A stretch of 64,000 nucleotides of DNA. Source: an uncultured Flavobacteriales bacterium (GTDB taxonomy: Bacteria > Bacteroidota > Bacteroidia > Flavobacteriales_G > Salibacteraceae). Shown piece after piece: positions 1 through 64,000 of this stretch. Each line of letters opens with the position of its first letter. Position 1 is the stretch's first letter. The stretch is from the NCBI GenBank assembly GCA_913062955.1, contig CAJXZP010000013.1, positions 1 to 64,000 of the forward strand. The letters run 5' to 3'. The position numbers were made by a program, and so were the translations under genes. The notes beneath the pieces are model-generated. The model had not been told where the DNA came from. It saw only the letters and a list, made by a program, of their open reading frames with translations, and made no database searches.

Positions 1-159
1 AAATATGATTTTGTAAATAAGAGCCAAACCTTCACCGCCATTGAAGATGATTACCAATGTGAAGGGCATTTAGAGATTCCCCAAGGTACTTTTCGGATAG
101 ATTATTACGAAGGGGAGGATGTTACTCCAACGCATTCTAAAGAGTTGAAAATAAACTAA
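1..159 (+). CDS. C-terminal fragment of an unrecognised protein
   Basis: An open frame runs from the first base of the window to a TAA at 157-159, giving the last 52 residues of a protein whose start lies outside. The fragment is acidic and hydrophilic, with short alternating strands such as GHLEIPQGTFRIDYYEGED, and shows no membrane segment or sorting signal. Its stop codon directly abuts the stop of the convergent tatD-like gene. I do not recognise the family and assign no function. The frame could in principle be fortuitous, but 52 codons without a stop and tight packing against the neighbour favour a real gene. Confidence 0.5.
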   Translation, partial: KYDFVNKSQTFTAIEDDYQCEGHLEIPQGTFRIDYYEGEDVTPTHSKELKIN

Positions 160-936
160 CTATTGGCCTAAAGGGAAAAGTGAAAGTGCATTTTGGGTAG
201 TAATTTTCGCTACTTCTTCTATTTTAATGCCTTGCATTTGTGCAACTTTATCCGCAATTATTGGAATGTATTGGCTTTCGTTTCGCTTACCTCTATACGG
301 AGTAGGAGCCAAAAAGGGGGCGTCCGTTTCTAAAACTAAATGTTTTAAATCCACATGTGGAATTACTTTATCTAATCCTCCATTCTTAAAGGTAGCCACC
401 CCTCCAATACCTAATTTGAAACCACCGTAATTGATCACACGATTGGCTTGGTCTAGATTTCCTGTAAAACAATGCAATACACCCGTTAATGAATCATCGT
501 TATGTTGATCAAGTACCTCGAAAATTTCATCAAAACTATCACGAGCGTGAATAGCAATGGGTAAACCATGAGTTTTTGCCAACTCGATTTGAAAAGCAAA
601 AGCATCTTGTTGTTGCTTTAAAAAAGTCTGGTCCCAATACAAGTCAATCCCAATTTCTCCGATAGCGATGTACTTATTCGTTTCCGCTTCTTTTTTAATA
701 ATAGCGAGTTCTTCTTCAAAATTTTCTTTCACATCACTCGGATGCAAACCAATCATTGGGTAACAATTATCAGGATATTTGGCCACCAATTGTTTCATCG
801 ACTCGATGGTATGGCTATCAATATTAGGTAAGTACATTTTATGAACACCATTTTCAATGGCGTTAGAAATAACTTGATCAATATCCGCTTCAAATTTGTC
901 TAAATACAAATGGGCGTGGGTGTCGATAAATTGCAT
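160..936 (-). CDS. TatD family metal-dependent hydrolase (DNase)
   Basis: A 258-residue TIM-barrel metallohydrolase of the TatD/YcfH/YabD type, a family of cytosolic DNases involved in DNA quality control. The metal ligands are visible: DTHAH at residues 5-9, Glu94 in GEIGID, His130 in AIHARD, His155 in LHCFTG and Asp205 in ETDAPFLAP, followed by the usual YRGKRNE. The frame is open 14 codons further upstream, but that would overlap engB. The ATG at 936 puts the conserved QFIDTHAH at the N-terminus, as is normal for the family. It follows engB by 4 nt and probably shares its transcript. Family certain; substrate not. Confidence 0.93.
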   Translation of the reverse strand: MQFIDTHAHLYLDKFEADIDQVISNAIENGVHKMYLPNIDSHTIESMKQLVAKYPDNCYPMIGLHPSDVKENFEEELAIIKKEAETNKYIAIGEIGIDLYWDQTFLKQQQDAFAFQIELAKTHGLPIAIHARDSFDEIFEVLDQHNDDSLTGVLHCFTGNLDQANRVINYGGFKLGIGGVATFKNGGLDKVIPHVDLKHLVLETDAPFLAPTPYRGKRNESQYIPIIADKVAQMQGIKIEEVAKITTQNALSLFPLGQ

Positions 937-940
937 GAAA

Positions 941-1546
941 TTACTTTTTGTGATAATCCTCGTTGGTGGCACCAACAAACTCTAAAATCTCTTCTGTTCC
1001 CGTTTTCTTTGTCGATGAAGTGTAAAACCGTGGAGGTAACTCTTCCCACGACTCCAACATGATTTCTTCGTAACGCTTCATGTTCTTTAGTAGGGTATGA
1101 CTGTTTAATTTATCGGTCTTAGTGAAAACCATTACAAATGGAATGGCCTTTTCCCCCATCCATTGCATAAATTCTACATCCACCTTTTGGGGTTCTAATC
1201 GAGAGTCTAATAATACAAAAGTGCAAATCAGATTTTCACGTTTTACTAAATAGTCACGTAAAAAAATCTGAAACTCCGCACGCATAGTTTTCGAAACCGA
1301 TGCATATCCATAACCGGGTAAATCAACCAAATACCAATCGTTATTGATTTTGAAGTGATTGATTAGCTGGGTCTTCCCTGGTTTTCCTGAGGTTTTGGCT
1401 AAACTCTTTCGGTTTGTTAAGGCGTTGATTAACGATGATTTACCTACGTTCGATCGGCCAATAAAAGCGTACTCTGGCATGTTGGGCTCCGGACATTTAG
1501 TATAGTCCGTATTGCTCATCACAAATTTGGCATCTTTTACTTTCAT
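941..1546 (-). CDS. engB: Ribosome biogenesis GTPase EngB/YsxC (YihA)
   Basis: A 201-residue single-domain TRAFAC GTPase of the EngB/YsxC family, which is needed for late 50S subunit assembly. G1 is GRSNVGKSS at residues 30-38, G3 is DLPGYG at 75-80, G4 is TKTDK at 142-146 and a G5-like STKKTG lies near the C-terminus. Length and N-terminal position of the G1 motif match the family. It is followed after 4 nt by the tatD-like gene, and there is a 76-bp gap to the hydrolase upstream on the same strand. No unusual residues were seen in the nucleotide-binding motifs. Confidence 0.95.
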   Translation of the reverse strand: MKVKDAKFVMSNTDYTKCPEPNMPEYAFIGRSNVGKSSLINALTNRKSLAKTSGKPGKTQLINHFKINNDWYLVDLPGYGYASVSKTMRAEFQIFLRDYLVKRENLICTFVLLDSRLEPQKVDVEFMQWMGEKAIPFVMVFTKTDKLNSHTLLKNMKRYEEIMLESWEELPPRFYTSSTKKTGTEEILEFVGATNEDYHKK

Positions 1547-1622
1547 TACTCTTAATATTTGTGTGGTTTGAATCTTCAGGCCTTGATGTCCTGATTTCTA
1601 AATTCCGACTCTTTGCTTATTC

Positions 1623-2384
1623 TTATTTCAATGTCTTACTCAACCACGCTTGGTAGATGCTGTTAAACTCCTCGGGTTTCTCCATCATTGGAGCGTGTCC
1701 ACATTGGTCCATCCAGAAAAGTTCGGAATTTGGCATTAACTTATTGAATTCTTCCCCTACTTCTGGGGGAGTGATTTTGTCTTGTTTTCCCCAAATTAAA
1801 CAGGTAGGCATTTCCATATTGGGTAAATCCTCCGCCATGTTATGTCGAATAGCCGATTTAGCTAACGATAATATCTTTAGGGTTTTCATTCGGTTGTTTA
1901 CAATCGAAAAACATTCGTCTACCAATTCATCGGTGGCCGTTTTTGGATCGTAAAAAGTGTATTGTACACGTTCACGCACATAATCAATGTTCCCTTTACG
2001 AGGGTAGGATTGTCCCATCGAGCTTTCATATAGTCCAGAACTACCCGTTAATGTAAGGGAATCTACCTTTTCAGGATATTTAGATGCATATACCAATGCT
2101 ACATGGCCTCCTAAGGAGTTTCCAAGTAAGTTTACTTTGTCAAAACCTTTGTAATCAATGAAGTCATGAACGTGGTTCATCAAGTTTTTTACATTGGTAT
2201 TCAATACGGGAAGAGTGTATAATGGCATGATAGGAATGACCACACGGTAAGAGGATTGAAAATGATCCAACATATCTTTAAAGTTGCTTAGGGCCCCAAA
2301 AAGTCCATGTAAAACGACTACAACGGGGCCTTCTCCTACTTCAACGTACTCAAAACCACCGTCTTTCTTTAAAATTTCTTCCAT
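1623..2384 (-). CDS. Alpha/beta-fold hydrolase
   Basis: A 253-residue cytosolic alpha/beta hydrolase. The oxyanion region HGLFG is at residues 26-30, the nucleophile elbow GNSLGG puts the catalytic Ser at 90, the acid is Asp202 in WGKQDKITP and the catalytic His is 230 in QCGHAPMMEKPEEF. The motifs resemble C-C bond hydrolases and small esterases, but the substrate cannot be told from sequence. I start at the ATG at 2384 (MEEILKK) rather than the in-frame ATG five codons upstream, because the shorter form begins at the first strand of the fold. It lies on the same strand as engB and tatD and may be transcribed with them. Confidence 0.85.
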   Translation of the reverse strand: MEEILKKDGGFEYVEVGEGPVVVVLHGLFGALSNFKDMLDHFQSSYRVVIPIMPLYTLPVLNTNVKNLMNHVHDFIDYKGFDKVNLLGNSLGGHVALVYASKYPEKVDSLTLTGSSGLYESSMGQSYPRKGNIDYVRERVQYTFYDPKTATDELVDECFSIVNNRMKTLKILSLAKSAIRHNMAEDLPNMEMPTCLIWGKQDKITPPEVGEEFNKLMPNSELFWMDQCGHAPMMEKPEEFNSIYQAWLSKTLK

Positions 2385-2601
2385 AAAACAATCGTGCAAT
2401 TAACGTAACAAATCTAACACTTTATACGCTAATTCGCTCCCATTTTTTCGGGTCTATTCACAAACAGTTGTTAGGAATAATGCGCCATTCAGGGTGAATT
2501 TAAAGCCTTCAATTGGCTTCTTTGTTTTTCGGGCTTAACCTATTCTGAAACAGTGCTCCAAGGGTCTTATACGGATTGAAATCGACAAAGTTTTCAACAA
2601 T

Positions 2602-2650
2602 GTGGTAAGAAGTGGTAAAATGTGGTAAAAATTTGGATATTTTTACCACT
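2602..2650 (+). promoter_or_regulatory. Probable MraZ operator: 10-bp-spaced GTGGT repeats
   Basis: GTGGT occurs at 2602, 2612 and 2622, exactly 10 bp apart, with a degenerate fourth unit TTTGG at 2632. An inverted copy, TTTTACCACT, lies at 2641-2650 and is the exact complement of AGTGGTAAAA at 2611-2620. The last base is 18 nt upstream of the mraZ start codon. Characterised MraZ operators consist of TGGGN direct repeats separated by 5-bp spacers in front of mraZ. Position and period match; the core here is TGGT rather than TGGG. Confidence 0.75.
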
Positions 2651-2668
2651 TAAATTGAAAGAGTACTG

Positions 2669-3130
2669 ATGTCAAGCTTATTAGGTGAGTATCAATGTAA
2701 AGTGGATGCCAAAGGGCGGTTTATGCTGCCTTCTGGGTTGAAGCGTCAGCTGGATCCTGCCGCCAAAGATCAATTTGTGATCAATCGGGGGTTCGAAGGC
2801 TGTTTGGTATTGTACCCTATGAATGAGTGGGATGTTGAGACTAAAAAATTTGAAAAACTAAATCTGTTCGTTACCAAAAACAGAAAATTCTATCGCCAGT
2901 TTCATAATGGAGCTACACAATTAGGATTAGATGGTACGGGACGGGTTTTGTTACCAAAGCCATTAATGCTTGGAGTAGGGATCACAAAGGAAATTGTCCT
3001 TTTTGCTTACGCTAACAGAATTGAGGTTTGGGATAAGGTAAAATATGATCAAGTAATGAATGATGATCTCGATGATTTTGCGCAGTTAGCGGAAGACGTG
3101 ATGGGAGAACTAGATACTACGGAAGAATGA
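2669..3130 (+). CDS. mraZ: Division/cell wall cluster transcriptional regulator MraZ
   Basis: A 153-residue MraZ with two SpoVT/AbrB-like swapped-hairpin domains. The signature turns are DAKGRFMLPSGLKRQL near residues 14-29 and GLDGTGRVLLPKPL in the second half. MraZ proteins are ring-shaped DNA-binding proteins that regulate their own dcw operon through repeats upstream of mraZ, and such repeats are present here at 2602-2650. The C-terminus is acidic (DLDDFAQLAEDVMGELDTTEE). The stop overlaps the rsmH start in an ATGA arrangement, so the two are translationally coupled. This is the first gene of the 13-gene cluster. Confidence 0.95.
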   Translation: MSSLLGEYQCKVDAKGRFMLPSGLKRQLDPAAKDQFVINRGFEGCLVLYPMNEWDVETKKFEKLNLFVTKNRKFYRQFHNGATQLGLDGTGRVLLPKPLMLGVGITKEIVLFAYANRIEVWDKVKYDQVMNDDLDDFAQLAEDVMGELDTTEE

Positions 3131-4023
3131 TGTATCACAGACCAGTATTATTAGAAGAATCTATTGAGGGGCTTGATTTACAGCCCAACGGTGATTTCGT
3201 TGATGTCACTTTTGGGGGTGGGGGTCATTCCAAAAGAATTTTAGAATTGTTAGAAGGAGGGCGTTTGTTTGGTTTTGATCAAGACGCGGATGCGGCTGAA
3301 AACATTTTGACCGATGAGCGATTTACGCTGATTCGTCAAAATTTCCGATACATCTCCAATTTTCTAAAAATGCATGGGGTCCGAGAAGTTGACGGAGTCT
3401 TAGCAGATTTAGGGGTCTCATCGCATCAATTTGATGTGGTAGAACGAGGGTTCTCTTTTAGAGGAGATGCCGATTTGGATATGCGAATGAATCAAACCGC
3501 TGAACTGGATGCGAAGAAGGTCTTAAACACCTATGAAGAAGCAGATTTAGCACGTGTTTTCTGGGAGTATGGTGAGTTGAAAAATTCAAGACGTATTGCC
3601 TCAGAGATTGTACGTGCTAGAATGGTGAGTCCATTGGAGCGCATTAATGATTTGTTGGCTGTGGCGGATGCGGCTAAGGTGGGTAAGATTGGGAAGAATT
3701 ACATGGCGCAAGTTTTTCAAGCGCTTCGAATTGAAGTGAACGATGAAATGGGTGCGCTGAAAGAAATGCTTTTGGCAACTCTAAAAGTGCTTAAGCCAGG
3801 AGGGCGATTGTCGGTAATTACGTATCACTCTTTGGAAGATCGCTTGGTTAAAAATTTCTTACGTACTGGAAACTTTTCTGGGAAACAGGAAAAGGATTTT
3901 TTCGGAAATCTACAAAGACCATTTGAGCCAGTAAATAGAAAAGTAATCATCCCTACGGATAAAGAAATAGAAGAGAATCAAAGAGCGCGAAGTGCAAAAC
4001 TGAGAGTGGCGATTAAAAAGTAA
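3127..4023 (+). CDS. rsmH: 16S rRNA (cytosine(1402)-N(4))-methyltransferase RsmH (MraW)
   Basis: A 298-residue SAM-dependent methyltransferase that modifies C1402 of 16S rRNA in the ribosomal P site. The N-terminus YHRPVLLEESIEGL is typical, the SAM-binding motif is FVDVTFGGGGHSKRIL near residues 24-39, and later signatures are LADLGVSSHQFD, RGFSFR and ITYHSLEDRLVKNF. The C-terminus RSAKLRVA is standard. It is the second gene of the dcw cluster; its TAA shares one base with the ftsL ATG. Confidence 0.96.
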   Translation: MMYHRPVLLEESIEGLDLQPNGDFVDVTFGGGGHSKRILELLEGGRLFGFDQDADAAENILTDERFTLIRQNFRYISNFLKMHGVREVDGVLADLGVSSHQFDVVERGFSFRGDADLDMRMNQTAELDAKKVLNTYEEADLARVFWEYGELKNSRRIASEIVRARMVSPLERINDLLAVADAAKVGKIGKNYMAQVFQALRIEVNDEMGALKEMLLATLKVLKPGGRLSVITYHSLEDRLVKNFLRTGNFSGKQEKDFFGNLQRPFEPVNRKVIIPTDKEIEENQRARSAKLRVAIKK

Positions 4024-4433
4024 TGGAACAGGATATTGAAAATAGCAAAATAAATACCACAAAAGTAGCGGGTGTAGGTCGTGCTTTTATAGGGGTGATG
4101 CGTGGCGATATTTTTGGGAGTGAGGAGCTCATTCGGCATTTGCCATATCTGAGTTTCTTGGTGTTTCTGGGTCTTATATATATAGGGGTCGGTTTTTCTG
4201 CGGAGGATTCGGTTCGACAAATTAATAAAGATAAATCGGAATTGAAGGAAATGCGTTCGGAATACATCACTATCAAATCGGATTTGATGTATGCGACCAA
4301 GCAATCCGAATTGATAAAAATTTTACATGAAAAAGGGCTGACTCTTGAAGAGTCATTTCAGCCACCAAAGAAAATTGAAATTACAAAAGACGAATTAGAA
4401 GATTATCAAGCAGAAGCATTAAGTGGAGAGTAA
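4023..4433 (+). CDS. ftsL: FtsL-like cell division protein (Bacteroidota type)
   Basis: A 136-residue bitopic membrane protein at the ftsL position between rsmH and ftsI. Residues 1-40 are cytoplasmic and include GVMRGDIFGSEELIRHLPY, typical of the Bacteroidota version. Residues 41-59 form one membrane segment (YLSFLVFLGLIYIGVGF), and 60-105 look like a coiled coil (INKDKSELKEMRSEY) as expected for the FtsL partner in the FtsQLB complex. Primary sequence is too diverged for recognition outside this phylum, so the call rests on topology and synteny. It overlaps rsmH by 1 nt and ftsI by 11 nt. Confidence 0.82.
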   Translation: MEQDIENSKINTTKVAGVGRAFIGVMRGDIFGSEELIRHLPYLSFLVFLGLIYIGVGFSAEDSVRQINKDKSELKEMRSEYITIKSDLMYATKQSELIKILHEKGLTLEESFQPPKKIEITKDELEDYQAEALSGE

Positions 4434-6528
4434 TAAAGTCATAATACGAAGAAGTTTCTTCATGTACGTACTAGTAGCGCTAGGTATGTTGGCTGTGCTT
4501 GTTCGTGTATTTCAGATTCAAGTGATTGAAGGGGATGAATGGCGAAAAAAATCGGAAAACCTAACTATTGATTACCGAACTATTGACGCTGTACGTGGAA
4601 ATATTTATGCCTTGGATGGAAGTTTATTGGCGACTTCGGTTCCGAAGTATGAAGTCCGTTTTGATCCCAATGCAGATGCGGTAACCAATGATTTTTTCAA
4701 TAGTAATATTGATAGTCTTGCTTGGTGTTTGGCTGATTTATTTAAAGATCGCTCGCCAGCTTCGTATAAATCGGAGTTAATTAATGCACGAAATAAGAAA
4801 AAGCGTTATTACTTAATTCGAAGAAATGTAAAGTTCACCCAGTTGAAAGCCATGCGAGAATTTCCCATTTTTAGAAGGGGAAAGTATAAGGGAGGGTTTA
4901 TTACGGTGCAACAAAATAAGCGTCAGCGTCCGTTTCGGGTTTTGGCTTCTCGAACCATTGGGTATGATAGAGAGAATGGTGCGCGTGTTGGATTGGAAGC
5001 TGCTTATAGAAAACAATTGGCAGGAATTAGTGGTAAACGGTTGGAGAAGAAAATTGCAGGAGGTACCTGGATGCCTCTGAGTGATTCGGATGATATTGAG
5101 CCGCAGGACGGATATGACCTGGTGACTACCATTGATATTAATATTCAAGATGTGGCTGAAGCGGCATTGATGCGTCAATTAGTGGAGCAACAGGCAGAAT
5201 ATGGGTGTGTGGTTTTGATGGAAGTAGGTACGGGTGAAATTAGAGCAATCGCCAATTTGTCCAAAGGGGCGGATGGTTCTTACAAAGAGCGCTATAATTA
5301 TGCTATTGGAGCTGCTACCGAGCCTGGGTCTACCATAAAACTGGCTTCTTGGATGGCTTTATTGGAAGATGGGTACGTGGATCTGGATGATAAAATTCAA
5401 ACCGGAAACGGAAAGCATGTATTTTATAAAACGACCATGTATGACTCTCATGAAGGTGGGTTTGGTGAAATAACGGTTAAAGAAGCGTTTGCGAAATCGT
5501 CCAATATTGCGGTGGCAACTACGGTTGATAAATACTACAAATCAGAACCTCAAAAATTTATTAATCATCTGTACGGGATGCGTTTAAATAAAAAATTGGG
5601 CGTTGAAATCACAGGGGAGGGTATGCCCTACATAAAATCGAGTAACGATAGTACGTGGTCGGGTCTGTCATTGCCTTGGATTTCGCATGGGTATGAATTG
5701 CAGTTGACGCCTTTACAGCTATTAACTTTTTATAATGCGGTGGCTAATGATGGGCGCATGATGAAGCCCATGTTTGCGAAATCGATTACCAATTATGGCG
5801 ATGTGATGGAAGAGTTTGAGCCGGTGGTTTTAAAAGAATCTATCGCCAGTAAAGAGACGATTAAAAAAGCGCGCATTATGCTAGAGGCGGTAGTTACAGA
5901 AGGAACGGCTAAAAATCTTAAAAACGCTTCCTTTTCTATTGCTGGCAAAACAGGGACCGCACAAATTTCAAAAGGTTCAACGGGTTATAAGGTGAAATCT
6001 TATCAGGCTTCTTTTTGTGGATACTTCCCAGCAGATAAGCCTTTGTACTCCTGTATAGTAGTGGTGAATGCACCGAGTAAAAATGTGTACTACGGAAACT
6101 TAGTTGCAGGTCCCATTTTTAAAGAAATTGCCAATAAAGTGTATTCTACAAGTATAGGTGCGCATGAGGAATTAGTGGTGACAAAAAGTACGTCATCACG
6201 TCCTCGAATTCCAATTTCAAAAAATGGAGATTACGATGATTTAGCCAGTGTTTATACAAAGCTGAAGGTGCCTTTTACCGTGCGTGAAAATGCACAATGG
6301 GTAGCAGTAAGTACCGGAACGGATTCTGTAGCGGTTCGGCCAAAAAGATATGTAGAAAATCTAGTGCCTAATGTAGTGGGTATGGATGTGGAAGATGCAA
6401 TCTATCTATTAGAAAATAAAGGGGTTAAAGTGGAAATAGAGGGAAGAGGCGTTGTGATTGGTCAATCCGTTAATCCGGGTATTTTAATTCAAGGCAGAGG
6501 TTTCAAAATAAAATTAAGTCTATCGTGA
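4423..6528 (+). CDS. ftsI: Division-specific transpeptidase FtsI (PBP3), PASTA-tailed
   Basis: A 701-residue class B penicillin-binding protein that cross-links septal peptidoglycan. There is a membrane anchor at about residues 12-30 and a pedestal domain to about 230. The transpeptidase has SxxK as STIK at 303-306, SxN as SSN at 359-361 and KTG at 509-511 (AGKTGTAQ). The last 55 residues (LVPNVVGMDVEDAIYLLE onward) form one PASTA domain, common in Bacteroidota and Gram-positive FtsI but absent from E. coli FtsI. The start is GTG at 4423, overlapping ftsL by 11 nt. The next in-frame ATG (4462) would cut away the residues ahead of the membrane anchor, so GTG is preferred. Confidence 0.95.
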   Translation: MESNKVIIRRSFFMYVLVALGMLAVLVRVFQIQVIEGDEWRKKSENLTIDYRTIDAVRGNIYALDGSLLATSVPKYEVRFDPNADAVTNDFFNSNIDSLAWCLADLFKDRSPASYKSELINARNKKKRYYLIRRNVKFTQLKAMREFPIFRRGKYKGGFITVQQNKRQRPFRVLASRTIGYDRENGARVGLEAAYRKQLAGISGKRLEKKIAGGTWMPLSDSDDIEPQDGYDLVTTIDINIQDVAEAALMRQLVEQQAEYGCVVLMEVGTGEIRAIANLSKGADGSYKERYNYAIGAATEPGSTIKLASWMALLEDGYVDLDDKIQTGNGKHVFYKTTMYDSHEGGFGEITVKEAFAKSSNIAVATTVDKYYKSEPQKFINHLYGMRLNKKLGVEITGEGMPYIKSSNDSTWSGLSLPWISHGYELQLTPLQLLTFYNAVANDGRMMKPMFAKSITNYGDVMEEFEPVVLKESIASKETIKKARIMLEAVVTEGTAKNLKNASFSIAGKTGTAQISKGSTGYKVKSYQASFCGYFPADKPLYSCIVVVNAPSKNVYYGNLVAGPIFKEIANKVYSTSIGAHEELVVTKSTSSRPRIPISKNGDYDDLASVYTKLKVPFTVRENAQWVAVSTGTDSVAVRPKRYVENLVPNVVGMDVEDAIYLLENKGVKVEIEGRGVVIGQSVNPGILIQGRGFKIKLSLS

Positions 6529-7985
6529 AATTGCTAAAAGACATATTATACCGTTCGCGGATTAAGGAAGTGATTGGCACTACCAATTTAGCGGTCGAAA
6601 AGATTTGCTTTGATTCTCGTGAAGTAGCAAAATTCTCTGTTTTTGTAGCAGTAGATGGGGCTACCGTTAATGGACATCATTACATCGAAAAGGCAATTGA
6701 GTTAGGTGCGATAGCCGTTGTTTGTGAAGCGTTTCCAAAAGAATTACAGGAGCATATTACCTATGTTAAAGTAAGTAGTAGTGCCGAGTCTTTAGGGCAT
6801 CTTGCCGCAAATTTCTACGATAACCCATCGGCTAAATTGAAGGTGGTTGGGGTTACTGGAACCAACGGGAAAACGAGCATTGTAACCATGTTGTTTGAGT
6901 TGTTTACCAAGTTGGGTTACAACTGTGGGATGCTTTCTACGGTAGTGAATCAAATTGGGGATAGAAAAATACAATCTACACATACCACCAGTGATGCAGT
7001 AAGGGTAAACTCATTGATTGCCGAAATGGTTGAAGATGGCTGCGACTTCTGTTTTATGGAGGTGAGTTCGCATGCATTAGAGCAACATAGAATTGATGGG
7101 GTGGAATTTAGTCAAGCGGTTTTTACCAATATTACACACGACCATTTAGATTACCACGGAACATTCGCTAAGTATATCGGAGCAAAACGAAAATTATTTA
7201 CTTCCTTATCACATAACGCAGTGGCGATCTTTAATAAAGATGATCGTCATTGGCCGGACATGGCCAAGGATGTGGAGGCTGAGATTAAAGGGTATTCCTT
7301 GAAATCCATGGCCGACTTTAAAGGAAAGATAATTGCAAACCAATTTGAAGGATTGCAACTTCAGTTTAACGGGCATGAAGTATGGTCGCAGTTAATTGGA
7401 GCGTTTAATGCCTCTAATTTACTAGCTATATATGGTGTCGCTATTTCTGCAGGCGAAGATGAGTTAGAGGTATTGACGCAACTGTCTACTTTAAGGCCAG
7501 CTCCTGGGAGGTTTCAGCAAGTGAAATCGAAAAAAGGAATTATTGGAATAGTGGATTATGCACATACTCCGGATGCATTAAGTAATGTATTAGATACCAT
7601 TTCAAAAATTAGAACAGGTAGCGAAAAGGTAATTACAGTTGTTGGATGTGGAGGCGATCGGGATCGTACCAAACGTCCAAAAATGGCGCAGATCGCAACT
7701 AAATTAAGCGATCAAACCATAATGACCTCCGATAATCCACGTACGGAAGATCCCCAAGCGATCTTAGATGAAATGGTAGGGGGACTGGATTCAAATCTGT
7801 TAGAAAAGACATTAACCATCTTGGATCGTGAGCAAGCCATTAAAACGGCAGCTGCTTTAGCGAATCCAGGAGATATCATCCTGATAGCCGGTAAAGGACA
7901 CGAAACATATCAAGATATACAAGGTGTAAAACATCATTTCGATGATGTGGAAATATTAAATAATCTCATAAACCCAAGTGAATAA
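6525..7985 (+). CDS. murE: UDP-N-acetylmuramoyl-tripeptide synthetase MurE (probably DAP-adding)
   Basis: A 486-residue Mur ligase that adds the third amino acid to UDP-MurNAc-L-Ala-D-Glu in the cytosol. The ATP loop is [10 protein letters not shown] at residues 109-118. The central domain has [15 protein letters not shown] and the C-terminal domain has [16 protein letters not shown]. The amino-acid specificity loop reads [13 protein letters not shown] motif is characteristic of meso-diaminopimelate-adding enzymes, so a DAP-type peptidoglycan is inferred. The start is GTG, in a 4-nt overlap with the ftsI stop. Confidence 0.96.
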
Positions 7986-9235
7986 TGTTATACTATTTAT
8001 TTGAATATTTAAATGAATCGGGAATGCCAGGAGCTGGATTGTTCCAGTACATTTCCTTTAGAGCGGCTATGGCTATCATGGTCTCGTTGCTAATTTCTAT
8101 GGTTTTTGGTGGGCGAATTATCGAAATGATTCGTGCCAAACAAGTGGGTGAATCCGTTCGTGATTTAGGCTTGGAAGGACAAATGCAAAAAGCGGGAACT
8201 CCTACTATGGGAGGTTTAATCATCTTGGCTTCTATTCTGATCCCTACTTTGCTTTTCGCTAAGTTAGATAACATCTATGTGTTGTTGCTTTTGGGATCTA
8301 CCATTTGGTTAGGTGCCATTGGGTTTGTTGATGATTATATTAAAGTATTTAAGAAAAACAAAGAAGGTCTAAGTGGGAAGTTCAAAGTAGTTGGGCAAAT
8401 TGGAATTGGAATTATTGTCGGCTCTGTGCTGTATTTCAACGAAGATGTTACCGTGAGAACCAAGGTAGCAAACGGTGCTACTAATGTAGCTCAAGTCGAA
8501 GCAGGTAACTTGGTTAAGGATGATCAGGGAACTTCATTTGTTTGGGAAGAAGCACAATCTACAAAAACAACCATCCCTTTTGTAAAGAATAATGAGTTTG
8601 ATTACAAATGGTTCTTGTCTTGGATAAGTAAAGATCTGTTACCATACACGTGGTTAATTTATATTCCAATTGTGATTTTGGTGATTACTGCTATGTCAAA
8701 TGGAGCGAATATGACCGATGGGATAGATGGACTGGCGGCCGGAACTTCGGCCATTATTGGGGTCGCAATAGCCGTATTCGCTTTTGTATCGGGGAATCAG
8801 TTTTTTGCCGATTATCTCAATGTAATGTATATCCCAGATAGTGGAGAGATTGTGATTTTCTCGGCTGCATTTGTGGGAGCCTCCGTTGGTTTCTTATGGT
8901 ATAACTCATATCCCGCTCAAGTGTTTATGGGTGATACAGGGTCATTGGCGCTTGGGGGAATCATTGCTGTGATGTCGTTATCCATTCGAAAGGAATTGAT
9001 TTTACCCTTACTAGCCGGTGTATTCTTAGCGGAAAACTTATCGGTCATGTTGCAGGTGGGGTATTTCAAATACACGAAAAAGAAATTTGGTGAAGGTAAA
9101 AGGATCTTCTTAATGGCGCCCTTGCATCATCACTTTCAGAAAAAAGGAATTCACGAATCTAAGATTGTTTCTCGTTTTTGGATTGTCGGTATTATGCTGA
9201 TGGTGTTAAGTATTGTTACACTAAAAATTAGATAA
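7985..9235 (+). CDS. mraY: Phospho-N-acetylmuramoyl-pentapeptide transferase MraY
   Basis: A 416-residue polytopic membrane enzyme that transfers phospho-MurNAc-pentapeptide to undecaprenyl phosphate, forming lipid I. Catalytic signatures are GFVDDYIK at residues 113-120, NMTDGIDGL at 242-250 and [11 protein letters not shown] near the C-terminus, plus the N-terminal GTPTMGGL. It is longer than the roughly 360 residues of E. coli MraY. The extra length is a hydrophilic insertion at about 155-205 between membrane segments, which I recall as common in Bacteroidota. The ATG shares one base with the murE stop. Confidence 0.96.
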
Positions 9236-9240
9236 GAATC

Positions 9241-10569
9241 GTGCGTGAAATGGTCATATTAGGTGGCGGAGAAAGTGGGACTGGAGCAGCTCTGCTCGCT
9301 CAGTCAAAAGGATTTAAGGTCTTCGTATCAGACCTGGGTAAAATAAATGAAGAGTACGAGAAAGTTCTTTTAAATGCACAGATTCCGTTTGAACAAAACG
9401 GTCATACTAATGAGCGAATATTAAAAGCGAAAGAGGTCGTGAAAAGTCCTGGGATTCCAGATACCGTGCCGCTGATTAAGCAGCTCGATGAAATGGGAAT
9501 CTCCGTGATTGATGAAATTGAGTTTGCCGCTAGGTATACGCAAGGTAAAATCATTGGGATTACTGGGAGTAATGGAAAAACGACCACTGCATTACTTACG
9601 TACCAAACCTTAAAAAAGGGTGGTTTAAACGTGGGGCTAGCGGGTAATATCGGCCATAGTATGGCGGCTCAATTGGTAACGGGTGATCCAGATTATTGGG
9701 TGCTGGAATTAAGCAGCTTCCAATTAGATAGAATGTATAAAACGGCCATTCATATTGCGGTAATTAACAATATCACTCCCGATCATTTAGATCGCTATAA
9801 TTATGAATTTGAGCACTATGTGAAGTCGAAACTACGAATCATACAGAATCAAACCGAAAAAGATCACTTGGTATACTTCGCAGATGATGAGGTGATCACG
9901 AACGAACTAAAACAACTAAACGCTCCAGCACAGAAACATGGGTTTTCGCTAAAGAATCCCCAAGAATCCGGTGGCTGGTTAGAAAACGAAGAAATTAATA
10001 TTAACATAAAGGGTAATTTAAAAATGAGCATTCAAAAATTAGCGCTTCAGGGCAAGCACAACCTAAACAATTCTATGGCAGCGTCCATTATTTCGCAAGT
10101 ACTCGACATCCGTAAGGATGTAATACGTGAGAGTATGTCAGATTTTCAAAACGTGGAACATCGTTTAGAAAACTTTATGACCATTTCTCATGTGGATTAT
10201 ATTAATGATTCAAAAGCAACCAATGTGAACTCTACTTGGTATGCGCTGGAATCTATGAGCCAACCAACCGCTTGGATTGTTGGGGGTGTAGATAAAGGAA
10301 ACGATTACGACCAATTGGTTGAATTGGTAAAAGAGAAAGTGAAATTCATTATCGCTTTAGGTGCGAATGTAGAAAATATTCATGCTGCATTTGGTAATCT
10401 CGTTGAGGTGTATGATGCATCCAATATGGGGGAAGCGGTAGGTTTAGCTTATCAAAACACAACCAAAGGGGATGCTGTTTTACTGTCTCCTTGTTGTGCG
10501 AGTTTCGATATGTTCGATAATTATGAGGACAGAGGAAATGCTTTTAAAAATATGGTGAGAAGCCTGTAG
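9241..10569 (+). CDS. murD: UDP-N-acetylmuramoylalanine--D-glutamate ligase MurD
   Basis: A 442-residue Mur ligase that adds D-glutamate to UDP-MurNAc-L-Ala. The N-terminal Rossmann domain starts MVILGGGESGTGAALLA. The ATP loop is GITGSNGKTTT at residues 106-116, followed by LELSSFQLD and NITPDHLDRY. The C-terminal domain contains VDYINDSKATN and LLSPCCASFDMFDNYEDRG, both diagnostic of MurD. The start is GTG at 9241, 5 nt after mraY. An ATG three codons later would also keep the glycine loop, so the exact start is uncertain by 9 nt. Confidence 0.95.
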   Translation: MREMVILGGGESGTGAALLAQSKGFKVFVSDLGKINEEYEKVLLNAQIPFEQNGHTNERILKAKEVVKSPGIPDTVPLIKQLDEMGISVIDEIEFAARYTQGKIIGITGSNGKTTTALLTYQTLKKGGLNVGLAGNIGHSMAAQLVTGDPDYWVLELSSFQLDRMYKTAIHIAVINNITPDHLDRYNYEFEHYVKSKLRIIQNQTEKDHLVYFADDEVITNELKQLNAPAQKHGFSLKNPQESGGWLENEEININIKGNLKMSIQKLALQGKHNLNNSMAASIISQVLDIRKDVIRESMSDFQNVEHRLENFMTISHVDYINDSKATNVNSTWYALESMSQPTAWIVGGVDKGNDYDQLVELVKEKVKFIIALGANVENIHAAFGNLVEVYDASNMGEAVGLAYQNTTKGDAVLLSPCCASFDMFDNYEDRGNAFKNMVRSL

Positions 10570-10587
10570 TAAAAAGAATACTTTATA

Positions 10588-11781
10588 GTGGTAGATAAGT
10601 TGTTTAAATATCTTGGTGGAGATCGCTCCATTTGGGTGGTAGTAATGTTTCAAGCGTTACTGTCATTGCTATTGGTGTATAGCTCTATTGTTACCTTAGC
10701 GTACAAATACCAAGGTGGAAATACCTTTTATTATGTAATTAAACATGGCGGATTTGTATTGTCAGGTTTTGTTATTATCTACCTCGTTCATCGAGTCAAT
10801 TACCGTTATTTCTCCCGGATCGCTCAGTTTTTGGTGTGGTTTGTTATTCCGTTGCTTTTGCTCACTTTGGTAACTGGAAATGACATTAATAACGCTAAAC
10901 GTTGGTTAACGATTCCTATCATTAATCAGAGTTTTCAAACATCCGATTTGGCCAAAATTGCGCTGATCATGTATATCGCCCGTTTCTTGGCTATAAAGAA
11001 GGATGCTTTGAATGATTATGGTGGCACCTTCATTCCTGTAATGGGCGTGATATTACTGGTAGTCGGATTAATTCTGCCTGCAAACCTATCCACAGCCTTA
11101 GTACTTTTTATGTTAAGTATGATGCTCTTATTTATGGCTGGGGTTAGCATTCGAAATTTGTTGAGTGTAATACCTGTAGGTTTAGCAGCGTTGGTTTTAG
11201 TGATTGCCGTTTATAAAGTTAGTCCAGATACCTTCCCTCGTTTTAAAACGTGGGAGGCACGGATCGAACGTTTTGGTTCAGATGAACCAAATCCAAATGG
11301 AAATTATCAAGCGGATCAAGCTAAAATTGCCATCGCCACCGGTGGGTTATTTGGGAAAGGTCCAGGGAATAGTACCCAAAGGAATTTTTTACCTTCCTCT
11401 TTTTCCGATTTCATTTACGCGATTGTAATTGAAGAGTACGGAATGATTGGAGGTATAGGGATGGTATTCTTGTATATGATATTACTCTACCGATCCTTGA
11501 AAATTGTACAAAAAGCCAAAGGCAGCTTTGCCGCTAATTTGGTGTTAGGTTTAAGCTTTGGATTAGTCATTCAAGGTTTAATTAATATGATGGTGAATGT
11601 GAATCTCCTACCGGTAACAGGACAAACGCTGCCTTTAGTAAGTATGGGTGGAACATCCATGTGGTTCACCTCTATTGCACTTGGAATTATTTTAAGTGTA
11701 AGTAGAACCATCGAAGAACAAGAAAAAGAAGTAAAAGATGTAGTGGAACCAAAACATGGGAGGAAATTTGAAAAAGCTTAA
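10588..11781 (+). CDS. ftsW: Divisome SEDS glycosyltransferase FtsW
   Basis: A 397-residue SEDS family membrane protein with about ten hydrophobic segments. It polymerises lipid II at the septum together with FtsI. Family signatures include NNAKRWLTIP near residues 104-113, the LLPVTGQTLPLVSMGGTS stretch near 350 and FIYAIVIEEYGMIGG. The tail is charged (EEQEKEVKDVVEPKHGRK). The start is GTG at 10588, 18 nt after murD. FtsW is preferred over RodA because of its place between murD and murG. The 3' end overlaps murG by 26 nt. Confidence 0.94.
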   Translation: MVDKLFKYLGGDRSIWVVVMFQALLSLLLVYSSIVTLAYKYQGGNTFYYVIKHGGFVLSGFVIIYLVHRVNYRYFSRIAQFLVWFVIPLLLLTLVTGNDINNAKRWLTIPIINQSFQTSDLAKIALIMYIARFLAIKKDALNDYGGTFIPVMGVILLVVGLILPANLSTALVLFMLSMMLLFMAGVSIRNLLSVIPVGLAALVLVIAVYKVSPDTFPRFKTWEARIERFGSDEPNPNGNYQADQAKIAIATGGLFGKGPGNSTQRNFLPSSFSDFIYAIVIEEYGMIGGIGMVFLYMILLYRSLKIVQKAKGSFAANLVLGLSFGLVIQGLINMMVNVNLLPVTGQTLPLVSMGGTSMWFTSIALGIILSVSRTIEEQEKEVKDVVEPKHGRKFEKA

Positions 11782-12868
11782 GGTTTTGGTAAGCGGAGGT
11801 GGTACTGGGGGGCATATATTCCCGGCTATTGCCATTGCAAATGCCATTAAGGAACAACGTCCAGATACCGAGTTTTTGTTCGTAGGGGCAAAAGGGAAAA
11901 TGGAAATGGAAAAAGTTCCAGCCGCTGGATTTGATATTGAAGGTTTATGGATTAGTGGGTTTAGCCGTAGTTTATCCCTAAGTAACTTGATGTTTCCTTT
12001 CAAGTTGATTTCAAGTATGCTCAAAGCGGGTAAAATCGTTCGGGAATTTCAACCCGATGTAGCCATTGGTACCGGTGGTTTTGCCAGTGGTCCTACTTTA
12101 AGAGTGGCGTCTCAAAAAGGAATTCCGTGTTTGATTCAGGAACAAAACTCCTTTCCGGGAGTGACCAATCGAATTCTATCTAAAAAAGCCAAAAGTATTT
12201 GTGTGGCTTACGATGGGATGGAAAAATATTTTGGGGAGGAGAAAACTATTTTAACAGGGAATCCAGTACGTAAGGAAGTCGTACAGATTGCCGGAAAGCG
12301 CCAGGAAGCCTTAGCCTTTTTTAATTTGGATGCTACTAAAAAAACGCTGCTCATTGTGGGCGGTAGTTTAGGTGCGCAATCTGTGAATAACGCAATTTTA
12401 GGAAGCCTGGAAGCCTTGTTAGATTTAGGGATTCAAATTGTTTGGCAAACCGGAAAAACGAGTTTCAAGGAAATAAAGGAAGCGACTCAGTCGTTTCAAG
12501 ATAAAGGGGTACATGTAAAAGAATTTATTTATAAAATGGACCTGGGGTATGCCGCAGCCGATATCGTGATTTCCAGATCGGGTGCTATTGCAGTGTCAGA
12601 ATTGGAATTGGTGGCCAAGCCTACTATTTTGGTTCCGTATCCATTTGCAGCCGAAGATCACCAAACCAAAAATGCCATGTCTTTAGTAGATAAAGGAGCG
12701 GCCATTTTGGTGAGAGATGAAAACGTAAATACCGGCCTTTTAAAAGCCATGGTACAATTAACGAACCAGCCAGAATTGGTGCATTCGTTGACTAAAAATA
12801 TATCAAAAATGGGAATGCCCGATGCGGCAAACCAAATTGCAAACCACGTATTGAGTTTGGTAAAATGA
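11756..12868 (+). CDS. murG: Undecaprenyldiphospho-muramoylpentapeptide beta-N-acetylglucosaminyltransferase MurG
   Basis: A 370-residue GT-B glycosyltransferase that converts lipid I to lipid II on the inner face of the membrane. The N-terminal lipid I-binding loop is SGGGTGGHIFPA near residues 13-24. Further signatures are GTGGFASGP, CLIQEQNSFPG, VVGGSLGAQSVN and the UDP-GlcNAc site SRSGAIAVSELELVAKPTILVP. The only ATG lies inside ftsW, giving a 26-nt overlap. A TTG four codons downstream is an alternative. The stop overlaps the murC start as ATGA. Confidence 0.95.
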   Translation: MGGNLKKLKVLVSGGGTGGHIFPAIAIANAIKEQRPDTEFLFVGAKGKMEMEKVPAAGFDIEGLWISGFSRSLSLSNLMFPFKLISSMLKAGKIVREFQPDVAIGTGGFASGPTLRVASQKGIPCLIQEQNSFPGVTNRILSKKAKSICVAYDGMEKYFGEEKTILTGNPVRKEVVQIAGKRQEALAFFNLDATKKTLLIVGGSLGAQSVNNAILGSLEALLDLGIQIVWQTGKTSFKEIKEATQSFQDKGVHVKEFIYKMDLGYAAADIVISRSGAIAVSELELVAKPTILVPYPFAAEDHQTKNAMSLVDKGAAILVRDENVNTGLLKAMVQLTNQPELVHSLTKNISKMGMPDAANQIANHVLSLVK

Positions 12869-14223
12869 TACAACTAGAAAACATATCAACCGTGTATTTC
12901 CTGGGAATAGGTGGGATTGGAATGAGTGCTTTGGCGCGTTATTTCAAACTACACGGATGCGCAGTTTCTGGTTACGATAAAACAAAAACACCCTTGACGG
13001 CTACTTTGGAAGAAGAAGGTATTGTTATTCATTATTCACCAAATTCGGAATTGATTCCGAACAATGCAGATCTGGTGGTGTATACGCCTGCGGTATCGGC
13101 TACTAATCCGGAATGGGAAACCATTCAGTCCATGGGCGTTTCTACCATGAAACGAGCGCAGGTATTGGGGTTAATTAGTAACTCTGGTTTATGTTTGGCT
13201 ATTGCAGGTACGCATGGTAAAACGACAACGAGTGCCATTTTAGCGCATATTTTCAAATGCCATTTTGGAGAGGTAAGTGCATTTGTTGGCGGGATTTTAA
13301 GTAATTATCAAACCAATTTTCTTTACGGAAAAATCAATGATTATTTCGTGGTGGAAGCCGATGAATTTGATCGTTCATTCTTACATCTAGAACCTACGTT
13401 TGCCGTGATTAATTCGGTAGATGCCGATCATCTAGATATTTATGGCGCAGCCGATGCGTTGGTTTCTAGTTTTAAAGATTTTTCCCAACAAATTAAGCCG
13501 GGAGGAGCATTAATTAAAAATGCAGCTATCCTTACCGACTTTCAAGTGGAAGGGGTCACAGAATATACGTTTGGAGTGGAGATTCCTGCCCATTTTCGTG
13601 CCGAGAATGTGGGGATTAAAAACGGTAGATATTATTATGATTTCTATCATCCAAAGGGAAATTGTGCCCGAGTTTCTTTAGGATTACCGGGGAGACATAA
13701 TATCGAAAATGCATTAGCCGCTTCCGCCATTGCTATTTTATGTGGAATTCCGGATACCGAAATAGCTAAGGCTATTGCATCGTTTAAGGGAGTGAAAAGA
13801 AGATTTGAAGTCACTCGTAATGCTGCTGGAATTATTTATGTAGATGATTACGCACATCATCCAACCGAGATTTCTCGTGTATTAGAATCGGCTAAAGAAA
13901 TGTATGCAGGAAAAGAGTTGACCGTTATTTTTCAACCGCACTTGTTTTCGAGAACTCGCGATTTTGAAGATGATTTTGCCAAGGCATTATCCGGTTTCGA
14001 TCGGGTGTTACTTTTGGATATTTATCCCGCTAGAGAATTGCCTATAGAAGGAGTCAGCTCGGAACGATTAGGATCAAAGATTGCAAATTCCAATACAGCT
14101 GTTTTGGCTAAGGAAGACGTAGTAGATTATTTAAAAGAAAACGAATTTGAGGTGCTGTTTACCCTCGGAGCAGGCGATATAGATACCTTGGTGGCACCTA
14201 TTAAAGAATTAATGACGGCATGA
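12865..14223 (+). CDS. murC: UDP-N-acetylmuramate--L-alanine ligase MurC
   Basis: A 452-residue Mur ligase catalysing the first amino-acid addition to UDP-MurNAc. The N-terminus has FLGIGGIGMSALA, the ATP loop is AGTHGKTTTS at residues 114-123, then VVEADEFDRSF, NSVDADHLDIYG and the C-terminal DDYAHHPTEI and FQPHLFSRT. These distinguish MurC from MurD and MurE. It starts within the last codon of murG and its stop overlaps ftsQ by 4 nt. No ddl or murB lies beside it, which is normal for Bacteroidota clusters. Confidence 0.96.
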   Translation: MIQLENISTVYFLGIGGIGMSALARYFKLHGCAVSGYDKTKTPLTATLEEEGIVIHYSPNSELIPNNADLVVYTPAVSATNPEWETIQSMGVSTMKRAQVLGLISNSGLCLAIAGTHGKTTTSAILAHIFKCHFGEVSAFVGGILSNYQTNFLYGKINDYFVVEADEFDRSFLHLEPTFAVINSVDADHLDIYGAADALVSSFKDFSQQIKPGGALIKNAAILTDFQVEGVTEYTFGVEIPAHFRAENVGIKNGRYYYDFYHPKGNCARVSLGLPGRHNIENALAASAIAILCGIPDTEIAKAIASFKGVKRRFEVTRNAAGIIYVDDYAHHPTEISRVLESAKEMYAGKELTVIFQPHLFSRTRDFEDDFAKALSGFDRVLLLDIYPARELPIEGVSSERLGSKIANSNTAVLAKEDVVDYLKENEFEVLFTLGAGDIDTLVAPIKELMTA

Positions 14224-15014
14224 AAAAGTTTAAAAACATAGCGATTGTTACGTTTTCCGTCATGATGTTGTTGGCATTATTAGGCTTGGCCGAATCCAGT
14301 AAACATGACTTGAAGTTGAATGATTTGAAAGTGTCTATTGATGTGAGTGCCGGTAACTATTTTGTGGATGAAGTAGATATTGAAAGCCAAGTATTCGCCA
14401 AAGGGTACCAAAAAGGGAAAGAACCCATATTGAATGTGGATTTACGCCAATTGGAAACACAATTTGATAATATGCCATCGGTAAAAAAGGCCGAAGTGTA
14501 TTGTAGCTTAAATGGGATGTTACATGTGGACATTAAACAACGGACACCTATTGCTAGGATTTTTACGCGTACCAGTAGTTTCTATTTGGATAAAGCGGGT
14601 TACGTTATGCCATTGTCCGATAAGTATACCGCTAAAGTTCCCGTGGTGAATGGTGCTTTGAATATTGATTACTCGGTAATTGCCGGTTTAAATTTTGCCG
14701 AACCTAACGAATTAATGAAAATAAATTTCGAGTCTCGTAAATTACACGAAGCGTATTTATTAGCTAAGAAATTTAAAGAAGTGCCATTTTGGGATGCGCA
14801 GTTCAAACAAATATATTTTAAAGAAAACGGAGACATAGAGCTCATACCAGCCGTTGGAAATCACGTTGTCATTATTGATGGCGCAGAACATATAGATGAA
14901 TCGTTAACTAAGTTAATGATTCTGTATAAGGAAGGTTTGAGTAAAACCGGCTGGAATAATTATAAGGTTATAAACCTCAAGTATAAAGATCAAATTGTGT
15001 GTATAAAACGATAA
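14220..15014 (+). CDS. ftsQ: Cell division protein FtsQ (DivIB-like)
   Basis: A 264-residue bitopic protein at the conserved ftsQ position between murC and ftsA. A short positive N-terminus (MKKFKN) precedes one membrane segment at about residues 8-23. A POTRA-like region follows, with YFVDEVDIESQVFAKGYQKG and the typical strand VKKAEVYCSLNGMLHVDIKQRTP; the remainder is extracytoplasmic. It anchors the FtsQLB subcomplex of the divisome. Overall similarity to proteobacterial FtsQ is low, so the call combines topology, the POTRA strand pattern and synteny. Confidence 0.88.
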   Translation: MKKFKNIAIVTFSVMMLLALLGLAESSKHDLKLNDLKVSIDVSAGNYFVDEVDIESQVFAKGYQKGKEPILNVDLRQLETQFDNMPSVKKAEVYCSLNGMLHVDIKQRTPIARIFTRTSSFYLDKAGYVMPLSDKYTAKVPVVNGALNIDYSVIAGLNFAEPNELMKINFESRKLHEAYLLAKKFKEVPFWDAQFKQIYFKENGDIELIPAVGNHVVIIDGAEHIDESLTKLMILYKEGLSKTGWNNYKVINLKYKDQIVCIKR

Positions 15015-15016
15015 CT

Positions 15017-16315
15017 ATGGAACAGACAAGACATAAAGAAATCGTAGCAGGGCTAGATATTGGAACCACTAAAATTGTAGCCATTATTGGAACTATTAAC
15101 GAACATGGTAAACTCGATATTTTGGGTATGGCCAGAACAGAATCATTAGGTGTAAGTAGAGGGGTAGTTACCCATATTACCCAAACCATTGAAGCTATTC
15201 AAAAAGTAATGAAAGAGGCGGAAGAAATCTCGGGTTACGAAATAGGGAAGGTAAACGTAGGAATTGCAGGGCAACATATTAGAAGTATTCAGCATAGTGG
15301 TAGCAGAATGCGTGAAAATATTGAGACCGAAATTACACAAACGGATATTAATCAGCTCATCAAAGAGATGTATAAGTTGGTGATGCTTCCAGGGGAGAAA
15401 GTTATTGATGTTTTACCGCAAGATTTTACCGTTGATAACGAAAAAGGGATCCATGATCCTATTGGAATGGCTGGGGTGCGTTTGGAAGCTAACTTCCATA
15501 TTATTACCGGAAATATTGCCGCAGCCAAAAACATTGTGAAATGTGTTGTAGGTTCCAATATGGAAGTAGATAACTTGATCTTAGAACCTTTGGCTTCTGC
15601 CGATGCGGTATTGAGTAAAGAAGAAAAAGAAGCTGGTGTGGTATTGGTGGATATAGGTGGGGGTACAACGGATGTCGCCATCTTTAAAGAAGGTATTATT
15701 CGTCATACCGCTGTAATTCCATTTGGAGGTAATATTATTACCGAAGATATTAAACATGGTTGCTCTATTATTAAGAGTCAAGCAGAACAATTGAAAGTTA
15801 AATTTGGAAGCGCCTTGTCTGAAACTGCGTCCCATAACGAAATTGTTTCTATTCCCGGTTTAAGAGGTCGTGAGCCGAAAGAAATTTCATTGGTGAATTT
15901 GGCGAATATTATTCAGTCAAGAGCCGAAGAAATTATCGAACAAGTCTATTATGAAATCAGAAACTCAGGATTAGAAAAACAATTAATTGCAGGTATCGTT
16001 GTAACTGGTGGTGGTTCGCAGTTACGTAACATAACGCAATTGTTTGAATTCCTTACCGGTATGGATACACGTATTGGATATCCTACCGAGCATTTGGCTA
16101 ACGGGGTAGAAGATATCACTAGTCCAATGTATTCTACGGGTGTGGGGCTAATATTAAAAGGATTTGAGCGTTTACAAACCAATACAGATGAACCTTCATC
16201 GGCTGTTAAACAGGCTTCTGATGAGGGATTACCCGCTAAGAAATCAGGAATGAATAATTTCTTAGACATGATCAAAAAGACTTCGGATACGTTTTTTAGT
16301 GATTTAACAGACTGA
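15017..16315 (+). CDS. ftsA: Cell division protein FtsA
   Basis: A 432-residue actin-fold ATPase that tethers FtsZ to the membrane. The phosphate-1 motif is VAGLDIGTTKIVAIIG near the N-terminus, the phosphate-2 region is GVVLVDIGGGTTDVAIF and the adenosine motif is GIVVTGGGSQLRNI. The SHS2 subdomain (1C) spans roughly 80-160. The C-terminus ends in an amphipathic stretch (NNFLDMIKKTSDTFFSDL) that fits a membrane-targeting helix. I use the ATG at 15017; a GTG six codons upstream would overlap ftsQ. Confidence 0.95.
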   Translation: MEQTRHKEIVAGLDIGTTKIVAIIGTINEHGKLDILGMARTESLGVSRGVVTHITQTIEAIQKVMKEAEEISGYEIGKVNVGIAGQHIRSIQHSGSRMRENIETEITQTDINQLIKEMYKLVMLPGEKVIDVLPQDFTVDNEKGIHDPIGMAGVRLEANFHIITGNIAAAKNIVKCVVGSNMEVDNLILEPLASADAVLSKEEKEAGVVLVDIGGGTTDVAIFKEGIIRHTAVIPFGGNIITEDIKHGCSIIKSQAEQLKVKFGSALSETASHNEIVSIPGLRGREPKEISLVNLANIIQSRAEEIIEQVYYEIRNSGLEKQLIAGIVVTGGGSQLRNITQLFEFLTGMDTRIGYPTEHLANGVEDITSPMYSTGVGLILKGFERLQTNTDEPSSAVKQASDEGLPAKKSGMNNFLDMIKKTSDTFFSDLTD

Positions 16316-16418
16316 TCTTAATAAACTGGGTAAGAAATTTCGAAAATGCGTTTGATTTTGAACGATTTTTGTTAACGAAAGTACCCATACTTTGAATAAC
16401 ATTATAATATAGAACATT

Positions 16419-18098
16419 ATGGAATTTAACTTGCCAAAAGGAAAGCCGTCAATTATTAAGGTAATTGGAGTTGGTGGTGGTGGTAGCAATGCTGTCAACC
16501 ACATGTTCTCTCAAGGAATTAAAGGTGTAGATTTTTTAATCTGTAATACCGATCAGCAAGCTTTAGATATCAGTCCTGTTGGAGAAAAACTTCAATTAGG
16601 AGGAACACTTACCGAAGGGATGGGTGCCGGTTCTATACCTGATGTAGGTAGAAATGCCGCGATTGAATCCGCTGATGACATTGCGAAAATTTTCGATCCA
16701 GAAACACGTATGGTTTTCATTACGGCTGGAATGGGTGGGGGTACCGGAACAGGTGCTGCGCCAATCATTGCACAAACAGCACGTGATATGGGCATTTTAA
16801 CCGTGGGTATTGTGACGTTACCTTTCTTGTTTGAAGGAAGAAAAAGAAAGCAACAAGCCGAATTAGGAATTGAAGAATTAAGAGGTGCCGTAGATACATT
16901 GTTGATTATCAATAATGATAAATTACGACAAATGTACGGGAACCTTAAAATGAGTGAGGTTTTTGAACAGGCGGATAACGTATTGACCATTGCTGCCAAA
17001 GGAATTGCAGAAATCATTACTCGTACCGGACATATCAATGTGGATTTTCAAGATGTTTCTACCGTCATGCGGGCTAGTGGAGTTGCTGTGATGGGTGCCG
17101 CTGTTGCCTCCGGTGAAAATAGAGTTATTGCAGCTGTTGAAAATGCCTTGTCTTCTCCCTTATTAAACGACAACGAAATTAAAGGAGCCCGTTTTATCCT
17201 ATTAAACATGGAGTTTGGTAGTGAGGAAATTACCATGGATGAAATTGCCGATATTACCGATTACATTCAAGAAGAAGCAGGTTCTACCGCAGATATTATC
17301 TGGGGGTACGGGCAAAACGAAGAAATGACGGATGGTTTATCTGTCACTCTTATCGCTACTGGATTTGAATTAGCCAAAGAAAGTGGTAGCAGTCAATCCA
17401 TGAAAACCACTTCGGGTAAAACAGTCCATTCTTTAGAAGATGCGCAACCACAAGTGTTGACCAGTCCAATGCCTAAAAGTGAACCGGTTAAAAATATAGA
17501 ACCGAATTCGGGGTTAGCCGATCCTTTTATCAAGGGAGAGGAAGCTCAGGGTAAGATTGAATTTAAATTGGAGATGCCTGGCGAAGAAAAGCCAATGCCA
17601 AAACAAGCACCATTAGAACCTTTTATTCGTCCGGTAAATCAAACTCCGGTAACGCCAGCTATTCCAACGCCTCCACCAGCACCAAAAATGGAAGAGCAAA
17701 AGTCGTTTGTTCCTAGACCAATGGTACAGGCCCCAACACCTCCTCCTATGGTTCCGGTAAATCATCCGATACCAGCTCCTGCAGCCGAACCAGTAATTAC
17801 ACATAGTTTAGATGAAGAAGTGCCAAAAGCCGAAATTCAAACTACTACGGATGATCAACAGTCGCGAGTAAAAAATAGGATGGGGCGACTAAAAGAATTG
17901 AGTCGTAGATTAAGAACAGCTTCTGGATTAAGTGAGTTGGAAGATGTTCCAGCCTACCAACGTAGAGCGGTTTCATTAGAAGATGTACCCCATTCTTCCG
18001 AATCTCAAGTATCTCGTTATTCGCTAGATGGTTCGGATGGAGATAAAAATACCGGGATCAATTCCAGTAATTCATTTCTACACGATAACGTAGATTAA
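16419..18098 (+). CDS. ftsZ: Cell division protein FtsZ
   Basis: A 559-residue tubulin homologue forming the Z-ring. The GTP-binding domain has GVGGGGSNAVNHM near residues 17-29, the tubulin signature GMGGGTGTGAAP at 104-115 and the synergy-loop region DVSTVMRASGVAVMG. It is much longer than the roughly 380 residues of E. coli FtsZ because of a proline-rich disordered linker from about 335 to 490. A Bacteroidota-type tail follows with LEDVPAYQRRAVSLEDVP. A 103-bp AT-rich gap separates it from ftsA, so ftsZ may have its own promoter. A strong terminator follows. Confidence 0.96.
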   Translation: MEFNLPKGKPSIIKVIGVGGGGSNAVNHMFSQGIKGVDFLICNTDQQALDISPVGEKLQLGGTLTEGMGAGSIPDVGRNAAIESADDIAKIFDPETRMVFITAGMGGGTGTGAAPIIAQTARDMGILTVGIVTLPFLFEGRKRKQQAELGIEELRGAVDTLLIINNDKLRQMYGNLKMSEVFEQADNVLTIAAKGIAEIITRTGHINVDFQDVSTVMRASGVAVMGAAVASGENRVIAAVENALSSPLLNDNEIKGARFILLNMEFGSEEITMDEIADITDYIQEEAGSTADIIWGYGQNEEMTDGLSVTLIATGFELAKESGSSQSMKTTSGKTVHSLEDAQPQVLTSPMPKSEPVKNIEPNSGLADPFIKGEEAQGKIEFKLEMPGEEKPMPKQAPLEPFIRPVNQTPVTPAIPTPPPAPKMEEQKSFVPRPMVQAPTPPPMVPVNHPIPAPAAEPVITHSLDEEVPKAEIQTTTDDQQSRVKNRMGRLKELSRRLRTASGLSELEDVPAYQRRAVSLEDVPHSSESQVSRYSLDGSDGDKNTGINSSNSFLHDNVD

Positions 18099-18120
18099 AA
18101 AAAAAGTTTCTATTAAGACT

Positions 18121-18156
18121 AAAAAGCCCCGAGTCACCTAAGTGCTCGGGGTTTTT
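18121..18156 (+). terminator. Rho-independent terminator after ftsZ
   Basis: AAAAAGCCCCGAG at 18121-18133 pairs with CTCGGGGTTTTT at 18145-18156 around an 11-nt loop whose CAC/GTG edges can also pair. It is GC-rich, ends in a T run, and begins 22 nt after the ftsZ stop codon. The A and T flanks make it plausible in both directions. It closes the dcw operon. A near copy in opposite orientation occurs at 23844-23878. Confidence 0.9.
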
Positions 18157-18292
18157 GGTGTATATATGTTTTTACAAAACGGGTAAAACTAGCTAGTATT
18201 AATAAAAAAACGAGAAACTAATGTTGCTGTTTTGTGAATTAAAGGAAATAGTTGTTTCTTTATGGTGTTTTAAAAGATACACTATGTTTAGA

Positions 18293-21055
18293 ATGAAATC
18301 CTTAATTTACAACGCTTGCGTTTGGATGTCAATGACCCTAGTCGTGTTGAATGCCACATCCCAAGAAATCGAAGTCCCTTTTTTAAGCAATGATGCCGTA
18401 AGTACTGCGCATTTCTATTACCCCAATCAAGGGCAGATAGCCGATGATGGCGGACAGCTTCATCCGGAGATTTTGTTTCATACCGAAATGACGAACCCAG
18501 CATATTTCTTCCAAGACAATAAACTGAGTTTTGTCACCCTAAAATTAGATTCCATTGAACCGGATACCAACTTTAGAATTGATATGGAGTTTTATCACTC
18601 GGCACCTCCAGTTCTTAGTTCTAATGAAAGCGTAGTAGAACTTGTCGCTCTAAACGAACGGTCCGGACATTTTAATTATTACCTACCACACTGTGCTACG
18701 GGTATTGAAGGTGTGAATGGTTATGAACGTCTTATTTATAAGGATGCTTATACCCACATTGATGTAGAGTTTACCAGTAATGTTGCAGGACTAAAAGCCA
18801 GATTTGTGGTACGCCCGGGCGGAAACCCTAGCGATATCCTGTTAAAATTCACAGGCCAACATGGCATAGTAGAAAAATTGAATGGGGATCTAGAAATGTT
18901 TTTGGGGAATTGGAAAATGGAATTTAAACAAGCGTATGCCTATCAAACCGATAGTGGGGAAGCCACATTGGTAAATTGGCTGCCTATTTGGAACCATGAC
19001 GGTAACGGAATTGTGTCCATTGCAACGGGTGCTTACAATTCCGACTTACCCTTAGTTATCGAAATGGGTGGGCCTGCACAAGCAGTATCCCAAGCATCCA
19101 GTTTACCTCCTTATTGGGGGACTTACTACGGTGGTATGGGTATGGATGAAACCAAAGGATTCGATACAGATCTAGATGGAAACCTATATACCCTAACCAA
19201 TGTGAAAGGTAGTGGAGCTACGTTTCCCGCATACATTGGAGTGTCATATCCAAATAATTTGACTTTTAATGTCTTGGTTTCAAAATTTGATGGACACGAG
19301 GCATTAAAATTCGCAACCTATTATGGGGGTACGATGGATGATAACGGAATGGCTTTAGCTTATCATGAAATTCCGGATGGGGTGGGAAATATTTTTATTG
19401 GTGGGTATACAGAAAGTGACAATTTGCAATACGGACAAGGTACCTCTGCATATAATCAAGGGAAGCAACAGGGGATTGATGGTCTGTTATTGAAGTTTGA
19501 TGCACAATTGGGGAGTCGAAAATGGGTGTCCTATTTTGGAGGGAATGGGAATGAGTTTATTATGGATCTAGTAGCAACCACGCAAGAGTTGTATGTATGT
19601 GGGGTAACTTCTTCTACAAATGCGGGGAATTGTACGGGAATTGCAAGCGGTTTTCCTGTTTGTAATAGTTTGGGGAATAGCTACTATCAGCCTGCTTCAC
19701 AAGGAGGAAAAGAGGCGTTTGTAGCGCAGTTAAATGTAAATCCCTTAAGCTCTACCTCATTAGAATGGAGTACTTTTTTTGGGGGTAATAATGCAGATAG
19801 AGCGTATTCTATTGCGTATGACTTCGATAATGTGACGCAAACTACTGAAATTTATGTTGCAGGAAAAACCACAACCAGTAAAGTCGAAAGCTCTTTTGGA
19901 TCACCCCTTAGTTCAAATGCTCAGGGTAGTTTTCCGTTAGCAAACCCAATCGGAGGAGCGTATTTTCAGTCCGTATTAGGAGCCACATCGAGTACCCTTG
20001 CTGCAGATGCGTTTATTGCAAAATTCAATAATCAACGCCAATTGGTTTGGTCCTCTTTTTTTGGAGGGGATGAAGATGACCAATTTTCGGATATCGCCAT
20101 AAATACAAATGGGGTGACTGTAGTTGGTTATACCGAGTCTTTAACAGAAAACTCCGGTAATTGTACCGCAAATTCCAATGGAAAAATCCCTAAATGTTCC
20201 ACGATGCCCAATGGTTATTTAGCATCCAATCAAGGAATGCGAGATGTTTTAATTACGCAATTTTCTACAAATGGTGTTTTAAATTGGTCTACCTGTTATG
20301 GCGGAACAGGCCAAGAGGCCCATTACGGTTTGGTAAAGTGTGTTTCCGATAGGGAGGATAATATTTATGTGACCGCTAATTCGTTTCCTTTAACGGGGAG
20401 TTATAATATGAGTACCTACGATCCAGGGGCAATATACTTCCAATACGATAATCAACATTTATCGGAAGGAGGTTACGGGTCAGATAATGTGTTGCTGATG
20501 TTTGATGAATACAATAGTAGATTGTGGGCGACCTATTTTGGGGGTGGGTGTTCTGGGTGTACCACCAACCAAGGGGATGAATTTGTAGCCGCTTTGACGG
20601 TGTTTAATTCGGAGTGGGTTTATTTTGGAGGGTTTTCGAGAAGTTTATCAACCCCGCGTCATCAATCCTGGTCGGGCGCTTATTTTGATGATCAACATGG
20701 GTCTATAAACTCAAATTTCCGTGAGAATGATGGCTATATAACCAAACTAAATGTACATGATTTAGCCTTGTTTTTAAACGACTTGACAAATTATGGGCGT
20801 GCCACCTATTTAAAAGGATATCCTAATCCTGCTAGTAGTGAGTTGACTATTAGGATGCCAAATACGGAGTCTATAGAGGTAAATCTAGTGATTTACAATT
20901 CTATTGGGGAGGAGGTGCACCGATTAACAACGCATACAGATGGAAATATTTTAAAATTGAATATTAATTCATTAACAAGTGGATGGTATTTTATTAAAAT
21001 TAAGGTGCAAGATGAAGATCCAGAAAATTATGTATACTCTTTTGTTAAACAATAA
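18293..21055 (+). CDS. T9SS-secreted surface protein with SBBP-type beta-propeller repeats
   Basis: A secreted protein of about 920 residues. The signal peptide is at residues 1-24 (ATSQ cleavage region). An N-terminal domain begins with FYYPNQGQIADDGGQLHPEI, which I recall from large SBBP-repeat cell-surface proteins. Repeated blades follow with WGTYYGGMGMDETKG, KFATYYGGTMDDNGMA, WVSYFGGNGNEF, WSTFFGGNNADRAYS, WSSFFGGDEDDQ and WSTCYGGTGQEAHYG. The last 80 residues form a type A C-terminal sorting domain (GYPNPASSELTI... YVYSFVKQ). Upstream in-frame ATGs at 18221 and 18284 would put charged residues before the signal peptide, so 18293 is preferred. Function unknown; surface location is inferred from the sorting domain. 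Confidence 0.85.
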   Translation: MKSLIYNACVWMSMTLVVLNATSQEIEVPFLSNDAVSTAHFYYPNQGQIADDGGQLHPEILFHTEMTNPAYFFQDNKLSFVTLKLDSIEPDTNFRIDMEFYHSAPPVLSSNESVVELVALNERSGHFNYYLPHCATGIEGVNGYERLIYKDAYTHIDVEFTSNVAGLKARFVVRPGGNPSDILLKFTGQHGIVEKLNGDLEMFLGNWKMEFKQAYAYQTDSGEATLVNWLPIWNHDGNGIVSIATGAYNSDLPLVIEMGGPAQAVSQASSLPPYWGTYYGGMGMDETKGFDTDLDGNLYTLTNVKGSGATFPAYIGVSYPNNLTFNVLVSKFDGHEALKFATYYGGTMDDNGMALAYHEIPDGVGNIFIGGYTESDNLQYGQGTSAYNQGKQQGIDGLLLKFDAQLGSRKWVSYFGGNGNEFIMDLVATTQELYVCGVTSSTNAGNCTGIASGFPVCNSLGNSYYQPASQGGKEAFVAQLNVNPLSSTSLEWSTFFGGNNADRAYSIAYDFDNVTQTTEIYVAGKTTTSKVESSFGSPLSSNAQGSFPLANPIGGAYFQSVLGATSSTLAADAFIAKFNNQRQLVWSSFFGGDEDDQFSDIAINTNGVTVVGYTESLTENSGNCTANSNGKIPKCSTMPNGYLASNQGMRDVLITQFSTNGVLNWSTCYGGTGQEAHYGLVKCVSDREDNIYVTANSFPLTGSYNMSTYDPGAIYFQYDNQHLSEGGYGSDNVLLMFDEYNSRLWATYFGGGCSGCTTNQGDEFVAALTVFNSEWVYFGGFSRSLSTPRHQSWSGAYFDDQHGSINSNFRENDGYITKLNVHDLALFLNDLTNYGRATYLKGYPNPASSELTIRMPNTESIEVNLVIYNSIGEEVHRLTTHTDGNILKLNINSLTSGWYFIKIKVQDEDPENYVYSFVKQ

Positions 21056-22457
21056 ATGGACCAAACAGGTACTGATCTGTAGTATCAGTTTTCTATTATT
21101 TCATTCCTCTCTTTTTTCGCAAAAATGGGAAGGTTTGGGATTAGGAGATATTGGATTGGCCTATTTTAACCATTTGTCGGTAGATTCCGCTCAGGATAAA
21201 TTGATTCTTGGGGCTACTGGCCATTTAAGCCATATTAATGGGGTCTCTTCCTGCTCTTTACTAAAATGGACTCCTGAAAATGGGGTGGAAATTCTTTTCC
21301 CCCATAATCCATCAATTATGGGTTTGGCTTCTATTCATGATGTGTTGTTTTCAAACGACTCTATGATTGTAGTGGGTGATAATGGTATGGCCGTATTTAA
21401 AAACGGCCAATGGATTTTTAATTATGTGAATCAGAATTATGCCTTCGTAGAAATTATTCCGTTCAATAATCATTATTTGATTGCCACTAGTTATGGCTAT
21501 TTCCATCCTTTAAAAAAAAATCCCTTGCTTTTGGAATGGGATGGAGGTACCACGTTTACAGAATTTGAAAATATAAGTTCACATGCAGAACCAACAGCGG
21601 GCGTTTTTACCCTTAGTAAATACCAAAATCATTTATACGTTGGAGGCAGTGCTAGAAAAAGCTCTGGAGGGGTAATGAATGATATGATGATGTTTGACGG
21701 GAATAATTGGGTAGATAAAGATGGTTGGATAACTAATATCACAAATTTGGGAGGCGTCAATGACATGATAGTGTACAAGGGTGATTTATACATAGGGGGT
21801 ATGTTTTATCAAAGTAACCATAGTCAAGAAAACTTAATAGCGCGATGGGATGGTCAAAACTGGAAAAATGTAGGAGGTGGTTTTGGTTGGGGATTTGGTC
21901 CGGGATCAGAAACCATTGATGTCATGCATGTACATGATGGGTATTTGTATGTAGCTGGGCAATTTAATAGAGCAGGTGGGACCCCTGCAAATTCAATAGC
22001 CCGTTGGGATGGTAAGGAATGGTGTGGATGTGGCTCTATCATTGATGGTCAAATAACGGCCATGACTACCTATAGAGATACCCTGTATATAGGAGGAGGG
22101 TTTAATACTATAGATGGAGATAGTATAGCGAAAATAGCCCGTTTTATAGGTTCCGATTTTGCAGATACCTGTGGTTCCACAACGGTCGGGATCAAAACCA
22201 TGGCCGAGGAAAGACTTCAAATAGTTGGTTACCCTAACCCAGCGGATAATACGCTTCATTTAGGGCTACCCGAATTAAGAAATCAAGAGCTCGAAGTATT
22301 TATTTACAGCAGCACGGGACAAATGGTGTTTCAGGAAAAGATGTACCTCCAAGATGCTAAGTTAGTATTAAACATATCGCAGCTTCCAAGTGGAATGTAC
22401 TTTGGTGAGATCCTTTCAAATACAAATAATTATGTGTACTCTTTTGTTAAACAATAG
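21030..22457 (+). CDS. T9SS-secreted protein, probable beta-propeller
   Basis: A secreted protein of about 475 residues. A hydrophobic signal segment (VLICSISFLLFHSSLFSQ) is followed by repeated units built on DGNNWVD, WDGQNWKNVGGGF, YLYVAGQFNRAGGTPANSIARWDGKEW and TLYIGGGFNTIDGDSIAKIAR, a kelch-like or galactose-oxidase-like propeller pattern. A type A sorting domain ends it (GYPNPADNTLHL... YVYSFVKQ). The start is uncertain. ATGs at 20979, 21012 and 21030 all lie inside the 3' end of the preceding gene; I choose 21030 because it gives the shortest n-region, overlapping by 26 nt. The C-terminal 8 residues match those of the upstream gene exactly. Confidence 0.78.
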   Translation: MYTLLLNNKWTKQVLICSISFLLFHSSLFSQKWEGLGLGDIGLAYFNHLSVDSAQDKLILGATGHLSHINGVSSCSLLKWTPENGVEILFPHNPSIMGLASIHDVLFSNDSMIVVGDNGMAVFKNGQWIFNYVNQNYAFVEIIPFNNHYLIATSYGYFHPLKKNPLLLEWDGGTTFTEFENISSHAEPTAGVFTLSKYQNHLYVGGSARKSSGGVMNDMMMFDGNNWVDKDGWITNITNLGGVNDMIVYKGDLYIGGMFYQSNHSQENLIARWDGQNWKNVGGGFGWGFGPGSETIDVMHVHDGYLYVAGQFNRAGGTPANSIARWDGKEWCGCGSIIDGQITAMTTYRDTLYIGGGFNTIDGDSIAKIARFIGSDFADTCGSTTVGIKTMAEERLQIVGYPNPADNTLHLGLPELRNQELEVFIYSSTGQMVFQEKMYLQDAKLVLNISQLPSGMYFGEILSNTNNYVYSFVKQ

Positions 22458-22567
22458 GCGTCCAAAGTCATAAAAAGTCTGGGTCAAATTCCATAATCCT
22501 TCGTCCTTCGTCCATCATCTCAAATTCTTTCCTCCATTATCCTATGCCAACAGCCAACAGCCAATAG

Positions 22568-22593
22568 CCAAAGTCCATAATCAGTAATCCATT
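22568..22593 (+). repeat. 26-bp direct repeat, copy 1
   Basis: The sequence starting CCAAAGTCCATAATCAGTAA and ending TCCATT is repeated without change at 22740-22765. Both copies are followed by a variant of CATCATCTTT. Confidence 0.85.
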
Positions 22594-22613
22594 TTCCATC
22601 ATCTTTCATCTAT

Positions 22614-22726
22614 AGTTTCCAACTCCAACCTCGCCAAGGGTAATGAGCCAAGGCAAAGGCTTTAATTATTTGTTGAATAATAATTGTCTTGTCCAGAAAA
22701 GTCTGGCCTAAGCCTTAGCCTAGAGC
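22614..22726 (+). repeat. Approximately 110-bp dispersed repeat, copy A
   Basis: Begins AGTTTCC and ends CCTAGAGC. It contains a 39-bp core at 22646-22684 (starts AGCCAAGGCAAAGGC, ends AATAATAAT) identical to 23691-23729 of copy B. The flanks of the core match with scattered differences and small indels. No coding capacity is apparent. Confidence 0.85.
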
Positions 22727-22739
22727 CAACAGCCATTAT

Positions 22740-22765
22740 CCAAAGTCCATAATCAGTAATCCATT
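22740..22765 (+). repeat. 26-bp direct repeat, copy 2
   Basis: Exact second copy of the sequence at 22568-22593, 172 bp downstream, placed on the other side of the 110-bp repeat copy A. A shortened relative (CCAAAGTCGATCATC) occurs at 23641 after the next gene. Confidence 0.85.
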
Positions 22766-22916
22766 GTCGATCATCTTTACTCCATCGTCTAAAAGCAAGA
22801 ATTACATGAGTTTTTTCAAAAAGAAGGCTGCATAGTTTGCTAAATAGTAAAGTGTGCCTCTGGAATTTGTTACATTTGGTGAATTATTTATTGGTCCTTT
22901 TTATTAATATCCTACT

Positions 22917-23618
22917 ATGAAATCCAGAATTATTTTTTCGTTGCTTTGTTTTATCATTTTTGGCCAAATAGCTTATTCGCAACCCGGTAGGTTTCAATTA
23001 GGAGTTCTAGGGGGACCAAATATTTCCTCCTATACAGGATCCGATCCATATGTGGAATATTCCGCTGTAATTGGATACTCACTAGCTTCAACAGTGCAAT
23101 ACAATTTTTCCGCAAAATTTTCCTTGGTTTCCGGCTTGGGGTATGATAAAAAAGGAAATAAATCGAGTGTCAAAAGTCAATTCAGGGATTGGTATGGAGA
23201 TACGGAACTTCAAACAGATGTAAGTTATATGACGCTACCCTTAATGTTAAGGTATTCCTTTGGTAAAGGAAAGTTAAAGGGGTTCGCCAATCTGGGTGGG
23301 TACTTAGGTTTTTTATTAAAGACCAAATGGTATGAATACGAAGCGGATCCAAATAGTGGGCAAGTGGCTAAGAACGAGAAGAAATTTGAACAGATGGATC
23401 TTGGAGTTTCTTTAGGTCTTGGATTAGGATATTCCATTACAAAAAGACTTAACCTAACCTTTGAAATTAGAGATAGTTATGGGGTGTATTATTTAAATAC
23501 AAAATCAACGGGCTATTACTACCCAAATCAGAAAACAAAAATGCCTAAAAGTGAATTAAACTCGATAAACTTTTTGATTGGGCTTAATATGAAAATGGGC
23601 TCTCTGAAATCAAAATAA
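22917..23618 (+). CDS. Outer-membrane beta-barrel protein (PorT/OmpW-like fold class)
   Basis: A 233-residue protein with a signal peptide (MKSRIIFSLLCFIIFGQIAYSQ, cleavage near 22). Amphipathic strands follow, starting FQLGVLGGPNISSYTG, with VGLGYD-type turns such as LVSGLGYDKKGNKSS and LGLGLGYSITKRLNLTFEIR. The pattern matches the outer-membrane beta-barrel families of Bacteroidota annotated as porin-family or PorT-like proteins. No ligand or partner can be inferred. It lies between two copies of a dispersed repeat and is followed by a shared bidirectional terminator. Confidence 0.8.
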   Translation: MKSRIIFSLLCFIIFGQIAYSQPGRFQLGVLGGPNISSYTGSDPYVEYSAVIGYSLASTVQYNFSAKFSLVSGLGYDKKGNKSSVKSQFRDWYGDTELQTDVSYMTLPLMLRYSFGKGKLKGFANLGGYLGFLLKTKWYEYEADPNSGQVAKNEKKFEQMDLGVSLGLGLGYSITKRLNLTFEIRDSYGVYYLNTKSTGYYYPNQKTKMPKSELNSINFLIGLNMKMGSLKSK

Positions 23619-23665
23619 TTACGTGGTAAAAGCCCTTCATCCAAAGTCGATCATCTATCATCTCA

Positions 23666-23771
23666 AGTTTCCACCTCTTCTAAGGCAATAAGCCAAGGCA
23701 AAGGCTTTAATTATTTGTTGAATAATAATGGTCTTGTCCAGAACAGTTTGGCCTAAGTATTAACCTAGAGC
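23666..23771 (+). repeat. Approximately 110-bp dispersed repeat, copy B
   Basis: Second copy of the element at 22614-22726 in the same orientation, starting 48 bp after the outer-membrane protein gene. The core at 23691-23729 is identical; the first 20 bp and the region after the core differ at scattered positions. Confidence 0.85.
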
Positions 23772-23843
23772 TTTGGCGAATTTTAGAATAGAACCCCAAA
23801 TTTGTTCATCCATTATCCTTAATCCAATCCAAAGGTTTAAACC

Positions 23844-23878
23844 AAAAGCCCCGAGCACTAATGTGACTCGGGGCTTTT
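23844..23878. terminator. Bidirectional rho-independent terminator
   Basis: AAAAGCCCCGAG at 23844-23855 pairs with CTCGGGGCTTTT at 23867-23878, a 12-bp perfect stem with A and T flanks. It sits between a plus-strand gene ending at 23618 and a minus-strand gene ending at 23896, so it can serve both. The hairpin is almost the reverse complement of the ftsZ terminator. Confidence 0.9.
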
Positions 23879-23895
23879 GACTTTTGGTACTCCAA

Positions 23896-24783
23896 CTAGT
23901 TCCATTGCACCTTCACCCCGAAGCCATGCTGCCAGGCAACCGTAGTATGGGTGTTTAGTTCAGGGATAGATACCATATCTAAACTAGGTCGCATTTCGTA
24001 AAACAAATGCACCCGTTGCCAAAATTCATTTTTGTTAGCCATTCTAAAATCTAATCCCATCGGGATGTAAGCAGAATAGGCTAAACTCGTTTTGTTTTTG
24101 ATGGTTTCTGATTCGTATTCACCCTCGTGGTAACTATCGTTACTGATGTAAAGGGTGCTTTGGTCATCGTTTGGACCGATACTGTGACTTTGATAATAAT
24201 TTATGTTGGTCTGACTAGAAATAGAAGCCCCAAAGGTAGCTCCAAATCCCGCATAGAAATTCCATCGAGCTTTTGGGTTTGTTCTATAGATGACAGAAGC
24301 ATCTAGTCGTACAAATTGTGACGTATAATCCATGTAATATTCCGTATTCGAAATAGAATCTACCGCTGTTCTTTCACCCGTTTTAACAGAAACCAAGGTA
24401 TCGTAGGCAAAACGCTCCTCTTTATAGGCGCTATTATTCATGGAGCTGTTGTAGTTATAACTCACTCCGACTCTAAGAATGGGGTTGGGTCTATAATCGG
24501 CTCCAGATTTATCTCTGAATTTAAAACTTAATAAAACCGCTGTTCCTACCGAACCAGAGGATACATGGTAATTACTGGAATTGAATCCGCTCAATTCATC
24601 GGGCAATAAACTGGAATTTGGAGCCAGTTTTCGAAAGTCATCTATCGTACTAATACTCCCCGTACCAATACTGCCAAATGGCATGAGGGAAAAACTAGTC
24701 GTTTGTATTTTTTTTACCTTGTCTTGGGCTATTAGGCTCATTGGAAGCAAAAGACCAAGAGCTATTAATGTTTTGAATTTCAT
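23896..24783 (-). CDS. Probable outer-membrane beta-barrel protein, function unknown
   Basis: A 296-residue protein with a signal peptide (MKFKTLIALGLLLPMSLIAQ). A run of amphipathic strands follows (PILRVGVSYNYNSS, WNFYAGFGATFGASISS, AYIPMGLDFRMANKN, WQHGFGVKVQWN), ending in an aromatic-rich strand as outer-membrane barrels do. The open frame extends 60 codons further upstream, across the promoter of the divergent gene, but the ATG at 24783 starts the signal peptide exactly. I do not recognise a characterised family. It is divergent from the large outer-membrane protein gene at 24951. Confidence 0.72.
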   Translation of the reverse strand: MKFKTLIALGLLLPMSLIAQDKVKKIQTTSFSLMPFGSIGTGSISTIDDFRKLAPNSSLLPDELSGFNSSNYHVSSGSVGTAVLLSFKFRDKSGADYRPNPILRVGVSYNYNSSMNNSAYKEERFAYDTLVSVKTGERTAVDSISNTEYYMDYTSQFVRLDASVIYRTNPKARWNFYAGFGATFGASISSQTNINYYQSHSIGPNDDQSTLYISNDSYHEGEYESETIKNKTSLAYSAYIPMGLDFRMANKNEFWQRVHLFYEMRPSLDMVSIPELNTHTTVAWQHGFGVKVQWN

Positions 24784-24886
24784 AAGTTGTTTTAAGTTCC
24801 CCCAAAAACGGAGGGGTGCGGAGCGTATTGTGTTAACCGAAGATAAACTTTTACTTGAAAAGGCAAATAATAACTGCTTTGTTACG

Positions 24887-24943
24887 TTTATCGCGAAGCG
24901 ATAAAAATTATTTTCGTGACAGTTATACCGTTTCAGAGACGGT
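24887..24943 (+). promoter_or_regulatory. Two inverted repeats in the leader of the large outer-membrane protein gene
   Basis: TTTATCGC at 24887-24894 and GCGATAAA at 24898-24905 are perfect 8-bp arms around GAA. ACCGTTTC at 24927-24934 and GAGACGGT at 24936-24943 are near-perfect arms around one base, ending 7 nt before the ATG at 24951. They may be RNA hairpins in the leader or protein-binding sites. No function is known. Confidence 0.5.
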
Positions 24944-24950
24944 GAGTAAA

Positions 24951-27900
24951 ATGAAGCAATCACTTGTAGTCATAGCATTTTTGGTTTCTGCGATTTCCTC
25001 TTGGGCGCAGTTAAAAAGCAATGCCCATTTAAAAAATATTTCGACTCAGAGTGATACCGTATTTTTTGATTCTTTATCCGTAGACCCCAATACGTTTCTA
25101 ATGCCCGGGATCGACTCTTCCGCTTATGGAGTGAGCTTTTCGGAAGGCTATTTAATATGGTATAATGCACCTACGGCAGATAGCGTTCAAATTAGTTATC
25201 GAACCTGGCCTTTAAATATTACCAAGCCCGTATCTAATAAATCAACCCTGGTTTTCCGACCCGATTTTAAGGGAAGTGTGAATCCGTTTAAATACACCGG
25301 TAGCGATACCCAACCCATGATGTTTTCTACTGGGAAATTGGATAAATCAGGTAGTATTTCCAGAGGAGTACTTTTTGGGAATAATCAAAACCTAGGAATC
25401 AACTCCAATTTGAATTTGCAATTGGCCGGGGAGTTGACCAATAACGTGAAAATAAAAGCGGTTATTTCGGATGATAATATACCGGTACAACCCGATGGGA
25501 ACACCCAGTTGTTGCAAGATTTTGATCAAGTGTATATCCAATTGTATAATGACGATTGGAAACTGGTAGCCGGTGATTTTCGAATTCAAAAGCCGCAAAG
25601 TCATTTTATGCAATTTGATAAACGATTACGAGGAGGAGGCTTCGCTGCCCGGTTTAAGGTGAGCCCAAATGTGAAAAACACACTATCCGTAAATGCCGCT
25701 TTAAGTCGGGGTAAATTCTCACGAAATATTATTCAAGGTGTGGAAGGTAATCAAGGGCCTTATCGGGTTACAGGAGCCGAGAATGAGGCGTATATCATTA
25801 TTTTATCCGGTACAGAGGAAGTGTTTATTGATGGTCAGAAAATGATTCGGGGTCAAGAGAACGATTATGTCATTGATTACAATAATGCACAAGTGACTTT
25901 TACAGCGAATCAACCGATCAATAAGGATAAACGAATTGTGATCGAATTCCAGTACAGTGCCCAAGCATATAGCCGTTCGTTATTTCAAATTTCGGATAAT
26001 ATTAAAACGGAAAAGTTGAATTTGAATTTCCATGTGTATTCCGAACAAGACAATAAAAACCAACCCTTGTTACAGGATCTAACCCGCAATAATATCGCTT
26101 TACTAGAAACCATAGGCGATGATATTAATAGTGCTATTGTACCAGCCATAAATGAAACGGAATTTTCATCCGATAGAGTGATGTACAAAGCCGTGATTGA
26201 TTCTTCTAGTAGCGATACCGTTTTTGTGTATTCTACTTCACCCGATTCTGCTCGTTATCAGTTGCGTTTTTCTAATGTGGGTATTGGCTTTGGCAATTAT
26301 GTGGAAATTTCGAGCGAAGCCAATGGTCGAGTATTTGAATATATTGCTCCTATTAACGGGGTTTCGCAAGGGAATTATTTACCCGTTATTGTTTTAATTA
26401 CCCCCAAAAGAAAACAGATGTATACCATTGGAGGGGATTATAAATTGAACCGTACCACCACCTTATTATTTGAAGGGGTGATGACCAATAACGATGTGAA
26501 TACGTTTTCGAGTATAGGGAATCAAAATGATTTGGGTGGTGGGTTTAGGGTGGGATTCGAAAATCGGAAACAAATTACAAATGATACGGTTGCTCCTTGG
26601 GTTATGAAGGCTAAAGTGACCTACGAAAATCGTAGTGATAATTTTGAAGTCGTTCAACGGTACCGATCAGTGGAGTTTGACCGTAATTGGAATATCCGTG
26701 GACAGACCTTAACAGGAATGCAACAAATTCCTACGGCCGAAATTGGTTTCACAAAGAAAAAACTGGGTACCATGAGTTACCAGTTCAAATCCTTTTTGTC
26801 AGGAAAATCGTATCAAGGTATGCGACATCAATTAATGACGGATTTGGATAATCAAAATTATACGGCCCAATTTACAGGGAGTTATTTGGCATCCAAAGGG
26901 GGATTGGGTGAGTCTAAATTTATTCGCCAAAAGGGGCTGTTGCAAAAAAAATACACCCACATTAATATTGGATTTCGGGACGATTACGAATATAACTTGC
27001 GTACCGAACCGGCTGCTGATACCTTGTCTGGAACGAGTTATCAATTCTTAGAATGGGAAGCTTTTATTACGAATGGAGATAGTGCCAAAAATAAATTTCG
27101 ATTAGGGTATATGAATCGTTTCAATGAAAAGGCGAATAAGGATAAATTGGAACGATCCACTTTAGCGCAAGCCATTAACGGAAATCTAAAGTTGCTATCC
27201 AATAGAAAGGCTCAATTGCAATTAAGTTCGCAATACCGAGTATTGGAGGTAATGAATAACGCACTTTATACCGGTGATCCAGAACAGAATTTAACCAATA
27301 GAATTGATTACAGTTTGCGTTTACTTAAAGGCGCTTTGACCCTGTCTTCTTTTTATGAAATTGGTTCGGGATTAACCGAAGAGCAAGCCTATATATATGT
27401 AGAAGTTCCAGCGGGTACCGGAGTGTATACTTGGGTAGATTATAACGGTAATGGGGTAGTGGAACAAGATGAGTTTCAGGTAGCTGTTTTTCAAGATCAA
27501 GCCAATTATGTTCGGGTTTTAACACAGACCAACAACTTTGAAAAAATATATAGAACACAGTTTAATCAAACCGCTTTTTTACGTCCGGTGGCGGTATGGA
27601 AAGGAAAGAAAGGATTTCGAAAGATCGTAAGTAAATTCTCAGATCAATTTGCGTATCGAATAGATCGAAAAACCGATGATAATTCCGTGAAGAACTGGAT
27701 TGATCCATTTGCAACCCATTTGGCCGATAGTACCATTCGAGTATTGAATTCTTCTTTGCGGAATACCGTATATTTAAATCGGGCCAATCGCACCTGGTCT
27801 ATGGATTATACTTACCAGTCGGTAAATTCAAAGATTCTTCAAACCAATGGTTTGTTAGGGACTTCCGATACCTATAATCAAGTCAATTTCAGGTACAATA

Positions 27901-28391
27901 TGACACGGATTTATCAAATTAATTTGGAAGGTAAAATAGGCCAGAAAGTATCGGGTTCGGAATTTTCATCGATTCGAAATTATTTAATCGATTACCAAAC
28001 CATCAAACCAACGTTGACCTATTTACAGGGTTCAGGAGTGAAAATTAAGTTGTTCTTTGAACAATCAGACAAAAAAAATAGGATAGAAGACGCATTGGAA
28101 ACCAATCTTAGTAAAAAGTTTGGCGCAGAATTGAATGTACGTAAAGTGGGCAAAGGAAGTATGATTCTTTCCGGTAGTTATTTGGTGAACAATTTTGTGG
28201 GGGATGTAAATTCTCCCGTAGCTTTTCAAATGCTGGATGGTTTGCAACCCGGGCAAAATGCTTTATGGGAACTCAGTTATCAACGCACCATAGCTAAATA
28301 CTTACAACTCAATTTAAGATACAATGGAAGGGTGAGTGAAGATTCTCCGGTCATTCATACAGGAAGTGTTCAAGTAAGAGCTTTCTTTTAA
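24951..28391 (+). CDS. Large outer-membrane protein of an uncharacterised Bacteroidota family
   Basis: A 1146-residue protein with a signal peptide (SLVVIAFLVSAISSWAQ). The N-terminal half has the pattern GVLFGNNQNLGINSNLNLQL, then EVFIDGQKMIRGQENDYVIDY and VIEFQYSAQAYSRSLF, similar in style to modules of the gliding/T9SS translocon protein SprA but at under half its length. The second half reads as a long beta-barrel and ends in FF. An EF-hand-like loop, DYNGNGVVEQDEF, occurs near residue 850. The ATG at 24951 gives a clean signal peptide; the open frame continues 32 codons upstream into the leader. Its stop overlaps the convergent thioesterase stop. A relation to SprA is inference only. Confidence 0.75.
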   Translation: MKQSLVVIAFLVSAISSWAQLKSNAHLKNISTQSDTVFFDSLSVDPNTFLMPGIDSSAYGVSFSEGYLIWYNAPTADSVQISYRTWPLNITKPVSNKSTLVFRPDFKGSVNPFKYTGSDTQPMMFSTGKLDKSGSISRGVLFGNNQNLGINSNLNLQLAGELTNNVKIKAVISDDNIPVQPDGNTQLLQDFDQVYIQLYNDDWKLVAGDFRIQKPQSHFMQFDKRLRGGGFAARFKVSPNVKNTLSVNAALSRGKFSRNIIQGVEGNQGPYRVTGAENEAYIIILSGTEEVFIDGQKMIRGQENDYVIDYNNAQVTFTANQPINKDKRIVIEFQYSAQAYSRSLFQISDNIKTEKLNLNFHVYSEQDNKNQPLLQDLTRNNIALLETIGDDINSAIVPAINETEFSSDRVMYKAVIDSSSSDTVFVYSTSPDSARYQLRFSNVGIGFGNYVEISSEANGRVFEYIAPINGVSQGNYLPVIVLITPKRKQMYTIGGDYKLNRTTTLLFEGVMTNNDVNTFSSIGNQNDLGGGFRVGFENRKQITNDTVAPWVMKAKVTYENRSDNFEVVQRYRSVEFDRNWNIRGQTLTGMQQIPTAEIGFTKKKLGTMSYQFKSFLSGKSYQGMRHQLMTDLDNQNYTAQFTGSYLASKGGLGESKFIRQKGLLQKKYTHINIGFRDDYEYNLRTEPAADTLSGTSYQFLEWEAFITNGDSAKNKFRLGYMNRFNEKANKDKLERSTLAQAINGNLKLLSNRKAQLQLSSQYRVLEVMNNALYTGDPEQNLTNRIDYSLRLLKGALTLSSFYEIGSGLTEEQAYIYVEVPAGTGVYTWVDYNGNGVVEQDEFQVAVFQDQANYVRVLTQTNNFEKIYRTQFNQTAFLRPVAVWKGKKGFRKIVSKFSDQFAYRIDRKTDDNSVKNWIDPFATHLADSTIRVLNSSLRNTVYLNRANRTWSMDYTYQSVNSKILQTNGLLGTSDTYNQVNFRYNMTRIYQINLEGKIGQKVSGSEFSSIRNYLIDYQTIKPTLTYLQGSGVKIKLFFEQSDKKNRIEDALETNLSKKFGAELNVRKVGKGSMILSGSYLVNNFVGDVNSPVAFQMLDGLQPGQNALWELSYQRTIAKYLQLNLRYNGRVSEDSPVIHTGSVQVRAFF

Positions 28392-28933
28392 AGATGTATT
28401 TCGCACCGCTCGCCCTGAAGTAAGCTCATTAATTCATCCTTTGAAATTTCCGTTTTATTCCGTTTCATTTGTTCGTTACGGTATTTCTTTAAATCCTTTC
28501 GAAACAAGGCTTCTCCAAATCGTTTGACATCTGTAAAGTTATCTAGTAATAAGGGTGGGACTTTGGCGGGTTTACCATTATCGCCTTTCGCTACCATGGT
28601 GAAATAACACGTATTGGTGTGTTTAACGCTTCTGTTTTTTACGTTTTCTGCGGTTACTTTTATACCGACTACAATGGAGGTATTCCCCACATAGTTTACC
28701 CGTGCCATCATGCATACCAAATCTCCTACTTCAACGGGTTCTATAAAATCAACCCCATCTACCGAAACCGTTACGCAATAATTTCCGGCATGTTTGGTGC
28801 TACACGCATACGCGACCTTATCCATTAACCCGAGTAAAATACCGCCATGAATTTTGCCTCCAAAATTGGCGTAGGCAGGGACCATTAATTCGGTGATTAT
28901 AGTGTCAGAATCCTGGGGAGTTCGTGCTTGCAT
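28388..28933 (-). CDS. Acyl-CoA thioesterase, hotdog fold
   Basis: A 181-residue hotdog-fold thioesterase that hydrolyses acyl-CoA esters in the cytosol. Signatures are GKIHGGILLGLMDKVAYACS near residues 29-48, VTVSVDGVDFIEPVEVGD and the strand VVGIKVTAENVKN, as in the YciA/BFIT/ACOT class. A charged C-terminal tail of about 45 residues (FRKDLKKYRNEQMKRNKTE) extends beyond the minimal fold. Its stop codon overlaps that of the convergent upstream gene by 2-3 nt, so there is no intergenic terminator. Confidence 0.9.
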   Translation of the reverse strand: MQARTPQDSDTIITELMVPAYANFGGKIHGGILLGLMDKVAYACSTKHAGNYCVTVSVDGVDFIEPVEVGDLVCMMARVNYVGNTSIVVGIKVTAENVKNRSVKHTNTCYFTMVAKGDNGKPAKVPPLLLDNFTDVKRFGEALFRKDLKKYRNEQMKRNKTEISKDELMSLLQGERCEIHL

Positions 28934-28980
28934 ATGGCTTTTAATTTGGGTAAAGATAATTTAAATGCCAAGGTTGAAAA

Positions 28981-29955
28981 TTACAGTTCCGAATATTCAA
29001 AACGGGGAGACCCTTTTTCACCCCCTTGATTGTACCAATCTAAAAAGTGAATTTTATAGAACTTACCCGATTGGGTTCTGAAAATGTAATTCTTACTTGG
29101 ATCTGTGGTATAATAACCGACATCAAAATCGTACCATTTCCAATTGTACCCAATGTTATCAATGCGGTCAGTGTAATTCGGAGCGGAGAGGTCAGCTAAG
29201 GTTATGGACTCAAACTCTTTGGTAAATACTTTGTTGCTTTGCGGTAGATTGGGGTTTAGAATAACGCCTGTTACGAGGTAAGGAACCACAGGATCCATGT
29301 CATAAAATACAAATGTGTATTGGGTAAACACAATATCCCATGTGGTCATAGGAGGTGCAATTTGAACTTGATTTCCCGTATTATTTAAACTGTAGTAACT
29401 GTAAAAATAGTTAGGGTCCTTTACTATTTCGGCAGCGATCCAAGTATCCGAATTTAACTCCGCGTGACGGAAATAGAAATGCGTTTCGGTGGCACTATCC
29501 ATACGTATTTTTGTAAATCCTAGTGATTTACCAACTTCGTCTATCCCACGATTTAACAGGTAGATTTGTGGGGTAATACGCCAATCACCTATGGCCGTAC
29601 TATCGAGGTTTCCTGAAAATTCATCCCACCTCCAATCGGCTCCAACGGTATCATGAACAGCCGTAATATCTGCCTTTCCGGTAGGGGATGCATAGGCTAA
29701 ATTGGCCCCGTTTAACGTAATGTGCCAACCATCATTGTTGTTCTCAAAGGCCAAGTCCCAATCCGTTTTTTTGTTTCGAGAGACTTCGGTATTGGTTTCA
29801 ATATTATACCAAATTTGATCGGGATATAAGTTACCCATATCTACTACGTCCGTTAACGACTCACCGGGTAGATGTTTCGGAACCGGAATTTCATCTTTGC
29901 TGCAAGAGCTTGCGAAAACGGAAAAAACAACGCTAATTAAAATCCACTTTTTCAT
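28981..29955 (-). CDS. Double HmuY-like lipoprotein
   Basis: A 324-residue lipoprotein with lipobox ASSC (Cys18). Two HmuY-like units are visible. The first has WDLAF at residues 66-70 followed by WHITLNG. The second has WDIVF at 206-210 and ends with YIFRTQSGKFYKIHF and PRFEYSEL, the typical closing strands of HmuY. HmuY proteins are surface hemophores that hand heme to a TonB-dependent receptor. This is the last gene of the iron operon, 4 nt after feoB. Anchoring in the outer membrane is inferred from the lipobox. I cannot see which residues would hold heme, and related proteins may bind other ligands. Confidence 0.78.
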   Translation of the reverse strand: MKKWILISVVFSVFASSCSKDEIPVPKHLPGESLTDVVDMGNLYPDQIWYNIETNTEVSRNKKTDWDLAFENNNDGWHITLNGANLAYASPTGKADITAVHDTVGADWRWDEFSGNLDSTAIGDWRITPQIYLLNRGIDEVGKSLGFTKIRMDSATETHFYFRHAELNSDTWIAAEIVKDPNYFYSYYSLNNTGNQVQIAPPMTTWDIVFTQYTFVFYDMDPVVPYLVTGVILNPNLPQSNKVFTKEFESITLADLSAPNYTDRIDNIGYNWKWYDFDVGYYTTDPSKNYIFRTQSGKFYKIHFLDWYNQGGEKGSPRFEYSEL

Positions 29956-29959
29956 AATC

Positions 29960-32074
29960 CTAATGCAAAATTTGATAGGTAATAAAACTTAATAAATAAG
30001 CCAGTCCGGTCATGTAAACTAACTGAACCATGGGAACTACCCAGCTATTGGTTTCCCGTTTCACAATGGCTAATGTACTCATACATTGCATGGCTAATAC
30101 GTAAAATATAAGTAAAGAGAATGCCGTGGCAGAAGTATATACAAGTTCCCCCGTATCAGCATGACGCTCCTGACGCATTTTTGCCATCACAGATTCCGCA
30201 TCGCCATCACTACCCACACTATAAATGGTGGCCATGGTACTAATAAATACCTCTCTGGCTGCAAATGATGTAATTAATGCAATTCCAATTTTCCAGTCAA
30301 AACCTAAAGGCTTGATCGCTGGTTCTAGTTGTTTACCTAAAATACCCGCATAAGATCCTTCAATCTTTTTGGCAGCTACAATATTGTTTAATTCATCTCC
30401 AGAGATTGTATTATCCACATAATAAGAACGCGTTTTCGCTTCAATGATTTCTAAATCATTCCCCGGGCCAAAAGAAGCTAATACCCATAATACCATAGAT
30501 ATGATCAAAATTATTTTACCTGCATTGGTAATAAATACACCCACCTTTTGAACGACCGTAATGCTGATGTTTTTCCAATAAGGCATCTTGTATGTAGGTA
30601 ACTCCATCATTAAAAATGAACGGTCTTTGGATTTTAAAATCAGTTTCATAACCCAGGCGGACCCCAGAGCGGCTACTACTCCTAACAGATATAAACCCAT
30701 CATAACCAGCCCTTGTAGGTTGAATATCCCACCTACGGCTTTGTCGGGTACCGCAAATGCGACTAATACCGCAAATACCGGGATTCGGGCCGAACAACTA
30801 ATAAAGGGCGTAACGAATATGGTAATTAATCGTTCTTTCCAATTACTGATGGTTCGGGTGGCCATAATTGCAGGAACCGCACAAGCAGCTCCGGAAATTA
30901 AAGAAACAATACTTCGTCCATTCAGTCCAAATTTCCGCATCAATGTATCCGATAGGAATACCGCACGCGACATATACCCCACTTCTTCCAGTAAGGAAAC
31001 GAGGATGAATAAAATAGTGATTTGAGGAATGAAAATAACAATACCTCCAATTCCAGCTAAAATTCCATCGGTTATAAAATCGGATAATAATCCGGTAGGT
31101 AGCATCGTTTTAGTGGCATCTATGATAGAGGTCATCGTACCGTCAATCAAATCCATCGGGTAGGTTGCCCAAGCAAATATGGCTTGAAAAATCACGAATA
31201 GCGTGGCCAAGAAAATCAAACTTCCCCAAAACGGGTGCGTCAGAATTTTATCCGCTTTCGCTGTTTTTGTTTCATCATCTTCTTTTACATGCACCACCAC
31301 TGATTCCATGATGGGATGCAATTGATCATACCGAGCCATGATTTCATCAAATTGAAGCCCCACACTATTGAACTTTAATTCGGTAATCAAAGTATCTAGG
31401 CGAGTAGACTCTTGATCCGATATAAAATCAAGATTTTTGTAATTATGTGCGGTCAATAAAGCGCGGTAGTTGTTGGTAATCCCAAACATCTTCTTTACCT
31501 CATTCTCCAATTCAAATGCAAAGGGTTCTACGTTTAAAAATGGTTCGCAATTAACACCTTCCATTTGAAGTATTACGGGACCAATGTCCTTGGTGCCCTC
31601 TCCGTTTCGGCCATTGATTTTAACTACGGGGATACCCAATTTTATGGATAATTGGTTCTCTTCACATGACTTCCCTTCACTATGGGCCACATCCACCATG
31701 TTCAGTAAAAGAATAATTGGAATTCCGAAGTCCATGATTTGAGTGAGCAAAACCAAATGTCGTTCTAGGTTATTGACATCGGCTACATACAAAACCAAAT
31801 CTGGGTACGTTGACCCATTTTGATTCAATAAGGTTTCTAAAACAATTCTTTCGTCTGTGGAGTTGGGATACAAGCTATACGTTCCTGGTAAATCGGTAAT
31901 CACCGCTTTACTCCCATTGGGTAAAGGGTAGGTTCCCGATTTTTTGTCGACTGTAACCCCTGGGAAATTTCCTACGGTTTGGTTTAAACCCGTGAGTCTA
32001 TTGAATACCGAAGTTTTCCCTGCATTTGGATTACCAATTAAGGCAATTTTCAAGTTTTGTTCGTCCGTACCCAT
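29960..32074 (-). CDS. feoB: Ferrous iron transporter FeoB
   Basis: A 704-residue inner-membrane transporter importing Fe(II). The N-terminal GTPase has G1 GNPNAGKTS at residues 14-22, the G2 region NFPGVTVDKKSG, G3 DLPGTYSLYP and G4 LNMVDVAHSEGK. A helical GDI-like region runs to about 260. The transmembrane part has the two gate repeats. The first reads SGAACAVPAIMATRTI (canonical is closer to GCNVPAIMATR) and the second SFAAREVFISTMATIYSV. FeoA lies directly upstream and an HmuY-like lipoprotein directly downstream. In other bacteria FeoB is controlled by Fur or FNR; no obvious site is visible here. Confidence 0.95.
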   Translation of the reverse strand: MGTDEQNLKIALIGNPNAGKTSVFNRLTGLNQTVGNFPGVTVDKKSGTYPLPNGSKAVITDLPGTYSLYPNSTDERIVLETLLNQNGSTYPDLVLYVADVNNLERHLVLLTQIMDFGIPIILLLNMVDVAHSEGKSCEENQLSIKLGIPVVKINGRNGEGTKDIGPVILQMEGVNCEPFLNVEPFAFELENEVKKMFGITNNYRALLTAHNYKNLDFISDQESTRLDTLITELKFNSVGLQFDEIMARYDQLHPIMESVVVHVKEDDETKTAKADKILTHPFWGSLIFLATLFVIFQAIFAWATYPMDLIDGTMTSIIDATKTMLPTGLLSDFITDGILAGIGGIVIFIPQITILFILVSLLEEVGYMSRAVFLSDTLMRKFGLNGRSIVSLISGAACAVPAIMATRTISNWKERLITIFVTPFISCSARIPVFAVLVAFAVPDKAVGGIFNLQGLVMMGLYLLGVVAALGSAWVMKLILKSKDRSFLMMELPTYKMPYWKNISITVVQKVGVFITNAGKIILIISMVLWVLASFGPGNDLEIIEAKTRSYYVDNTISGDELNNIVAAKKIEGSYAGILGKQLEPAIKPLGFDWKIGIALITSFAAREVFISTMATIYSVGSDGDAESVMAKMRQERHADTGELVYTSATAFSLLIFYVLAMQCMSTLAIVKRETNSWVVPMVQLVYMTGLAYLLSFITYQILH

Positions 32075-32076
32075 GA

Positions 32077-32319
32077 TTAGTATTTTAAAATAATATGAAC
32101 TGCTTCTTCTGTTCGAAGGGCAAATGCGTGTCCGTTTACTAAAAAGTACATGGTTTTTCCACCCGGTCCTTTACGAATAAGTTGAATGGGCGACTTAGGA
32201 CGGCATCCAATCTCCAAAAATTTGGACGACATTTCTTCATTTCCAAATTCTAGAATAATGCTCGACTCCTTTGGTTTTAAGTCGGTTGCTCTGCGTTTAT
32301 TTATGTTGGATTTGCTCAC
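32077..32319 (-). CDS. feoA: Ferrous iron transport protein FeoA
   Basis: An 80-residue SH3-like protein, the cytosolic accessory of FeoB. The second half is diagnostic: FLEIGCRPKSPIQLIRKGP then YFLVNGHAFALRTEEAVHIIL, corresponding to the usual L-G-G-V and ALR-EA patterns of FeoA. It precedes feoB by 2 nt and follows the TonB-dependent receptor by 9 nt, so the three are almost certainly cotranscribed. Confidence 0.9.
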   Translation of the reverse strand: MSKSNINKRRATDLKPKESSIILEFGNEEMSSKFLEIGCRPKSPIQLIRKGPGGKTMYFLVNGHAFALRTEEAVHIILKY

Positions 32320-32328
32320 AAATTGCTG

Positions 32329-34590
32329 TTAAAATTGGAACCCAAGTTTAAGGAAAAATACTCTACCGGGAGCGATTGGACGCGTGCCACCTGAACCTCC
32401 GTGTGAACCACTGCTCGAATTGGTAACCACGTTGGTTACATCTAAAATGTTTTTCACTCCTAAACCAAAGTTAATTCGGTCTTTCCAGAACTTTTTGTTA
32501 GCGGTGAAATCAAATAATCCATAGCTACCAATATAAGCTTGTTGCAATTCGTTGTTTTCATCAATAACTAAATTGGGCTGTTTACCCGAAAATTTATAAA
32601 AGAAGGAAACATTCGTTTTCGCTTTCTTAAAGGAAAAAGTTAACGATGAAGTTAATTGAGGGGAATAGGCCACCGGTAATGACTCCGTTTCGTTAATGGT
32701 GTTTTTGTTTCCAATTAATGAAAATCCAATACTCGCTTTGAAATGTGCGATGCTGTATTCGGCCTGGGTATTAAAACCTTGTGAAATAGCTTCATCCAAA
32801 TTGGCATACACGTATTGCGTGGCACTAGCCTGTGCAAGAGTAATTTTGTCATTGATATGGTTATAGAAAAACCCTAGTTTAAATTTAAACATTTGGCCTT
32901 TATGCAATCGAGTATACGTTAGGTTAGTCGAAGCGTGAATGGCGGTTTCTGCCAATAAATTAGGGTTCCCTTGAATATCGTGATTAATATCTACAAAATC
33001 CATATATAACTCTTTTACCGATGGGGCTCTAAACCCTCTAGCCAACGAGCCACGAATAGACATACTCGGTTTGACTTGGTATTTAACATATAGGGAAGGT
33101 ACAATAGGTGCTCCATATTCGGTATTGTAACTGGCTCTAATTCCTGGTCTTACGGTCCATTTGAGGGAAGGTTGCCATTCTAAACTAACAAAACCAGCAT
33201 AGTCGCCAATACTTTGTTTCTGATCCAGAATTCGATCACCCTTTGCCGTTTCATGGTTTAAATCTGTTCCAATTTGGTAACGCCAATTTTTTCCGGTGGG
33301 TGCTCCTGTAAAAGTAGCGCGCATCATTTTTAAATCCGTGTAAGTGGTGTCGTTAGAGCCAGGGGTAGTGTTTTGTTCGGAATGAACACCGGTTAAATCG
33401 GTGATAAACGACAATCGTTGTCGCTCATACAAATTGTAAGCGGCAATCACTTGAAGAGAATTGGCCGTATCCAATTTGAAATTCAACGCGGCACTGTTAT
33501 CCAATCTTTTGGTAATGTACTTGTCGTCAAATGCAACATCATCATAAGGTCCACGCGGGTTACCTCTGTTTAGAATCGTTTCATCAAATCCATTCATATG
33601 AAAGAGTAACGAACCTTTCTTTAAAGTTCGTCCGTATTTTATACCTCCTATAAATTGCGTTCTTGGTTTCCATAATTTAACTCGGGATGAATCTGCAATG
33701 GGTTCAGGGTTGGAAAATGCAGGGTCTCCAATATTCCATCCATCAAAAAAGTTCCGGGTAAAATTGATGGCTCCAAAGTTTTTCCCTCGGGTAAAACCTA
33801 CTCGTGCATCTACGTTATGCGTGCCAATGTTTTCGGTGTAATATTTCCCGTTGGCTGAAACCGGTTTTTCACTTTCTTTTTTAGTGATGAGGTTGATCGT
33901 TCCTGCAAGGGCATTACTTCCGTAAGAAACCGAAAGTGGACCTTCTACCACTTCTATGCGTTCAATGTCATTCAGGTTAATTTGACTTAAGTCAATGTTT
34001 CCATTTAATCGGCCTACGACCGGTACTCCGTCAATCAATATTTTTACATTTTCGCCAGATAAGCCTTGGATACTGATACTAGAGCCCAGAACGGCATCTT
34101 GTGAAATGTTCATGTTAAGCTCTCTCGACAATACTTGATCTAACGATACCGCATTAAGAGCATCGATTTTATCACGAGTAATTAGGGTGACTTTATGAAT
34201 CGCTTTTTCGGGTGAAGATTCTGAAAATTGTCCTGTAATTACTACTTGGTCTAATGATTCCGAGCTTTCTAGTAATTTCACCCTAGTAATGGAGCCTATA
34301 GCTACGGTGTCGTAGTAGGGGGCAAATCCAAGATAAGTAATATGAATCGCAATTCGACTCCCAAAATCAGCGTGGTATGGGAAAATGGCCTCCCCTTCTT
34401 TATTTACCAAAATGATTTCTTCCTTTAGGGTTTTAATAGCTGTAAAATGAACATGCGCATAAGGTAGCGGCTCATTAAATTCACGATCATGCACGATGAC
34501 TTTTGTTTCTTGGGAAAAACCTCCTAAAACCAAGAAAACCATCCCTACAGTAAGAATGATTTGTCTGAAAATATGTGTATTTGTGCTCAA
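32329..34590 (-). CDS. TonB-dependent receptor, HmuR/HemR-like
   Basis: An outer-membrane receptor of about 753 residues with a signal peptide, a carboxypeptidase-regulatory-like domain, a plug (DQVVITGQF, GENVKILIDGVPV, IERIEVVEGPLSVSYGSNAL) and a 22-strand barrel ending in LKLGFQF. A FRAP box (GFRAPSVKELY, about 519-529) and an NPNL box (about 542-545) flank His537, the arrangement known from heme receptors such as HemR. A Gly/Ser/His loop (GSHGGSGGTRP) lies near the C-terminus. The frame is open to an ATG at 34626, but that ATG sits in a 13-bp hairpin. TTG at 34590 gives a normal signal peptide and is preferred. Confidence 0.85.
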   Translation of the reverse strand: MSTNTHIFRQIILTVGMVFLVLGGFSQETKVIVHDREFNEPLPYAHVHFTAIKTLKEEIILVNKEGEAIFPYHADFGSRIAIHITYLGFAPYYDTVAIGSITRVKLLESSESLDQVVITGQFSESSPEKAIHKVTLITRDKIDALNAVSLDQVLSRELNMNISQDAVLGSSISIQGLSGENVKILIDGVPVVGRLNGNIDLSQINLNDIERIEVVEGPLSVSYGSNALAGTINLITKKESEKPVSANGKYYTENIGTHNVDARVGFTRGKNFGAINFTRNFFDGWNIGDPAFSNPEPIADSSRVKLWKPRTQFIGGIKYGRTLKKGSLLFHMNGFDETILNRGNPRGPYDDVAFDDKYITKRLDNSAALNFKLDTANSLQVIAAYNLYERQRLSFITDLTGVHSEQNTTPGSNDTTYTDLKMMRATFTGAPTGKNWRYQIGTDLNHETAKGDRILDQKQSIGDYAGFVSLEWQPSLKWTVRPGIRASYNTEYGAPIVPSLYVKYQVKPSMSIRGSLARGFRAPSVKELYMDFVDINHDIQGNPNLLAETAIHASTNLTYTRLHKGQMFKFKLGFFYNHINDKITLAQASATQYVYANLDEAISQGFNTQAEYSIAHFKASIGFSLIGNKNTINETESLPVAYSPQLTSSLTFSFKKAKTNVSFFYKFSGKQPNLVIDENNELQQAYIGSYGLFDFTANKKFWKDRINFGLGVKNILDVTNVVTNSSSGSHGGSGGTRPIAPGRVFFLKLGFQF

Positions 34591-34606
34591 AGTGCTTGTG
34601 AAATAA

Positions 34607-34635
34607 GCCCCTTCAATGAACGTCATTGAAGGGGC
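34607..34635 (-). terminator. Intercistronic hairpin between the HmuY-like gene and the receptor gene
   Basis: GCCCCTTCAATGA at 34607-34619 and TCATTGAAGGGGC at 34623-34635 are perfect 13-bp arms around a 3-nt loop, 8 nt after the stop of the upstream HmuY-like gene. The T tract on the minus strand is weak (TTATTT), so it may be a partial terminator or an mRNA-stabilising structure that favours the first gene of the operon. Confidence 0.8.
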
Positions 34636-34642
34636 GATAAGA

Positions 34643-35866
34643 TTATTGAATAACTAATTGTTTAACAATAGAATTAGAGTCATTACCAATACGAACTAAA
34701 TAAACACCTCCATTCCAATCAGAAACTGGAATAGTAATATTTGTAAGGTTAGCCACATTTACCATTTGAGAGTATACTACATTTCCAGTTATTGAGAAAA
34801 TAGTGATTTCTAAATTGTTTTGAATTTCAGTACTTTCAATTGAAATATTGATGTTTTCTGATGCTGGATTTGGAAATACATTTACCGTATTTAATCCAAC
34901 GTTAAAATCAGCTATACCTACAGACAATACTTTTGTTTTATTAAAATAAAAGGTAGAACTCATTCGTTCAAATCCGGTCATGGTGATTTGCCATACAGCC
35001 ATATCACTCTCCACAAAGTAAGTTAAGCTATCTGTGATGTCATATCCGCCTGATCCCCAGTTGTACGATTTCCAATCAGAGCCAATAGTGGCGATATCAT
35101 CCACATAGGTGGCAGTAGTCCAATCTGCAGAGTCAACAGGCATATTTTCTACTTGTGCAGTAGTTCGGTCTATGTTGGTTTGAATCCCAGTTAATCCATA
35201 ATACATATTGGGGGCAACTAAGCCGCTGTATTTATTGAAAACTAGATCCCAGTCGCTAACCATTGGCTCTAAGTCCATAATCGAATCGTGGTCTATGGAA
35301 TAGTAAATAAAGTTTTTGCTGGAGTAATCTTTTTTAGCAATAACGACATTGACTTCGTTCGATCCGTCAATATTTGCGTATGAAAATTCAAAAGTGTTTG
35401 AAGTATTATTATACATACCTTCAATTTTCAATTTTTTTAATGCACTTGCCTTGGTTTGGATAATATAAAGTTTATCCCCAATAACATTATGTGTGGCTTG
35501 ATTGTAAGTCCCCCAGGTAGAGGTAGAATTAGAAAGTGCGCTTTCCGTCCAATCGTTTTCATCATTTCTTAATTGTGTCCAAGTGGACAATCCAGTGGTA
35601 TCTACATTTGACCAGTCCGAAATGTTTCCGTTTTGATATAAATAAACTTCCACAGAGTGTCCATCATTTGTACGGATTGCAACGCTAGTGCTTTTTACTA
35701 CAAATGCTAAATCCCAGTCTGAAGAGGATTGCTTTACTTCTCCATTTTCAAGACTGTAATAGGTTTGGAATTCTTTACTAGATCCGATCGATACAGAGTC
35801 AGAAATTTGCGAAAATCCAATAAATGGAATCACGATGGATAAAATAAAAGGTACTAGTTTTTTCAT
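34643..35866 (-). CDS. Double HmuY-like protein with T9SS sorting domain
   Basis: A 407-residue secreted protein with signal peptide residues 1-20 (FIGFSQ). There are two HmuY-like units. The first has WDLAF at 51-55, VAIRTNDG and the closing strands LYIIQTKASALKKLKIEG. The second has WDLVF at 206-210, YGLTGIQTN and YFVESDMAVWQITMTG. The last 80 residues (VFPNPASENINI... IVKQLVIQ) are a type A sorting domain for T9SS export and surface attachment. It shares the two-unit layout with the lipoprotein at the other end of the operon. First gene of the iron operon. Heme binding is inferred from family and context only. Confidence 0.82.
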   Translation of the reverse strand: MKKLVPFILSIVIPFIGFSQISDSVSIGSSKEFQTYYSLENGEVKQSSSDWDLAFVVKSTSVAIRTNDGHSVEVYLYQNGNISDWSNVDTTGLSTWTQLRNDENDWTESALSNSTSTWGTYNQATHNVIGDKLYIIQTKASALKKLKIEGMYNNTSNTFEFSYANIDGSNEVNVVIAKKDYSSKNFIYYSIDHDSIMDLEPMVSDWDLVFNKYSGLVAPNMYYGLTGIQTNIDRTTAQVENMPVDSADWTTATYVDDIATIGSDWKSYNWGSGGYDITDSLTYFVESDMAVWQITMTGFERMSSTFYFNKTKVLSVGIADFNVGLNTVNVFPNPASENINISIESTEIQNNLEITIFSITGNVVYSQMVNVANLTNITIPVSDWNGGVYLVRIGNDSNSIVKQLVIQ

Positions 35867-35927
35867 GTTTTTGTTGTTACTAAATGGTGCTATTATAATT
35901 TCGGCAAAGATGGGAAGTATATGCGAG

Positions 35928-35939
35928 ATGACTTGTCAT
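35928..35939. promoter_or_regulatory. Small inverted repeat upstream of the iron operon
   Basis: ATGAC and GTCAT are separated by TT and lie 62-73 bp upstream of the first HmuY-like start codon, in the only gap where the operon promoter can be. It could be a regulator site. The arms are only 5 bp, so chance is possible. Confidence 0.25.
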
Positions 35940-36110
35940 GAAAAAGTCAAAGAACCTACCTAGAAGTAGTGATTTTCATCATGTTTTCAGGGCTTTTGAC
36001 GAGTTCAGAGTCGGAAATGAGGAATGTAGTTATTGGCATTATTTGACTGTAGACCGACCGGGTGATATTCCTTTTGTATTGTTAGATTTGCAGTTCTTAA
36101 AATTGAAGAT

Positions 36111-37040
36111 TTGAAAGTATACCACGGTGTAGAAAATTTTGTTCCACCCACATTCCCGGTCGTTACTACGGGCACATTTGATGGCGTTCATGAAGGACAT
36201 ATGGTGATTCTTGATCGAATAAAAGCATTGGCTCAAGAACGGAAGGGAGAAACCGTAGTGGTTTCGTTTGATCCACATCCCCGTTCGGTTATTCATCCCC
36301 ATTTAGAAATTAAATTAATTCATACCATTGAGGAAAAGATTGACCGTTTGGAAAAAGCGGGAATTGATCATTTTGTGATTATCCCTTTTACAACGGAGTT
36401 TTCTAGAACATCTTCTTTAGCGTTTGTTCGGGATACTTTAGTGAATGCACTGCATGCTAAATTGCTCGTTATTGGCTATGATCATCAGTTTGGTAGAAAT
36501 AGGGAGGGTTCCGTTACTGAATTAGAAGAATACGCCTTGATGTATGATTTTGAAATTGAACAGATAGAAGCGCAAACTTTTGAGGATATAAATATCAGTA
36601 GTACCAAAATACGTAAAGCTTTAAATGAAGGCGATTTTGAAACCGCTAATCATTTTTTAGGGTATGATTTTATGCTGACCGGTAAAGTAGTTCATGGAAA
36701 TAAGTTGGGTAACTCCATGGGGTTCCCAACGGCTAATATGGATGTTGCGAATAAGTTTAAATTGATTCCTTCTAATGGCGTGTATGTCGTGGAAGTGGTC
36801 GTAGATGGAACTCTTTATGGGGGGATGTTAAATATTGGGTCTAAGCCAACGGTGAGTGATACGGATCAAAAGTCGATTGAGGTAAATATTTTCGATTTTG
36901 ATACCGAGATCTATGGCCAAACAATCCAGGTTAACTTCAAGAAACGTCTTAGAAGTGAACAGAAATTTGGTTCCTTGGAAGAATTAAAAACACAATTGTC
37001 TTTGGATAAAGAACATTCTTTAGTTTTGCTAGGGAAATGA
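36111..37040 (+). CDS. ribF: Bifunctional riboflavin kinase/FAD synthetase RibF
   Basis: A 309-residue cytosolic enzyme converting riboflavin to FMN and FAD. The N-terminal adenylyltransferase domain has TTGTFDGVHEGHMVIL near residues 19-34, GYDHQFGRNREG near 122-133 and ISSTKIRKAL. The C-terminal kinase domain has GKVVHGNKLGNSMGFPTANM and NIGSKPTV. No ATG fits; TTG at 36111 starts MKVYHGVENF, which matches the usual family start, so a TTG start is the best reading. Its stop overlaps the next gene as ATGA. Confidence 0.95.
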   Translation: MKVYHGVENFVPPTFPVVTTGTFDGVHEGHMVILDRIKALAQERKGETVVVSFDPHPRSVIHPHLEIKLIHTIEEKIDRLEKAGIDHFVIIPFTTEFSRTSSLAFVRDTLVNALHAKLLVIGYDHQFGRNREGSVTELEEYALMYDFEIEQIEAQTFEDINISSTKIRKALNEGDFETANHFLGYDFMLTGKVVHGNKLGNSMGFPTANMDVANKFKLIPSNGVYVVEVVVDGTLYGGMLNIGSKPTVSDTDQKSIEVNIFDFDTEIYGQTIQVNFKKRLRSEQKFGSLEELKTQLSLDKEHSLVLLGK

Positions 37041-37612
37041 GAGTTTTAGTAGGTATGCTTCTGATTATGGTGAGTTTGAATCCAATTCAAGCCCAATCCG
37101 ATAGTACCTATACGGATTTGAAATTGGCTATAAAGGCAGGTGATTCAGTGAAAGTGTTAATTCTTAAAAAACAAGGATTGACCGAAATTCCAAAAGAGGT
37201 ATTTGAGTTTCGAAATTTAGAAATATTAGAGCTGCGGAAAAATGAAATTACCTTTATACCAGATGAAATATCGAAATTAACCCAGTTAAAAGAACTGGAT
37301 TTATCCCGGAATACTATGGATTCCATTTCCCCTGAGTTAGGGGCATTGAGTGAATTGACTCTATTAAACTTGTCACACAACAAATTCAACCGGATCCCTA
37401 AATCGATAGGGCTTTTAAAGAAATTACAATACCTAAACTTAGATTATACCAATATAGATAAGGTGCCCATAGAAATTCAGGGGTGTAAAAATTTGACTTT
37501 TTTTAATGTAAGACATTCCTATATGGAAGAACAAGAGGCTCGAAAAATAAGACGTCTGTTACCCGAGGATTGTGTGAAGTTGTTTCCGTTAACGTGTAAA
37601 TGTAATTCCTAA
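37037..37612 (+). CDS. Secreted leucine-rich-repeat protein
   Basis: A 191-residue protein with a signal peptide (RVLVGMLLIMVSLNPIQAQ) and about five leucine-rich repeats: LEILELRKNEITFIPDEI, LKELDLSRNTMDSISPEL, LTLLNLSHNKFNRIPKSI and LQYLNLDYTNIDKVPIEI, each about 23 residues. The C-terminus has two cysteines (TCKC). No lipobox or sorting domain is visible, so it may be periplasmic. Leucine-rich repeats bind proteins; the partner is unknown. It is coupled to ribF by a 4-nt overlap. Confidence 0.85.
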   Translation: MRVLVGMLLIMVSLNPIQAQSDSTYTDLKLAIKAGDSVKVLILKKQGLTEIPKEVFEFRNLEILELRKNEITFIPDEISKLTQLKELDLSRNTMDSISPELGALSELTLLNLSHNKFNRIPKSIGLLKKLQYLNLDYTNIDKVPIEIQGCKNLTFFNVRHSYMEEQEARKIRRLLPEDCVKLFPLTCKCNS

Positions 37613-37616
37613 AACT

Positions 37617-37862
37617 ATGAATGTTTCTATTGATATTAGTATGTATCCGTTAAAACCAGATTATAAACCTTCCATTAAAGCTTTTATTGATAGCTTGAAT
37701 TCATATGCTGAAATTACGACCCAAGAAAACAATATGAGTACACAAGTTTTTGGTGAGTATAGAGCCGCTATGAAAATTGTGCAAGATGAAATTGAAAAGA
37801 CCTCTGGCGATGAGCCAAAAGTGGTTTTTGTGATGAAAATTATTCCGTTCGATTTAAGCTAA
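37617..37862 (+). CDS. Thiamine-binding-like (YkoF/MTH1187 type) small protein
   Basis: An 81-residue protein with the pattern VSIDISMYPLKPDYKPSI, then STQVFGEYRAAMKIVQDEI and a closing strand KVVFVMKIIP. This resembles the small ferredoxin-like-fold thiamine-binding proteins of the YkoF/DUF77 group, which share a MSTQVFGE-like segment. It lies 4 nt after the leucine-rich-repeat gene, so the operon joins FAD synthesis with a possible thiamine-related protein. Family recognition is from memory and moderate. Confidence 0.6.
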   Translation: MNVSIDISMYPLKPDYKPSIKAFIDSLNSYAEITTQENNMSTQVFGEYRAAMKIVQDEIEKTSGDEPKVVFVMKIIPFDLS

Positions 37863-38659
37863 CGAATCACTTTCATGGTGATAGGGATCTCATTCAATGG
37901 CCATTCCCTATTGTCTACCTTTACTTTGTTGAGTTCTATCGCTACATCCATCCCGCTAATAACTTCTCCAATAACTGTATGTTGTTGGTCTAGGTACGGA
38001 ACTCCTCCAATCGTATTAAATATATCTTTCTGCGCATCCGTGTATTTGGTTCCAAACTCCCGTTCGTGACTTCGCATTTCACGGTCATTATAAGGGTGTC
38101 CTAAAACAATGTAAAACTCAAAAGGGGAAGAACGTTTGTTTGGGTTTTTGTCATACCGTCTTGCCATGGCTATGGAGCCATATTTGTGAATGTTTTTTGG
38201 GGTGAATTCCGCAGGTAATGTATAACCACCTATTTCCGCTCTTTTTATTTGGCATTCCCACTCATCCGAATTTCCTGCTTGGTCAACAAAATTCTTGGAT
38301 ACTCGATAAAACTGTGTTAAATCAAAATAACCTTGCTTGGTTAAGTAGATCATATTTGCCCGATGAAGAGGGGTGTTGGTGTACAGCTTAATGTCAATGT
38401 CGCCAAACTTACACGATAAACGAATATGGGTTTCTTGGTGCTCTTTTCCGTATTGGGTTAAAAACTTCACCACATTGTCATTGGTAATTTTGGGGTAGGT
38501 GTTGTCTGTTTTTTTAGGCGCTTTTTTTGTTTTCACCTCTTGCTTTACCTCGGCTGGGTTTGTGCTTTCTTCGGTAGTTGAGGAGCTCTCTTTGGGTGCG
38601 TTAAACGAACAACTCGTTACCGATAGTAGGAATACCCATACATAAATCAAGTGCCTCAT
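37859..38659 (-). CDS. Lipoprotein peptidyl-prolyl cis-trans isomerase, cyclophilin type
   Basis: A 266-residue lipoprotein with lipobox SVTSC (Cys17), a Ser/Thr/Lys-rich linker to about residue 55, and a cyclophilin domain: [63 protein letters not shown] and [18 protein letters not shown]. The active-site region differs slightly from CypA ([11 protein letters not shown] against RIIPGFMCQGG), with the Arg and Gln kept. It probably folds envelope proteins. It converges on the upstream gene with overlapping stop codons and overlaps rnhB by 4 nt. Confidence 0.88.
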
Positions 38660-39243
38660 GCTTTTTTTAAAAGGGTGAATGTCATGCGGTGATGAGGTGT
38701 TACTCCGTACGTGGTTATGGCTTGCCTATGTGCTTTGGTTGGATATCCCTTGCTTTTTGCCCATCCGTAATCTGGGTAATCTAGGTGTAGCTCATTCATT
38801 ATATCATCCCGATACGTTTTGGCCAAAATAGACGCAGCGGCTATACTCATAAATCGAGCATCTCCCTTAATCATACAGGTGAATGGAATATCTAATTCAG
38901 ATTTAAAACGGTTACCATCAATGAGTAAATGCTCCGGTTGAATGGTTAGTTTCTGTACCGCCCGTGTCATGGCCAAAAAAGAAGCGTTTAGAATATTGAT
39001 TTCATCAATAATGGTATGAGATACAATTCCTACTCCAAAAGCAATGGCTTCTTTTTCTATAAGAGGACGCAATGCATAACGTGTTTTCTCCGATAATTTT
39101 TTTGAATCATTAAGAATTTCATTCTCAAAACCTGCAGGGAGTATAACCGCTGCGGCTACTACCGGTCCAGATAAACAGCCTCTTCCTGCTTCATCGCACC
39201 CCGCTTCTAAAATTCCTTTGTTATGATATTGACTGAGACTCAT
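38656..39243 (-). CDS. rnhB: Ribonuclease HII
   Basis: A 195-residue RNase HII that removes RNA from RNA-DNA hybrids and single ribonucleotides from DNA. The catalytic motif is [14 protein letters not shown] near residues 15-28. The further acidic residues are in LLIDGNRF and [21 protein letters not shown]. The C-terminus carries [18 protein letters not shown]. The gene starts inside the 3' end of the glycosyltransferase gene (23-nt overlap) and its stop overlaps the cyclophilin start. Confidence 0.96.
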
Positions 39244-40363
39244 TTATGCACCTTTCTATGGATTCCCACAATTTTTCAGCGGTTTTATCCCAGCTGAATT
39301 TTTGTCTTTGTTTTTTTCCTGCTTCAATCAATTCGGCTACCAACTCTTTATCAAAGGCAACCTTTTCCATGCCTTCTTGAATAGACTGATAATCGAATGG
39401 GCTCACGTAAACACCTGCTTTTCCTGCAACTTCTGGCATGGAAGTTACGTTGGAGGTGATCACCGGAACGTCACAGTTCATGGCTTCAACAATCGGGATT
39501 CCAAACCCTTCAAAAAAGGAAACGTAAACCAATGCTAAGGAGGAAGCTAAAGCTTTACTCAAATCTTCTTGCGCTAATCTCCCTGAAAATATCACATCGT
39601 TTTGATGGGTCATGGAAGCAAAGGATTTTTCAATGGCTTTGGTCCACCATCTTTTTTCGCCAACAATTAGCAATTTTACATCCGTATTGTTCGCTTTTTT
39701 GAATGCGTCAAATCCTTTGAAAAGTTGTGTTAAATTTTTTCGTGGTTGAATAGATCCGATAAAAATGAAATACTCGTTTCCATCGGTATACCTCTTTCGA
39801 ATGACTACTTTATCTGGTTCAACAAGCGGTTTATAAACATCACTTACCCCATTAAAAACAATATCGATTTTTTCAGGTTCAATTTCGTAATGCCGAATAA
39901 TATCTTCTTTACTAAATTGAGATACGGTAGCTATTCTATTCGCTTTTTCAGCAAATTTCGGAAAGTAATACCGGTAGTACTTCCGGGCAAACCAAGGTAA
40001 GTGACGAGGGTAATATTCAAAATTTATATCATGAATCACCGCAAGTTGGGGCTTCTCCGAATGCAGACTCAAATAGCCATCAGGCGACAAGAAAAGGTCC
40101 ACCTTGTTTTTTCTCAAAACAGGGGGCACTAACCACTCAAACCAGATATAATACAATAGGGGATGACGTGCTTGTAAAGGAATAATAATTGGGGTGACAT
40201 TGTCGCCAAAAATAAACTCCTCGCTATATTCTCTATCAAATAGAAATAAGAACTCATGCTCCGGATGAGATTGGGTAATGCGCTTAAGAGTTTCATAGGT
40301 AAACCACCCAATCCCTTCCAATTTACCGGGTAATAATAAACGTGTATTTACTGCTATTTTCAA
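39221..40363 (-). CDS. Glycosyltransferase, GT4 family
   Basis: A 380-residue GT-B glycosyltransferase of the group 1/GT4 type. The N-terminal domain has [19 protein letters not shown], and the hinge region has [19 protein letters not shown]. The nucleotide-sugar domain has [18 protein letters not shown] and the conserved E-x7-E motif, [18 protein letters not shown]. The acceptor and sugar cannot be predicted. It is divergent from a flippase gene 112 bp away, which suggests a surface polysaccharide or lipid-linked glycan. Confidence 0.92.
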
Positions 40364-40475
40364 GATTTGATTCTTTGATTTTCTGTGGGCGAATGTACAA
40401 ATTTTGAGTTTCTTTCTAAATTAATCTATATCTATTCAACAATAGCTACTTACATTTGGCGTTGAAATTGAGCAA

Positions 40476-41918
40476 GTGCAAAAAAAATTCATTACCAATT
40501 TAGGATTTATACTATTCCTTAATCTCTTGATTAAGCCATTCTGGGTGCTCGGTATTGGCGTGGCGGTGCAAGACGTTATGGGGCCTGAACAATATGGTAT
40601 TTATTTTACCATGTTGAATTTTTCCTTTCTATTTCATATCATTTTAGATTTTGGTATAAATAATTTTCAAAATCGAAATATTTCCCAAAACCCCGATGCT
40701 GCAAGTCAATTATTGTCCTCCTTATCCATCATTAAATTAGGGTTTGGGGTAGTTTTTCTGCTGTTAGTGATGACCGTAGGGAAATATGTGATGAACTATC
40801 CCCCTCCGTTTTTGCACCTGTTAGTAATGGTAGGTGCTAACCAAGTGCTGCTGTCTATTGTTTTGTTTTTACGAGCCAACTTAGCCGGATTGCAGTTTTT
40901 TAAAGTGGATAGTGTTATTTCTGTACTAGATAGGTTACTGATGATTTTCATTTGTGGGATCCTTCTGTGGGGGGGTGTTACCGAAGTGCCCTTCCAAATT
41001 GAATGGTTTGTTTACGCACAAACAGCGGCCTATTTGACAACGATTCTGGTGGCTTTAGGTATTCTATTGCTGGAGGTGAAATTGAAGTTTGTAAAACCAA
41101 ATTTTGGAATCTTGCCATCCCTAATTAGAAAAAGTTTGCCGTTTGCACTGTTGACCTTAATTATGACTATTTATTACCGAATAGATGTAATCATGATTGA
41201 GGAATTAACGGAAAATGGGGTGTTTGAAGCCGGGGTTTATGCACAGGGATATCGATTGCCCGAAATGGCTAGTATGTTCTCTCTTTTGTTTGCAACATTG
41301 TTGCTACCTATGTTTTCAAAAATGATCGCACAAAAAGAGGATGTTATTGATTTAATGTCCCTTTCGTTTCGGTTATTGGTTACTCCTGCAATTATTGCCG
41401 CAGTCGTTATTTATTTCTATGGGATGGACTTTGTGCGAATGTTCTTTTCTGTGGAGTTTGAGAAATCATCGGATGTGCAAACGGTCTTGATGTTTACCTT
41501 TATTCCATTGGCATCCACCTATGTATTTGGAACCTTATTAACCGCTAATGGAGATTTGAAGTCTTTGAATGTTATTTCCTTAATGGGCCTAGTGGTGAAT
41601 GTGGCATTAAATTTTCAGCTCATCCCTACCCTTGGTGTGAAAGGTGCCGCATTGGCTACCCTTGCTACTCAGATTGTGGTGGTCGCTATGCAATTATTTT
41701 ACATTAGTATTCAATTTAAAACCCGACCCAATTGGAGACTATTGATCAGCTTGTTCGCTTTTTCATTCGGTTTGTTTTGGGTAGGGAAGTGGCTCTTTGA
41801 ATTAGACATAAATCACATAATTACTTTTATAGCCTTGTCGGTTTTTGGTTCTGTTTGGGCCCTAATTACACGCATGATTAGCCTAAAAGGAATCTATCAT
41901 ATTTTGAAATTTGGGTAA
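40476..41918 (+). CDS. Polysaccharide/oligosaccharide flippase (MOP superfamily)
   Basis: A 480-residue membrane protein with about 12-14 hydrophobic segments, starting VQKKFITNLGFILFLNLLIKP, and the loops typical of Wzx/RfbX-like proteins (GPEQYGIYFTMLNFSFLFHI, FGINNFQNRNIS, YRIDVIMIEELTENGVFEAG). These proteins move lipid-linked glycans across the inner membrane. The start is GTG at 40476. The divergent glycosyltransferase supports a glycan role. The substrate is unknown. Confidence 0.88.
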   Translation: MQKKFITNLGFILFLNLLIKPFWVLGIGVAVQDVMGPEQYGIYFTMLNFSFLFHIILDFGINNFQNRNISQNPDAASQLLSSLSIIKLGFGVVFLLLVMTVGKYVMNYPPPFLHLLVMVGANQVLLSIVLFLRANLAGLQFFKVDSVISVLDRLLMIFICGILLWGGVTEVPFQIEWFVYAQTAAYLTTILVALGILLLEVKLKFVKPNFGILPSLIRKSLPFALLTLIMTIYYRIDVIMIEELTENGVFEAGVYAQGYRLPEMASMFSLLFATLLLPMFSKMIAQKEDVIDLMSLSFRLLVTPAIIAAVVIYFYGMDFVRMFFSVEFEKSSDVQTVLMFTFIPLASTYVFGTLLTANGDLKSLNVISLMGLVVNVALNFQLIPTLGVKGAALATLATQIVVVAMQLFYISIQFKTRPNWRLLISLFAFSFGLFWVGKWLFELDINHIITFIALSVFGSVWALITRMISLKGIYHILKFG

Positions 41919-42004
41919 TAATATTTGCCTGAAATTTATTAAAAATTATTTCCTTTACCCCTAAAATCAGCGTAGCTTTGCCCGTAAATCAACGAACCAG
42001 TATA

Positions 42005-44701
42005 ATGGATAAATTTTCTTATGTTGGGAATGGAGATATTGAAGCGTACAATGCAGTTTACGAGCAGTATAGAACCAATCCTAACAGTGTAGATGAAACT
42101 TGGAAAGAATTTTTTCAAGGGTTTGAATTCGCTTTAGAACAATACGAAGATGGGACTTCTTCGCAGAATGTAGAAAAAGAATTTAAAGTATTTCAACTCA
42201 TAGAAGGCTACAGAACAAGAGGGCACCTATTCACAAAAACAAATCCAGTTAGAACTAGACGAAGCTACACCGATACTATTTCGGTGGATTATTACGGCTT
42301 TAATGCTCAAGACATGGAAACTGTTTTTCATGCTGGAAATAAATTAGGTTTAGGGGCCTCCAAGTTGAAGGATATCGTTTCCTTTTTGGAAGATACCTAC
42401 TGTAGATCAATCGGAGTAGAATACGTTTATAATCGTAAACCTGAACAACAAGATTGGATTGTTGAAAGAATTGAACGGGGTAGAAATACCACCACTTTCA
42501 ATGCCGAACAAAAACTAAGAATGTACGAGAAGCTAAGTCAAGCAGTTGAGTTTGAGGCTTTCGTTCATAAAAAGTTTGTGGGCCAAAAACGTTTTTCTTT
42601 AGAGGGGGGCGAATCATTGATTCCTGCTATTGACGCATTGGTAGAAAAAGGTTCCGAACTAGGAGTGAAGGAAATGGTGGTCGGAATGGCTCATCGTGGA
42701 CGTTTAAATATGTTAGCTACTATATTTAAAAAACCGACCGAAAGTATTTTTACCGAGTTTGAAGGTAAGGGCTATGATTCGGAAGACTTTGACGGGGATG
42801 TAAAATACCATTTAGGGTCTACCCATACCATCAAAACCAATAAGGGTGCTTCTATGCATCTTACTTTGGCTCCTAATCCTTCACACCTAGAGGCAGTAGG
42901 TCCAATAGTAGAAGGGATTACAAGAGCTAAAATTGATAATTATTTAAAGGGATCTGAAGAAGCGCTTCCGGTGATTATTCATGGGGATGCGTCCGTTTCA
43001 GGTCAAGGTGTCGTGTATGAAGTGGTGCAAATGGCACAACTTAGCGGTTATAAAACAGGCGGAACCATTCATATTGTGGTGAATAACCAAATTGGGTTTA
43101 CCACTAACTATATTGATGGCCGTTCAAGTACCTACAGTACTGATGTGGGGAAAGTAACTTTGTCGCCTGTATTTCATGTGAATGGCGATGACGTTGAAGC
43201 CGTAGTTCACGTGATGGAAATCGCGATGGAATTCCGTCAACGTTATAAAAAGGATGTGTTTATTGATTTGTTAGGCTATCGAAAATATGGCCATAACGAA
43301 GGAGATGAGCCTAGATTTACACAACCATTATTGTATAAAGCAATTGCGAATCATTTAAATCCAAAAGAGATTTATTCGAAAATTTTGATGTCGGAAGGAA
43401 TTCTTACGGCAGAAAATAAAGCGGCAATTACCAAAGCGAGTGAGGATTATTTGAGTGCGGGTTTTGAGAAATCAAAAAAAGCAGATCATTCTCAGATCAC
43501 GGATTTTATGCAGGAGTATTGGGAAAACTACACCGTTGGATCTAAGGCCGATATGCTTGAAAAAGTAGAGACAGGAATTCCGTTGAAAGAATTGGAGCAT
43601 TTAACAACCCAAATCTGTTCACTTCCTGCCGATAAAAAGATTTTTAGAAAGATTCAGAAGTTATTCCTTGCGCGTATGGAAATGCTCAAGAATGATAATC
43701 TGGATTGGGCCATGGGGGAGCTTTTGGCCTATGCATCTTTACTCTCTAAAGGACATAACGTCCGTTTAAGTGGTCAAGATGTGGAGCGTGGTACATTTTC
43801 TCACCGACATTCAGTGGTGACTGAAGAAGATTCAGAAAATAAATATATTCCGCTAAATAATATTCAAGAGAAACAAGGTGAGTTTACCGTGTATAACTCT
43901 TTCCTATCCGAATATGCGGTTTTAGGATTTGATTACGGATATGCGATGGCATCTCCAAATACATTAACGCTTTGGGAAGCTCAGTTTGGTGATTTTGCCA
44001 ATGGAGCTCAAATTATTTTTGACCAGTTTTTAAGTGCTGCCGAAGATAAATGGAGAACCATGAACGGATTGGTGATCCTTTTACCTCATGGCTACGAAGG
44101 ACAAGGTGCGGAACACTCAAGTGCGCGTATGGAACGTTTTCTACAGTTAACTGCCGAAGGTAATTTTGCCGTGGCTAACGTAACGACTCCCGCCAATTAT
44201 TTCCACTTGTTGAGAAGGCAATTGGTACGTGATTTCCGTAAACCCTTAGTCGTGTTTACTCCAAAATCATTATTACGTCACCCCTTGTGTGTGTCGCCAA
44301 AAGAAGATTTTACTTCGGGGCATTTTCAAGATGTAATTGGAGATACCGTAAATGAAAATAAAGTGAAAAGAGTCGTTTTCCTTACGGGAAAACTATACTA
44401 CGAACTACTTCAGAAAAGAGAAGAGTTGAATCGTGAGGATGTTGCTTTGGTTCGTATCGAACAAATGTATCCTCTGAATTTCGATAAATTAGAAGAAATT
44501 ATTAAGTCCTATAATGGCGCAGAAATTGTGTGGGCGCAAGAAGAACCCGAAAACATGGGGGCATGGAGTTATTTCTTAAGAAAGATGTACAAACATCATC
44601 CAAGATTAATTTCACGTAAAGCAAGTGGTGCTCCGGCATCGGGCTCCTCCCAAGTAGCGGCCGCAAGACAAAAAAGAATTATTGACCAAGTATTCGAATA
44701 G
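42005..44701 (+). CDS. sucA: 2-oxoglutarate dehydrogenase E1 component
   Basis: An 898-residue thiamine-diphosphate enzyme, the first component of the 2-oxoglutarate dehydrogenase complex of the TCA cycle. The N-terminus [20 protein letters not shown] is typical for Bacteroidota. Signatures are [34 protein letters not shown], the ThDP-binding [18 protein letters not shown] through [26 protein letters not shown], and [16 protein letters not shown] in the transketolase-like C-terminal half. The ATG at 42005 is preferred over an in-frame start nine codons upstream. sucB follows after 2 nt. Confidence 0.96.
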
Positions 44702-44703
44702 TT

Positions 44704-45933
44704 ATGAGTTTGGAAATGAAAATCCCAAGTCCGGGAGAATCTATTACAGAAGTGGAAATAGCCCAATGGCTAGTTGAAAGCGGAGATTATGTAGAAACGG
44801 ACCAGATTATTGCCGAAATTGATTCGGATAAAGCAACTTTAGAGTTACCAGCAGAAGCTTCTGGAATAATTACTTTAAAAGCCGAAGACGGGGATGCCGT
44901 TCAAGTTGGTGAAGTCGTTTGTACCATTGATACAGATGCCGAGAAACCTGCTGATTTTGTATCTGCTACCGATGCACCAGTGGTAAAAGAAGAAGCGGCT
45001 CCTGTAGCAGCTCCAAAAACGGCTGTTGCCCCATTGAACGATGTGAAAGCAACGCCATTGGCAAAAGAGGTGATGAAGCAAAATGCCGTGAATCCTGGTA
45101 AAGTAAATGCCTCGGGGAGTAACGGTAAAATTGTACGTGATGATGTAGATGTGTACCTGACAGGGGGCGTAGATGCAGCTACTATTTTCTCTCCTACAGG
45201 GGAAAGAAATCAAGAGCGTAAGAAAATGAGCATGCTTCGCAGAAAATTAGCGAAACGTTTGGTGGCGGTGAAAAGTGAAACGGCTATGTTAACTACTTTC
45301 AACGAAGTAGATATGAAGCCAATCATGGATTTACGTAAAAAATACAAACAGAAATTTGGAGATACTCATGGGGTAGGACTTGGATTTATGTCCTTCTTTA
45401 CCAAAGCATGTGCGGAAGCATTAAGATTGTACCCATTGGTGAATTCTATGATTGATGGTGACGATATGATCTCTTACGATTATGCCGATATCGCCATTGC
45501 AGTTTCAGCTCCTAAAGGACTAATGGTTCCTGTAATTAGAAATGCAGAAGCGATGAGTTTAGCGGAAATTGAAGCGGAAGTGAAACGTTTGGCTTTAAAA
45601 GCGCGTGACGGTAAATTGAGTATTGATGAAATGACTGGAGGTACCTTTACCATTACTAATGGCGGTGTTTTTGGATCGATGTTAAGTACTCCAATTATCA
45701 ACCCTCCACAAAGTGCTATTTTAGGAATGCATAATATTGTAGAACGTCCAGTAGCTATTAATGGAGAAGTGGTTATTCGTCCAATTATGTTTGTAGCTTT
45801 AAGTTACGATCATCGTGTAATTGACGGTAAGGACTCCGTAGGGTTCTTGAAAACAGTAAAAGAAATGTTAGAAAATCCAACCAAATTAATCTTTGGTGGG
45901 AAAGAACCAATAGAGGTTTTACTAGGTTTGTAA
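44704..45933 (+). CDS. sucB: 2-oxoglutarate dehydrogenase E2, dihydrolipoyl succinyltransferase
   Basis: A 409-residue E2. The N-terminal lipoyl domain carries the lipoylated Lys in [17 protein letters not shown] (about residues 39-55). An Ala/Pro linker follows, then the E3-binding domain ([29 protein letters not shown]) and the catalytic domain, which has [12 protein letters not shown] and ends with [16 protein letters not shown] containing the catalytic His. It is cotranscribed with sucA; the E3 gene is not in this window. A terminator follows. Confidence 0.96.
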
Positions 45934-45956
45934 ACGAACAACATACTATTTAAGAG

Positions 45957-45983
45957 AGCGATTCCAATTGGGTCGCTTTTTTT
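45957..45983 (+). terminator. Probable rho-independent terminator after sucB
   Basis: AGCGA at 45957-45961 pairs with TCGCT at 45972-45976, extended by a few weaker pairs, and is followed by a run of seven T at 45977-45983. It begins 24 nt after the sucB stop. Confidence 0.75.
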
Positions 45984-46048
45984 GTGCCTTTGTTTTCAGG
46001 GAAACCTATAGAGCTAATTGAGCGGAGCCGAAATGCAGGATTCTACCT

Positions 46049-46056
46049 TATATTTG
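46049..46056 (+). promoter_or_regulatory. Candidate -7 element upstream of the T9SS array
   Basis: TATATTTG matches the Bacteroidota -7 consensus TAnnTTTG exactly, 64 nt before the first array gene. A TTG at 46018-46020 is farther away than the usual -33 spacing. The CGGAGCCGAAATGC stretch just upstream (46023-46036) recurs in similar form before pssA. Confidence 0.4.
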
Positions 46057-46120
46057 TATTAGAATGAGAATTACATTGACCGTATTTAACTTTTTTTCGA
46101 AGGGTAATTAAACAACAAAA

Positions 46121-47542
46121 ATGGGTGGTTCACTAATTCGGATACTAACTATTCTAATCATTTTGACGGTATCCTTTTTAGGATCTTGTCAAAGTGTATT
46201 TAATACGGCTTTTGATGTAAATAATGCACCTAATTTTAGTGGTAGTGTATTGGAGACAGATAATGGGTACATTTTTACTCAAAGAGCCGATTACATTGGG
46301 TTTTCCCATATTCAAGCAATAAAACTAGATACGCTAGGTAATATTACGGATTCAAATACCTTAGTACAAAGTGATACGGCTTTATTTAATGGGTTTTCAG
46401 GTTCTTTGCAAAAGTTAACCACTCCAGAGTTTTGTCAACTCTATAAAGTTGGACCTGACAGCGTTATTCGTTTAGTGTTTTTTGATATTAATCTTCAAAA
46501 AATAAGAGAAACAAAGTACCATTTTAATCAATTTACGGGACGCGGAATAGTCAAACAAATAAACGATTCCACATTGCTATTATTAGGGCAAGTAACTAAC
46601 CCCAACTATTGGGATTTGGTTTTAATAAATACCGATTTACAAGGTAATGAACGTTGGCGCACCATTTTTGGAGAACTAGGGAAAGATGATTACGGTTTTT
46701 CTATAGGAGTTTTAAATGATACTATTGTGGTAGGAGGTCAAACTCTCCCTACAAGCAGTAGTTCTCACCCACATATTTGGTTGTTTGATTCACTAAGTAA
46801 TCCTTTATTTGATACTATTTATTCTGATTTTAGTTCAGGTGGGTATCTTGCTCATCATAATAATTTTGGTTGGTATTTATCAGCGGCAAAAAATGTTTCG
46901 AATAAATTTTATCCAAGCCTAATAAAATTAAATCCAGATTTAAGTATTTCTTTTTCAAAAGATTTTTTTACAGAGGAAGAATATGTTTCTATTGGTCAAC
47001 ACACAATTAATGATGATGGTGTTATTACTGCAGCTGGGATGCAAATAGTGAATAACGTAATTACAGGTATTTTCTTCCAAGCCAATCACCTCGGAGACAG
47101 TTTGGGCTCTAAACTTATTGATCACATTTCAGGAGAGCGGTCACAATTTCATGATATTCGTCCTACCAGTGATGGCGGATATATTATGGTAGGTGAAACT
47201 CGTGCTCCAGGGCAAGATAGTTGGATCGTAAAAGTAAATGCTTGGGGCTGTGATAATATACCGTGTGTGGTAAGTGTAGGTGAGGTAGAACTACCTATAG
47301 GAGAATTAAATTGTTATCCTAATCCAACCCATGGTTCAGGCACTATTTCGGGTTACTTGTCTTCATTGAATAAAGAATCAGAGGTTAAAGTGTATAACAG
47401 TGTAGGGCAATTAATTCAGCGGATACCTGTTGCGCAAAATCAATTTGAGTTTCAAACTCAGTTTCCAGCAACTGGGCTATATTTGATTTCATTAGAAACA
47501 AACGGAGAAATTATTAAACAACAAAAATGGGTAGTTCACTAA
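46121..47542 (+). CDS. T9SS-secreted array protein, copy 1
   Basis: A 473-residue secreted protein with signal peptide MGGSLIRILTILIILTVSFL, here followed by GSCQ, so a lipobox-like Cys is present only in this copy. The body has propeller-like strands (NERWRTIFGELGKDDYGFSI, IRPTSDGGYIMVGETRAPGQ) and a single CysXXXXCys pair in WGCDNIPCVV. The C-terminal 85 residues are a type A sorting domain (NCYPNPTHGSGTISG... IIKQQKWVVH). The N-terminal third is nearly identical to copy 2. Function unknown; the T9SS route and surface location are inferred. Confidence 0.85.
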   Translation: MGGSLIRILTILIILTVSFLGSCQSVFNTAFDVNNAPNFSGSVLETDNGYIFTQRADYIGFSHIQAIKLDTLGNITDSNTLVQSDTALFNGFSGSLQKLTTPEFCQLYKVGPDSVIRLVFFDINLQKIRETKYHFNQFTGRGIVKQINDSTLLLLGQVTNPNYWDLVLINTDLQGNERWRTIFGELGKDDYGFSIGVLNDTIVVGGQTLPTSSSSHPHIWLFDSLSNPLFDTIYSDFSSGGYLAHHNNFGWYLSAAKNVSNKFYPSLIKLNPDLSISFSKDFFTEEEYVSIGQHTINDDGVITAAGMQIVNNVITGIFFQANHLGDSLGSKLIDHISGERSQFHDIRPTSDGGYIMVGETRAPGQDSWIVKVNAWGCDNIPCVVSVGEVELPIGELNCYPNPTHGSGTISGYLSSLNKESEVKVYNSVGQLIQRIPVAQNQFEFQTQFPATGLYLISLETNGEIIKQQKWVVH

Positions 47543-48951
47543 TTCGGGTACTAACTATTCTAATCATTTTGACAGTATCCTTTTTAGGATCTGGTCAAAA
47601 TGTATTTAATAAGGCTTTTGATGTAAACAACGCCCCCAATTTTAGTAGCGATGTAGTAGAAATTGAGACTGGGTATATTTTTACTCAAAGAGCCGATTAC
47701 AACGGGTTTTCCCATATTCAGGCAATAAAACTAGATACGCTAGGTAATATTACGGATTCAAATACCTTAGTACAAAGTGATACGGCATTGTTTTATGGAT
47801 TCTCTGGCTCATTGCAAAAGCTATCCACTCCAGAATTTTGTCAACTCTATAAAGTAGGGCCTGATAGTGTTATTCGTTTAGTGTTTTTTGATGTAAACCT
47901 TCAAAAAATAAGGACTAAAAAATATTATTTTAATCAATTTACCGGTCGTGGTGTAATTAAACAGGTAAACGACTCCACTTTATTGATTTTGTGTCAAGTA
48001 AGTAATCCTTCTACTTGGGATCTAGTATTGATGAATACCGATTTACAAGGCAATGAACGCTGGCGTACTATTTTTGGTGAACCAGGCAAGGATGATTATG
48101 GTTTTACAATAGAGGAGATTGATGGAGAAATTGTAGTGGGAGGACAGACCTATTTTAGTAGCCAAGTGGCTCATCCCCATATAATTTCTTTCAATAAAGT
48201 TGGTCAAATTGTCTTTGATACCATTTACACTCAATTTGATAACGGTGGAAGTTTTGCCTACCATTCGGATTATGGATTCTTTTTGTATAGTTCCAAAAAC
48301 AATTTACCCACGAGTTTGTATCCAACTATAATAAAGTTGGACTCCAATTTTATTATGGAATGGTCACAAGAATATTTTAGGGATGCTCAATTGGTGGCTG
48401 TTGGTGCAATTACTATATCAGATCAGGGTATAATTTCTATGGCCGGTAGTCAAATTTTCGGGAGTAATAATTCGGGTGTTTTTTTTCAAATTAATCATCA
48501 AGGAGATAGTTTAGGTTCTAAAATATTGGAGCATATACCTGGGAGTAAGGCAAGTTTTGACAATATCCGTCCTACCAGTGATGGAGGATACATCCTCGCA
48601 GGCCAAACTAAAGCACCTACGCAAGACAGTTGGATTGTAAAAGTAAATGCATGGGGGTGTGATAATATACCGTGTGTGGTAAGTGTAGATGAAAAAGAGG
48701 TGTCAAAAGGAGGGTTAAATTGTTATCCTAACCCCACGAATGGCGCAGGTACTATTTCGGGTTACTTGTCTTCATTGCATGAAGAATCAGAGGTTAAAGT
48801 GTATAATAGTATAGGGCAATTAATTCAAACTATTTCTATAACCCAAAAAGACTTTGAGTTTCCAGTAAATCTTACTCAAAACGGGTTGTATTTTGTAGTG
48901 CTAATGCAAAATGGAGAAATTATTAAACAACAAAAATGGGTAGTTCACTAA
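47527..48951 (+). CDS. T9SS-secreted array protein, copy 2
   Basis: A 474-residue paralogue of the preceding gene, starting 16 nt before that gene's stop. Signal peptide MGSSLIRVLTILIILTVSFL is followed by GSGQ, without the lipobox Cys. The first 150 residues closely follow copy 1 (FSHIQAIKLDTLGNITDSNT is shared), while the sorting-domain region (VSVDEKEVSKGGLNCYPNPT) is shared with copy 3. It ends IIKQQKWVVH. The overlap makes translational coupling with copies 1 and 3 likely. Function unknown. Confidence 0.85.
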   Translation: MGSSLIRVLTILIILTVSFLGSGQNVFNKAFDVNNAPNFSSDVVEIETGYIFTQRADYNGFSHIQAIKLDTLGNITDSNTLVQSDTALFYGFSGSLQKLSTPEFCQLYKVGPDSVIRLVFFDVNLQKIRTKKYYFNQFTGRGVIKQVNDSTLLILCQVSNPSTWDLVLMNTDLQGNERWRTIFGEPGKDDYGFTIEEIDGEIVVGGQTYFSSQVAHPHIISFNKVGQIVFDTIYTQFDNGGSFAYHSDYGFFLYSSKNNLPTSLYPTIIKLDSNFIMEWSQEYFRDAQLVAVGAITISDQGIISMAGSQIFGSNNSGVFFQINHQGDSLGSKILEHIPGSKASFDNIRPTSDGGYILAGQTKAPTQDSWIVKVNAWGCDNIPCVVSVDEKEVSKGGLNCYPNPTNGAGTISGYLSSLHEESEVKVYNSIGQLIQTISITQKDFEFPVNLTQNGLYFVVLMQNGEIIKQQKWVVH

Positions 48952-50366
48952 TTCGGGTACTAACTATTCTAATCATTTTGACGGTATCCTTTTTAGGATC
49001 TGGTCAAAGTGTATTTAATAAGGCTTTTGATGAAGCGAACACGGCTAATCATACCTCTAATGCATTAGAATATGCGGATCAATACTATTTTACCCAAAAG
49101 GCATTTATTGGAGGCGCAGCGGTGCTTCAGGCGATTTGTTTAGACTCAAATGGCTTGGTGGTAAAAAAGAAGCCTTTGGTGGTGGATAGTATTAAGAATA
49201 TATTTTATGGGTATGGGGGGGCTTTTCAACGTTTAAGTTCCAACGAGTTCTGTCAACTATATAAAACCGGTGGAGATAGTACCTTAAAACTGGTTTTTTT
49301 TGATGACAGTTTAGATGTAATTAGAACCGTAGAGTATGCGTTAAATTTATACTCTGGTCCTGGAATTGTCAAACAAACCAATGATTCTACCTTGCTTTTG
49401 TTGGGGCTGGTAAGTAACCCTTCTAACTGGGATATAGTTCTTATAAATACCGATTTACAAGGCAACGAACGCTGGCGCACCATTTTCGGTGAACCAGGTA
49501 AGGATGATTATGGGTTCTCTATTGAAATTATTAATAATGAAATATTTGTCGGGGGGCAAACTTTTTATAATAGTACCAGTGTTGCCAATTCACACCTTTT
49601 TAAGTTAACGAGTTCAGGTCAACTGCTAAATGACACTATTTATAATGGTTTTAATAATGGTGGTTTTTTGACATATAATGAAAATTACGGGCTTTATAAT
49701 ACTGGGGTAGTAAATAAATCAAATTTTCTAATACCATTTTTGTCTTTAATCAATTCAAATAATTTATCTACTATCTGGGAGCATACCTATTTTGTAGATG
49801 ACACCCTAGTTGCCCCACAACAAATGATAATTAATGATAATGGAATCATTTCTATTTCAGGAGGAAAGTTAATTATGAATGAATACTCTGGTTGGTTTTT
49901 TCAAACTAATGCGGATGGAGATAGTTTAGGCTCTAAAATATTGGAGCATATCCCAAATGAGAGTGCTGCGTTTAATGATATTCGTCCTACCAGTGATGGT
50001 GGATATATATTAGCAGGCCAAACCGATGCTCCTACCCAAGACAGTTGGATCGTAAAAGTCAATGCATGGGGGTGTGATAATATACCGTGTGTGGTAAGTG
50101 TAGATGAAAAAGAGGTGTCAAAAGGAGGGTTAAATTGTTATCCTAATCCCACGAATGGAGAAGGTACCATTTCGGGAGCTTTATCAACGATTTCCCTTCC
50201 AACAGAAATAAATGTTTTTAATGCTATGGGACAGTTGGTGCAAACCATTCCCATACGTCAAAAAGATTTTGATCTACAAGTGAATATTAAAGGGGAAGGT
50301 TTGTATTTGGTGGTACTCATGCAAAATGGAGTAGTAATGCAACAACAAAAATGGGTGGTTCACTAG
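48936..50366 (+). CDS. T9SS-secreted array protein, copy 3
   Basis: A 476-residue paralogue starting 16 nt before the stop of copy 2, with the same signal peptide. Residues about 30-110 differ strongly from copies 1 and 2 (IGGAAVLQAICLDSNGLVVK in place of the shared segment). The central NERWRTIFGEPGKDDYGFSI and the segment from IRPTSDGGYILAGQT to the start of the sorting domain match copy 2. It ends MQQQKWVVH. The mosaic pattern suggests recombination among copies. Function unknown. Confidence 0.85.
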   Translation: MGSSLIRVLTILIILTVSFLGSGQSVFNKAFDEANTANHTSNALEYADQYYFTQKAFIGGAAVLQAICLDSNGLVVKKKPLVVDSIKNIFYGYGGAFQRLSSNEFCQLYKTGGDSTLKLVFFDDSLDVIRTVEYALNLYSGPGIVKQTNDSTLLLLGLVSNPSNWDIVLINTDLQGNERWRTIFGEPGKDDYGFSIEIINNEIFVGGQTFYNSTSVANSHLFKLTSSGQLLNDTIYNGFNNGGFLTYNENYGLYNTGVVNKSNFLIPFLSLINSNNLSTIWEHTYFVDDTLVAPQQMIINDNGIISISGGKLIMNEYSGWFFQTNADGDSLGSKILEHIPNESAAFNDIRPTSDGGYILAGQTDAPTQDSWIVKVNAWGCDNIPCVVSVDEKEVSKGGLNCYPNPTNGEGTISGALSTISLPTEINVFNAMGQLVQTIPIRQKDFDLQVNIKGEGLYLVVLMQNGVVMQQQKWVVH

Positions 50367-50408
50367 TTAAAGGCCACGGATCGGAGTCGAAATGCCAACT
50401 CCCAGAAC

Positions 50409-50416
50409 TATATTTG
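50409..50416 (+). promoter_or_regulatory. Candidate -7 element of pssA
   Basis: TATATTTG is an exact TAnnTTTG match only 4 nt before the pssA ATG at 50421, which would place transcription start at or next to the start codon. It is preceded at 50384-50397 by CGGAGTCGAAATGC, a relative of the sequence at 46023. Confidence 0.4.
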
Positions 50417-50420
50417 CTAC

Positions 50421-51278
50421 ATGAATATTAAAGCAGCCATCCCCAACAGTATTACACTAGGAAATTTATTATTTGGAGTTATTGGTATTATGCTCACCTT
50501 TGAAACCAATATGTTGGGTGCCGCTATATGCATGGTTTTAGCAGCGGTATTAGATTTTTTTGATGGATTGGCTGCCCGTGCCTTGGGAGTAAGTGGTGAG
50601 TTTGGTAAACAGCTCGATTCGTTGGCCGATATGGTTACTTTCGGAGTATTACCAGGCATCATGCTGTACCAATTCATTACCATAGGTTATGGTGAATATT
50701 TTGTGCCTATTGGCGATAGACCTGTGGTACATATTCTCGTAGAATTCTCTGGTTTTTTATACACGCTTTTTGCGGCCTTGAGATTAGCCACCTTTAATAT
50801 TGCTACCAATCAATCCGATTCTTTTATTGGGGTGCCCTCTCCAGCAGCAGCTTTGTTTGTCGCTTCTTTTGCGCTCATTCTCTCGCTACAATACAAAATA
50901 AATATGTATTTCCCAATGGACGATTTACAATTGGGGGCCGTGGCAATAATGAGTTATTGGTCGCCTTTTGATTTCCATTTAGTGTACAATTTGTTCTTTC
51001 CAGAATGGTACGTGGCCATCTCTATATTCTTAAGTATAATGATGGTAGCACCCGTGAGAATGTTGAATTTCAAATTCAAGGAAATGAGTTGGGCGAGTAA
51101 CCAACATCGTTACCTATTCCTGATCGGGGTAATGGTTTTGCTGCTTCTTACTTTTGTTCCGTATGGGATTCACATTCCAGGAATGATTTTTTTAGATTAC
51201 GCGGTGATCCCTCTAATTATTTTATTCTACATGGTGTATAGCCTCATTCTTCATTTTTCAACCAAGGGGGAGCAATAG
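50421..51278 (+). CDS. pssA: CDP-diacylglycerol--serine O-phosphatidyltransferase
   Basis: A 285-residue CDP-alcohol phosphatidyltransferase making phosphatidylserine, the precursor of phosphatidylethanolamine. The N-terminus KAAIPNSITLGNLLFG is typical. The catalytic motif D-G-x2-A-R-x8-G-x3-D-x3-D is complete in FDGLAARALGVSGEFGKQLD followed by SLAD (about residues 50-73). Several membrane segments follow, and the FIGVPSPAAALF loop is characteristic of PssA. The next gene on the opposite strand converges with a 13-bp gap. Confidence 0.93.
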   Translation: MNIKAAIPNSITLGNLLFGVIGIMLTFETNMLGAAICMVLAAVLDFFDGLAARALGVSGEFGKQLDSLADMVTFGVLPGIMLYQFITIGYGEYFVPIGDRPVVHILVEFSGFLYTLFAALRLATFNIATNQSDSFIGVPSPAAALFVASFALILSLQYKINMYFPMDDLQLGAVAIMSYWSPFDFHLVYNLFFPEWYVAISIFLSIMMVAPVRMLNFKFKEMSWASNQHRYLFLIGVMVLLLLTFVPYGIHIPGMIFLDYAVIPLIILFYMVYSLILHFSTKGEQ

Positions 51279-51291
51279 AATTTTTCAAATA

Positions 51292-51597
51292 TTACCATAC
51301 CGGCATGGACTCTTGAGTAAATGCACGTTTTTCCATAAGGTAGCGGTTTAACCAATTTGGGCGTAAATCATCCGAAATTTCAGTGGCTTCCGTTTTGGAA
51401 ACTTCTAGTAAAACGGGGTGCTCTTCGGTTTCATATTCTTTGGGGTCAAAATTTTGAAAACTCGTGACCACATAACGCTCTACTTCAACCACCGAATAAT
51501 CTCTCGATTCCGAATATAAAATAGCATCATCTGTTAACACAAAAAGTTTCGGGTAATTCGAGAATATGGCGGGTGAATAAAAGAATCGAACATTCAT
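51292..51597 (-). CDS. Small hypothetical protein, function unknown
   Basis: A 101-residue acidic protein without signal peptide or membrane segment. It reads as mixed alpha/beta (NVRFFYSPAIFSNYPKLFVL, VVEVERYVVTSFQNF, HPVLLEVSKTEATEI) and ends NWLNRYLMEKRAFTQESMPVW. I do not recognise a family. The gap to the next gene upstream on this strand is clean and codon use looks ordinary, so a real gene is likely. It converges with pssA and is divergent from the amidohydrolase gene. Confidence 0.65.
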   Translation of the reverse strand: MNVRFFYSPAIFSNYPKLFVLTDDAILYSESRDYSVVEVERYVVTSFQNFDPKEYETEEHPVLLEVSKTEATEISDDLRPNWLNRYLMEKRAFTQESMPVW

Positions 51598-51721
51598 GGC
51601 GGTGGTTTTTTAAGTTCTTTGCAAAATAACGGCAGTTGACGCCTATTGTTGCTAGTGGTTTTCCATGAGTTTTTTGGTAGGATAACGGGAATGGCTACTT
51701 TTGAATCAAAATAGAGTAAAA

Positions 51722-53365
51722 ATGACCATTTGGAATAAAATTAGTATCGGAATTATTGCGGTTTTAAGCTTGAGCTGCGAAGGTTTGCAAAAAGAACGAG
51801 TGGATCTAATTATTCACAATGCCACTATCTATACAGTGAACGAAACCTTTGATAAGGAGGAAGCGATGGCGATTCAAGATGGTCGGATTTTAGCCATAGG
51901 TCCGGAGCATAAAATCATGAATAAATACCAAAGTGAGGAGGTTATCAATGCAAAAAAGCAATTTGTTTACCCCGGGTTTATTGATGGACATTGCCATTTT
52001 CTAGGTTATGGATTGATTCTGCAAAAAGTCAATCTTGTAGGAACAACGTCTTGGAAGCAGTGTCTGGATAAAACAACTCAGTTTGCCACGAGTCATCCTT
52101 TAGGTTGGATTCAAGGTTGGGGATGGGATCAAAATGATTGGGACGCTAATGAATACCCAACCAATAAGGAATTGAACACCCTATTCCCAGACCGTCCGGT
52201 GATGTTAAGAAGGATTGATGGCCATGGAGCTATAGTCAATAAAAAGGCGTTGGAACTGGCTGGAATACAGGTAAACACCAAAGTAGTTGGTGGAAATATT
52301 GTGGTAGTAGATGGAGAATTAACGGGCGTTTTAGTGGATAATGCCGTAGAATTGGTGTTAAAGGTCATTCCGAAACCAAGCAATGAGACTAAGACACTGG
52401 CTTTATTAGAAGCACAAAAAAATTGTTTTGCCGTGGGGCTAACTACGGTAAGCGAGGCCGGTATTGATAAGTCTGAAATTGAGTTAATCCAACAATTACA
52501 TCGGGACTCCCTATTACAAATGAACGTGTACGCCATGGTATCCGATAAACCAGAAAACGTAGATTATTTCTTAAATAAAGGACCTATTCTGGAGCCCAAG
52601 TTAACGGTGCGTTCTATTAAGGTGTATGCGGATGGTGCATTAGGTTCTAGAGGAGCGGCTATGATAGATGCCTATTCAGATGACGCCCATAACCATGGAA
52701 TGATGTTGACTCCCATCGATCATATGAAAGAATTAGCGGTGAAATCAAATGCGGCCGGTTTTCAAATGAATACCCATTGTGTGGGCGACTCAGCGAATCG
52801 TTTACTACTTGAGATTTATGGAGAGGTCCTGCAAGGGGTAAATGATAAAAGGTGGCGTATTGAACATGCGCAAGTGGTTCAACCTGCAGATATGAGTTTT
52901 TACCGTACCTATACCATTATCCCTTCGGTTCAACCCACTCATGCTACCTCAGATATGTATTGGGTAGAAGAAAGATTGGGAAGTGAGCGAATTAAATCGG
53001 CTTATGCGTATAAAGAGTTGTTAAAGCAAAATAAAATTATTGCGCTAGGTACCGATTTCCCTATTGAAGGTATTTCTCCTTTAGCCACCTTTTATTCGGC
53101 TGTTTTCAGGGTAGATGCAGCTTCTTTGCCGGAAGGTGGCTTTCATCCTGAAAATGCGTTAACCGCAGAGGAAGCCTTGAAGGGAATGACCATTTGGAAT
53201 GCCATGGCTAATTTTGAAGAAAACCAAAAAGGAAGCTTGGAAGTGGGTAAAAAAGCAAATATCACCCTTTTGAATATGGATTTGTTAACCGTTCGAGCCA
53301 AGGATTTTTCAAAAATGGAAGTGGTGACGACTATTGTAGATGGTGAAATTGTATATAGAAAATAA
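51722..53365 (+). CDS. Amidohydrolase lipoprotein (YtcJ/amidohydrolase 3 type)
   Basis: A 547-residue metal-dependent hydrolase of the amidohydrolase superfamily, preceded by a lipobox (VLSLSC, Cys19), so probably envelope-anchored. Signatures are GFIDGHCHFLGYG for the first metal pair, KVYADGALGSRGAAM with the carboxylated-Lys region, NTHCVGDSANR, WRIEHAQV and LGTDFPIEGISP with the metal Asp. Substrates of this group are varied amides and cyclic ureas; none can be named. The ATG at 51722 gives a proper lipoprotein signal; a TTG seven codons upstream is less likely. Confidence 0.88.
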   Translation: MTIWNKISIGIIAVLSLSCEGLQKERVDLIIHNATIYTVNETFDKEEAMAIQDGRILAIGPEHKIMNKYQSEEVINAKKQFVYPGFIDGHCHFLGYGLILQKVNLVGTTSWKQCLDKTTQFATSHPLGWIQGWGWDQNDWDANEYPTNKELNTLFPDRPVMLRRIDGHGAIVNKKALELAGIQVNTKVVGGNIVVVDGELTGVLVDNAVELVLKVIPKPSNETKTLALLEAQKNCFAVGLTTVSEAGIDKSEIELIQQLHRDSLLQMNVYAMVSDKPENVDYFLNKGPILEPKLTVRSIKVYADGALGSRGAAMIDAYSDDAHNHGMMLTPIDHMKELAVKSNAAGFQMNTHCVGDSANRLLLEIYGEVLQGVNDKRWRIEHAQVVQPADMSFYRTYTIIPSVQPTHATSDMYWVEERLGSERIKSAYAYKELLKQNKIIALGTDFPIEGISPLATFYSAVFRVDAASLPEGGFHPENALTAEEALKGMTIWNAMANFEENQKGSLEVGKKANITLLNMDLLTVRAKDFSKMEVVTTIVDGEIVYRK

Positions 53366-53392
53366 TGTAGTTTTACTACGTTTTTGTAAAGG

Positions 53393-54034
53393 ATGAAAAA
53401 GGAAGTCTGTATAGTACTGTTTATGGTAGTGTCGTTTATTGCGAATGCGCAAAAACCATTTGTTCCAGATTTCTCCCATTTCTCCACTGAAAGTTTACAT
53501 CAGGCTTTTCCGCAACAGGCTAATTCTTTTATGACTGCTGAGGAACAAAAATTGGTTTTTTACATGAACCTTCTGAGGTTAGAACCCGTAGTTTTTTTGA
53601 ATGATATTGTTAAACCTTACGTTGCTTTTAATGAATTGAATGTCAATAGTTATGTGCGTTCCTTGTATAAGGATTTAGCAAAATCGAAATCTGTTAGCAC
53701 CTTACGAATGGAGCAAGATTTATATGAAATGGCTAAATCTCATTTACAGGATATCGGTACAAATGGACTTACCGGACATGTAGGGTCAAATGGACAGACA
53801 TTTAAAATTCGGGCAGCGCCATTGTTAAATAAATATGAATTGGTTTCCGAAAATGTAGGGCTGGGATTTAATTCTCCATTGGATAACTTGATGGGCCTTT
53901 TAATTGATGATGGGGTCAAGGGCCTAGGTCATCGAAAAGCCATTTTATCCCCCCAATATAATGGGATAGGTGTGGCTATTGGAAGTCATAAAGAATTCGT
54001 GTACGGATGTGTAATGGATTTTGGATTTCTTTAA
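53393..54034 (+). CDS. Secreted CAP-domain (SCP/PR-1-like) protein
   Basis: A 213-residue protein with signal peptide (EVCIVLFMVVSFIANAQ) and a CAP domain. An early helix is EEQKLVFYMNLLRLEPVVF. The conserved cavity residues are in TGHVGSNG (His), LVSENVGLGF (Glu) and GLGHRKAILSPQYNGIGVAIG (His), followed by the final strand GCVMDFGF. Bacterial CAP proteins are secreted and of unclear activity. It lies 27 nt after the amidohydrolase gene and is convergent with the nitronate monooxygenase-like gene. Confidence 0.88.
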   Translation: MKKEVCIVLFMVVSFIANAQKPFVPDFSHFSTESLHQAFPQQANSFMTAEEQKLVFYMNLLRLEPVVFLNDIVKPYVAFNELNVNSYVRSLYKDLAKSKSVSTLRMEQDLYEMAKSHLQDIGTNGLTGHVGSNGQTFKIRAAPLLNKYELVSENVGLGFNSPLDNLMGLLIDDGVKGLGHRKAILSPQYNGIGVAIGSHKEFVYGCVMDFGFL

Positions 54035-54049
54035 GTAGAAGAAACCCAA

Positions 54050-55066
54050 CTATAGTTTCAAGTTAGCGGGTGTTTTTATTTTTTCTAAATTCTCAAAAGC
54101 GTGATTTAATTCGTTCTTGTAACGAGCAATTATTTCCTTAATTGGCTCTACTTTATCCACTAACGCGGAGGATTTCCCGGCAATCCATAAGGTTTTATAA
54201 TTACCTGGTTTGACCGATTTCTCCAGTTTTTTCATGCCCGAGATTTGAATCCACATTTTGAAATACTTTTTGGTAAACTCATTCTTAGATAAAGCGCGTT
54301 CCAAAAAATTCTGTTTACTTCCAATCTTCTTTGCATAAGGGGTATTGATTACCGTAGCCCAAGATCCAGAGATCTTATTAGACATGATAATATCCTCCAT
54401 TTGGGCATCTACAATGGCATTTTTATAGCCATCGTTGACCGAAGATTCTTCGGACGCAATAAAAGCAGTACCTACAGAAACAGCTTCTGCACCTAAAGCT
54501 AACATGGAGGCCATTCCCCACCCATCGGCAATGCCTCCGGCAGCAATAACCGGAATATCAAATTTGTTTTTTAGGGATCGCACCAAAATTTGCAATGGGT
54601 TTGGACCCGAATGTCCTCCGGCTCCTTGGCCTACCGCTATAAACCCATCGCAGCCTAAATCATAGACTTTCTGGGCATGTTCCAGATTTACAACGTCACA
54701 AAAAACTTTAGCTCCATAGGCATGTGCTAGCTCAATCACCTTTTTTGGAGTACCCAAGGAGGTAATGAAAAACGGCACTTTATTATCCACACATACTTTT
54801 AAATGTTTTTCGAAGAACGGATTACTACGTTGGGCAATTAAGTTCACTCCAAAAGAACCTGATTTGCCTTCTTGGAATTTATGAAGGTTTTGAATCGTCT
54901 GTGCTAACTCTTTTTCGGTACGGTAATTTAAGGTTGGAAAAGTGGCCATTACTCCATGTTCAATACCCGCTTTCATCATGGCTTCATTGGAGACCAAAAA
55001 CATAGGGGCCATTACCATAGGGAATTCAATGTTTAACATTTTATTGATGGGAGTGGTAATGTGCAT
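54050..55066 (-). CDS. Nitronate monooxygenase-like FMN enzyme
   Basis: A 338-residue TIM-barrel flavoprotein of the 2-nitropropane dioxygenase/nitronate monooxygenase family. The start NKMLNIEFPMVMAPMFLVSN binds FMN phosphate at the barrel top. AVGQGAGGHSGPNP near residues 141-154 contains the family His. PVIAAGGIADGWGMASMLAL and EAVSVGTAFIASEESSV close the FMN site. The physiological substrate may be a nitronate or something else; members include enoyl reductase-like FabK. It precedes a divergent acyl-CoA ligase gene. Confidence 0.9.
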   Translation of the reverse strand: MHITTPINKMLNIEFPMVMAPMFLVSNEAMMKAGIEHGVMATFPTLNYRTEKELAQTIQNLHKFQEGKSGSFGVNLIAQRSNPFFEKHLKVCVDNKVPFFITSLGTPKKVIELAHAYGAKVFCDVVNLEHAQKVYDLGCDGFIAVGQGAGGHSGPNPLQILVRSLKNKFDIPVIAAGGIADGWGMASMLALGAEAVSVGTAFIASEESSVNDGYKNAIVDAQMEDIIMSNKISGSWATVINTPYAKKIGSKQNFLERALSKNEFTKKYFKMWIQISGMKKLEKSVKPGNYKTLWIAGKSSALVDKVEPIKEIIARYKNELNHAFENLEKIKTPANLKL

Positions 55067-55190
55067 ATCTCTAATTTTTGTAAGTGAGAAACCAATTTGT
55101 ATTCCTTGTTAAATCAACCTAATTCTGCTGTTTCAGTTCTTCAAATTTACCTATTTTAGTGACCTACATTTAATTTTAAACCAAAAATAT

Positions 55191-56966
55191 ATGTCCAAAG
55201 AGTTAAAAAGACTGTTCGATCTACCTTATTATCAGCTAGAAAAGTATCCTTTGGAACGTAGTTTTTCATCCAAAATTAATGGGAAGTGGGTCAGTATTTC
55301 ATCGCAACAATTGGTGGATCAAGCCAATGAAGTGAGTAAGGGTTTGTTGGCTATGGGGATTCAACCCGGAGATAAAGTGGGTTTGATTTCTAATAACCGG
55401 TATGAATGGCACATTATGGATATTGGAATCCTTCAAATTGGAGCGGTTAATGTGCCTATTTATCCCACTATTTCGGCTGCCGATTATGATTATATTTTTA
55501 ATCATGCAGAGCTAAAAATCGTTGTAGTTTCAAGTTCTGAAATTTTGGATAAAGTAAATAGTATAAAAGAGAAAGTACCATCGCTAACGAATGTATTCAC
55601 TTTTGAGAAAATTGAGGGGGAAACGCATTGGTCTGAGATTAAATCCAAAGGAGCTGATATTGAATTGTCGCAAGTAACCGATTTAATGAAAGAGGTGAAA
55701 ACAGACGATATGGCTTCCATTATTTATACTTCTGGGACTACCGGTAGACCCAAAGGAGTAATGCTTTCCCATGCAAATATTCTATCCAATGTGGTCGCTT
55801 CGGGGGAACGTTTTCCAGCGAGATACGGGCAAAAATCGATTTCTTTTTTACCTATTTGTCATATTTATGAAAGGTCATTAACCTATTTGTATATGATGGA
55901 AGGAACAAGTGTTTATTTCGCTGAAAGTATGGAAACCATTGGTGAAAATATTAAGGAAGTAAAACCCGAGGTATTTTCGGCCGTACCTAGATTACTAGAA
56001 AAAGTATTTGACAAAATTATTGCCAAAGGAGAAGAACTAACGGGAGCCAAAAAAATGTTGTTTTTCTGGGCCGTGGATCTGGGCGAAAAGTGGATGCCAA
56101 ATGGGGAGAATGGTTCTTTCTATGAATTTAAATTGAGTATTGCAAATAAGCTTATTTTCAGTAAGTGGAGAGAAGCTTTAGGTGGAAATGTGATTGCCAT
56201 TTCTTCGGGAAGTGCTGCCCTTCAACCACGGTTGGCTCGGGTATTTAATGCCGCTAATATTCCAATTTTTGAGGGATATGGTTTAACAGAAACATCCCCC
56301 GTTATTTCGGTAAATGAACTGGAAAATGAAGGTCTGATGATCGGGACAGTAGGTCGGGTAATCAATAATGTTCAGGTGAAATTTGGAGCAGATGGTGAGA
56401 TTTTAGCCAAAGGGCCAAATGTGATGTTGGGCTATTATAAAGATCCTGAAAAAACACGGGAGGTATTAACTGAAGATGGGTGGTTTCATACCGGGGATAT
56501 TGGAGAGTTAGTGGGTAAAACAAAGGACTTTTTGAAAATCACGGATCGTAAAAAGGAAATGTTTAAAACCTCTGGGGGTAAATATGTAGCGCCACAATTA
56601 ATTGAGAATATGTTGAAAGAATCTCGTTTTGTGGAGCAGGCAATGGTGATTGGGGAAAACCGGAAGCATCCGGCTGTATTACTGGTCCCCGCTTTTGATT
56701 TTGTATACGAATGGGCAAAACGACATGATGAACAGGTATCTACTCCAGAAGAATTGGTGAAGAATGAAAAAGTGAAAGCCCGGATCTGGAAAGATATTTC
56801 CAGAATTACGGAGAATTTAGGCAGTTGGGAAATTCCTAAAAAAATGGAGTTGTGCTCGGATGTTTGGTCCATTGAAAACAATGAATTGACGCCCACTTTA
56901 AAATTGAAACGTAAAGTGGTTTTAGAAAAACACCAAGCAGAAATAAAACGTATTTATGGCGAATAA
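55191..56966 (+). CDS. Long-chain fatty acid--CoA ligase (AMP-binding)
   Basis: A 591-residue ANL-superfamily ligase activating fatty acids to acyl-CoA. The P-loop-like A3 motif is IIYTSGTTGRPKGVMLSH near residues 178-195, A5 is EGYGLTETSPVIS, A7 is DGWFHTGDIGEL, A8 is ITDRKKEMFKTSGGKYVAPQ and the C-terminal Lys region is PTLKLKRKVV. Length and motif pattern match the FadD15/long-chain acyl-CoA synthetase group. It is single-gene, with a small hairpin (AAGCGAA/TTCGCTT) just after the stop. Confidence 0.93.
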   Translation: MSKELKRLFDLPYYQLEKYPLERSFSSKINGKWVSISSQQLVDQANEVSKGLLAMGIQPGDKVGLISNNRYEWHIMDIGILQIGAVNVPIYPTISAADYDYIFNHAELKIVVVSSSEILDKVNSIKEKVPSLTNVFTFEKIEGETHWSEIKSKGADIELSQVTDLMKEVKTDDMASIIYTSGTTGRPKGVMLSHANILSNVVASGERFPARYGQKSISFLPICHIYERSLTYLYMMEGTSVYFAESMETIGENIKEVKPEVFSAVPRLLEKVFDKIIAKGEELTGAKKMLFFWAVDLGEKWMPNGENGSFYEFKLSIANKLIFSKWREALGGNVIAISSGSAALQPRLARVFNAANIPIFEGYGLTETSPVISVNELENEGLMIGTVGRVINNVQVKFGADGEILAKGPNVMLGYYKDPEKTREVLTEDGWFHTGDIGELVGKTKDFLKITDRKKEMFKTSGGKYVAPQLIENMLKESRFVEQAMVIGENRKHPAVLLVPAFDFVYEWAKRHDEQVSTPEELVKNEKVKARIWKDISRITENLGSWEIPKKMELCSDVWSIENNELTPTLKLKRKVVLEKHQAEIKRIYGE

Positions 56967-57230
56967 GCGAAAACTTAATTCGCTTTAAAAAGAGGGTCTC
57001 TATTATTTGTTACAATGGGTATTTTTGCCGGTAATTACTCTCGTTTAGGGTTGTGCAGTAGATAGCTTTCGGATTTGGTGGGGCGGGATAGTTCATTCTC
57101 GAATAGAATAAATCGGCAATATAGCCATGTCCAGTATACTTTAAGCTCCCATTTCATGCTGTTTTAGGATGGGTTACTGGGAATGATAATTTTGGATATT
57201 AGGTATTCGTCTTAAAGAATAAAAAATAAA

Positions 57231-57824
57231 ATGATTTACGAATTTGAAGGGTTTGTTCCCGTAATACACGAAACCGCTTTTGTACATCCTTTGGCTTCCG
57301 TGATTGGAAATGTAATTATTGGGGCCAATGTTTTTGTGGGTTCTGGTGCGGCTATCAGAGGTGATATCGGTAAAATAATTATTGAAGATGGTTGCAATGT
57401 ACAAGAAAACTGCATCATTCATATGTTTCCTGGTAAAACGGTCGTGTTGAAAGAAATGGCTCATATTGGTCATGGAGCTATTGTTCATGGTGCTGTGGTA
57501 GGTAAGAACAGTCTAATTGGTATGAATGCCGTTTTAATGGATGATGCTATAATTGGTGATGAATGCGTTATTGGTGCATTATGTTTTGTTCCTGCAGGGA
57601 AAGAAATTCCAGACCGAAGTATTGGAGTAGGGAATCCAGTGAAAATTGTGAAGGAAGTTTCGGACAAAATGATCGGTTGGAAAACGGATGGAACTCTGTT
57701 GTATCAAAAATTGGCGGCAAGTAGTCATGAAACTTTAAAAGAGGTAGAACCGTTAAGGGAAGTACCAAAGGATAGAATGGATCAAGAAGATGTATTCAAA
57801 CCTTGGAATGAAACTAAAAAGTAA
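57231..57824 (+). CDS. PaaY/gamma-carbonic-anhydrase-like hexapeptide-repeat protein
   Basis: A 197-residue left-handed beta-helix protein with hexapeptide repeats (VIGNVIIGANVFVGSGAAI, IVHGAVVGKNSLIGMNAVLM). The three metal-binding His expected for the gamma-carbonic anhydrase group fit His64 (CIIHMFPGK), His81 and His86 (HIGHGAIVHG), and the loop of Cam is absent as in CamH/CaiE/PaaY types. The C-terminal helix has GWKTDGTLLYQKLA, typical of PaaY. It may act as a carbonic anhydrase or as a thioesterase like PaaY. The start of a bestrophin gene 3 nt downstream favours bicarbonate biology. Confidence 0.85.
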   Translation: MIYEFEGFVPVIHETAFVHPLASVIGNVIIGANVFVGSGAAIRGDIGKIIIEDGCNVQENCIIHMFPGKTVVLKEMAHIGHGAIVHGAVVGKNSLIGMNAVLMDDAIIGDECVIGALCFVPAGKEIPDRSIGVGNPVKIVKEVSDKMIGWKTDGTLLYQKLAASSHETLKEVEPLREVPKDRMDQEDVFKPWNETKK

Positions 57825-57827
57825 ATC

Positions 57828-58739
57828 ATGTTAATTGACAATAAAATTCCAATAATTTACTCCCTGGGAAAAATCAAGGTGGAGTTAATCGTGGTGACCA
57901 TTTATGCGGTTGGGATTGTGATATTAAATGATGTGATCCATCTAGGACACATGTCCATTCCTCTTGGTATTCCTACATTGTTAGGAACCACTATTTCTTT
58001 GATTTTGGGTTTTAGAATTTCCCAATCCTATGATCGTTGGTGGGAAGCACGTAAAGTTTGGGGGGGGATAGTAAATGATTCTCGAACCTTGATTCGGCAG
58101 GTGATGACCTTCGTGAATACGGGGAACCCGGAGGAAGATCATAAAATACATGAAGATTTTGTGAATGCACAAATTGGATTTTGTTTCGCACTAGCGAAAA
58201 CTTTGAGAGGTTTAGATCCCTTGGATAGGTTACTTAAAAATTTCACGGAATCGGAATTGAAAGCCATTTCCAGGGAAAGTAATGTGCCAAATGCCATTTT
58301 GAAACTGCATGCTTTACGATTAAAAATGGCTATCGATAGAGAATTGGTGTCTGGATTTGAAACCATCCAAATTGACAATACCATTTCTAGATTGACTGAT
58401 CATATGGGGAAAGTAGAACGGATTAAATCAACGGTTTTCCCGGTAACTTATACCTTATTAGTGGAGTTTTTACTTTACTTATTTGTGATGTTGTTACCCT
58501 TGGGTTTGACCGATTATTTTGGCTATCTAATGGCTCCGTTATTGATATTGATTAGTGTACCCTTCTTTTTGTTAGAAAAGACGGCTATAAATCTTCAAAA
58601 TCCATTTAATAACAATAAAACGGATACTCCAGTGATTACCATTTCCAAAACAATTGAAATGAACTTGAACCAAATGATTGGTAAAGACTTCCAACGAGAT
58701 TTAAGTAACCCCGAAGATGGGCCTTTTTATGTCATGTAG
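57828..58739 (+). CDS. Bestrophin family anion channel
   Basis: A 303-residue membrane protein of the bestrophin/UPF0187 family. The first two membrane segments flank IPLGIPTLLGTTISLILGFR, followed by the family signature SQSYDRWWEARKVWGGIVND and RTLIRQVMTF. The C-terminal part has PVTYTLLVEFLLYLFVMLLP and DYFGYLMAPLLILISVPFFL, then the NPF-like motif LQNPFNNN. Bacterial members form pentameric anion or cation channels, and algal members pass bicarbonate. It is separated by 3 nt from the gamma-carbonic-anhydrase-like gene, so the two are almost certainly translated from one mRNA. Confidence 0.92.
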   Translation: MLIDNKIPIIYSLGKIKVELIVVTIYAVGIVILNDVIHLGHMSIPLGIPTLLGTTISLILGFRISQSYDRWWEARKVWGGIVNDSRTLIRQVMTFVNTGNPEEDHKIHEDFVNAQIGFCFALAKTLRGLDPLDRLLKNFTESELKAISRESNVPNAILKLHALRLKMAIDRELVSGFETIQIDNTISRLTDHMGKVERIKSTVFPVTYTLLVEFLLYLFVMLLPLGLTDYFGYLMAPLLILISVPFFLLEKTAINLQNPFNNNKTDTPVITISKTIEMNLNQMIGKDFQRDLSNPEDGPFYVM

Positions 58740-58743
58740 GCTT

Positions 58744-60843
58744 TTAGGAAATACTACCCCAGTTTGGATGCTTCTTCGCATAAGCAATAAAGTTCTTTCG
58801 GAGTAAGGCATTTTCAGCTAACGATAAGTTGGAGTCTTGTTCCAATAAGGTTTGAGCCGCCTCACGCGCAACTTTTAGTATTTTTCCATCCGTGGCTAAA
58901 TTGGCAATATTGAAATCAAGAATCCCACTTTGCTGAGTGCCCATAATATTACCTGGGCCACGAAGGTTTAAATCGGCTTCAGCTACTTCAAAACCATCAT
59001 TGGTTCGGACCATGGTTTCAATTCGAGTTCGAGCGTCAGAACTGAGTTTGTAATCCGTAATCAATACACAATAAGATTGTTCTGCCCCACGACCTACACG
59101 ACCTCTTAACTGGTGGAGTTGTGCGAGTCCAAATTTTTCTGCGCTTTCAATAATCATGATGGATGCATTGGGTACATTTACTCCCACTTCAATCACGGTG
59201 GTGGCGACCATAATATGCGTTTCTCCCCGGACAAATCGTTGCATTTCCATTTCCTTATCAGCTGGTTTGAGTCTGCCATGAACTACCGAAACTTGAAATT
59301 CTGGTGTAGGAAACTCTCTCGAAATAGATTCAAACCCATCCATTAAATCTTTGTATTGGAAATGCTCCGATTCTTCGATCAATGGATATACCACATAAAC
59401 TTGACGTCCTTTTGCAATCTCTTTTCGCATAAAACCAAAAATACCTAACCGGTGCGCATCGTATTTATGAATGGTTTGAATCGGTTTTCTTCCGGGGGGA
59501 AGTTCATCAATAATACTCACCTCCAAATCGCCATAAAAGCTCATGGCTAAGGTTCTGGGAATAGGGGTGGCCGACATAATTAAAATATGAGGGGGGACTT
59601 TGCTTTTTGCCCACATCCTTGAACGTTGCGCCACTCCAAAGCGATGCTGTTCATCAATAACAACAATTCCTAAATTTTGAAACTTCACCCGGTCTTCAAG
59701 AAGTGCATGGGTACCTATAATTATCGAAATTTCTCCGGCCTCTAAAGCCGCTAACCTTTCTCTACGATCTTTGGTTTTAGTAGACCCGGTAAGTATAGTC
59801 GTTTTTATGCCTATGGGTTCGAGTAACTCCGAAACGCCAATATAATGCTGTTGGGCTAAAATTTCCGTAGGCGCCATTAAGGCGGCCTGATACCCATTGT
59901 CCATTGCCAATAACATAGCTAAAACCGATACAATAGTTTTTCCACTTCCCACATCCCCCTGTAAAAGACGGTTCATCTGTTTTCCCGTCTTTACATCATT
60001 TCGAATTTCTTTGACCACCCTTTTTTGGGCGCCTGTTAATTCAAAGGGTAGCACTTCGTTATAAAACTGAGTAAATTTTTCTCCCACACGATTAAAAACA
60101 AATCCGCCCTTTTCGGTATTTCGATGGTTTTTAAATCGAAGAATCTGTATTTGCATAAAAAACAATTCTTCAAATTTTAAACGGTACCGAGCCAGTTTTA
60201 GCTGATCGGGTGTACTCGGGAAATGAACTTCAAAGAAGGCTAAATGACGCGGCATTAAATGCCATGTTTCCAGAATATGTGGAGATAAAATTTCCGGTAA
60301 ATTGATGGAGATTTGTTGGGTGATTGTATACACTAATTTCTCAATCGCTTTCGTATGTAGGTTGGCTGAATTTAGCTTATCTGTACTATGGTAAATAGGT
60401 TGCAGCTCTCGTCCGTTGGTCGCTTTTGCGCTACTTGAAGGTTCTAGTTCGGGATGCGCAATATTGTATTTGCCATTAAATCGGGTCGGTTTCCCAAAAA
60501 GTACAAATTCTTTTTCTGGATCTAATTTGGGTTCCACCCATTTGATTCCTTTGAACCAAATCAATTCAATGACTCCGGTCTCATCGTAAAATTCCGCGAT
60601 AAGACGCATTTTTCGGGCTTGGCCCATTTTACGGATTTTTCGAACATGCCCTTTAAATTGCATAAAGGCTTGGTCTTGGTTGGCGTTCTCCACCTTATGG
60701 AATTGGGAACGATCAACATAGCGGAAAGGAAAATGAAATAATAAATCGCCAAACGTGAAAATGTGCAATTCCTTTTGCAGGAGTTCCGCCCTTTTCGGAC
60801 CAACACCTTTCAAAAATTCTATTTTCGTTTGAAGTGGATTCAT
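58744..60843 (-). CDS. recG: ATP-dependent DNA helicase RecG
   Basis: A 699-residue SF2 helicase that regresses stalled replication forks. The N-terminal wedge/OB region begins FLKGVGPKRAELLQKELHIF and FPFRYVDRS. The helicase core has Walker A GDVGSGKTIVSV, PTEILAQQHY, the DExH box DEQHRFGVAQR, motif III MSATPIPRTLAM, VATTVIEVGVNVPNASIMI and the motif VI region LHQLRGRVGRG. The TRG-like C-terminal part is EADLNLRGPGNIMGTQQSG. It is convergent with the bestrophin gene (4-bp gap). Confidence 0.96.
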   Translation of the reverse strand: MNPLQTKIEFLKGVGPKRAELLQKELHIFTFGDLLFHFPFRYVDRSQFHKVENANQDQAFMQFKGHVRKIRKMGQARKMRLIAEFYDETGVIELIWFKGIKWVEPKLDPEKEFVLFGKPTRFNGKYNIAHPELEPSSSAKATNGRELQPIYHSTDKLNSANLHTKAIEKLVYTITQQISINLPEILSPHILETWHLMPRHLAFFEVHFPSTPDQLKLARYRLKFEELFFMQIQILRFKNHRNTEKGGFVFNRVGEKFTQFYNEVLPFELTGAQKRVVKEIRNDVKTGKQMNRLLQGDVGSGKTIVSVLAMLLAMDNGYQAALMAPTEILAQQHYIGVSELLEPIGIKTTILTGSTKTKDRRERLAALEAGEISIIIGTHALLEDRVKFQNLGIVVIDEQHRFGVAQRSRMWAKSKVPPHILIMSATPIPRTLAMSFYGDLEVSIIDELPPGRKPIQTIHKYDAHRLGIFGFMRKEIAKGRQVYVVYPLIEESEHFQYKDLMDGFESISREFPTPEFQVSVVHGRLKPADKEMEMQRFVRGETHIMVATTVIEVGVNVPNASIMIIESAEKFGLAQLHQLRGRVGRGAEQSYCVLITDYKLSSDARTRIETMVRTNDGFEVAEADLNLRGPGNIMGTQQSGILDFNIANLATDGKILKVAREAAQTLLEQDSNLSLAENALLRKNFIAYAKKHPNWGSIS

Positions 60844-60939
60844 GTATCAATTACAAAATCCAAAAATAGAATTCTTACGGAAGCATTAAAAAATATTTCT
60901 TGCCAATTCTTACCGCTAGATCCATTATTGATCAAATTA

Positions 60940-62061
60940 TTACCAATTAAAGTTTGCCGTTGTGTTATTGGAATACTGATTTTGCGATACATAAGGAGGG
61001 ATGGCACCCGTTTGTGAAAATATGCCGTATCCGTACGAATCAGAAATGGTACAATTTGAAATACGTATTGAATTTAGTGAATTAGACTGTATGTAAATGT
61101 TTGCCTGTGTAGACCATCCGCCCTGGCCTCCATTTTTTATGACACAGTAGGTCATTTCACTGGAATTTGGAAATCCCTGAAATTTGATTCCTTCCCAATA
61201 GTGAGTAGAACTGGTAGAAGGGTAGGCTTCAAAGGTAATGGGGCGACTTTCTGTTCCTTTTGCAATTAAAACGCCTGAAACTTGGAAGCTTCCATCCTGA
61301 AACTGTAAGGTGCTTCCAGGATCTATTGTGAGTTGGTCATAACCACTATTAGAAATGATTAAATCGTCATAAAAAACAAGAGGTGCTGTTTGGGCTTTCC
61401 ATTGGTGGACTCCAGAAATATACTCGTATTCTGATTCCACTTTTATTTGCTGATGACTATCATATTCATTATTCCCTCCTAGAGTATATACTTGGTCTAA
61501 ACCAATGTGAATACATGTATTGTGATTTTCGACACTGGAAAAGGTATTGAAGTCAAATTCTTTAAATCCATAATTATAGATTTGAACTCCAAAAGAACAT
61601 TCCTGAAAATGGCAATTATTTATTGTCATTCTTGCGTTTTGTTCGGTAATTGCAACATCATCAAAGGAACAAAATTCAAAAGTGCTAGAAATACCTCCTG
61701 CTAATGAAATATAACCCTGGTTATTTTGATATCCATTATAGAAACCTACGCCCTTGAACTGAACAAGAGAGTCTGCTGTGCCTATGGCCTGAATAGATGC
61801 TCCCGAGTATTCTGAAGTGTAAAAGGTAGTCCCTTCAAATATGACTATGGCACCTGGGTTTATTGTCAAAATAGCCGAATCCGATAGTTCGATGTTGTAT
61901 TTTATTAGATATCTCGTTCCTCCAAAAAAGGTGGTGTTTGTGTAGATGTTTTGGTTTATTTCAATCGTTTGGACTAATGGATATAACTCTGGTTGTTCAA
62001 TCTTTTCGCAGGAACAAAGAATAGCAGTACTAAGCAAAAGGATAAATAAAAGGTTTTTCAT
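60940..62061 (-). CDS. Lipoprotein with right-handed beta-helix (polydisulfide-free pectate-lyase-like fold)
   Basis: A 373-residue lipoprotein with lipobox ILCSC (Cys18). Parallel beta-helix rungs follow (IQAIGTADSLVQFKGVGF, FEFCSFDDVAI, MTINNCHFQECSFGVQIYNY, YCVIKNGGQGGW, IRISNCTISDSYGYGIFSQ). The pattern resembles Bacteroidota surface proteins that bind or hold together complex glycans, but no catalytic residues are evident. A second segment (IDPGSTLQFQDGSFQVSGVL) repeats the N-terminal INPGAIVIFEGTTFYTS, so the protein looks internally duplicated. Function unknown. Confidence 0.75.
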   Translation of the reverse strand: MKNLLFILLLSTAILCSCEKIEQPELYPLVQTIEINQNIYTNTTFFGGTRYLIKYNIELSDSAILTINPGAIVIFEGTTFYTSEYSGASIQAIGTADSLVQFKGVGFYNGYQNNQGYISLAGGISSTFEFCSFDDVAITEQNARMTINNCHFQECSFGVQIYNYGFKEFDFNTFSSVENHNTCIHIGLDQVYTLGGNNEYDSHQQIKVESEYEYISGVHQWKAQTAPLVFYDDLIISNSGYDQLTIDPGSTLQFQDGSFQVSGVLIAKGTESRPITFEAYPSTSSTHYWEGIKFQGFPNSSEMTYCVIKNGGQGGWSTQANIYIQSNSLNSIRISNCTISDSYGYGIFSQTGAIPPYVSQNQYSNNTTANFNW

Positions 62062-62437
62062 TTTTATCGGTTTACGGCAAACATAATCATCTTAAGCAAT
62101 ATTAAGGACTGAATTTCGAAACCGAAGTTTGTTAACTCCACAATTTTTTGTCGTTTCGCCACATCAATTGTTGAATTCACCACTTTGTTTTTGTAGCCAT
62201 TTAGAATATGCCTTTTATTGCATGGTAGTAGTTTAGTAATACCATTTGAGCATTAAGAAGGGAATTGATAAAAAAATATACCTTGTGTGGAGTTAGGGGT
62301 GTAATATGATTTGTGTGCAATCTTAACCCTAAAAATCAGACTATTAATTTTTCTTCGCTCAAATGGTATTTCATTCTAAATGTAATTACAAATGTGGATG
62401 CTCCATATATTTTAAATATTCCATAATTGGTTTTTTA
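62062..62437. other. 376-bp intergenic region with a 14-bp inverted repeat
   Basis: AATACCATTTGAGC at 62238-62251 and GCTCAAATGGTATT at 62357-62370 are perfect inverted repeats 105 bp apart. The region between is AT-rich with no coding capacity. The rest of the gap presumably holds divergent promoters for the beta-helix lipoprotein and the sensor kinase; no confident promoter match was seen. Confidence 0.6.
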
Positions 62438-64000
62438 TTGAAGTACTTATTATTCATATCTTATTTATTTATTTATTCACTCTGCTTAGGGCAGGATATT
62501 AAATACGATTACACTGTTTTTTCCGATGAATCGAAAACGGAATATGAAAGAATTGAAGCTATTTACTATGTGCAATTAAGCCAATACAAATTTCATCAAC
62601 AAGAAATCGATTCCTTTGTAAATGAATTGAGTGACCCCAAGAAGTTTCCTGAACTTTCATGTAAACTACACATGCTTAAAAATCGAATCCTTTTCATGGA
62701 GAGGAAATTTGTCGATTATATTCCAGCAGCAATGAACGTGTTAAATGGAAATTGCCCATTAACATTTCGTGATACTGTATTGATATATTGGTCTCTAGCA
62801 AAATCCATTGAACATGGTGGAATCTATTTGGAAGCCCTTAAATACCGGAAAAAACTGGAGGTAATTTTGCCTAGATATTTTGAAATGTACCCCGGTCACC
62901 TTCATTACTTAACAAATATGAGTGACTTCTATTACGCACAAGGAAAATTTAAAGAAGCAAAGAATTCCTATTTGGAGAAATTGAATTATTTGTACCAGCA
63001 TAAGAGTACGTTTTATCTGGGGTCATTAACCAATAGTGTGGGGGTGTGCTATAATCATTTGGGAATGCCGGATTCGGCCATGATCTACTTTACAAAAGCA
63101 TTGGGTTTATATAGAAAATATACCGGCTTTGATAGTGCATATATCGAGGGGCTTATCAAGGGAAATATTGCACAGTCCTTGATGTTAAAAAAGGAGTATC
63201 ATAAAGCCATCCCCTTATTGGAATTGGATATTTCCGGGAGTAGAACAGAGGAACCAAAAAATGCCATAGCAAGTATGATTGAAATTGCCGAGTGTTATTC
63301 TAAGATTGGTAATGTATCTACGGCCAAATTGTATTATGATTCCATAGATAATTGGGGGCAGGAGTTTGCTTTGAACTATCGTTTGAGATTAAAATATTTA
63401 GATGGAAAGGCACGTGTTTTTGAAGGGGTGGGTGAAACAGATTCGGTCATTAAATTACTTCATACCATTATTTCCATCATTGAAACCCGAGAACGAGAAA
63501 TTGAAATAAATCAGAGTAATGTGTTAATGGCATTATATGGCGTAAAGGAAAAACAAGAGATTTTTGATAAACAAAAAATTGAAAATCAAAATGCCCAATT
63601 AGAACTTATTCAAAAATCAAAAAATCAATGGTTAATAATTGGGATATCCGGGGGGATTTTTGTAGTGCTGATTGTTGTTTTAATTGCCCATAATAAAGTG
63701 TCTAAACAAAAAAGGCAACTGCAGAAAAATAATGAGCTTAATAAAGCTTCTTTAGATGAAAAAGAGGTGTTGCTGAAAGAAATTCATCACCGGGTAAAAA
63801 ATAATTTACAGGTCGTGTCAGGTTTAATGCATTTGCAGTCTTCCAAAATAGATTCTCCTGAAGTACTTGCGATGATCGAGGAAGGGCAGCATCGTATTGA
63901 GTCTATGGCGCTGATACACCATATGTTATATCAGGATGATCAGGATGTGGCTGTTATTGAGTGTCAAGAGTACTTGGACCAATTGGTGGGGCAAATTGAG
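62438..64000 (+). CDS. TPR sensor histidine kinase, HisKA_2 type (cut by window end)
   Basis: An open frame of 521 codons runs off the window. TTG at 62438 gives a normal signal peptide ([18 protein letters not shown]); an in-frame ATG at 62363 would add a cysteine-rich 25-residue leader and lies in an inverted-repeat arm. The periplasmic part has TPR-like helices ([39 protein letters not shown]). One membrane segment follows ([19 protein letters not shown]), then a coiled coil and [20 protein letters not shown], the phospho-acceptor box of HisKA_2 kinases. The ATPase domain lies beyond the window. Confidence 0.88.

Follow-up and report, generated by a model that had tools for sequence, protein, structure and literature searches.

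The window (the whole stretch of 64,000 nucleotides of DNA from an uncultured Flavobacteriales bacterium analysed here) carries a five-gene locus of the HmuY/HmuR kind in which FeoAB stands among the genes of haem capture. The locus does not form a separate category, and its FeoAB-bearing layout was not found in the literature searched. We consider it probable that it serves haem-iron acquisition with a Feo-type inner-membrane module, the iron being freed in the periplasm and entering via FeoAB. An iron or haem role had been proposed in a sequence-only reading of this DNA and is supported by the HmuY folds, by the FRAP...His549...NPNL motif of the receptor and by the presence of HmuTUV+HemS or CbiX in the same locus of relatives.

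Organisation of the locus

The ORF list contains five consecutive minus-strand ORFs at 28981–35866, as previously described (Table 1). From 5' to 3', these encode a T9SS-secreted HmuY-like protein (T9SS-HmuY), a TonB-dependent receptor, FeoA, FeoB and an HmuY-family lipoprotein. The receptor, FeoA, FeoB and lipoprotein genes are spaced by 9, 2 and 4 nt. The identities of FeoA and FeoB are as first assigned: PF04023 matches the former at 36.8 bits, and TIGR00437 the latter at 503.9 bits (cut-off 315.65), with the FeoB_N, Gate and FeoB_C domains all found. hmuS and hmuTUV are missing from the ORF list of the locus, again in agreement with the first description, so that the canonical hmuYRSTUV arrangement, with a CobN-like HmuS and HmuTUV linked to HmuY/HmuR, is not what is found here.

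Table 1. Positions of the features described in the text (coordinates refer to the window unless a locus handle precedes them).
Feature	Position	Strand	Basis or remark
T9SS-secreted HmuY-like protein, 407 aa	34643-35866	minus	TIGR04183, PF14064, fold
Terminator-like hairpin, 13-bp stem	34607-34635	minus	between T9SS-HmuY gene and receptor gene
TonB-dependent receptor: CarboxypepD-like N-terminal extension, plug, barrel	32329-34626	minus	Plug and barrel matches
FeoA, 80 aa, GTG start	32077-32319	minus	PF04023 36.8 bits, cut-off 23
FeoB ferrous-iron transporter, 704 aa	29960-32074	minus	TIGR00437; FeoB_N, Gate, FeoB_C
HmuY-family lipoprotein, 324 aa, lipobox Cys18	28981-29955	minus	PF14064 63.3 bits, cut-off 27
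Divergent intergenic region, T9SS-HmuY versus ribF	35867-36110		no Fur box
CbiX + FMN_bind/4Fe-4S pair, window genus	L177:9254-11531; L178:9064-11330

Beyond the lipoprotein gene, after a gap of 47 nt, comes a gene for an acyl-CoA thioesterase (4HBT; 28388–28933). This gene adjoins that of the lipoprotein in the congener L065 too; since the two are apart in the congener L063, the 4HBT gene is probably not part of the haem system.

The five genes do not make up the single uniform unit that had been assumed, as a terminator-like hairpin stands between the T9SS-HmuY gene and the four genes that follow it. It consists of a perfect 13-bp stem followed by a T-rich stretch. Hairpins of unrelated sequence are kept at the equivalent position in both L063 and L065, which argues that the hairpin is functional; attenuation or partial termination is its probable role. 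A partial terminator would fit here, since hmuY of P. gingivalis and hfpY are both known to yield an HmuY transcript of their own at higher abundance (PMC9331221). The called receptor start, ATG 34626, from which receptor residues are counted below, falls within the hairpin, and a TTG in frame with it at 34590 could be aligned by eye with a TTG of L065. Translation of the receptor probably starts at TTG 34590 rather than at ATG 34626.

Two HmuY paralogues with different anchors

PF14064 gave a single match in the lipoprotein (residues 44–321), above the gathering score. The model of the lipoprotein (pLDDT 91.2) was matched by VIA to haem-bound P. gingivalis HmuY (3h8t; Z 14.9, 138 residues, 2.5 Å), its residues 30–324 corresponding to residues 35–215 of one HmuY chain, and the next VIA rows were other HmuY homologues. 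In the genome search, PF14064 reached 29.7 bits with T9SS-HmuY, against a cut-off of 27, although hmmscan with the whole protein listed no match. The HmuY fold takes up about residues 16–317 of this protein; the VIA match to P. gingivalis HmuY 6ewm extends over residues 18–315 with a Z of 12.0 (131 residues, 2.8 Å), and here too HmuY homologues fill the other top rows. The top Foldseek rows for T9SS-HmuY held only tail-like and unrelated beta proteins; VIA ranked HmuY first. Owing to the inserted segments, Foldseek TM-scores were low for the HmuY models, and the HmuY matches were those given by VIA. The lipoprotein family and the T9SS-HmuY family were aligned by hhalign with a probability of 100 over 261 columns (E 4.6e-43), and the two end proteins are therefore paralogues.

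Each protein carries two WD(L/I)xF motifs, the second of which (WD(I/L)VF) does lie at residues 206–210 in both, as reported earlier. These motifs do not mark two HmuY domains. The notion of a ‘double HmuY’ with two units per protein was ruled out by the single stretch found with Pfam and by the one HmuY chain that covers the whole lipoprotein model; each end protein is one expanded HmuY fold with extra segments.

The difference in anchoring seen in the sequence-only reading holds. T9SS-HmuY is a T9SS cargo, TIGR04183 (42 bits, cut-off 23) identifying a type A C-terminal sorting domain at residues 330–407, and residues 322–407 structurally match T9SS tails (VIA). The lipoprotein has a lipobox with Cys18, invariant in 18 of 18 relatives and followed by SKDE, a surface-export-like sequence: CxKDE-type residues after the lipoprotein Cys presumably recall the surface export signal of Bacteroidota lipoproteins.

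Haem binding by a member of the HmuY family would be expected to involve two axial ligands, either His/His or Met/Met. In the alignment of the lipoprotein family neither a His nor a Met is invariant, and the sequence therefore does not reveal how haem would be ligated. His126 of T9SS-HmuY is conserved, with few exceptions, in every class of loci but the one linked to cytochrome cd1.

The TonB-dependent receptor

Plug and barrel matches confirm the receptor as TonB-dependent; the CarboxypepD-like N-terminal extension was read from the sequence and carries no model score. Its score with the haem-receptor model TIGR01785 was 125.2 bits, far under the cut-off of 316.85 and tied with a B12 model. 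The receptor did not discriminate between the NCBIfam models for haem, B12 and siderophores. The FRAP...His549...NPNL motif, with its His, is present and reads FRAPSVKELYMDFVDINHDIQGNPNL. His549 and His742 are conserved in 96% of about 95 aligned loci, and His549 is retained almost throughout each locus class apart from that linked to cytochrome cd1. Motif and context thus speak for the earlier label ‘heme-type’, and the failed TIGR01785 cut-off speaks against it; we describe the receptor as haem-receptor-like and do not assign it to the TIGR01785 family.

A conserved core with exchangeable modules

Relatives were taken from a family set of 35 genomes and from a scan of named-species genomes, which yielded 494 relatives; the analysis used the best 80 of these. 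The lipoprotein is encoded in 19 of the 35 family genomes, and in nearly all of these the T9SS paralogue adjoins it with the receptor in between. The same trio occurs in most of the best 80 of the 494 named-genome relatives. T9SS-HmuY, TonB receptor and HmuY-lipoprotein form a conserved Bacteroidota core, and the modules that accompany it are interchangeable. Among 100 loci, the module was HmuTUV+HemS/ChuX in 8, CbiX (a lipoprotein CbiX chelatase with a membrane reductase) in 15 and DUF6607, in some cases together with DUF6686, in 10; nothing was recognised in 51. The variable module mostly lies between T9SS-HmuY and the receptor and sometimes beside the trio. DUF6607 fills this same slot in L071, L078, L080, L088, L090, L093, L099, L123, L128 and L151, and L086, L087 and L091 show an order variant (receptor, lipoprotein, T9SS-HmuY). 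In the family set, DUF6607 was found in eight of the 35 genomes, all with the core; a haem-iron role is suggested for it.

Core copies beside cytochrome cd1 genes (L064, L076, L162) have lost His549 and His742 of the receptor and His126 of T9SS-HmuY, and were without a Fur box. By their residues, these cores probably take a different ligand. One genome, G001, has both a cytochrome cd1-type and a FeoAB-type core.

FeoAB was found within the locus in four rows, from three genomes besides the window (UBA10426, which is G025, was retrieved again as L102). Its position between receptor and lipoprotein is confined, among the loci surveyed, to the window genus (3/3 genomes) and UBA10426. The five-gene order is thereby shared by three further genomes from two genera and is therefore not due to chance. 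In the FeoB tree, the locus FeoB sequences form one clade (support 100/100). In G028 the lipoprotein gene is directly followed by a FeoA gene, next to which FeoB is encoded on the opposite strand. An apparent FeoB near the core in L120 was rejected on account of its Der-type GTPase behaviour and very long tree branch; its start reads MSNIVAIVGRPNVGKSTLF.

Upstream region and Fur boxes

Fur boxes were scored over the 14 positions of the Riemerella consensus ATTTAGAATTATTCTAAAT, the box having been demonstrated in that organism by EMSA (PMC5609570). Scores of 13 or 14 out of 14 were obtained upstream of T9SS-HmuY in 28 of 86 loci as compared to 3 of 1720 shuffles. A score of at least 13/14 was found in 26 of the 44 loci with HemS, CbiX or DUF6607 nearby and in 2 of the 35 core-only loci. 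The box is absent in all four FeoAB loci and in the cytochrome cd1-linked loci; the best upstream score was 9/14 in the window and 9–10 in the other FeoAB loci. The search upstream of T9SS-HmuY thus found no Fur control of the locus, and the iron regulation expected from the sequence-only reading has no sequence support, since the box of many relatives is missing from every FeoAB locus.

The window genome has Fur boxes elsewhere, namely beside suf, sdh and a DUF6686-like gene (translations read, no model score). The last of these (L179:2658-2996) encodes a small protein and is closely preceded by a perfect Fur box. Genes similar to it stand inside the core locus of relatives.

The −33/−7 promoter pattern of Bacteroidota was not found upstream in the window. 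Within the divergent intergenic region are TGAC-N6-ATGACA and CTACTTCTAGGTAG, each of which recurs in congeners. TGAC-N6-ATGACA is common to the upstream regions of the four FeoAB loci (window, L063, L065 and L075) and CTACTTnTAGGTAG to those of the three congeners. In several relatives a gene for a LuxR-type regulator lies upstream, with TACCTA/TAGGTA-like palindromes.

Iron and haem genes in the genomes

The window genome gave one FeoB_C match, that of the locus FeoB, and there is one FeoB per genome across the window genus. Genome profile searches detected no HemS, CobN/HmuS or haem oxygenase in this genus. Among the 35 family genomes, HemS was above its cut-off in four, always within the core locus, and FecCD permeases scoring above 270 bits (270–290) were found in these four only. 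CobN/HmuS (PF02514) occurred in none of the 35 and haem oxygenase in two, neither of them in the window genus. The single FecCD match of the window genome (35 bits, 275 aa) is not convincing. In UBA10426, no CbiX, HemS, CobN or FecCD was detected, despite FeoAB in its locus.

FeoB is encoded in 16 of the 19 core genomes versus 2 of the 16 without the core (Fisher p about 3e-5, kinship ignored), and in genus g7 the sole core-bearing genome of 13 is also the sole FeoB-bearing one. In most core-bearing family members FeoB is encoded outside the locus, and the co-occurrence holds when the two are unlinked. HemS, CbiX or DUF6607 were present in 14 of the 19 core genomes versus none of the 16 without the core (Fisher p about 5e-6, kinship ignored).

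In the window genus, a trio for haem capture has taken in the only FeoB of the cell. This suggests that haem loses its iron before the inner membrane is reached and that the freed iron is then pumped across. The sequence-only reading had likewise proposed that iron is freed in the envelope and enters as Fe(II). As the alternative routes tested (HemS, CobN/HmuS, haem oxygenase, a convincing FecCD) are absent and the sole FeoB is in the locus, this is the best-supported reading, although one that we infer.

FeoAB might instead be a passenger, placed between receptor and lipoprotein by one ancestral insertion and working independently, with the haem of the receptor fated otherwise. The locus FeoB is indeed of one origin, 51 of the 100 loci consist of the core alone, so that FeoAB is optional, and FeoB is found elsewhere in the genome in most core-bearing family members; many Bacteroidota, moreover, have FeoB without an HmuY core locus. 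We nevertheless regard independent work of FeoAB as quite improbable in view of the short gaps between the genes and the retention of FeoAB in the locus in four species of two genera at 65–90% FeoB identity. Furthermore, the window genus is without any other FeoB, no other way for haem, or for iron released from it, to cross the inner membrane was detected, and core and FeoB co-occur across genomes even where unlinked.

A CbiX lipoprotein and its membrane partner

All three genomes of the window genus (G000, G001, G002) encode a CbiX-family protein away from the HmuY locus. Elsewhere in the 35-genome family, CbiX was found only in G008, inside the core locus. In the window genus, the gene that follows CbiX encodes a membrane protein in which FMN_bind and Fer4_5 domains are combined; a CbiX lipobox is present in G001 and G002, the G000 copy being cut by the contig end. 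The capture locus of this genus thus itself includes the importer, and the chelatase pair is encoded elsewhere. In many relatives, CbiX homologues stand between T9SS-HmuY and the receptor, the partner being either an FMN_bind/Fer4_5 or a PepSY_TM-like protein; core-linked CbiX loci include L083, L084, L098, L100, L108, L122, L124, L129, L132, L154, L157 and others. The CbiX lipoprotein has tandem CbiX-like (class II chelatase) halves, and the His of NHGS is conserved in 100% and that of SxH in 95% of the aligned sequences. At L115:6648-7625, a CbiX-family protein in the core slot has an apparent Sec signal peptide in place of a lipobox.

The CbiX lipoprotein and the reductase could constitute a second, CobN-independent route of envelope haem dechelation, in which they strip haem delivered by the twin HmuY proteins and the receptor, and FeoB imports the Fe(II). 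We put this forward tentatively, as a possibility somewhat short of even. A partial literature search, which is weak evidence, found no description of a CbiX lipoprotein linked to HmuY. A CbiX step is not universal, since UBA10426 has FeoAB in the locus and no detected CbiX.

The FMN/4Fe-4S and PepSY_TM partners resemble iron reductases, and this also accords with a reading in which the HmuY paralogues and the receptor take up another iron complex, such as a xenosiderophore or loosely bound ferric iron; reduction would then occur in the periplasm and import through FeoAB, without any haem chemistry. The receptor not separated among haem, B12 and siderophore models, the lipoprotein without an invariant haem ligand, the locus without a Fur box and the genome without a haem-degrading enzyme would all agree with such a ligand. 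We consider it unlikely, however, as relatives have HemS/ChuX, HmuTUV or a tetrapyrrole-type chelatase together with this core, His549 of the receptor and His126 of T9SS-HmuY are kept in nearly all loci bar the cytochrome cd1-linked ones, and the nearest folds are haem-binding HmuY structures.

Discussion

With haem as the probable ligand, the locus would work as follows. Outside the cell, haem or an iron complex resembling it would be bound by the T9SS-secreted and the surface lipoprotein HmuY paralogues, the former released and the latter tethered, and both would hand haem to the TonB-dependent receptor, which would move it into the periplasm. Iron would be freed there, most likely by the CbiX-type lipoprotein chelatase with its FMN/4Fe-4S membrane partner, and Fe(II) would enter the cytoplasm through FeoAB. 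In this scheme we infer what the ligand is, where its iron is released, what part CbiX plays and in which direction the flow runs.

An HmuY-fold haemophore and a TonB receptor are shared with hmuYRSTUV of Bacteroides and Porphyromonas (PMC10100974, PMC12583661). In the published model of that system, haem iron is released in the periplasm and Fe(II) is imported by FeoAB, HmuS releasing Fe(II) from haem to FeoB (PMC12583661); the mechanism proposed for the window locus would match it. In contrast to hmuYRSTUV, the window locus is without a CobN-type HmuS, HmuT, HmuU and HmuV, and the window genome without any CobN. Its two HmuY paralogues differ in their anchors and exceed the HmuY chains of solved structures by about 100 residues each, and FeoAB lies within the locus rather than elsewhere.

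A receptor and an HmuY-like protein without HmuSTUV are also known from Flavobacterium psychrophilum HfpR/HfpY (PMC9331221) and Riemerella HmuR/HmuY (PMC5609570). HfpY was shown to bind haem (PMC9331221), and Fur/iron control was shown for both loci (PMC9331221, PMC5609570). These loci have one HmuY gene each, as against two in the window; in the hfp operon DoxX lies between hfpR and hfpY and no FeoAB is described, whereas the window locus has FeoAB. The Fur box known in Riemerella HmuR/HmuY is absent here. An HmuY domain joined to a T9SS sorting tail, as in the window, occurs in the T9SS-secreted HmuY of Flavobacterium columnare, for which the parts of the report consulted describe neither a neighbouring lipoprotein HmuY nor FeoAB and state that its deletion caused no growth defect in the media tested (PMC9618737).

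The proposed periplasmic release of iron followed by import through FeoAB has its counterpart in FeoAB/BtuS1/BtuS2 of B. fragilis, which without feoAB cannot use haem as an iron source (PMC6460266). The dechelatases of B. fragilis are CobN-like; the window genome has none of these and encodes a lipoprotein CbiX-type protein instead. The sequence-only reading, which knew of no described system with this layout, was right in so far as the layout was not found in the literature searched, but its parts (T9SS HmuY, HmuY and receptor pairs, dechelation to FeoAB) are known.

The locus brings the capture of haem at the surface and the import of ferrous iron together in one place. It represents one version of a capture core that is conserved across Bacteroidota and combines with different inner modules. 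The most interesting lead is the pair of CbiX lipoprotein and reductase as a possible non-CobN haem dechelatase of the envelope, a candidate that lends itself to direct testing.
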